Source: Thermoplasmata archaeon
GTDB lineage: Archaea; Thermoplasmatota; Thermoplasmata; Thermoplasmatales; Thermoplasmataceae
Reading direction: 5' to 3'
Assembly (NCBI GenBank): GCA_021799185.1
Contig: JAJZAW010000004.1
Coordinates: 1 to 33,224, forward strand
DNA length: 33,224 nt
Made by a program: the position numbers and the translations under genes. Every line of letters starts with the position of its first letter. Within the stretch, counting starts at the first letter, position 1. Positions 1 to 33,224 of the stretch are shown in pieces. The notes below the pieces were generated by a model. That model had not been told where the DNA came from and ran no database searches. It saw nothing but the letters and a program-made list of their open reading frames with translations.

Positions 1-1
1 A

Positions 2-1081
2 CTGGGGCCCATAGCAGTAATCAGCGCGTTCAATTTCCCGTCATCCGTATGGTCATGGAACGCCATGGTAGCTGCAGTGTGCGGCGACACCGTTGTATGG
101 AAGCCATCCACAAAGGCATCCCTTGCGGCTGTTGGCGTCATGAAGGTCATCTCTGGCGTTCTGGAAAGGGAGGGCGCGCCACAGATATTTTCCCTGGTGT
201 CAAGCAGAGGTTCAGAGGGCGGAGAGTGGATATCCAAGGACCCAAGGCTTAAGCTTGTATCTTTCACCGGATCTACAAAAACGGGAAGGACAATTTATGA
301 AAATGTCGCAGCCAGGATAGGGCGCACGATATTAGAACTGGGGGGCAACAACTGTTCAATAGTTTCTGACCGGGCAGATATGAAGCTTGCTCTAAAGGGT
401 GTTGCGTTCGGCGCACTGGCCACAGCAGGACAGCGCTGCACGAGCACACGCCGCGTGGTTGTCCATGAGAAGATATATAATGAATTCCTGGCAAAGCTCA
501 AAGAGATATATGCAAACGTAAGGATAGGGAATCCAAGAAGCAACGGTGTACTTGTAGGCCCGCTGATAGATGAGGGTGCAATTTCCACTTACGAGAAAGC
601 AATTGCAGAAGCAGTGAAAGAAGGCGGAAAGTTGGTAACTGGAGGGAAAAGGATCAGTGTCCCGGGCCTTGAAAAGGGTTTCTATGTTAATCCTGCAATA
701 ATCGAAGCAACCCCTGGAATGGAGATCACAAGGCAGGAAACATTTGGGCCGCTGCTTTACATCTTCAAATACAGAACACTTGAGGAAGCACTTGAGATTC
801 ACAATGCTGTTCCTCAGGGGCTTTCATCTGCAATATTTACCACTGATATGCGAGAAGAGGAGTATTTCCTGTCATCCCGCGGGTCTGACTGCGGGCTTGC
901 CAATGTCAACACAAGTACGGCAGGGGCAGAAATCGGCGGTGCATTCGGAGGCGAAAAGGAGACTGGAAGTGGAAGGGAAAGCGGAAGCGATTCCTGGAAG
1001 CTGTATATGAGGAGACAGACCGTTACAGTGAACTACGGACGAGATCTCCCACTGGCTCAGGGCGTAAAGTTTGATGTGTGA
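2..1081 (+). CDS. Aldehyde dehydrogenase, ALDH7/aminoadipate-semialdehyde dehydrogenase-like (5' truncated by window edge)
   Basis: Frame 2 is open from base 2 (LGPIAVISAFNFPSSVWSWNAMVAAVCGDTVVWKPS...), upstream of the ORF-track ATG at 65. ALDH motifs ELGGNN, GQRCTSTRR, and the ALDH7-like C-terminus KETGSGRESGSDSWKLYMRRQTVTVNYGRDLPLAQGVKFD. Confidence 0.93.
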   Translation: MGPIAVISAFNFPSSVWSWNAMVAAVCGDTVVWKPSTKASLAAVGVMKVISGVLEREGAPQIFSLVSSRGSEGGEWISKDPRLKLVSFTGSTKTGRTIYENVAARIGRTILELGGNNCSIVSDRADMKLALKGVAFGALATAGQRCTSTRRVVVHEKIYNEFLAKLKEIYANVRIGNPRSNGVLVGPLIDEGAISTYEKAIAEAVKEGGKLVTGGKRISVPGLEKGFYVNPAIIEATPGMEITRQETFGPLLYIFKYRTLEEALEIHNAVPQGLSSAIFTTDMREEEYFLSSRGSDCGLANVNTSTAGAEIGGAFGGEKETGSGRESGSDSWKLYMRRQTVTVNYGRDLPLAQGVKFDV

Positions 1082-1127
1082 CCTCCAAACTGAAGCCGTG
1101 GTCAACATATTACCCACAATCATTTTT

Positions 1128-1143
1128 TAATAATTAATTATTA
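1128..1143 (+). promoter_or_regulatory. Putative TATA element, perfect 16-nt palindrome TAATAATTAATTATTA
   Basis: AT-rich perfect palindrome centred about 25 nt upstream of the ATG at 1161, the spacing expected for a leaderless archaeal transcript. Confidence 0.55.
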
Positions 1144-1160
1144 TCAACCATCTGAACCTT

Positions 1161-1613
1161 ATGGAAATACAATTGAAAGCTCGCAAAAGTATGTTTCATG
1201 GCGTTTTTACGGATAATGTGGATTTCACAGGCGATCCACGCTGCATAGCATCTTATCCACGCTTTACTGGTGTCACCTCATACGGAGTCCGTAGGCTTTG
1301 CGATATTGAAACATCATCAGTATGGAATGCAGCTGGCTCAGCATGCACATTGCGGAAGGCATCGGTTGAGGCATTACACAGGCATTTACCCCATGTTAGC
1401 CTAATACAGGGTGCAGTGCCATTCGAGGATACCCTAGGAACATTATCCTCTCACCTTCTCACCTCACAGATTTTTGGAAATCAGGGAAATTGGAATTATG
1501 GAATCAATCCAGGTTTATTTCCGTTCCTGAAACCGGAAACTGGAGTAGGAAGTGATTTCTGGGCGGGCCAGGCTGATTTCGGGCAAAAAATTGGAGTGTA
1601 TTTGAATGGTTAG
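1161..1613 (+). CDS. Uncharacterised ORF (150 aa) upstream of metE-like genes; may instead be a transcribed leader
   Basis: Open frame with TATA at leaderless spacing; its end overlaps the next ATG (ATGGTTAG, 1606-1613). No recognised family; composition differs from neighbouring genes (few acidic/lysine residues, more CGC/TTA codons). Confidence 0.45.
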   Translation: MEIQLKARKSMFHGVFTDNVDFTGDPRCIASYPRFTGVTSYGVRRLCDIETSSVWNAAGSACTLRKASVEALHRHLPHVSLIQGAVPFEDTLGTLSSHLLTSQIFGNQGNWNYGINPGLFPFLKPETGVGSDFWAGQADFGQKIGVYLNG

Positions 1614-2514
1614 ACTTGAAGGATTTGTACATGGAATTTATCCAAAAAGCGAGAAACTGCGTGTCAGGATTGGGCGCTGGGAAAGAGGGTCATTATCTTC
1701 TGGGGATCTAAATGATCTCATGGCGGAGGAGACTGCGATCTACGAAGGCCTTTTTGAAGGGCGTGCTCTTCACACAGATCCCCTATTCAACTGGTATGAT
1801 ATTTTCAGGCCCATTGTACTCATTTCAGATGGAATGGACCTTGGGCCTCTTACGCGATTTGAGGAAACCAACACATTCTATCGGATACCGCAGCTGCACG
1901 GATTGCCTGTTCTCAGGATTCCACCTGACGGATTCCACGATCTACCGGAGAATCCGCCCCTTCCACTATACCACTCAGGCAAGGATCAAGCTCTGTTTCT
2001 GCCTGGCCCTGAAACTCTCTTCAGGTTCTCAAGGAATGTGGGGAAAGTTGAAAGGCAGAGTTTTCTTGAAGCCACGTGCCGCCTTTATTCTGGAATAGTG
2101 TCAAAACTGAAGCCAGCCAGGACATTCCTCATGGAGAGGGTTAAAATTGATAAAATTGCCCTGGAGGCCATTTCCAGTATTACAGACCCGGCTAAAGTTG
2201 TATTATTCACCAGCGGGAATCTGGAAACCAGCCTGTTTGCTAATCAGCAGAAGAAGTTTTATTCCATAATTGTTGACCCCGCAGGACCTAACTTGAAGCT
2301 TGCCATGAATCATTCTCTCGTTCCAGGGATCAAGCTGGTTGATGGGCATAACACGAGGATGGAATCAGCAGGTGAAATAATGACGAAGGCTGAAGAAATA
2401 TCCAAAGGGATGGATATTGATAAAATGCTGATAACAAATTCTGATTACCTTGATTTCCTTCCTAGAAAAATTGCGGATCAAAAGGTAAATCTTCTTGCGG
2501 GGCTTGGTGAGTGA
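1606..2514 (+). CDS. MetE N-terminal-domain-like protein (cobalamin-independent methionine synthase-related)
   Basis: Start MVRLEGFVHGIYPKSEKLR...; adjacent to and nearly overlapping a catalytic MetE-like ORF; resembles archaeal split MetE N-domain proteins. Confidence 0.7.
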   Translation: MVRLEGFVHGIYPKSEKLRVRIGRWERGSLSSGDLNDLMAEETAIYEGLFEGRALHTDPLFNWYDIFRPIVLISDGMDLGPLTRFEETNTFYRIPQLHGLPVLRIPPDGFHDLPENPPLPLYHSGKDQALFLPGPETLFRFSRNVGKVERQSFLEATCRLYSGIVSKLKPARTFLMERVKIDKIALEAISSITDPAKVVLFTSGNLETSLFANQQKKFYSIIVDPAGPNLKLAMNHSLVPGIKLVDGHNTRMESAGEIMTKAEEISKGMDIDKMLITNSDYLDFLPRKIADQKVNLLAGLGE

Positions 2515-2515
2515 C

Positions 2516-3556
2516 ATGGCAGACAGAAATTTGATTTTACAGGAAATAGGGAGCTTCAGGAAGCCGGAATACCTGAGCAAGAACTTCCATCAGCTGGAAG
2601 GAACTGCCGAGTTCAACAAACTTGCCGGAAAGGCTACACTTGAGACCCTGGATCTTTTTAAAAAATCCGGCCTTGAGAATCTCGGAGTGGGCGGCGAAAT
2701 GTTCCGCTGGGAGATGTATGAAGCTCTTGCCAATAATATCGGAAATCTTGAGTTCTACGGCATGGTCAGGTCCTTTGACAACAGGTACTACAGGAAGGGC
2801 AGCGTTACCGGCCCCGTGGTCCGGAAACACCCATTCCACAGGGATGAGCTGGAATTTCTACTTGCAAACACCCGTGACACCCTCAAATTACCAATAACAG
2901 GACCATATACAATGATGGACTGGTCGTTCAATGAATACTACAGGGACAGAAGAGAACTGGCAAATGCATACGCAGACGCAATAAATGCTGAACTAAGAGA
3001 GCTCAAGGGCATATGGGATCGATACAGAAAGGGCGAAATTTTCGAGGTACAGATTGATGAACCGGCAGCCACAACTCATCCCTCAGAGATGGACATAGTC
3101 GTTGAATCCGTAAACAGGTCATTCGAGGGGATATCCGGCATAGAACCATCAATCCACGTTTGCTACAGTATAGATTACGCTTATCTTTACAATACAATGG
3201 CCGATCTGAAAGTTCATGGGCTGAATCTGGAGTTCGCAAACAGAGACCCGTTGACCGTGGGCAGGGGTACAGATAACCGCCCAGGGTATGCAGACCTCAA
3301 GGAGTATGCTGCCATGAATGATACCCTGTCAAAGAAAAAATTCATGGGTCTTGGGGTAACGGACGTGCACATTGATGATATTGAGAGCGTTGAACTTATA
3401 CAGGATCGCATAGAAACGGCACTTAAAATTATCGGAGATCCGGCACTGGTCAGGATCAATCCGGATTGCGGGCTGCGCACAAGATCCAGAGAGACAGGCT
3501 TTGAAAAACTTAGGAACATGGCTCTTGCCACAGCTGCTGTCAGGAAAGAACTCTGA
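2516..3556 (+). CDS. metE: Cobalamin-independent methionine synthase catalytic (MetE C-terminal) family protein
   Basis: ATG at 2516 follows GGTGAGTGAC. Motifs IHVCYSIDYAYLYNTMADLKVHGLNLEFANRD and INPDCGL match the His-x-Cys / Glu / Cys zinc site of MetE. Confidence 0.85.
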   Translation: MADRNLILQEIGSFRKPEYLSKNFHQLEGTAEFNKLAGKATLETLDLFKKSGLENLGVGGEMFRWEMYEALANNIGNLEFYGMVRSFDNRYYRKGSVTGPVVRKHPFHRDELEFLLANTRDTLKLPITGPYTMMDWSFNEYYRDRRELANAYADAINAELRELKGIWDRYRKGEIFEVQIDEPAATTHPSEMDIVVESVNRSFEGISGIEPSIHVCYSIDYAYLYNTMADLKVHGLNLEFANRDPLTVGRGTDNRPGYADLKEYAAMNDTLSKKKFMGLGVTDVHIDDIESVELIQDRIETALKIIGDPALVRINPDCGLRTRSRETGFEKLRNMALATAAVRKEL

Positions 3557-3627
3557 GAAAGTCTTACACGCATTTTTTGAAATCCCCGCCATCGCTCCCT
3601 AAATAATTTTCCTCATTATATGTAAGG

Positions 3628-3651
3628 GCACATCTTATTATATGGATGTGC
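3628..3651 (+). promoter_or_regulatory. Inverted repeat GCACATC-N10-GATGTGC enclosing TATA-like TTATTATATG, upstream of porG
   Basis: Perfect 7-bp arms; the 10-nt spacer carries a TATA-like element; ends 20 nt before the porG ATG (3671). Confidence 0.6.
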
Positions 3652-3670
3652 AAAGGCATAACTGATCAAT

Positions 3671-4219
3671 ATGCTGGAAGTTAGGTTCCATGGCAGAGGA
3701 GGGCAGGGTGCAGTAACAGCTTCGAAGATGCTTGCTCTGGCATCTTTCCTGTCCGGAGAGTATGTGATATCTTTTCCATTTTTCGGGACGGAGCGGAGGG
3801 GCGCACCAGTAACAGCGTTCACACGCATTGACACCTCTCCTATTTTACTGAAGACGCAGGTTTACAATCCAGATGTTGTGGTGGTGCTTGATGGCAAGGT
3901 CATGGAAACTGTGGACGTTACTGCAGGGATGAAGCCAGATTCATCAATCATACTGAATTCGCCTGAATCTCCAGACGATCTTGGCCTCAGATTTAAGGTT
4001 GCAACAGTTGACGCAACAAGGATTGCCATTGATCTCGGTCTTGGAAATAGAACGAATCCAATAATAAACACAGCAATGCTGGGGGCGTTCTCGAAGAGCA
4101 CAGGAGTTGTGAACATGGATCAGATTCGCCAGGCAATATCAGAAATGTCACCTTCCAGGGCAGATGTTAATGTCAGTGCCGCCGAGAAGGCGTACAACTC
4201 CGTAAGGACGGGGTGGTAA
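3671..4219 (+). CDS. porG: 2-oxoacid (pyruvate/2-ketoisovalerate):ferredoxin oxidoreductase, gamma subunit
   Basis: MLEVRFHGRGGQGAVTASKMLA... and FGTERRGAPVTAFTRI typical of POR gamma; first gene of a GDAB operon. Confidence 0.93.
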   Translation: MLEVRFHGRGGQGAVTASKMLALASFLSGEYVISFPFFGTERRGAPVTAFTRIDTSPILLKTQVYNPDVVVVLDGKVMETVDVTAGMKPDSSIILNSPESPDDLGLRFKVATVDATRIAIDLGLGNRTNPIINTAMLGAFSKSTGVVNMDQIRQAISEMSPSRADVNVSAAEKAYNSVRTGW

Positions 4220-4221
4220 AT

Positions 4222-4512
4222 ATGGTACTTGTTCCACTGGCAGATGCCAGTTCAAGGGCAAATCATACTGGTCTCTGGAGAACTCTGAAGCCAGTCATAG
4301 ACTATTCAAGCTGCATAAGGTGTGAGATATGCTGGAAATTCTGCCCGGACAACGCCATAAACCTTGAAGATGGAGGTTCGGCATCCTCTCCAAATCAGAA
4401 AGTTGCCTCGTTCAGCATCCCTGTTATAGACTACAATTATTGCAAGGGATGTGGAATCTGCGCAAATGAGTGCCCGGAGAAATGCATAGAAATGGAATTT
4501 GAGGAGGAGTGA
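4222..4512 (+). CDS. porD: 2-oxoacid:ferredoxin oxidoreductase, delta (2[4Fe-4S] ferredoxin) subunit
   Basis: CIRCEICWKFCP and CKGCGICANECP cluster motifs; ATG 4222 preferred over the track GTG 4213. Confidence 0.92.
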   Translation: MVLVPLADASSRANHTGLWRTLKPVIDYSSCIRCEICWKFCPDNAINLEDGGSASSPNQKVASFSIPVIDYNYCKGCGICANECPEKCIEMEFEEE

Positions 4513-4517
4513 TTCAG

Positions 4518-5696
4518 ATGAGAGAAATAGGGTCCAAGGCGTCAATAATGACCGGAAATGAAGCCGTTGCTGAAGGCGTTCGCCTTGCCAGAGTAGGTTT
4601 CATCTCGGCATACCCCATAACTCCGCAGACCACAATTGTGGAGAAACTGGCGGAAATGGTGGCAAACAGGGAGATCAGTGCAAGGTATGTAGAGGTGGAA
4701 AGCGAACATAGCGCAATGGCAGCGGTATTTGCAAGTGAAATTGCAGGCGTGAGGTCTTACACCGCAACAAGCTCACAGGGGCTTCTCTATATGCATGAAA
4801 TGCTGCACTGGGTGGCTGGGCAGCGCCTTCCTGTTGTAATGAGTGTTGTGAACAGGGCAATAGGGCCGCCATGGAATATATGGTCTGATCAGTCTGACAG
4901 CATGAACCAGAAGGACACCGGATGGATACAGGTGTACAGTGAATCTAATCAGGAGGCCATGGACACACTAATCATGGGATACCGCATTGCGGAGGATTCA
5001 GGAGTCATGCTTCCATTCATGAGCATGGAAGACGCCTTCATACTTTCACACACATCGGAGCAGGTTTTGATACCTGACCAGGATCTTGTTGACGAGTTTC
5101 TTCCTGAACTTCATCTGGATTTCAGGGTGGATTCAGATCACCCAATGGGTTATGGCTCATATTCTACACCCGATGGCCCGTTCATGGAGCTGAAGAAGGA
5201 TATGATGGACAGCATGTGGAAATCAGCAGATACTATCAGGAAGGTTACACAGGAATTTTCCGAGATATTTGGCCGTGACTATGGCGGGCTGATCGAGGAA
5301 TACATGACCGAGGGGGCAGAATACATACTTGTGGCATCAGGAACCGTGGCATCCACAGCGAAGTACGTTGCCGGGAAAATGAGGGAAAATGGAATGAAAG
5401 TTGGAATTGTAAGAATAAGATATTTCAGGCCATTTCCCGCCGAGGATATTGTCCGTGCAGTAAAAGGCGCATCCCACGTTGGCGTAATTGATAGATCTGT
5501 ATCATTCGGTTCCGGGGGAGCTATGTTCAACGAGGTCAGGGCAGCACTGTATGGAAGGTCAGATGTTCCTGTGACAGGATTCATTGCTGGCATTGGTGGG
5601 CGTGATGTCAGGGAAGAGGATATTGAAGGGATGGTAAATATGATGGCAGCAGGAAAAGAGGGAAATGTATTCATAAACGTACGGGGTGGTAAATGA
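4518..5696 (+). CDS. porA: 2-oxoacid:ferredoxin oxidoreductase, alpha subunit
   Basis: TGNEAVAEGVRLARVGFISAYPITPQTTIVEKLAE...YVEVESEHSAMAA; SD GGAGGAG before ATG 4518. Confidence 0.94.
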   Translation: MREIGSKASIMTGNEAVAEGVRLARVGFISAYPITPQTTIVEKLAEMVANREISARYVEVESEHSAMAAVFASEIAGVRSYTATSSQGLLYMHEMLHWVAGQRLPVVMSVVNRAIGPPWNIWSDQSDSMNQKDTGWIQVYSESNQEAMDTLIMGYRIAEDSGVMLPFMSMEDAFILSHTSEQVLIPDQDLVDEFLPELHLDFRVDSDHPMGYGSYSTPDGPFMELKKDMMDSMWKSADTIRKVTQEFSEIFGRDYGGLIEEYMTEGAEYILVASGTVASTAKYVAGKMRENGMKVGIVRIRYFRPFPAEDIVRAVKGASHVGVIDRSVSFGSGGAMFNEVRAALYGRSDVPVTGFIAGIGGRDVREEDIEGMVNMMAAGKEGNVFINVRGGK

Positions 5697-6577
5697 TGCC
5701 AACCTCCATTCCACAACAGGAGCTGATGGAGCCAGGCCATACAGCCTGCCAGGGATGCGGTGCAACACTGGCAATGAGATACGCCCTGAAGGCCCTCGGG
5801 AAAAAGACTGTGGTCTCCGTACCTGCTTCCTGCTGGGCTGTCATTCCGGGTGCCATGCCAAACAGAACCCTGGACATCCCCATGGTGTACACGCCATTTG
5901 CGGCCACCGGTGCTTCCATCAGCGGTCTGAGGGAAGCACTTGATATAAGGGGAGACAGCGATTACAACGTTGTTGGTTTTGCCGGAGACGGTGGGACGGC
6001 CGATATAGGCCTTCAATCGCTGTCAGGTGCCATGGAACGTGGACACAACGTATTCTACATAATGTACGATAATGAGGGCTATATGAATACGGGCGTACAG
6101 AGGTCGGGGAGTACACCTTACGGCGCCGAAACAACAACAACTCCAGTGGGGCTGGAGAGGAACTTCAAGAAACAGCAGAAGAAAATTGTGGCCGATATAA
6201 TGATGGCACAGGGCGTTCCATATGTGGCCACTGCCACCATTGCTTATCCTGAAGACCTGATCCGGAAAGTGCAGAATGCCAGAAAAATCACCGGGCCCAA
6301 GTTCATTCAGATACTTGCTCCGTGCCCCACGGGCTGGTACTATCCACCAGAGAAGACAATTGAGGTGTCCCGGATGGCAGTTCAGTCAAGGATGTTCCTG
6401 CTGTATGAATATTCAGAAGGCAAATTCAGGCTAACAAAACCAAGCAGGCCGGTGACCGTTAAGGAATATGTCCAGTCCCAGAAAAGATTCTCGCACATGG
6501 ACGAGAATGAAATCAGGATTCTTCAGGAGGAAGTTGACAGGAGATGGGGAGAACTGCTTGAAAAAGAGTCACATTAG
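5693..6577 (+). CDS. porB: 2-oxoacid:ferredoxin oxidoreductase, beta (ThDP-binding) subunit
   Basis: GHTACQGCGATLAMRYALKAL; GDGGTADIGLQSLSGAMERGHNVFYIMYDNEGYMNTGVQRSGSTP; ATGA overlap with porA. Confidence 0.94.
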   Translation: MMPTSIPQQELMEPGHTACQGCGATLAMRYALKALGKKTVVSVPASCWAVIPGAMPNRTLDIPMVYTPFAATGASISGLREALDIRGDSDYNVVGFAGDGGTADIGLQSLSGAMERGHNVFYIMYDNEGYMNTGVQRSGSTPYGAETTTTPVGLERNFKKQQKKIVADIMMAQGVPYVATATIAYPEDLIRKVQNARKITGPKFIQILAPCPTGWYYPPEKTIEVSRMAVQSRMFLLYEYSEGKFRLTKPSRPVTVKEYVQSQKRFSHMDENEIRILQEEVDRRWGELLEKESH

Positions 6578-9500
6578 GGATATTCTGGTTTCCTTTTCCA
6601 TCTCTTTCTTAAATATGCACCCATGAAAGCCAGATAGATTGCAATTCCGCCCACTATGGCAATGTTCGTTCCCAGATACACGGCATTTGAGTATGTTATT
6701 TTCACCACGGATGACTGGTATACCTCACCATCGGAGAGCCTGAGCACAACTGTGGCATAATATGTGTGTCCAGGATATATGCCGGATATTACGGTGGAGC
6801 TGCTTGATTGAGATGTGAAGGTAAAAACCCTCGGATTAAAGAAACCCGGGTTCTGGGAAATATATAGCTGGTATTCAGCAAAATTGTTGCCTCCGTAGCC
6901 GGACCATGTGACAATGCCAAGGAAGAAGAAGAGCGGGAAATATCTAGTAATGGATATCAGGGGCATGGAACTGATGTTTATGCCCAGTGGTTTCATGGAA
7001 AAGTTTAGCTCAAATGGGGCAAATTTAAGCAGGAGGTTCTTGTACTGGGTTTCATAAAGGTATGCTGATGACGATATGTTCAGTGTACCGGTATCCTCAT
7101 AAAGCCTGTAATGGCCTGTTGAATTTGTGTATGCGTATGACTGATTGGACACAGATATGTTAGCGCCAGCAACAGGGAACGAATAGACAGAGTCGCTAAC
7201 AAGGCCATGTATTAGCACCATGCTGCTGGATACTGGCCTGAGTGAGATCTGAGTACTGTAGGATGTACCGGGCATTATCTCAGTTGACGCATTCATCTGT
7301 ACAAAACCAGGAGCTGTGGCATTGATCCAGACAAGCCCGGGAATTATGTTTCTATAAAAAATCCCATGATTACCCCTTACAGTTAAATTCTGTATTCTCA
7401 CCGAGGCATTGCCCTGGAAAACAAATACAGAAACGTTCACCGGGATTGCTGAAAGTTGAACCGTCAGGTTCCCGGACGACCTGTTTGTCAGAGAGACTGG
7501 ATAGAAGCCTATGGATGAGACACTGAAATTATTCTCGCCTGAAATAACCGGAATGGATGAGGAATTCAGAATTTTATATCCGGAAAAGTAATCCACAACC
7601 AGAGATGCAGGCGGATTAAGGTCGCCGGGAATATTTGAATGCACACTTATGTTCTGCATAACAACATCCGGTATGTAGACTACACGTGTTTCATTCAGCC
7701 TGTTCCCTCCTATGGGCTCAGAAGCCGTAATATTGAAAAATCCAGAATGAGGGAATGTATACGTATTGCCCGTTATTCTTGTCCCGTTCACATCCCATGC
7801 TACAGATCCTGTGTAACCGGACAGGCGAAACGAACCGCTGACAGGTGGGCCCAAGTTGAGGGTATATGATATCAGGGGTGAAGAGGGTGAAATGGAGCTG
7901 TAGGCGGGGTTTCCCTGTATGTACCTGGAAAAATGGGCTACCGTACTGTTTATTGTGGCATTCAGCGATGAATAACTGGAAATACCCATTCCGGAGAATT
8001 TCTGAAAGTACATCCCTGTTGAGTTCATTTCGGCACCGTTATAAACTCCGGTGAGGTTTCTGAAGGTGAAATTCCCCATATTTGTAAGATTGTCGTATGA
8101 ATCGATACTAACCCCTCCAGCCACTGGGGTAGAATTTCCTGAAAAATTTAGAAATATGGGCACGTTAAGATTGATTTCATCATGTCCGTCAGATGCTGCA
8201 GCGATCCATCCTCCGTTGTATGTGAGGGATAGATTTGATATATAATGAAACGGCCCATGGATGTCAGGAATCTGGGTGCCAGGAATTTCCATTACATGGC
8301 CGCCCTGGCTGATCCTCAGCATATAATCTGCTTCTCCCCATGATACATTTATGCCAAATTCAATGTAATTGAGCGGGCTGTTATATAACCCTACATAATA
8401 GAAGACTGAGCCGTTGGACTTCAGTCCGCTGGTGTTTACTGAAAGGCCAAGGTCTGAATATACAGTGCTGGCATAGGTGGCATTACCCTGGAGAAGAACC
8501 TGGCCTCCAAATCCGGCTGTTACTTTATTGGTGGCATTCACCAGGCCTGATACACTTGGCGTCCCCAGGCCCGTCACGGGATTCCACCCTGGTCCCGCAT
8601 TGTATGCTCCGTTGCTGCCGGTCTTTATCTGCTCAAATGAGGAATTATAGAGGGGAGTTCTGGAAATCTGGTATAAAAGCGGATTAATAAATCCAATGCG
8701 CCTATGTGTGGCCTGATCAATTATGGCTATAGCTGCTGCCCATATGGGGGCGGCAATGCTGGTACCGCCAGCCTCGTACTGTTTCCCCCTGACCACAACT
8801 ATCATTCCAGTATACTGGTTTGCGTCCAGGGAGACATCAGGCACACCCCTTGATGTCCCGTTGAAGCCAGGCGCAGACTGCCAGTATGGGGCTGAAAAGA
8901 ATCTGCTGTACCCGCCTCCGCTTCCAAAACTCCGTCCTTCATACATCCCGCCCCAGGCAGTCTGGGTATATTTTCCGTCAAAAAGGATGAGTGAAGTACC
9001 ACCAACTGCGGTAACATATGGATCCGAGGACGGGAAATTGACAGTTGGTATTCCGGTTCCGTTTGGGGCATAATAATATGAGCCGGTGTCTCCTGTTGCT
9101 GCAACGACGGTAATACCCTTCAGGTAGGCTTCTCTGTAAATTTGTGAATACACTTCGACCTCATTCTGCGGCAGCAATACCTCCTGATTTCCCCAGCTCA
9201 GAGAAATAATGTTTGCTGAACTGCTGTTTACCATATCACTGACAGCCCACTGAAGAATACTGGTAATGGCTGAAGGAACTATGTAGAGGAGTATTGTTGC
9301 GTTTGGGGCCATGGCGTGTGCCCATTCGACATCCGTTGCAGTTTCCAGTGCCCATGAGGCATTGTATGTTCCGTTTCCCGGCTTTCCTTCCGGATATGAA
9401 ACGCTGAGATTGGCTGGTGGAAGGCCATTTAATTCATCAAATGCCTTGAGGTCATAAGCGAGATTCGGATCACCGTATGCATCCACTATTCCAATTGTTA

Positions 9501-9990
9501 TGCCTGCGCCAGTATATCCGGAATGGTATTCCCAGGTGAAGTTGTATGCGCTTGCAATCTGGGATGGAACAAAGGCGTATGGAATCACCAGATCTGGTGT
9601 AGCCTGGTATTCAATAGTGTAAGGCACTGAGGTTACAGAGCTGTTAATAGTGGCATACTGAATGCCATATTCTGTAACTGCGCTCTTCAGGATATCCGAA
9701 ACATAAGGCATCTGGGATGCAGTTGGATAAATATTTAAAAGACCTCCGGCGCGGTTAAAATTTACTCCGAGACTATCAAGTGCCGATGCAATTATGCTGG
9801 AATATATCCCACTGGCATAAGCTGTATAATACTGAGTGTTAGCGGTCTGGCTCTCCGTGTTCGTGGAAAGCCATGTATCAGCCTGCGATGTAAAATGTAT
9901 GGAATCAGTCTGCCACAGTGGAATAACTGCTGCCACGGGTGCAGCCATCAGCATCACCGCCAGTAGTGCGTAGAACTTGTTCGTAGGCAT
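6574..9990 (-). CDS. Secreted/membrane-anchored S53 family (sedolisin/kumamolisin-like) serine-carboxyl protease with long beta-rich C-terminal region
   Basis: N-terminal signal-like segment; catalytic E-x3-D (WALETATDVEWAHAMAPNA), oxyanion ATGDTGS and nucleophile GGTSIAAP; many N-x-S/T sequons; carboxypeptidase-regulatory/FN3-like C-terminal segments; terminal TM helix followed by RKRWKRKPEYP. Confidence 0.9.
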   Translation of the reverse strand: MPTNKFYALLAVMLMAAPVAAVIPLWQTDSIHFTSQADTWLSTNTESQTANTQYYTAYASGIYSSIIASALDSLGVNFNRAGGLLNIYPTASQMPYVSDILKSAVTEYGIQYATINSSVTSVPYTIEYQATPDLVIPYAFVPSQIASAYNFTWEYHSGYTGAGITIGIVDAYGDPNLAYDLKAFDELNGLPPANLSVSYPEGKPGNGTYNASWALETATDVEWAHAMAPNATILLYIVPSAITSILQWAVSDMVNSSSANIISLSWGNQEVLLPQNEVEVYSQIYREAYLKGITVVAATGDTGSYYYAPNGTGIPTVNFPSSDPYVTAVGGTSLILFDGKYTQTAWGGMYEGRSFGSGGGYSRFFSAPYWQSAPGFNGTSRGVPDVSLDANQYTGMIVVVRGKQYEAGGTSIAAPIWAAAIAIIDQATHRRIGFINPLLYQISRTPLYNSSFEQIKTGSNGAYNAGPGWNPVTGLGTPSVSGLVNATNKVTAGFGGQVLLQGNATYASTVYSDLGLSVNTSGLKSNGSVFYYVGLYNSPLNYIEFGINVSWGEADYMLRISQGGHVMEIPGTQIPDIHGPFHYISNLSLTYNGGWIAAASDGHDEINLNVPIFLNFSGNSTPVAGGVSIDSYDNLTNMGNFTFRNLTGVYNGAEMNSTGMYFQKFSGMGISSYSSLNATINSTVAHFSRYIQGNPAYSSISPSSPLISYTLNLGPPVSGSFRLSGYTGSVAWDVNGTRITGNTYTFPHSGFFNITASEPIGGNRLNETRVVYIPDVVMQNISVHSNIPGDLNPPASLVVDYFSGYKILNSSSIPVISGENNFSVSSIGFYPVSLTNRSSGNLTVQLSAIPVNVSVFVFQGNASVRIQNLTVRGNHGIFYRNIIPGLVWINATAPGFVQMNASTEIMPGTSYSTQISLRPVSSSMVLIHGLVSDSVYSFPVAGANISVSNQSYAYTNSTGHYRLYEDTGTLNISSSAYLYETQYKNLLLKFAPFELNFSMKPLGINISSMPLISITRYFPLFFFLGIVTWSGYGGNNFAEYQLYISQNPGFFNPRVFTFTSQSSSSTVISGIYPGHTYYATVVLRLSDGEVYQSSVVKITYSNAVYLGTNIAIVGGIAIYLAFMGAYLRKRWKRKPEYP

Positions 9991-10013
9991 CCGTCCTCTC
10001 TCAATGGTAAATC

Positions 10014-10023
10014 ATATTAATAT
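10014..10023. promoter_or_regulatory. Palindromic TATA element ATATTAATAT between divergent S53 protease and priS
   Basis: Perfect 10-nt palindrome; centre about 28 nt from the minus-strand ATG (9990) and about 24 nt from an in-frame TTG (10043) on the plus strand. Confidence 0.5.
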
Positions 10024-10042
10024 ATCATGGCATGGGCTGGTA

Positions 10043-11200
10043 TTGCCCGAAACAGATCCATCAGAAAATGTGCTGCGTGAATATTTTCGCGACTATTACA
10101 GAAACTGGAAAGCAGATCTTATAGACATAATATCTGCAAGGGAAATCGGCTTCATCCCTTTTTTCGGAACAATGGTAAGGCACAGGGCAGTGCTGAACCT
10201 AAGCTCACTTACTGACATGATGAAGCGTATTGTTCCCCGCCACACCTATTATTCCACCGCATATTACAGGAAACCTGAGGAAAAGATAATGAAGGACAAG
10301 GAATGGCTGGGTGCCGAGCTCATATTCGATCTGGACGCTGACCACATTACGGGTGCCGAAAAGATGAGCTACACAGAAATTTTATCTGAGGTGAAGAAGC
10401 ATACACATCGCCTTATTTTCAGATTCCTTATGGACGATCTGGGTTTTCAGGAAAAGGACCTCAAGATTTTCTTTTCCGGGGGAAGAGGATACCATGTCCA
10501 TGTTGTGGAGGATTCTATTTATCCTCTGGGCTCAGATTCCCGCCGGGAGATCGCGAATTACATAAGGGGCGAAGGCTTCAGCACATACGACATACGCAGG
10601 GCAATGCAGGAAGCATCAGCGGTAATGGGCGGGTGGAAATCAGACGTGGACAGACTCTTTGTCGAATTCATGGCTGGAGTGGCGGATGAATCCGACAACC
10701 AGTTGCTGTCAGGCATTCTAGGAAACAGGAGAAGTGCGGAAGCTTACATCAGAAATCTTTCAAAACAGATCAATGCAGGCAAATCTCTGAAGAAGCGTGA
10801 CCTGTTTGTGAAGCCGGGAAGCGAGAAATACAGGCATATGGACGCGAACGATGAAAAGATACTCACTCACATTATAAGTGAGGTCAGGGCCAGCAATGCT
10901 TGTGAAATAGACGAACCGGTAACAACTGACGTGCACAGGCTCATCAGGACACCAGGCAGCCTTCATGGCAAGACGGGTTTCGTCGTGAAGCATATACCCG
11001 TGGATGATTTCGATGGATTTGATCCTCTCCGCGATGCTGTATATTCAGGTTTCAACAGAAGATCAGCAAAGGTTGAGATTCTGCGTCCTCTCAGTATAAG
11101 CATCGGGGGTGAGAATTTCAATCTTGAACCGGGTCAGACTGAACTTCCGGGGGCTGCCGCTGTATTTGCTGTTGCATCACGGCTGGGTAAATTTTTATAA
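10043..11200 (+). CDS. priS: DNA primase small (catalytic) subunit PriS; start uncertain
   Basis: ENVLREYFRDYYRNW, IFDLDADHITG (metal-binding Asp-x-Asp), SGGRGYHVHV, RTPGSLHGKTGF. The track start at 9977 overlaps the divergent gene and lies upstream of the TATA; TTG 10043 fits leaderless spacing. Confidence 0.9.
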   Translation: MPETDPSENVLREYFRDYYRNWKADLIDIISAREIGFIPFFGTMVRHRAVLNLSSLTDMMKRIVPRHTYYSTAYYRKPEEKIMKDKEWLGAELIFDLDADHITGAEKMSYTEILSEVKKHTHRLIFRFLMDDLGFQEKDLKIFFSGGRGYHVHVVEDSIYPLGSDSRREIANYIRGEGFSTYDIRRAMQEASAVMGGWKSDVDRLFVEFMAGVADESDNQLLSGILGNRRSAEAYIRNLSKQINAGKSLKKRDLFVKPGSEKYRHMDANDEKILTHIISEVRASNACEIDEPVTTDVHRLIRTPGSLHGKTGFVVKHIPVDDFDGFDPLRDAVYSGFNRRSAKVEILRPLSISIGGENFNLEPGQTELPGAAAVFAVASRLGKFL

Positions 11201-11265
11201 TTATTAACTTAGAATAACTATCATAAACTTAATATATCGTGGAAACATAAACATATGGTGTCAAA

Positions 11266-11685
11266 ATGGAACTGAAAAACAGTAAGACGCTGGAAAATCT
11301 GAAAGCCGGTTTTGCCGGTGAGAGCCAGGCCAACAGGCGTTATCTATATTTCGCTCAGAAGGCTGATGAGGAAGGATACCAGGAAGTTGCATCAACATTC
11401 CGGTCCACAGCTGATGGAGAAACAGCGCATGCATTTGGTCATCTTAAATATCTTGCCCAGGTTGGAGATCCGGTGACAGGCGAGCCAATTGGAACAACTG
11501 AGCAGAACCTGAAATCTGCAATTGCTGGGGAAACATACGAGTACAGCCAGATGTACCCAGGGTTTGCCAAGGTTGCAAGGGATGAGCATTTCGACGACAT
11601 AGCGCACTGGTTTGAGATACTTTCAAAGGCGGAAAAATCCCACGCCAAGAAATACGAAGACACACTGGCCAAGCTACCCAAGTAA
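11266..11685 (+). CDS. Rubrerythrin (diiron domain only, sulerythrin-like, no rubredoxin domain)
   Basis: TLENLKAGFAGESQANRRYLYFAQKADEEG...ADGETAHAFGHL...GETYEYSQMYPGFAKVARDE...AEKSHAKKY; ends without a CxxC rubredoxin domain. Confidence 0.93.
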   Translation: MELKNSKTLENLKAGFAGESQANRRYLYFAQKADEEGYQEVASTFRSTADGETAHAFGHLKYLAQVGDPVTGEPIGTTEQNLKSAIAGETYEYSQMYPGFAKVARDEHFDDIAHWFEILSKAEKSHAKKYEDTLAKLPK

Positions 11686-11696
11686 GGTGGGTGGAT

Positions 11697-12269
11697 ATGC
11701 AGGCCATAAGATCGGAGGAAGTGATTCCTCCAGACAAATTCGAAAAGCAACGGGATGAAATCACAAAGAAGATCATAGAAATTAAAAAGACAAGAAGGGT
11801 GGAAACCAAGACCTTCAGCTTTCTCTTCGAATCACGGGATACTGTTATGAATCAGATCAACGAAATGGTTTTCATAGAGAAAGTTCGTGATCCAGAGGAA
11901 ATCAGAAGGCTCATAGAGGTATACAGCGATCTTCTTCCAGGGCCCGATACTTTCAGTGTATCCATGTTCATAGAGTTCAGAGATGAGAGGCAGATGGCTG
12001 CAGAAATGCCCAGGCTGACAGGCATTGAGAATACGGTTTATATTTCATTCGACGGGCATGAACTGAAGGCCACCCCTGAAGAGGGCCGTTCAACCGAAGT
12101 GCTTGAATCCACGCTCCAATACCTGAAGTTTCACTTCAACAGGGTTCTTGCAGAACAGTTCAGATCGGCAGAGAATGTCTATATCGAGACCAGGAAGCAG
12201 GGATACTCTGAAGCTGGCAAAATATCCGGACCTCTGCTGGAGCAACTGAAGAGTGAACTTACAGTTTAA
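11697..12269 (+). CDS. DUF3501 family protein
   Basis: KKIIEIKKTRRVETKTFSFLFESRDTVMNQINEMVFIEKVRDPEEIRRLIEVYSDLLPGPDTFSVSMFIEFRDE matches the DUF3501 pattern; lies 11 nt after rubrerythrin; GGTGG SD before ATG 11697. Confidence 0.8.
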   Translation: MQAIRSEEVIPPDKFEKQRDEITKKIIEIKKTRRVETKTFSFLFESRDTVMNQINEMVFIEKVRDPEEIRRLIEVYSDLLPGPDTFSVSMFIEFRDERQMAAEMPRLTGIENTVYISFDGHELKATPEEGRSTEVLESTLQYLKFHFNRVLAEQFRSAENVYIETRKQGYSEAGKISGPLLEQLKSELTV

Positions 12270-12328
12270 TGTAACTTAAACGCTCTTCACAACAGACAAT
12301 TTATTATTTTTATACCCATATCAGGGGC

Positions 12329-13471
12329 ATGATAGAAGCCACCATAACGCAGGACGAAAAGGAAGTTCTGAAGTATGTAAGGCAATTTGCCCAGAAAGAG
12401 GTCAAGCCACTTGCGAGGCAGATAGACCAGAGCAGATCTGTGCCTCAGAAAATAATAGATAGAATGAATGAGCTTGGCCTCTTTTCAAGCTACATACCTA
12501 AGGAATACGGGGGAGCAGGCCTGAGTTTCAGTTTTCTTGTGAGGGTCATCGAGGAGCTCTCAATGGCGTGTCCAAGCACAGCGCTTGTTCTGGACGGTGC
12601 CCTGACACTGTTTGCCGATCCACTGATCATGTTCGGGAGCGATGACCTTAAGAAGCGATATCTTACAAGGGTATCGGCAGGTGCTGTGGGCGGCCTGGCA
12701 CTGACGGAAGCAAATGCCGGTAGCGATGCTGCTGCGATTAAAACATCAGCGGTCAGGAAGGGAAAAGGATACGTAATAAATGGGAGCAAGATATTCATTT
12801 CAAACGGACGGATCGCAAAGTTCTTCGTTGTGGATGCAGTGACAGACCCTTCCAAGGGCCACAGGGGAATAACAACATTTGTTGTCGATGCCGATTCACC
12901 CGGATTCAGGGTGAGCAGGGACATTGAAAAGCTGGGCATACGTGGCAGCAGTACTGTTGAACTAGAGTTTCAGGACGTATTTGTTCCGGATGAAAATGTA
13001 GTTGGTGAGGTAAATAAAGGATTCAAGGTTGTAATGGAGACTCTTGACTCAGGGCGCATTGGTATAGCGGCTCAGGCGCTGGGGATAGCTCAGGCTGCAC
13101 TTGACGAGGCAGTTGACTACGTCAGGCAGAGAAAACAGTTTGGCCAGGCAATAGGTGACTTCCAGGGAATACAGTTCATGCTTGCTGACATGTCCACCAG
13201 GCTCGATGCAGCCAGGCTTCTCACGTACAAAGCGGCTGAAATGTGGGATCGGCATGAGAACGCAGTAAGGATATCATCACAGGCCAAGCTATTCGCGTCC
13301 GATGCGGCAATGAGCATCACAACCGACTGCCTCCAGCTTTTTGGCGGGTATGGATATACCACGGATCTTGACGCAGAACGCCACATGAGGGATGCGAAGA
13401 TCACTCAGATATATGAGGGAACAAATCAGATTCAGAGGGTTATAATAGCAAGAGACCTTCTAAGACAGTAA
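12329..13471 (+). CDS. Acyl-CoA dehydrogenase
   Basis: LTEANAGSDAAAIKTSAVRKGKGYVINGSKIFISNG, RKQFGQAIGDFQGIQFMLADM, LFGGYGYTTDLDAERHMRDAKITQIYEGTNQIQR (catalytic Glu in YEGT). Confidence 0.95.
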   Translation: MIEATITQDEKEVLKYVRQFAQKEVKPLARQIDQSRSVPQKIIDRMNELGLFSSYIPKEYGGAGLSFSFLVRVIEELSMACPSTALVLDGALTLFADPLIMFGSDDLKKRYLTRVSAGAVGGLALTEANAGSDAAAIKTSAVRKGKGYVINGSKIFISNGRIAKFFVVDAVTDPSKGHRGITTFVVDADSPGFRVSRDIEKLGIRGSSTVELEFQDVFVPDENVVGEVNKGFKVVMETLDSGRIGIAAQALGIAQAALDEAVDYVRQRKQFGQAIGDFQGIQFMLADMSTRLDAARLLTYKAAEMWDRHENAVRISSQAKLFASDAAMSITTDCLQLFGGYGYTTDLDAERHMRDAKITQIYEGTNQIQRVIIARDLLRQ

Positions 13472-14296
13472 ATGATCTGGCTGGGCTGTTCAGGCTGGGC
13501 ATACACTGACTGGAACGGTGTGTTCTACCCGCGGGGCATGTCTGGCAGCCTCAGTTATTACGGGAAATTTTTCAATTCAGTTGAGGTGAATGTAACATTT
13601 TACAGGCCAGTTGCTGCCGATGCCATCGCACACTGGATAAATGCGGCAATGAAAATGCCCAGATTCAGATTTTCAGTGAAGGCCCCCCGTATCATAACAC
13701 ATGATCTTGTAATGCGCGATGTTAAATCTGCAGTTGAAGAAATGGAGAAATTTTCAGAAAGCACCCTGCGGCCACTTTCAGAAGCTCATCTTTCCGGCGC
13801 TCTGCTGGTTCAGCTGCCTCCATCCTTCAGGGAATCGCATGCGGGGAACCTTGATATGCTCGTATCATCTGTTGACATTCATGGATTCAGGGGCGTACTG
13901 GAATTACGAAATGGTTCACCAACAGAAAGTCCTGTCGTCATGAAGATAGTCAGGAATGCAGGATATGTGCCTGCAAATATAGATAGCCCCGCATCGAAAC
14001 TGGATAATTTCATGGATTACGGTCACGGCTTTTCCTACTTCAGATTCCACGGACGGAATGCTGCTTCCTGGTTTTCCACTGATCAGGGACCTTCTGCCAG
14101 ATACGTGTACAGGTACAGCCTGGATGAGCTTCGTGATCTTTCCAGGTATGTAAAGAAGAGCGTGGAAGCTGGGGACGAGGTCTTTGTGTATTTCAACAAT
14201 CATCCAGCAGGCAATGCGCCTAAGAATGCAAGGGACTTCGCAGGAATCATTGGACTAGAAACAGCGGGTTACCAGACGCGCCTTTTTGACGCCTAG
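13472..14296 (+). CDS. DUF72 family protein (TIM-barrel, YecE-like)
   Basis: IWLGCSGWAYTDWNGVFYPRG...YGKFFNSVEVNVTFYRP...FSVKAPRIITHD...VYFNNHPAGNAPKNA; begins immediately after the ACAD stop. Confidence 0.9.
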   Translation: MIWLGCSGWAYTDWNGVFYPRGMSGSLSYYGKFFNSVEVNVTFYRPVAADAIAHWINAAMKMPRFRFSVKAPRIITHDLVMRDVKSAVEEMEKFSESTLRPLSEAHLSGALLVQLPPSFRESHAGNLDMLVSSVDIHGFRGVLELRNGSPTESPVVMKIVRNAGYVPANIDSPASKLDNFMDYGHGFSYFRFHGRNAASWFSTDQGPSARYVYRYSLDELRDLSRYVKKSVEAGDEVFVYFNNHPAGNAPKNARDFAGIIGLETAGYQTRLFDA

Positions 14297-14378
14297 AAAA
14301 GTCCGCAACATAGATCCCGTGATAAGTGTTTCGAACCCGAGAATTCATGGAAATATGAGCAATGGCGTATCATAAGAA

Positions 14379-14391
14379 TTAAAAGTTTTAA
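14379..14391 (+). promoter_or_regulatory. Putative TATA element TTAAAAGTTTTAA upstream of gatD
   Basis: AT-rich odd palindrome about 40 nt before the gatD TTG start; GGGGGATA SD-like sequence follows at 14412-14419. Confidence 0.45.
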
Positions 14392-14427
14392 GCACAGTAC
14401 AGCATACTCAGCGGGGGATACAGCACT

Positions 14428-15666
14428 TTGAAGAATCTCGCTGAGGGAGCAATTTTAAGGTTCAAATACAAACAGACACAGTTTGACGGAATTGTCATAA
14501 GTTCCGCCAACGGCACAGTAAATGTGAAACTCAACAGTGGCTATAACATTACAATCCCTGTGGATTCAATGGATGATGTGGAATTGAGGGGCACACGGAA
14601 GATAGCTGCCACAGAATTCAGACAGGAGAGTGCACATGGTGGCAAAGGAGTTGGCCTTCTTGCAACAGGTGGCACAATTGCCAGCAGGGTTGACTATGTG
14701 ACAGGAGCTGTGAAACCTGTTCTGGACCCTGCATTTCTGGAAGACAGTGTGTCCAATATCCGGAATTTTTCACTGGACATGGATCTAATGGAGCCAGTGC
14801 TGAGCGAAAATATCGCACCGGCAGACTGGGTTGAGATTGCACATAGGGTAATGAGGCTTCTTGAGAAAAACCAGCGCTGTATAGTTCTCCATGGCACTGA
14901 CACAATGTCCTATACTGCTTCAGCACTGTCCTTCATGTTTGATGAGCTGACGGGGCCAATTCTCTTTGTCGGTTCTCAGAGAAGCTCAGACAGGCCAAGC
15001 AGCGATGCATTTCTCAATCTTGAAGCCAGCCTGGAATTCTCTGGGATATCCATGGGAGAAGTGGGCATAGTGATGCACAGGAATATATCTGATCATGAAG
15101 CAGCACTGCACCGCGCAGTGAGGTCAAGGAAAATGCATACCTCGAGAAGAGATGCTTTCCGCACCCTGGGAGGGTTGCCAATGGCAGTATATTCATCTGG
15201 GACAGTGAGTTTCAACGAAGCCCCAAGGCCAGCATCAGATAGAATTCTACTGAAGGACAGACTTGAACATAAGGTTTCAATGGTGTATTTCCACCCATCT
15301 CTTGAGGCGGATGATCTGGAGCAGATACTCCATGGCAGGCGTGCAGCAATAATACTGGGGACAGGGCTTGGCCATGTGGGAAGCAGGCTATACGGTACAA
15401 TAAAAGATGCTGTGAAAAGCGGTGTTAAGATAATAATGACGTCACAGTGCATAAACGGAATGGTTGACATGAATGTCTACTCCACTGGAAGGGAACTCCA
15501 GTCCATAGGGGTAATTCCTGCCGGTTCAATGCTTCCCGAGGTAGCCCTGGTGAAGAGCATGTATCTGTTGGGTAATTATCCTGAGAGCGATTTTAAGGAA
15601 CTGTTCCTTCATGACATGCGGGGAGAGTTTAATCTGAGGGATAGATTGGGAGGTGATCCCCTCTGA
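14428..15666 (+). CDS. gatD: Glutamyl-tRNA(Gln) amidotransferase subunit D (asparaginase-like)
   Basis: GVGLLATGGTIASRVDYVTGAV, IVLHGTDTMSYTASALSF, GSQRSSDRPSSDAF, MTSQCINGMVDMNVYSTGRELQ; TTG start; followed by gatE. Confidence 0.94.
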   Translation: MKNLAEGAILRFKYKQTQFDGIVISSANGTVNVKLNSGYNITIPVDSMDDVELRGTRKIAATEFRQESAHGGKGVGLLATGGTIASRVDYVTGAVKPVLDPAFLEDSVSNIRNFSLDMDLMEPVLSENIAPADWVEIAHRVMRLLEKNQRCIVLHGTDTMSYTASALSFMFDELTGPILFVGSQRSSDRPSSDAFLNLEASLEFSGISMGEVGIVMHRNISDHEAALHRAVRSRKMHTSRRDAFRTLGGLPMAVYSSGTVSFNEAPRPASDRILLKDRLEHKVSMVYFHPSLEADDLEQILHGRRAAIILGTGLGHVGSRLYGTIKDAVKSGVKIIMTSQCINGMVDMNVYSTGRELQSIGVIPAGSMLPEVALVKSMYLLGNYPESDFKELFLHDMRGEFNLRDRLGGDPL

Positions 15667-17468
15667 CTTCACAGGCAAAGATCGGTCTGGAAATCCATGT
15701 ACAACTGGGTGGCAGGAAACTTTTCTGCGCGTGCCCCACCGAAAGTGATGGCACAAAATACGGCTCAATTTACAGAAAACTTTCTCTTTCCACCGGTGAA
15801 ATGGGAAATTATGATCCGGCCGCCGTATATGAAAAAGGCCGCAGCAGGGTATTTGCTTATGAAATTTCTGACAACAGCTGCCTGGTTGAGTATGATGAGG
15901 AGCCTCCACACGATGTCAATAATGAAGCCCTGTTGAAGGGTCTGGCAGTTTCAACGGCACTCAATTGCAGGACAGTTGACGCGCTGGAGTACATGAGAAA
16001 GATAGTGGTCGACGGTTCAAATACATCAGGCTTTCAGAGGACCGCCATAATATCTTTTGGCGGCTGGGTAGATACATCCCGGGGGCGGGTACGGATAAGT
16101 ACCGTATGCCTTGAGGAAGATTCTGCAAGGAAGATTTCAGATGAATCTGCCGAGGTAACATACTCGCTTGACAGGCTGGGAATACCATTGCTGGAGATTG
16201 CCACCGAACCGGATATTGTGGATGGAGAACATGCCGTAGAGGTAGCAAGGCAGATCGGTGACATAATCCTGCTCTCAGGGTGGTCCCGCAGGGCCTCTGA
16301 GTCCATAAGGCAGGACGTTAACTTCTCAATGGGCCACGGCCGTGTTGAAATAAAGGGAGTACCGAAGCTTTCGGCTATCAGGGACTGCCTTTCCTATGAG
16401 AAGGACAGGCAATCTTCATTGATTGAGATATCTGAAAAGCTGGGCGAGGCTTGGAAAAATGGAATAAAGTTCACGGATGTTACGGAATTATTCGCCGCAA
16501 CAGGCTCCAAGGTAATAAGAAGATCTATTGAGGCAGGAATGAGGGTTTATGCTTCCCTGCTTCCTGGTCTTAGTGGGTATCTCAAGAATGGCCCGTACAG
16601 GCTTGGCAGAGAACTGGCCGATGTGGCAAAGCTTTACGGATCAGGGGGAATCATGCACTCAGACGAACTTCCTGGTTATGGCGTTAAGGATGAGCTTGAA
16701 CCCCTGAAAAATATTTTGAAGCCAGGATCTGATGATGGGTTTTTTATCATAGTCTCTGACGAATCGCACATCGGGATCATAGGCCGCGAAATGAATTCCC
16801 GGCTTTCAAAAATTCTTAGGCTTGATTTTTCTGAGACAAGATACGCTGACGCCATGGGAGAGACACATTACCTCAGGCCCCTACCTGGTGGCGAACGCAT
16901 GTATCCTGAAACAGATATCCCAATTTATGAAATAACGAGTGAAATGATCGCCATGGCCCGAGAAATTGTTCCAAAGACCAGAGAAGAGCTAACTGCTGAA
17001 TTATCAGGAAAATATGGGATTTCAAAACAGGAAGCCATGTCAATATTAGTGAACAATCTCGCAGGGTTTATGGACGAAATGGCATCCGTAACTGGCAATG
17101 GAAAACTTGCCTCGCGTTTGCTGCTTCAGGTCATACCAGATCTTGAGAAGAAGGCGTCTGTGGAGATCAGCATGGAAGACGTGAAGAAATTGTTCAATGC
17201 ACTTGCTAAACGGAGTGCAGTCAAGGAGGAATATGAAAGGGCTCTGGAGCTTCTTATCCTTCACTCCATGCCTGTTGATTCAATAATTGTTTCCCCCGAA
17301 ATGAAGCATGTAGAAGTTGATGAACTGCGCAAAGCAATTGTTGCCCTATTTGAAGAAGGCGTCAGCGATAAAAATCTTATCCCCCGTCTCAGGGCATCCG
17401 TAAAGGGGATTTTCGATCCATCTACCGCTTTCAAGATATTCAGGGATATTTCAGGGAAGCAAAATTAA
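15663..17468 (+). CDS. gatE: Glutamyl-tRNA(Gln) amidotransferase subunit E; apparent CTG start, track start 15801 is too late
   Basis: In-frame translation upstream of 15801 is TSQAKIGLEIHVQLGGRKLFCACPTESDGTKYGSIYRKLSLSTGEMGNYDPAAVYEKGRSRVFAYE, the conserved GatB/GatE N-terminus. An in-frame TGA at 15654 leaves CTG 15663 as the only usual near-cognate start; GGGAGGTGAT SD at 15648-15657. Confidence 0.88.
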   Translation: MTSQAKIGLEIHVQLGGRKLFCACPTESDGTKYGSIYRKLSLSTGEMGNYDPAAVYEKGRSRVFAYEISDNSCLVEYDEEPPHDVNNEALLKGLAVSTALNCRTVDALEYMRKIVVDGSNTSGFQRTAIISFGGWVDTSRGRVRISTVCLEEDSARKISDESAEVTYSLDRLGIPLLEIATEPDIVDGEHAVEVARQIGDIILLSGWSRRASESIRQDVNFSMGHGRVEIKGVPKLSAIRDCLSYEKDRQSSLIEISEKLGEAWKNGIKFTDVTELFAATGSKVIRRSIEAGMRVYASLLPGLSGYLKNGPYRLGRELADVAKLYGSGGIMHSDELPGYGVKDELEPLKNILKPGSDDGFFIIVSDESHIGIIGREMNSRLSKILRLDFSETRYADAMGETHYLRPLPGGERMYPETDIPIYEITSEMIAMAREIVPKTREELTAELSGKYGISKQEAMSILVNNLAGFMDEMASVTGNGKLASRLLLQVIPDLEKKASVEISMEDVKKLFNALAKRSAVKEEYERALELLILHSMPVDSIIVSPEMKHVEVDELRKAIVALFEEGVSDKNLIPRLRASVKGIFDPSTAFKIFRDISGKQN

Positions 17469-17543
17469 ATATAAAAATTAAAATATTGACTGTACACCTT
17501 GCAAAATAAGCCGAAATCCGATCTGCTAAACAATTCTTAAATA

Positions 17544-18002
17544 ATGTCTAACGATACTCAGTGGATGTTGGACGGATACATCCCATTACTAATCACCCTG
17601 GTGCTAATGGTTCTCGGGATGCTTGGACTGTTTATGCTTCTTCCCACTCTGGGGGAGAGCCGGTACAGGCCGAATAAAAAGTTTAGCATGAAACCGGATG
17701 ATATTGTTCAGAATCTTGTTCTGGAGCGTTCACCCCCTGCAAAGGACGGGGCGTACCTCGAACCATACGAAACAGGGGAGGTTGCCAGGGGAGAAATTGG
17801 GAAGTTCGTTACTGTCCAGTATTATGTCATAATGCTCCTTTTCATACTTTTTGATGTTGATATGGTTCTTCTTTTCCCGTGGGCATTCGATTTCAAGGTG
17901 CTTGGAATAGTTCCTTTCCTTGAGACAATACTGTTCCTGGCAATGCCGCTGTTTGTGGTTTACTACGCGTTCAGAGAAGGATATATGAGGTGGCAAAAGT
18001 GA
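17544..18002 (+). CDS. nuoA: NADH-quinone oxidoreductase-like subunit A
   Basis: [41 protein letters not shown]; first gene of a complex-I cluster. Confidence 0.93.
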
Positions 18003-18463
18003 AGAGTGGAGAAGGTGGTGCACTTACTACAACTATCGATCAGGCCATGGAATGGGCCAGAAGCAACTCGCTCTGGCCTCTTACTTTTGGGCTTGCTTGC
18101 TGTGCCATAGAGATGATGGCAATTCAGGCTTCAAACCTTGATATTTCAAGATTCGGGAGTGAAATTTTCAGAAACTCGCCCCGGCAGTCCGATCTGATGA
18201 TAGTTTCTGGAACTGTTACCAAGAAGATGGCTCCGAGGCTGAGAAGAATTTATGACGAAATGCCCTATCCGAAATACGTCATAGCCATGGGTGTGTGCGT
18301 CATCCAGGGAGGACCATACCACCTGGGATATTCCGTTGTCCTTGGGGTGGACAGGGTGGTTCCTGTTGATGTATATGTGCCGGGGTGCCCGCCCACTCCT
18401 GAAGCACTTACCTATGGGATAATGCTGCTTCAGAAAAAAATAAGGAATGAAGCGGAGAGGTGA
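17990..18463 (+). CDS. nuoB: NADH-quinone oxidoreductase-like subunit B
   Basis: [16 protein letters not shown]...[20 protein letters not shown]...[15 protein letters not shown]. Confidence 0.96.
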
Positions 18464-18469
18464 TGATTA

Positions 18470-18928
18470 TTGGTTGAAATTATCGAGGAGACCAAAGGAA
18501 AGGACGGAAGGAGAAACCTCAAGGTCGCCAAGGAAAATCTTGTAGAACTGATAAAGGACCTGAAGAGCAAGGGTTATGATCACCTTTCCCTGATCACAGG
18601 CATTGATCGCAAGGATCGGCTGGAAGTAGTTTATCATCTGCATAATATGAAGGAAAATGTGTATGTAGTCGTTAGGACAGAGACCATGGATGAGAGAATG
18701 CCCAGCATTTCATCTCTGTATGCTTCAGCAAACTGGGAGGAGCGCGAACAGTATGACATGCTTGGCATAGTCTTTGAAGGGCACCCTAACCTTAAACGTA
18801 TGTTCCTGCCAGAATCATGGGTTGGCCACCCGCTCAGGAAGAACTACGATCTCTCCAAGGTACAATATGTGAACATGGATGAAGAGGGCAATGATTACGC
18901 TACCTTTGATCCGGGGGATGGTTGGTAA
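18470..18928 (+). CDS. nuoC: NADH-quinone oxidoreductase-like subunit C
   Basis: SISSLYASANWEEREQYDMLGIVFEGHPNLKRMFLPESWVGHPLRKNYDL; TTG start with GAGAGGTGAT SD. Confidence 0.94.
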   Translation: MVEIIEETKGKDGRRNLKVAKENLVELIKDLKSKGYDHLSLITGIDRKDRLEVVYHLHNMKENVYVVVRTETMDERMPSISSLYASANWEEREQYDMLGIVFEGHPNLKRMFLPESWVGHPLRKNYDLSKVQYVNMDEEGNDYATFDPGDGW

Positions 18929-20061
18929 TGGTAGTTGAAGGTGAAAAAATAGATCAGTCCAGGGAATGGGTAGAACTCAACATCGGCCCGCAGCATCCAT
19001 CCACACATGGTGTGCTAAGGCTGAAAGTTAAACTTGACGGGGAAACGGTCAAGGATGTTGAGCCAATTATTGGCTATCTGCACAGGAACGCAGAAAAGCT
19101 ATGCGAAATGGATTATTACTGCGATTCACTCATTTATTTCGACAGAATGGATTATGTTGGGGCAATGAACATGGAGCTGGGATACCTGGAGGCTGCAGAG
19201 AAGGTTCTGGGAATCCCGCCGCCTGAAAGGGCCCAGTGGATTAGGGTCATAATGGCTGAGCTCAACAGAATTGCAGCGCATCTTGTATGGGCAGGTGCCT
19301 TTGGTCTGGACCTCGGAATGCTTACGCCTTTCTTTTACTGCTTCATAGAGCGTGAAAAGGTCCTGAAAAGATTTACTGCAGTAAGTGAGTCAAGGCAGCA
19401 GACAAACTACATGAGTATTGGGGGAGTTTATCAGGATATAGATGACCAGATAATTTACGACATAGAACAGTTTACAGAGGAATTCCCAGCCAAACTGGAG
19501 GATATTTTCAACACATTCGTGAAGAATGATATATTCATATCAAGAAATAAGGGAGTTGGCATTCTGGAACCTGAGGTTGCAATAGACTATGGCGTAACCG
19601 GCCCAATGCTCAGGGCATCAGGTGTGGAATATGATGTGAGAAAAGCTGAGCCTTACCTTGTATACGACAAATTGAATTTTGACATACCCGTATCATACAA
19701 AAAAGATAATCTTGCCAGATTTCTGGTACGTTTTGAGGAAATGCGCCAGTCCATAAGAATAATAAAACAGGCCATTAAGAAGATCCCGGATGGGCCATAT
19801 TTTAACCCCAAGGCAAAGAAGTCCCTGATGATCAGGCTCAGGGGAGAAGGCGAGGCGTATGCAAGAACTGAATCTTCCAAGGGTGAATTTGGCGTTTACA
19901 TAGTTGCAGATGGCAGTGTCAAACCTTACCGGGTACATGTAAGAAGCCCTGCAATGAGAAATCTTGCTGTGCTGCCGCATCTCGCCAAGGATGTTATGAT
20001 AGCGGATCTCTTCTCAATTTCAGGCACCACTGACCTCGTATTCGGCGAGGTGGATAGATGA
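18928..20061 (+). CDS. nuoD: NADH-quinone oxidoreductase-like subunit D
   Basis: LNIGPQHPSTHGVLRLKVKLDGE, GYLHRNAEKLCE, SRQQTNYMSIGGV, DLVFGEVDR; ATG 18928. Confidence 0.96.
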   Translation: MVVEGEKIDQSREWVELNIGPQHPSTHGVLRLKVKLDGETVKDVEPIIGYLHRNAEKLCEMDYYCDSLIYFDRMDYVGAMNMELGYLEAAEKVLGIPPPERAQWIRVIMAELNRIAAHLVWAGAFGLDLGMLTPFFYCFIEREKVLKRFTAVSESRQQTNYMSIGGVYQDIDDQIIYDIEQFTEEFPAKLEDIFNTFVKNDIFISRNKGVGILEPEVAIDYGVTGPMLRASGVEYDVRKAEPYLVYDKLNFDIPVSYKKDNLARFLVRFEEMRQSIRIIKQAIKKIPDGPYFNPKAKKSLMIRLRGEGEAYARTESSKGEFGVYIVADGSVKPYRVHVRSPAMRNLAVLPHLAKDVMIADLFSISGTTDLVFGEVDR

Positions 20062-21098
20062 GCGTGCTGGAGAGGCTGGCCGCATTCTTTGCAATACTTG
20101 GCCACTATCCTGCTTATATTCTGGCTTATTTCTTCGAAACTCTGTTCATGCTGATTTTTGTGGTTGTGATGCTCATAGTCATGATTTACCTGTTCCGTAA
20201 ATACATGGCACGCGTTCAGCTCAGAATTGGCCCTAACCGGGTTGGAAAGGCCGGGACGTTGCAGTTAATAGCTGATGCTCTGAAACTTGTTGGAAAAGAG
20301 AGCATCCTTCCCAGCAGACGTGATGACCTTCCATATAAGATTGCGCCAATAGTTGTGTTCCTGGGACTCATAATGGCTTTTGCTATTATCCCGTACGGGG
20401 ATTTCTATTACATCGGCTCACTGACAATAACTCACTCCGACGTTTCTCTCCTTTTACTCTTTGCTGCCCTGGCCATTATGCCGGTTGGTGAGGTCCTGGC
20501 TGGAGTGAGTTCGAAGAACAAATATGCTGTGCTTGGTGCACTAAGAGGCGTCGCCAAGGATATATCGTTTGAAGTTCCTATGATGGTATCAGTGCTTGCT
20601 CTGGTAATGATGGCGTCAGCAAGGACAAATCAGCCTCTTAACTTGGAAAACCTGATTTCTGTGCAGTCAATACCATATGGCATACCTCAGGTAATAGGGC
20701 TTGGCGTCTTCTTTATTGCCATGATTGCGAGGGCAGCCTACTCTCCTTTTGACATGAGTGAAAGTGACAGTGAGCTTGTTTCAGGGCATTCTATAGAATA
20801 TTCCGGCATGAGATTCGGCATGTTCTACATGGGAATGTTCGGAAGCATATTCCTTGGATCAATGATTGTATCATTACTTTATTTGGGCGCATATAACGGG
20901 CCATTTTCAGGAGATGCGGGGTTCATATATCTCTTCATCAAGGCAATGGTGCTGGTTATACTTTCATTCACAATATGGCTGTCAGTTCCGAGGATAAGAA
21001 TAGACCGGTTTGTAAACATGGGATGGAAATACCTGCTACCAGCAGCTATAATTAATCTGATAATTGCAGGAATATTAACTCTGGGGTTGTCGCTATGA
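20058..21098 (+). CDS. nuoH: NADH-quinone oxidoreductase-like subunit H
   Basis: RVQLRIGPNRVGKAGTLQLIADALKLVGKE...ARAAYSPFDMSESDSELVSGHSIEYSGMRFGMFYMG; ATGA overlap with nuoD. Confidence 0.95.
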   Translation: MSVLERLAAFFAILGHYPAYILAYFFETLFMLIFVVVMLIVMIYLFRKYMARVQLRIGPNRVGKAGTLQLIADALKLVGKESILPSRRDDLPYKIAPIVVFLGLIMAFAIIPYGDFYYIGSLTITHSDVSLLLLFAALAIMPVGEVLAGVSSKNKYAVLGALRGVAKDISFEVPMMVSVLALVMMASARTNQPLNLENLISVQSIPYGIPQVIGLGVFFIAMIARAAYSPFDMSESDSELVSGHSIEYSGMRFGMFYMGMFGSIFLGSMIVSLLYLGAYNGPFSGDAGFIYLFIKAMVLVILSFTIWLSVPRIRIDRFVNMGWKYLLPAAIINLIIAGILTLGLSL

Positions 21099-21529
21099 TA
21101 GAAGTTAAGGAACCTAAGAAAGAAATACCACTGATCGGCACAATTAAGGCAGTTGTATCCGTGGGCAAGCACGCTCTGCAGAAACCCGTAACGGTTCAGT
21201 ATCCTGAAGAGAAACCGGATTATCCTGACAGGTTCAGGTTCAGAATATTTCTGAGCCTCGATGACTGTGTTGGGTGCACCCTGTGTGAACAGGTATGTCC
21301 AAATAAAAGCATAACAATGCAGAAAGTGAACCGTGAAAATCCAAGAAACAAGAGACATATCTATCCGGATGTAAACTTTGGAACATGCACCGTATGCCGC
21401 AACTGTGAGGAAATCTGCCCTACTGATGCTATTTACCTTACCCATACATTCGAGCTTGCCAGAACCCGCAACAGCTTCACTTATTCTCCGGAGGAACTTT
21501 CTCTGCCGGAGGACGAGGTGATAAAGTGA
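21095..21529 (+). CDS. nuoI: NADH-quinone oxidoreductase-like subunit I (2[4Fe-4S])
   Basis: CVGCTLCEQVCP and CTVCRNCEEICP cluster motifs; ATGA overlap with nuoH. Confidence 0.94.
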   Translation: MIEVKEPKKEIPLIGTIKAVVSVGKHALQKPVTVQYPEEKPDYPDRFRFRIFLSLDDCVGCTLCEQVCPNKSITMQKVNRENPRNKRHIYPDVNFGTCTVCRNCEEICPTDAIYLTHTFELARTRNSFTYSPEELSLPEDEVIK

Positions 21530-21774
21530 TTTACACAATCATCCTCATACTTTTCGCCATAATACTGATCCCTCTGGCCCTGAAGACAATCGCCGAAAAG
21601 AATCTCACACATTCCGCAGTTTACCTGATGGTCTTTCTGGTTATGCTCTCAGCGCTGTTCATATTCCTGGGTGGTTCCATAGTTGGCGCAGTCGAACTTC
21701 TGGTCTTTGTCGGGGCTGTGGTGACGCTTCTGGTATTCACACTTATGCTCAGTGGGGGGAAAGAGCTTGAATAA
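21526..21774 (+). CDS. nuoJ: NADH-quinone oxidoreductase-like subunit J, N-terminal half (J1)
   Basis: 82 aa hydrophobic protein with the NuoJ motif GAVELLVFVGAVVTLLVFTLML; between nuoI and nuoK. Confidence 0.82.
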   Translation: MIYTIILILFAIILIPLALKTIAEKNLTHSAVYLMVFLVMLSALFIFLGGSIVGAVELLVFVGAVVTLLVFTLMLSGGKELE

Positions 21775-21985
21775 TAAGCTATCAGCTCTGGCAGCAGGCC
21801 TTTTTTTAGTCGTATTCGGGATAGAGGTAGCAAGAATAAGGTATGATTTCACCCCGACTTCACAGGACATTGGGCAGATAGGCATCACGCTTTTCGGTAA
21901 ATATATTCTTCCATTTGAACTGCTTTCACTGATTCTTGTGGCAGGGATCATAGGAATGTTCTATATTGCAGGGAGGGAAGATTAA
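21767..21985 (+). CDS. nuoJ: NADH-quinone oxidoreductase-like subunit J, C-terminal half (J2)
   Basis: SQDIGQIGITLFGKYILPFELLSLILVAGIIGMFYIAGRED matches the NuoJ C-terminus; TTG 21767 or GTG 21752 start overlapping J1. Confidence 0.8.
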   Translation: MNNKLSALAAGLFLVVFGIEVARIRYDFTPTSQDIGQIGITLFGKYILPFELLSLILVAGIIGMFYIAGRED

Positions 21986-22284
21986 TGCAGATATTTCTTG
22001 TCAGCATGCTTTCGTTGATTCTATTTGTCATCGGCCTCTACGGGGTGATGACATCCAACATCGGCATTAAGATGCTTATATCACTTGAAATAATCATAAA
22101 TGCTGCAATTCTCAATCTGGTAGCTGTAGCAATAGCTTACGGCTCTGTTGATCCAATTATAATGGCACTGTTCGGCATTGCCATAGGCGCGGTGGAATCC
22201 GTTGTGGGACTCAGCCTTCTCACAGCCACATATAAGAAGGTCGGCAGGATTGCCATTTCACTGCTGAAGGAGATAAAGTGGTAA
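21985..22284 (+). CDS. nuoK: NADH-quinone oxidoreductase-like subunit K
   Basis: LIGLYGVMTSNIGIKMLISLEIIINAAILNLVA...GIAIGAVESVVGLSLLTATYKK; overlaps J2 stop. Confidence 0.94.
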   Translation: MQIFLVSMLSLILFVIGLYGVMTSNIGIKMLISLEIIINAAILNLVAVAIAYGSVDPIIMALFGIAIGAVESVVGLSLLTATYKKVGRIAISLLKEIKW

Positions 22285-22285
22285 C

Positions 22286-24223
22286 ATGTATTGGCCTGGT
22301 TGGTTCATATTTCTAAGTCCTCTAATTGGCGCCCCCATTGCTCTCGCTGTGGGGAAACGTTACAAATCACTGTCAGGAATTATAGCATCACTCGCTGTTG
22401 GCGGAGCACTGGTTGCTTCTATCATAACGTTTTTCTACGTAGATACGGGAACCGTTGTCTCCAACAGCTCCAAACTTTACGTTATAACCGGACAGTACGC
22501 TTACAACCACTACCTGTGGTTCTTCAACATAGACATTGGCATATTCATCGACAGGCTCGCCATAATGATGGCGCTGATGGTATCATTTGTGTCTCTGATG
22601 ATACATCTCTTTGCCCTATATTATATGAAGAATGATCCCAACAGGCACGTGTATTTTGCCGAGACGTCCCTGTTTACGGCCGGAATGCTCGGTCTTGTTG
22701 TTGCTTCTAATCTTGTTGTATTCTTCCTGTTCTGGGAACTGGTAGGGTTGTGTTCATACCTGCTTATAGGATTCTGGTTCTTCAAGCCGAATGCAACTGC
22801 AGCGGCCAAGAAGGCATTTATAGTCACCAGGGTCGGCGATCTTCTTTTCCTTGTTGGTATGGCAATTCTCTATGATTCCCTGGTAGGCTTTCCAGGTCTT
22901 GGCAGCAACAGCCCCCTCAGTATACCTTTTCTTATAAACAACGCAAGCCTTATTGCCTCATATATTGGAAAGAACACACTTGGCATCATAGCAGTATTGT
23001 TCCTGGCCGGGGCAGCCGGAAAATCTGCCCAATTTCCCCTGCACGTATGGATACCTGACGCAATGGAAGGCCCCACCACAGTTTCTGCCCTTATCCATGC
23101 AGCAACCATGGTTACTGCAGGCGTGTATCTTGTTGCCAGGGTTTTTAACATATTTTATGCGGCAGCGCCTTTCGCCCTGTATTCAGTAGTGATACTTGGG
23201 GCCTTTACTGCCGTTTTTGCGGGAATAATAGGAATATTTGTCAACGACATAAAGCGTATCCTGGCATATTCAACAATAAGCCAGATAGGGTACATGTTTG
23301 CTGCCATTGGACTGGGTGGTCTGTTTGGATACGCCGCAGTGCCACTGGGCATGTTCCATCTGGTGGTTCATGCAGTGTTCAAAGCGCTTCTGTTCATGTC
23401 GGCAGGTGCAATTCTCATTGCCCTTATGGACCTCAGGGATACCAGGGAAATGGGCGGCCTTTGGAGAAAGATGCCCATGACGGTTACGCTCCTATTCATA
23501 GGATCGCTTGCGCTAATTGCTTTTCCGGGAACTGCAGGGTACTTCTCCAAGGATTCAATAATATCAGCATCCTGGATGTACTACGCGCACTATGGTACTG
23601 CATGGAGCTTTATTCCGTGGATATTCCTTGCAACCGGGTCTCTTCTGACAACTCTGTATACGTTCCGTATGTTTTTCAGAGTTTCACTGGGGAAACCAAG
23701 ATCGCATCTCGCTGAGCATGCAAGGGACCCCTCGGTGTTTCCATTGATACCACTTTTCATCCTGGCGGCCGGCGCACTGTTTCTGGGCCTTTTACAGACA
23801 CCATTCTACAAATTCATCACACCGGAGGCTTTCGTTCCTTCTGTCCCAATTTATATTGAAGCCGTACCAATAACGCTTCTTGCCATTGGCCTCATAGTTA
23901 CTTACATAATCTACGGCACAGACAGATGGAAACATATGGACTTCAGCAGGAACAGGCTATACAGGGTTGCCAAAAATAAGTTCTATCTGGACACCCTTTT
24001 CACAAACGTAATTGCAGAGAGGGTAATAGCACCCTTGTCAGGTGGAATAGCAACCTTTGAGAATGCCTACAACAGTGCAGTGGACAGAACAGGATCAGGG
24101 ACCTTATCTCTCGGGTCATTCTTCAGAAAACTGCAGGATGGGGTTGTCGAGAATTATTTTGTTGTTCTGATAATAGGTATTTCCATAGTCTTCATCATTT
24201 TGCTTCTGGCGGGGGTAATGTAA
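22286..24223 (+). CDS. nuoL: NADH-quinone oxidoreductase-like subunit L
   Basis: FFLFWELVGLCSYLLIGFWF, AGKSAQFPLHVWIPDAMEGPTTVSALIHAATMVTAGVYLVAR, DIKRILAYSTISQIGYM. Confidence 0.96.
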   Translation: MYWPGWFIFLSPLIGAPIALAVGKRYKSLSGIIASLAVGGALVASIITFFYVDTGTVVSNSSKLYVITGQYAYNHYLWFFNIDIGIFIDRLAIMMALMVSFVSLMIHLFALYYMKNDPNRHVYFAETSLFTAGMLGLVVASNLVVFFLFWELVGLCSYLLIGFWFFKPNATAAAKKAFIVTRVGDLLFLVGMAILYDSLVGFPGLGSNSPLSIPFLINNASLIASYIGKNTLGIIAVLFLAGAAGKSAQFPLHVWIPDAMEGPTTVSALIHAATMVTAGVYLVARVFNIFYAAAPFALYSVVILGAFTAVFAGIIGIFVNDIKRILAYSTISQIGYMFAAIGLGGLFGYAAVPLGMFHLVVHAVFKALLFMSAGAILIALMDLRDTREMGGLWRKMPMTVTLLFIGSLALIAFPGTAGYFSKDSIISASWMYYAHYGTAWSFIPWIFLATGSLLTTLYTFRMFFRVSLGKPRSHLAEHARDPSVFPLIPLFILAAGALFLGLLQTPFYKFITPEAFVPSVPIYIEAVPITLLAIGLIVTYIIYGTDRWKHMDFSRNRLYRVAKNKFYLDTLFTNVIAERVIAPLSGGIATFENAYNSAVDRTGSGTLSLGSFFRKLQDGVVENYFVVLIIGISIVFIILLLAGVM

Positions 24224-24224
24224 T

Positions 24225-25706
24225 TTGTTTATTCTCATACTTTTCATCCTAATGGTACTTGCATCTGTGGCTTCATTTGCATTCAGGGAGTACAGGCGTG
24301 AATATGCCCTCATCGCCACTGCCATAATACTCATTGCTACAATAGTTTACAGCATACTCACGTTCAGCACCGGCTACGGAGCTGGGGGTTTCCGTTCGCA
24401 GAGCGTATACGATCTAGCACCGTCCATCGGTATTACGTTTTCTGTTGGTGTGAGTGGATTTGCCGATGCACTGCTCATACTTTCTGGCATTGTCATATTT
24501 ATAGCGGCTTTCATTGCCGGGAAGCATGAATTCACACAGACAATGTATTCATACATTATGATAACTGAAGTGGGACTTTATGGGATACTTATATCCAGAG
24601 ATTTCCTGTTCTTTTATATTTTCTGGGAAGTTGTATTAATACCGGTGTATTTCATGGTTGCACAGTATGGTGGGCGGAACAAGGATCACGTGTCGTTAAA
24701 GTTCTTTGTGTACACCCATATAGGATCGGTATTCCTTCTTCTTTCCATATTCACAGTTTATGCATATCACTACGATGCTACCGGTACATTCACCTTTGAA
24801 ATAGGCGCATTAATGCAGCCAAAATATATTGATATGATACCTGTTGATCTCAGATACTTTGCATTTTTTGGTTTTCTCTTTGCATTTCTTGTGAAGATGC
24901 CATCATTCCCGCTTCACTCATGGTTGCCAGATACCTACGAAACATCACCGTATCCAGGAACCGTCATACTTGCAGGCGGGCTGTCTCTCATGGGCGGTTA
25001 CGGCCTGTTCGGGATCCTCATGCCAATATACAGTTCGCTTGGAACCGGCATTCTGCAACTTCTGGTGGCCCTGGGCATTATCAGTCTCCTATACTTCTCC
25101 TTTACCGCTCTAATTCAGAAGAACCTCAAACGCATGATGGCATTTGCCAGCGCCGGAGCAATGGGCTTTGTCACACTTTCATTCGGAGCCGGCCTGCTGG
25201 AAGGAGCAAAATATACCGCCAGCCTCGAGCTGGCCGGAGGCATGTTCCAGATAGTGGCTCACGGGCTAATAATGGCCATGATATTCACGGCGCTGTATTT
25301 CATAAAGATGAGCACGGGCAAAGAAACAACCTATGGATTGGGAGGGATATACCGTGAAGTCCCAATGCTCAGCACTTTTCTTCTTGCTGGATTGCTTGCG
25401 TCCCTCGGCCTGCCTGGTCTTGCCGGATTTATTGGAGAATTCTCAATTCTTATCGGGTCATTTGCAGCAATAGGATGGCTCATACTGCTGGTGATACTTG
25501 GAATGATCGTAACGGCATCATATCATATATGGGCAGCGCAGAAATCGCTGTACGGCCCTTATAACGAGAATCTGGGAAATATATCTGACCTTACGCCATC
25601 TCGATTCGCTATACTTATTGGTACATTTGCTGCAATATTCATACTTGGAATTGTTCCGAACCTGATCTATGGCATACTCGTATCATATGTTGGAGGTATA
25701 ATCTAA
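24225..25706 (+). CDS. nuoM: NADH-quinone oxidoreductase-like subunit M
   Basis: FYIFWEVVLIPVYFMVAQYGG, VKMPSFPLHSWLPDTYETSPYPGTVILAG, NLKRMMAFASAGAMGF; TTG start. Confidence 0.95.
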   Translation: MFILILFILMVLASVASFAFREYRREYALIATAIILIATIVYSILTFSTGYGAGGFRSQSVYDLAPSIGITFSVGVSGFADALLILSGIVIFIAAFIAGKHEFTQTMYSYIMITEVGLYGILISRDFLFFYIFWEVVLIPVYFMVAQYGGRNKDHVSLKFFVYTHIGSVFLLLSIFTVYAYHYDATGTFTFEIGALMQPKYIDMIPVDLRYFAFFGFLFAFLVKMPSFPLHSWLPDTYETSPYPGTVILAGGLSLMGGYGLFGILMPIYSSLGTGILQLLVALGIISLLYFSFTALIQKNLKRMMAFASAGAMGFVTLSFGAGLLEGAKYTASLELAGGMFQIVAHGLIMAMIFTALYFIKMSTGKETTYGLGGIYREVPMLSTFLLAGLLASLGLPGLAGFIGEFSILIGSFAAIGWLILLVILGMIVTASYHIWAAQKSLYGPYNENLGNISDLTPSRFAILIGTFAAIFILGIVPNLIYGILVSYVGGII

Positions 25707-27154
25707 TGACCGCTGCAATTATCTCACTAAGTGGAGCTCAGGCTCTAGCAACCTTTACGCCAGAGATATTTCTGGGGCTTGTAGGCTTCATAATCCTTGC
25801 TCTTGGGACATTCAGAATAGATAAGCGTATAATTTCGTGGATATCCTTTGGAGCACTGGGAATAGCCGCAATTATGGTATTTTTCCTGTCTCCAACTGGG
25901 AAATCTCTTTTTTCAGGGACATTCCTCTATTCTGATTTCGGCATTTACTTTGCCATAGTTATGCTGCTTTCAGGAATGTTAATTTCATATCCGGCTATAA
26001 GGGCCATTAAATCAAAGAGTGAGGTATTCTATGCTACCCTTCTCTTCGTATCAGTAGGCATGATATTTGCCGCATTCAGCTATAATCTGATTACTCTCTT
26101 CGTTGCCTTTGAATCTGTTAGTATTGGGACATATGTGCTGGCTAGTTTTGGCAAATCCAGGCGCAATCTGGAGGGGACAATAAAATACTTCTTTACAGGA
26201 ACAATTGCAACGGCTTTCATACTTTTCGGAGCTTCATTCTTCTTTCTGCAGACGCATACGTTCAACCTGCAGGTTATTCCTTCAGTCGCCCCTTCCCCGG
26301 AGCTTCTCATTTCACTTGTTTTCCTCATAATAGGGTTTGGCTTCAAGCTTGCAATTTTCCCAATGCATCAGTGGGCACTGGATACATACGATGGCACTGA
26401 AAATTCCATATCGGCATACCTTGCTGCCGGGAGCAAAGTACTGGCTTTCCTGGTAATATTAAAGATATTCCTCGTGGGCTTTTCCTCAGATTTCAGAGAT
26501 GTTTCGTATCTCTTTATAATACTCTCAATACTGACCATGACGTACGGAAATGTTTCAGCCCTGTCTCAGAACAATCTGAAACGGCTCCTGGCATATTCCA
26601 GCATAGCCCAGGCGGGTTATCTCATACTCGTTCTTGCTGTTGTTGGCTTTGTGGGTAACGCAGATTCTCCTGTGGTGGACGTGGCCGTGGCGGCGGGAAT
26701 GTTCTACGCTCTTGTCTACGTGTTTATGAAAGGAGGTGCTTTCATAACGCTGAACATGATCCGGAAGGATAATGTCCAGATCAATGATGTTTCAGGCCTG
26801 GCAAAGAAATCGCCTGCAACGGCAGTCAGCTTCGCAGTAATGTTGCTTGCACTTGCCGGCGTTCCCATTACCGGCGGGTTCTTCGCCAAGTATCTCCTGT
26901 TTCTGTCATTGATAGAGGGGAACCTCTGGTGGCTTGCCATAATAGCAATTCTGAACAGTGCAATCTCTGTTTTCTATTATTTCAGGATAATTCTGTACAT
27001 GTTTGGCAAGGACCCAATACCCGGGGAATCGTTTGATATGTCTGCGTCGGCCAGGGTTCCCATTTATGCTTCAGCATTCATAACAGTTGCCCTTTCAGTT
27101 GTGGTCGTATGGTGGCCTTCCCTGATAAGCATGGCAAACGGATTATTCGGGTGA
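25706..27154 (+). CDS. nuoN: NADH-quinone oxidoreductase-like subunit N
   Basis: FVAFESVSIGTYVLASFGKS, FKLAIFPMHQWALDTYDGTENSISAYLAAGSKV, NLKRLLAYSSIAQAGYLI. Confidence 0.95.
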   Translation: MTAAIISLSGAQALATFTPEIFLGLVGFIILALGTFRIDKRIISWISFGALGIAAIMVFFLSPTGKSLFSGTFLYSDFGIYFAIVMLLSGMLISYPAIRAIKSKSEVFYATLLFVSVGMIFAAFSYNLITLFVAFESVSIGTYVLASFGKSRRNLEGTIKYFFTGTIATAFILFGASFFFLQTHTFNLQVIPSVAPSPELLISLVFLIIGFGFKLAIFPMHQWALDTYDGTENSISAYLAAGSKVLAFLVILKIFLVGFSSDFRDVSYLFIILSILTMTYGNVSALSQNNLKRLLAYSSIAQAGYLILVLAVVGFVGNADSPVVDVAVAAGMFYALVYVFMKGGAFITLNMIRKDNVQINDVSGLAKKSPATAVSFAVMLLALAGVPITGGFFAKYLLFLSLIEGNLWWLAIIAILNSAISVFYYFRIILYMFGKDPIPGESFDMSASARVPIYASAFITVALSVVVVWWPSLISMANGLFG

Positions 27155-27159
27155 TTAAA

Positions 27160-27525
27160 ATGTCCATAGATAGCGATATGGAAATAATAAAAAGTGCAAT
27201 AATATATGGCGATATTGGGGACGCAGAAAAAGTTATCCAGAAGCGCATAAGGAATCTTGGGTTCCTGCTGAAGAGAAAGAATGCTCCTGACCTTAGGGCA
27301 TATCAGAATTTCCTGAAGGCTCTTGACGGTCTCTTGAGGTCCCAGATGACACTGGAGCAGTTTAAATCTGTTAGTGGGGGGATCCACGGACTTGAAAATA
27401 TTCTGGAAAGGAACACCGGCGAGCACGGATATCTTCCATCCCTGTTCTATCTGCTTCAGTTCTCCCTGGACAGGTATAATGTAAGATTCCCTGAATTCGA
27501 CATGAAGAGGTGTGATGATCTGTGA
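27160..27525 (+). CDS. Uncharacterised 121-aa protein at the 3' end of the nuo cluster
   Basis: ATG 27160 lies 5 nt after the nuoN stop; soluble, mostly helical-looking sequence; GTGA overlap with the next ORF. No recognised family. Confidence 0.75.
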   Translation: MSIDSDMEIIKSAIIYGDIGDAEKVIQKRIRNLGFLLKRKNAPDLRAYQNFLKALDGLLRSQMTLEQFKSVSGGIHGLENILERNTGEHGYLPSLFYLLQFSLDRYNVRFPEFDMKRCDDL

Positions 27526-27776
27526 CAGCAAGATTCGACGATTGCTTTTCGCACATTGAAGAAAATGAAGAGTCGGCAGCGGAATGCATCCATTGCCTGA
27601 AAAAACATGGTGAACAGGTGATGTACGATCCCGAGCAGAAGCGCTTGATTCTTGGCAGAGAAATATACGACGACAGTTATTCCAGAGCCATGAGGACCCT
27701 CACGGATATTATGAAAATTACTTCGCTGGAAGATTATGAGGCAATGGACAGAAAGTACAATCTCACAATGTATTGA
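27522..27776 (+). CDS. Uncharacterised 84-aa protein with a Cys/His-containing N-terminal segment
   Basis: GTGA overlap with preceding ORF (GTG 27522); MTARFDDCFSHIEENEESAAECIHCLKKHGEQ contains a C-x2-C pair plus nearby Cys and His residues. Confidence 0.72.
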   Translation: MTARFDDCFSHIEENEESAAECIHCLKKHGEQVMYDPEQKRLILGREIYDDSYSRAMRTLTDIMKITSLEDYEAMDRKYNLTMY

Positions 27777-27833
27777 AGAAATTTCGCAGAATGCTATGTT
27801 AATTTTTAAGTAAACCCCTGTATATTCGCTCCT

Positions 27834-28571
27834 ATGTCCCTGGCGCGGGTTCCTCTGGTAAGTCTTAAGACAGAGGCCGATCTCAATGTTCTGACAATAT
27901 CAAACGGAGTGAATAACAGCCTCACAAATGAAGGGCTCAGGGACATGATGGTAGCACTTGCGGAGGCTCTTTCAGGAAACACCAACCCCATAATGATCAC
28001 GGGTATGGGCGAAAGGGCATTTTCCGTTGGTTATTCCGCTTCCTGCACCAAGATATCTGACAAAATGCATCTGGAAGAAGCTTATTCGCTTGGTACTTCA
28101 GTAGCAAGAACATTACTGAGAAATGATCGGCCAGTCATATCCGCCATCAACGGTTATGCACTGGGACTGGGCCTTGAAATTGCATTATGTTCGGACTTTA
28201 TAATAAGTTCAGATAGATCACGCTTCGGTATGCCGGAGATCAGGTTTGGAATACCATCACTCACAGGTTTTGTGCCAGAAATCCCTGATAAGTATCCCGG
28301 TGGCCTTTTCGCCGCAGTAAAATCAGGTGAGATTTTCGGAATAGAGGAAGCCAGGTCATTCGGTATGATTACAGCAATAATAGATTCCAGGAACTTCATC
28401 AAAGAGGCTGAAAATTATTGCAGAAAGATGGAAACCAGGTTGGTGAAAATGCTGAAGCCTCCAGAACGGGTTGGGCAGTATCGTCAGGCTGTAGATTCTT
28501 TATTTTTCAGAATCTACTCGCCAAGCTGCCTGACCATGAGGGAATTAGAGCGCTTCCGTAACAGTATTTGA
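27834..28571 (+). CDS. Enoyl-CoA hydratase/isomerase family protein
   Basis: RPVISAINGYALGLGLEIALCSDFIISSDRSRFGMPEIRFGIPS; TTAATTTTTAAG TATA-like sequence upstream. Confidence 0.88.
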   Translation: MSLARVPLVSLKTEADLNVLTISNGVNNSLTNEGLRDMMVALAEALSGNTNPIMITGMGERAFSVGYSASCTKISDKMHLEEAYSLGTSVARTLLRNDRPVISAINGYALGLGLEIALCSDFIISSDRSRFGMPEIRFGIPSLTGFVPEIPDKYPGGLFAAVKSGEIFGIEEARSFGMITAIIDSRNFIKEAENYCRKMETRLVKMLKPPERVGQYRQAVDSLFFRIYSPSCLTMRELERFRNSI

Positions 28572-29372
28572 TTCCTTCTGGCCGTATTTTTTCTGGTACC
28601 TCATGGCGAAATATGCACCAGCAAAATAGAGCGCGATCATGGGAAGCGACATGACCATCATTGTGAATCCAAGTACCCCCGGCGAGAAAATCATTCCGAA
28701 TACCAGTGAACCAACTATGGCATACCTCCAGTACTTGTACCACGTTTCAGCCTGCACCATGCCTGACCTGGTGAGGCCATACATGAACACAGGAATCTCA
28801 AAGGCAACTCCAAAGCTAACAACATATAGCAGAAGAAAAGACACGAAGCTCATGACACCCATGGTGGATTCAGCTCCAAGGCCAACGTTGAAATTGTGAA
28901 ATATGGCGAATAGTTCAGGAGCCACATACCACAGGCCCATAAATGCGCCCGCTGCAAAAAGGGCGCTTGCTGGCACAGTTATGACCCTGATGAGTTCCTT
29001 CTCGCTTTTCTTAAGGGCAGGGCCAATGAACTTGCCTATTTGATAGACGATATTTGGCATTGCGAATATCAGAGAGAGGAAAAGCGCAGTGTATATGTTT
29101 GCCGAAACGCCGTCTGTGGGCTTCAAAACAAGCAACTGGGTTCCCTTTGGTATTATGTGGGCTTCAAGTAGCTTCAGGAACTGGGCGGGAATATTATGAT
29201 AAACGTCAAAGGTGATAAATGGAAAGGAGAAGCCAAACAAAGTCACCCTATGGATTGAGAATATAAGGAAGAATATGAAGAAGAATCCAAATACTTCAAG
29301 AATACGGACTAACCGGAAGCGCAACTCATCTATATTCTTAAAAATAATTGGCAGGAATTCTTCATCTGTCAT
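28545..29372 (-). CDS. tatC: Twin-arginine translocase subunit TatC
   Basis: NIDELRFRLVRILEVFGFFFIFFL...FIGPALKKSEKELIRV...FGVAFEIPVFMYGLTRSGMV; multi-TM; downstream of tatA. Confidence 0.93.
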   Translation of the reverse strand: MTDEEFLPIIFKNIDELRFRLVRILEVFGFFFIFFLIFSIHRVTLFGFSFPFITFDVYHNIPAQFLKLLEAHIIPKGTQLLVLKPTDGVSANIYTALFLSLIFAMPNIVYQIGKFIGPALKKSEKELIRVITVPASALFAAGAFMGLWYVAPELFAIFHNFNVGLGAESTMGVMSFVSFLLLYVVSFGVAFEIPVFMYGLTRSGMVQAETWYKYWRYAIVGSLVFGMIFSPGVLGFTMMVMSLPMIALYFAGAYFAMRYQKKYGQKESNTVTEAL

Positions 29373-29689
29373 TGATCATTGAGCTTCAGTTTCTCTGCGA
29401 TTTCCTTGGTGAGCTGTTCATGTGTCTTGTTTGCGGGATCTATTCCGAGGTTTCGTGCAATCTCTGCATAATCTATAGCCTTGTTTGCATCAGCAGCTGC
29501 CGGTGCTGGATTCATGGCTTTCTTGATTTCATTCTCAAGTTCCATCTGTCCGCGCTTGAATTCGCCTGTTGCCTTTCCGAGGTTCCTGGCAAATTCTGGG
29601 ATCTTCCTGGTACTCCCAAAAAGCAGGAGTATTACGGCCACAATGATCAACCACTCTATGGGTGAATCAAACATAGAAATGTAATTCAA
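29369..29689 (-). CDS. tatA: Twin-arginine translocase subunit TatA/E-type
   Basis: EWLIIVAVILLLFGSTRKIPEFARNLGKATGEFKRG; 4-nt overlap with tatC. Start may be an internal ATG (MFDSPIEW). Confidence 0.92.
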   Translation of the reverse strand: MNYISMFDSPIEWLIIVAVILLLFGSTRKIPEFARNLGKATGEFKRGQMELENEIKKAMNPAPAAADANKAIDYAEIARNLGIDPANKTHEQLTKEIAEKLKLNDQ

Positions 29690-29742
29690 CCTGCTTATTT
29701 AATCTTTTATAGTAAAAAAGTAAATGGATATACGGGTAACTC

Positions 29743-30081
29743 TCATTCCATATCTAGCTGGACTTCATAGCCTATTTTCCTGAAGGAATCAGCATTTGCC
29801 CTGAGTTCACTTGCCAATTCATTTGAAATGGAAGAGAATGACAAAGAAAGAACACGCTTTTTGGAGTTGACAACAACAAAGCCCACAGTCTTGTCCTCCG
29901 GCATCACCTCATCCGTTCTGGAAAAGCCCTCAATGAATTCCTGCAGTTCCTCCTCCACGTACTCACTGGAAAGCACATCCGCAAGGGCACGAAGCGAACG
30001 GGCTACATTTGAAAGCTCAACGCATATTACGGCGGGGTGTCTATCCCCCACGGTAATATTATACATAGCACAGAGAGTCAA
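29743..30081 (-). CDS. Uncharacterised small protein downstream of peroxiredoxin
   Basis: Open frame 3' of the peroxiredoxin on the same strand; VGFVVVNSKKRVLSLSFSSISNELASELRANADSFRKIGYEVQLDME; likely start is the internal ATG (MYNITVGD) near 30066. No family recognised. Confidence 0.6.
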   Translation of the reverse strand: MTLCAMYNITVGDRHPAVICVELSNVARSLRALADVLSSEYVEEELQEFIEGFSRTDEVMPEDKTVGFVVVNSKKRVLSLSFSSISNELASELRANADSFRKIGYEVQLDME

Positions 30082-30085
30082 TATA

Positions 30086-30700
30086 TCACGCTTTGACTCT
30101 CTTCAGGTACCACCGTTCCGCTCCCTCTTCCTTCTCTCTCGCAAGAGCATCCTTGAATGTGCTGGGAGCAGATGCAATGCCCTCCTTGCCAGGTTCCCAG
30201 TTGGCTGGTGTCGCGAGCTTCTTCTCCCAGTTGAACTGGAGAGCTTTTATGACACGTATGATCTCTCTGATGTTCCTTCCGGTCTCAGCAGGATAGTATA
30301 TCATCCATCTTACTGTCTGATTTGGATCGATTATAAACACTCCTCTTACTGTGGTGCCCACCTTCGGGTCCAGAAGATTATACTGAGTTGCAACTTCTCT
30401 CTCAAGATCAGCAAGAACAGGGAATGGCACTTCAATACCATATTTCTCCTTTATATCCTTGAGCCAGGCAATATGGGAATATATGCTGTCAACACTGAGC
30501 CCTATGAGCTCAACTCCAAGTTTTTTGAAGTCATCATAGGATTCCGAAAAAGCCATGAATTCAGTTGTGCACACCGGCGTGAAGTCTGCAGGATGGGAGA
30601 AAAGCAATACCCATTTCCCCTTGTAATTTGAAAGGGTTATTGGGCCCTGTGTCGAATTTACGGTAAAGTCCGGCGCTTTTTGTCCTAATGTTACTGCCAT
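30086..30700 (-). CDS. Peroxiredoxin, Prx6/archaeal type, only the peroxidatic Cys present
   Basis: GQKAPDFTVNSTQGPITLSNYKGKWVLLFSHPADFTPVCTTEF...FIIDPNQTVRWMIYYPAETGRNI; no second Cys in the C-terminal arm. Confidence 0.94.
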   Translation of the reverse strand: MAVTLGQKAPDFTVNSTQGPITLSNYKGKWVLLFSHPADFTPVCTTEFMAFSESYDDFKKLGVELIGLSVDSIYSHIAWLKDIKEKYGIEVPFPVLADLEREVATQYNLLDPKVGTTVRGVFIIDPNQTVRWMIYYPAETGRNIREIIRVIKALQFNWEKKLATPANWEPGKEGIASAPSTFKDALAREKEEGAERWYLKRVKA

Positions 30701-30726
30701 TTTTTTATCACCAAATAGTTAGTGTT

Positions 30727-30742
30727 ATTTAATATATTAAAT
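30727..30742 (-). promoter_or_regulatory. AT-rich 16-nt perfect palindrome ATTTAATATATTAAAT upstream of peroxiredoxin
   Basis: Perfect palindrome centred about 34 nt upstream of the peroxiredoxin ATG; contains TATA-like sequence; GGTGAT SD lies between it and the ATG. Confidence 0.5.
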
Positions 30743-30759
30743 CGGCGAATGGTGCAATG

Positions 30760-31719
30760 TTACAACTTTTCCGCAAGATATTTTGCAAAGTACGTGATGA
30801 TCATGTCTGCACCTGCCCTGAAAATTGATCCTATTGCCTCTTCAATAGCGTTCGAAGATAGGTAACCTGCATCAACAGCGTTCCTGATCATGGTATATTC
30901 CCCGCTTACGCTGTATGCAGCAAGCGGCTGAGAGTATTTCAGCCTTGCACGCCTTATTACGTCAAGGTAAAACAGGGCGGGCTTAACCATGACAATGTCA
31001 GCTCCTTCCTTAACATCAAGATCAATTTCCCGCATGGCCTCGCGCGAGTTTCTCGGGTCCATCTGATAGCTCCTGCGGTCTCCGAAGCTTGGCGCCGATT
31101 CTGCCGCTTCGCGGAATGGGCCATAAAGGGAAGAAGCATATTTCGCGCTATACGCCATTATTGGAATTCTATTATATCCTGCATCATCCAGTGTTTTTCT
31201 GATCATTCCAACCTGCCCATCCATCATTCCGCTGGGCGCTATTATGTCCACACCTGCTTCAGCATAGGTTTTTGCAATCTTCCCATAGGAATCAAGAGTG
31301 GCATCATTGTCAACATAATCACCCCTGAGTATTCCACAGTGCCCGTGGCTGGTATATTCACACATGCATAAATCTGCAATTGTGATTAGGTGAGTTTTTT
31401 CCTTAGTGATATTTATTGCCATTTGCACAATGCCATTTTCATCATATGCGGAGCTGCCAGTTTCATCCTTATGTGATGGGATACCAAAGAGCAATATGCT
31501 CCTGACCCCGGAACTCTGAAGGGCGATCAGATGACTTTCAAGTTCTGACAGAGGATAACGGTATATGCCAGGCATTGACTTAATAGGGACAGCTCTCTTT
31601 GCCCCCTCATCCACAAAAACAGGCATTATGAGCTTTTCTGGCCTTATGTTATTCTCTGCCACAAGGTCACGGATATCTTGAGAAGACCTCAGTCTTCTGG
31701 GTCTAGATGCCGGAAACAT
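30760..31719 (-). CDS. hemB: Porphobilinogen synthase (delta-aminolevulinate dehydratase)
   Basis: RPRRLRSSQDIRDLVAEN, DLCMCEYTSHGHCGIL (Zn Cys motif), IIAPSGMMDGQVG, MAYSAKYASSLYGPFREAAESAPSFGDRRSYQMDPRNSREA, MVKPALFYLD. Confidence 0.97.
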   Translation of the reverse strand: MFPASRPRRLRSSQDIRDLVAENNIRPEKLIMPVFVDEGAKRAVPIKSMPGIYRYPLSELESHLIALQSSGVRSILLFGIPSHKDETGSSAYDENGIVQMAINITKEKTHLITIADLCMCEYTSHGHCGILRGDYVDNDATLDSYGKIAKTYAEAGVDIIAPSGMMDGQVGMIRKTLDDAGYNRIPIMAYSAKYASSLYGPFREAAESAPSFGDRRSYQMDPRNSREAMREIDLDVKEGADIVMVKPALFYLDVIRRARLKYSQPLAAYSVSGEYTMIRNAVDAGYLSSNAIEEAIGSIFRAGADMIITYFAKYLAEKL

Positions 31720-32008
31720 AAATGGTCATTGCGAGCTGAGATTTAACATGTATGAGGGACGGTTCCGCCATATCTCTTAGAATTGGGAATGTCTGTCGCG
31801 GTCAGAGACCACCTTGATTGAATGCCTTGCCCGAGGTGCTTGTTGTGCAATACTGTCATCAGATAAATTCTACGATGAAGCAGATACATACCCAGCATGA
31901 CTTACGCTGGCTGCAAAAACCTTATGGAAGCTAAATTTCCGGTAAAATCTCAGGTTTAAAACGGTATGGAAACGTTAAGGCAATGTCCTCACGCCTCTTT
32001 TATTTATA

Positions 32009-32021
32009 TTATGGTCCATAA
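32009..32021 (+). promoter_or_regulatory. Inverted repeat TTATGG-T-CCATAA directly downstream of a TATA-like run (TTTTATTTATA)
   Basis: Perfect 6-bp arms with 1-nt centre, abutting the AT-rich TATA-like stretch at about 31998-32008; 54 nt before the ORF at 32075. Confidence 0.45.
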
Positions 32022-32074
32022 CAGTCATAAAACAGAATGTTGCCTTCAGGAATGCATTTCCATGGCAGGCCAAA

Positions 32075-32488
32075 ATGACCAAACATATTTTTGATATCTG
32101 GAATGTTATCCTCTTGAGGTCATTGTATCAGCTACAGTCTTCAGGGACTCTGGTTCTTCCGTCAGAGAAAGTAAGCAGGCTCATTGAGGGAGCGGGAAAG
32201 GAGAACGATTGCTTCACCATGGTGCGGGCTCAGGCATTGTCTTCCGGGGAAAACGTTTGTTTCACGGATGTGCCTTCAATAAGCTTCAAGATCAGCGGAA
32301 ACAGGATTGCAGTAATAGCTAAAGCAAGAACAGAATTTTTGCATGATTCAATTAAAAGGCTCCTGGATATTTCATACTCCGTTCTAAGGGACCTTTCATT
32401 TTGCACTTTGGATGACGCATCATTCGATTTTTCCAAGCATTTCGTTGAGATCAGAGACATAGCAATAACTGCCATACTTGAAGCCTAG
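32075..32488 (+). CDS. Uncharacterised 137-aa protein
   Basis: Open frame MTKHIFDIWNVILLRSLYQLQSSGTLVLPSEKVSRLIEGAG...; convergent with the next ORF; no family recognised. Confidence 0.55.
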   Translation: MTKHIFDIWNVILLRSLYQLQSSGTLVLPSEKVSRLIEGAGKENDCFTMVRAQALSSGENVCFTDVPSISFKISGNRIAVIAKARTEFLHDSIKRLLDISYSVLRDLSFCTLDDASFDFSKHFVEIRDIAITAILEA

Positions 32489-32511
32489 AAGAAAGCCTTT
32501 TTCACAAGACA

Positions 32512-33219
32512 TTACACAATATCAAACAGCTTTATGTCAGGCCAGTGCGATTTGTCATATTCAGGAATAGCAGCATATGAGATTCTGGGGGCTGAGTTCA
32601 TCAAAGCATAGCCGCTCACTTCTTTGAAATGAATCGCCAGATTTGAGTAATGGCTGATTTTTCCGTAATACTCATCATCAGCTATTATTATTGTTGCGCC
32701 AGTTGGCCTTATTCCATTGATAAGGTTCACAAGGTCCCCAAAAAAGTCGGGGCCATATGTAAACATCAGGAAATCGGTAGAAAAGAAGTAAAGGTTTGGC
32801 CTGGAAGATGACGACATGAAGAAATCTATAACATCATTCGGGAAATCCTCAACGATGCTCTTCCCCTCAAGGTTGATAACAAATGAATTAGCCCTCTTGG
32901 ATTTTTCTGCAGTTATATAGTGTTTCATCGTTTCCGGATCCATAACGTTGACCAGAATCCTGGATGTCTCATAGCTGCTTGATGTGGCATCGATTACACC
33001 ACGGCCCACGGAAATGGCGTTCTTTATAAGATTGTTCTTCACAAGGTTGACAACATCATTAACCACGTTTGAATTGTCTTTCCTGTGAAACATTATCACA
33101 GAGCCAAGTGGGATTGACTTTGATCCGGTTGGAGTAAGCTTCGGGAGATCAGAAGAATCCAGTGGTACTTCAAATTCCTCGTGACTCCTTCCAGTCTCAA
33201 CATTAATGCGGGTATTGGC
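32512..33219 (-). CDS. Uncharacterised protein, possibly degenerate RecA/KaiC-like fold; N-terminus unresolved
   Basis: Frame stays open upstream of the track GTG (33099) to an in-frame TGA at 33220-33222: ...DSSDLPKLTPTGSKSIPLGSVIMFHRKDNSNVVNDVVNLVKNNLIKNAISVGRGVIDATSS...; the SIPLGSVIMFHRKDNSNVV segment has the layout of a KaiC-type Walker A region lacking GKT. Confidence 0.55.
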   Translation of the reverse strand, partial: ANTRINVETGRSHEEFEVPLDSSDLPKLTPTGSKSIPLGSVIMFHRKDNSNVVNDVVNLVKNNLIKNAISVGRGVIDATSSSYETSRILVNVMDPETMKHYITAEKSKRANSFVINLEGKSIVEDFPNDVIDFFMSSSSRPNLYFFSTDFLMFTYGPDFFGDLVNLINGIRPTGATIIIADDEYYGKISHYSNLAIHFKEVSGYALMNSAPRISYAAIPEYDKSHWPDIKLFDIV

Positions 33220-33224
33220 TCAAG

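Follow-up and report, generated by a model that had tools for sequence, protein, structure and literature searches.

A pair of small genes behind nuoN as candidate accessory subunits of complex I in the Thermoplasmatales

The nuo cluster and the two genes that follow it

The window, by which we mean the whole stretch of 33,224 nucleotides that was analysed, carries on its forward strand a complex I cluster in the order nuoA, B, C, D, H, I, J (as two ORFs), K, L, M and N. Matches to family models identify nuoA (17544-18002; NF005022), nuoB (17990-18463; TIGR01957), nuoC (18470-18928; NF004737), nuoD (18922-20061; NF004739), nuoI (21095-21529; NF004545), nuoL (22286-24223; NF005141/TIGR01974) and nuoN (25706-27154; NF004445, above the cut-off), and the two ORFs of nuoJ (21526-21985, as 21526-21774 and 21752-21985) match halves of PF00499. 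Other grounds served for nuoH (20058-21098), named from matches to NuoH/ND1 chains in the PDB, among which there was no archaeal respiratory complex I; for nuoK (21985-22284, 99 aa), named from cluster order, position and size; and for nuoM (24225-25706), named from its position, a weaker second match of the NuoN model and a tree. Immediately upstream of nuoA lie a GatD-like gene (14428-15666) and GatE (15801-17468), both Glu-tRNA(Gln) amidotransferase genes, and GatE is also the upstream neighbour at the Thermoplasma acidophilum locus (L108).

Two further genes follow nuoN on the same strand. ORF1 (27160-27525; ATG start, TGA stop) encodes a protein of 121 aa and 14.0 kDa, predicted to be soluble and all-helical, and ORF2 (27522-27776; GTG start, TGA stop) one of 84 aa and 10.0 kDa, predicted to be a small soluble alpha/beta protein. 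The coordinates given by the original prediction are exact: nuoN stops at 27154, the ATG of ORF1 follows 5 nt downstream, and the end of ORF1 and the start of ORF2 share the GTGA at 27522-27525. The mechanical list of ORFs opens the frame of ORF1 at 27109 (138 aa), and the alignment with relatives begins at 27160. Neither ORF shows the dN/dS near 1 that would mark a missing coding signal. Between close pairs, with those of saturated or near-zero synonymous change excluded, the ratio is about 0.05-0.16 for ORF1 and about 0.01-0.07 for ORF2, as compared with 0.03-0.06 for nuoN. Both ORFs are genuine genes and evolve under purifying selection.

The genes 3' of ORF2 vary by lineage: an enoyl-CoA hydratase type on the same strand in 23 genomes, a Ta0956 type on the opposite strand in 17, TatC on the opposite strand in 8, and others elsewhere. 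Since these neighbours differ between lineages, the conserved block ends at ORF2. The window itself has an enoyl-CoA hydratase-like gene 57 nt downstream (27834-28571, same strand); a gene of this kind comes next after ORF2 in 23/72 genomes, so that some members of the family may transcribe the two together. The window also holds a member of the Pfam family TA0956 (29743-30081, reverse strand) and, near its end, a protein that matches GvpD basic region 2 (32512-33099, reverse strand; E 1e-12). In Thermoplasma, Ferroplasma, Acidiplasma and genus g14 a TA0956-type gene lies directly after ORF2 on the opposite strand, often with a 4-nt overlap. As ORF2 adjoins a gene of this family in the T. acidophilum genome, it probably corresponds to Ta0957, and ORF1 to Ta0958; a text search of the literature on these two names found no paper.

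Distribution, sequence and fold of ORF1 and ORF2

ORF1 and ORF2 are each present in 73/77 genomes of the family and in 35/35 of the near-complete ones, far more than chance would give; nuoN was found in 74/77, in positions adjacent to them. Three families of the order contribute 88 genomes in which nuoN-ORF1-ORF2 stands as an intact block. Across these the gap from nuoN to ORF1 runs from -8 to +12 nt, a minimal estimate since the start codon nearest to the preceding stop was used, and ORF1 and ORF2 overlap by 4 nt in 81 of the 88 (ATGA in 65, GTGA in 11, TTGA in 5). Of the 117 genomes of the order, 89 have ORF1 together with NuoL, 22 have neither, and three are discordant each way; all six of the latter are incomplete (62-83%), and contig ends were seen in them. 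Eighteen of the 22 double-negative genomes belong to family f2, which has only distant matches of the hydrogenase-type antiporter kind. ORF1 and ORF2 are thus missing from members of the order without complex I.

Outside the order, ORF1 was not found in 300 genomes of the class, and ORF2 was not found there except for one fragment at E = 0.009, nor in 293 genomes of the phylum except for one marginal match. nuoN itself is present in 98/121 class genomes at E below 1e-60, and in the other orders of the class, at the 20 loci inspected, it ends the run with no homologous small gene behind it. The pair is thus an addition that arose within the Thermoplasmatales.

Some weak or irregular matches were set aside. 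The 583-aa frame that seems to fuse nuoN and ORF1 in genome G069 has unknown residues at the junction and was treated as an assembly gap. A weak match to ORF2 in genome G362 lies inside a 335-aa protein, kinase-like from a reading of its sequence, and was taken as chance. Weak matches to ORF1 in family f2, which lacks the true gene, lie at the C-terminus of a small GTPase of the Ras type (L241:2587-3381). The helical tail of this protein is weakly similar to residues 1-60 of ORF1 (hhalign probability 79, uncorrected P 1.7e-5); it could be a remote origin of the ORF1 fold, or the likeness may be chance.

These data bear on the alternative that the pair has nothing to do with complex I and forms a separate small operon, encoding for instance a regulator or a stress pair, which is read through from nuo. 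Such a view draws on the facts that the families of both proteins are unknown and that their link to complex I comes from genomic data. We regard it as very unlikely: the linkage to nuoN holds without a break across 88 genomes, against variable genes 3' of ORF2, the pair disappears along with complex I, and in genus g14, where ORF1 and ORF2 are separate, each is still found with nuo genes (see below). Constant linkage to nuo genes and joint presence or absence, the two genomic tests applied for a complex I companion, both gave a positive result, and the conservation next to nuoN in relatives on which the original prediction depended is borne out. That the two proteins serve complex I in some way is, in our assessment, highly probable. 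With adjacency to nuoN conserved and the genes occurring together with complex I throughout the order, they are rightly classed as accessory subunits or assembly factors, both foreseen in the original prediction.

Sequence comparison gave no family for either protein, as the original prediction had it. No Pfam or NCBIfam match was found for ORF1 or ORF2 even at E up to 10, and scans of the alignment members (Pfam and NCBIfam for ORF2, Pfam for ORF1) returned scattered chance matches, none common to more than a few members. Profile searches of the PDB revealed nothing significant for either protein, and Foldseek against the PDB no match below E = 1. AlphaFold models ORF1 as helical (pLDDT 84), with its last residues unstructured (pLDDT of the tail 41-51), and ORF2 as a compact alpha/beta protein (pLDDT 89).

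The C-terminal tails are the most conserved parts of both proteins, above the protein bodies. Residues 105-120 of ORF1 form the motif RY(N/D)..P.(F/Y)(D/N).(K/Q)R(C).D, in which R105, Y106, P111 and R117 are invariant, and mean column entropy is 1.0-1.3 bits at 101-120 versus 1.9-3.3 elsewhere. ORF2 ends in (Y/F)N(L/I)TxY-COOH in 57/57 representatives, with a mean column entropy of 0.25 over the last four residues. Since the tail of ORF1 is disordered in the model of the protein alone and yet conserved, this suggests that it docks onto a partner.

Our favored reading, which we hold to be somewhat more likely than not, is that ORF1 and ORF2 are accessory subunits of complex I, with ORF1 seated on the NuoL/NuoM module. 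They would be dedicated proteins of the 11-subunit type of complex I without an NADH module, and would have arisen within the Thermoplasmatales. Both would be small proteins on the cytoplasmic side. Through the conserved tails at their C-termini, ORF1 would dock onto the distal antiporter module NuoL/NuoM and ORF2 onto the remaining core, at NuoN or neighbouring subunits. Their presumed role would be to stabilize, hold together or cap the membrane arm, and not to transport electrons.

The main rival is that the two are dedicated membrane-arm assembly factors, that is chaperones which leave after the complex is built, ORF1 aiding the insertion or joining of NuoL/NuoM and ORF2 acting on NuoN or the core. 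A universally conserved factor would give the same linkage, co-occurrence and split pattern, both proteins are small and soluble with conserved tails, and their genes are the last of the operon. Two observations fit a stoichiometric subunit somewhat better, without being decisive: the direct translational coupling to subunit genes, and the rate of ORF2, which evolves as slowly as a core subunit (summed tree length 15.7 versus 15.4 for NuoN). We consider assembly factors a possible but less likely explanation. Rate covariation is weak and decides nothing either way. Over 103 branches rho was 0.21 for ORF1-ORF2, 0.22 for ORF2-NuoL, 0.12 for ORF1-NuoM and 0.03 for ORF1-NuoL, and negative with NuoI for both ORFs (-0.24, -0.29); known Nuo partners were uncorrelated too.

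The split cluster of genus g14 and the question of electron input

The best evidence for localisation comes from genus g14, and should be weighed as one genus and perhaps one event. In two species of this genus (G055, loci L061-L063; G056, loci L064-L066) the main cluster reads nuoA-B-C-D-H-I-J-K-nuoN-ORF2 and is devoid of nuoL, nuoM and ORF1. These genes are found instead in two tightly packed nuoL-nuoM-ORF1 cassettes, each at a separate place; the arrangement in G056 is the same, on shorter contigs and with nuoL or nuoM partial. Both copies of the distal pump pair are thus followed by ORF1, and ORF2 has kept its place after nuoN. The genus is probably Picrophilus, which fits the GC content of 32-38% in its stretches and the clustering of its NuoM with Ferroplasma and Acidiplasma in the tree.

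In the NuoM tree the protein of cassette A groups with the Ferroplasmaceae orthologues and that of cassette B is a diverged paralogue; the NuoL tree places the two cassettes together, both on long branches. NuoL and NuoM of both cassettes retain 141-147 of about 163 and 60-63 of 68 family-invariant positions, respectively, including nearly all charged ones. In NuoM of cassette B a histidine that is invariant elsewhere has been replaced (H346A). A second full NuoL was found in no other genome except G033, where it is apparently a duplicate contig. The two diverged cassettes suggest two interchangeable distal pump modules.

A further alternative sees the pair as the electron-input module that the complex lacks, or as an adaptor docking ferredoxin, a flavoprotein or a NuoEF-like partner on NuoB/C/D/I. 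The operon has no NuoEFG and the complex needs some donor, and ORF2 remains with the peripheral-arm genes when the operon is split. ORF1, however, departs from these genes and travels with nuoL-nuoM, other orders of the class that have nuoN have neither gene, and the rates of both ORFs covary negatively with NuoI. Neither ORF1 nor ORF2 can be placed as NuoE, NuoF or NuoG, to judge from the Pfam and NCBIfam scans. The original prediction had considered a metal-binding input adaptor on account of a C-x2-C pair in ORF2. The pair is indeed present in the ORF2 of the window, but it is not conserved: both cysteines (C22 and C25) occur in 28/57 representatives, His24 is kept in 44/57 and becomes Arg in the other 13, and ORF2 of family f4 has neither Cys nor His at these positions. 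With these ligands lost and no conserved metal or cofactor ligands present, the metal-binding adaptor was rejected.

The label "EFG-less" that the original prediction gave to this complex I holds for the cluster; the genome, however, encodes a NuoF-like protein on another contig. NuoF-like (PF01512) proteins occur in 27/77 genomes of the family, including that of the window, where the 487-aa protein is followed by a 913-aa NuoG/formate-dehydrogenase-like protein (contig C148, L235:2570-6690). At the loci examined the NuoF-like gene likewise precedes such a protein of about 890-913 aa, away from nuo, and its product appears to belong to a soluble formate dehydrogenase. Genomes with and without the NuoF-like gene alike carry ORF1 and ORF2, which are therefore not adaptors tied to this protein. 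Taken with the loss of the ligands, this makes a part in electron input quite unlikely, and the search for the electron donor is redirected, as ORF1 and ORF2 are probably not the input adaptor. Furthermore, the statement in PMC5155288 (2016) that no Thermoplasmatales genome has NuoEF needs a qualifier, since a NuoF-like protein is encoded in 27/77 genomes of this family.

Relation to known forms of complex I

The host cluster has the same composition as the 11-subunit archaeal or Fpo-like complex I that lacks NuoEFG, and the order nuoABCDHIJ(J)KLMN without EFG has been published for Thermoplasmatales (PMC5155288, PMC3750248). In the excerpts of these two papers the descriptions stop at nuoN, and the two extra genes are not mentioned there. 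As far as the literature searched shows, the genes represent a previously undescribed, Thermoplasmatales-specific pair of complex I companions.

So far, archaeal complex I in the most acidophilic known organisms has been described as the bare 11-subunit core. If ORF1 and ORF2 are subunits, the inventory of archaeal complex I is incomplete, and the genus with the split cluster offers a test case from nature for the attachment and exchange of the distal pump module. Neither protein has a known family or a fold match in the PDB, and their small size makes direct structural study in T. acidophilum practicable.

FpoO of Methanosarcina is likewise a non-core gene of a related complex. In the Methanosarcina fpo operon fpoO sits after fpoN. 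Neither ORF matches a model in NCBIfam, which may or may not include one for FpoO. In PMC4153887 FpoO is listed as a subunit absent from the Methanomassiliicoccales. Small, lineage-restricted additions to the core are also seen in NDUFA9 of Mycobacterium and in NDUFA12, S4 and S6 of Paracoccus (cited in PMC12361115); ORF1 and ORF2 do not belong to these families, since they have no Pfam or NCBIfam match.

The cyanobacterial NDH-1MS has a swappable distal pair, NdhF3/NdhD3, with its own cytoplasmic cap, CupA/CupS (PMC6981117). The nuoL-nuoM-ORF1 cassettes of g14, two per genome, resemble this in layout only, insofar as ORF1 travels with a duplicated pair of the NuoL/NuoM type. ORF1 differs in being a 121-aa, all-helical protein without a Zn site, as against the 50-kDa CupA and the 16-kDa CupS, and we rejected it as a member of either family as it gave no significant PDB sequence or Foldseek match. 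By analogy, and rather speculatively, one could picture a 13-protein complex I in the Thermoplasmatales in which ORF1 would be the docking or coupling subunit of an exchangeable distal pump module. The Picrophilus-like genus might then swap two nuoL-nuoM-ORF1 modules on one ORF2-bearing core, giving these extreme acidophiles two forms that would differ in pumping character and would have arisen independently of the cyanobacterial NDH-1L/NDH-1MS pair.
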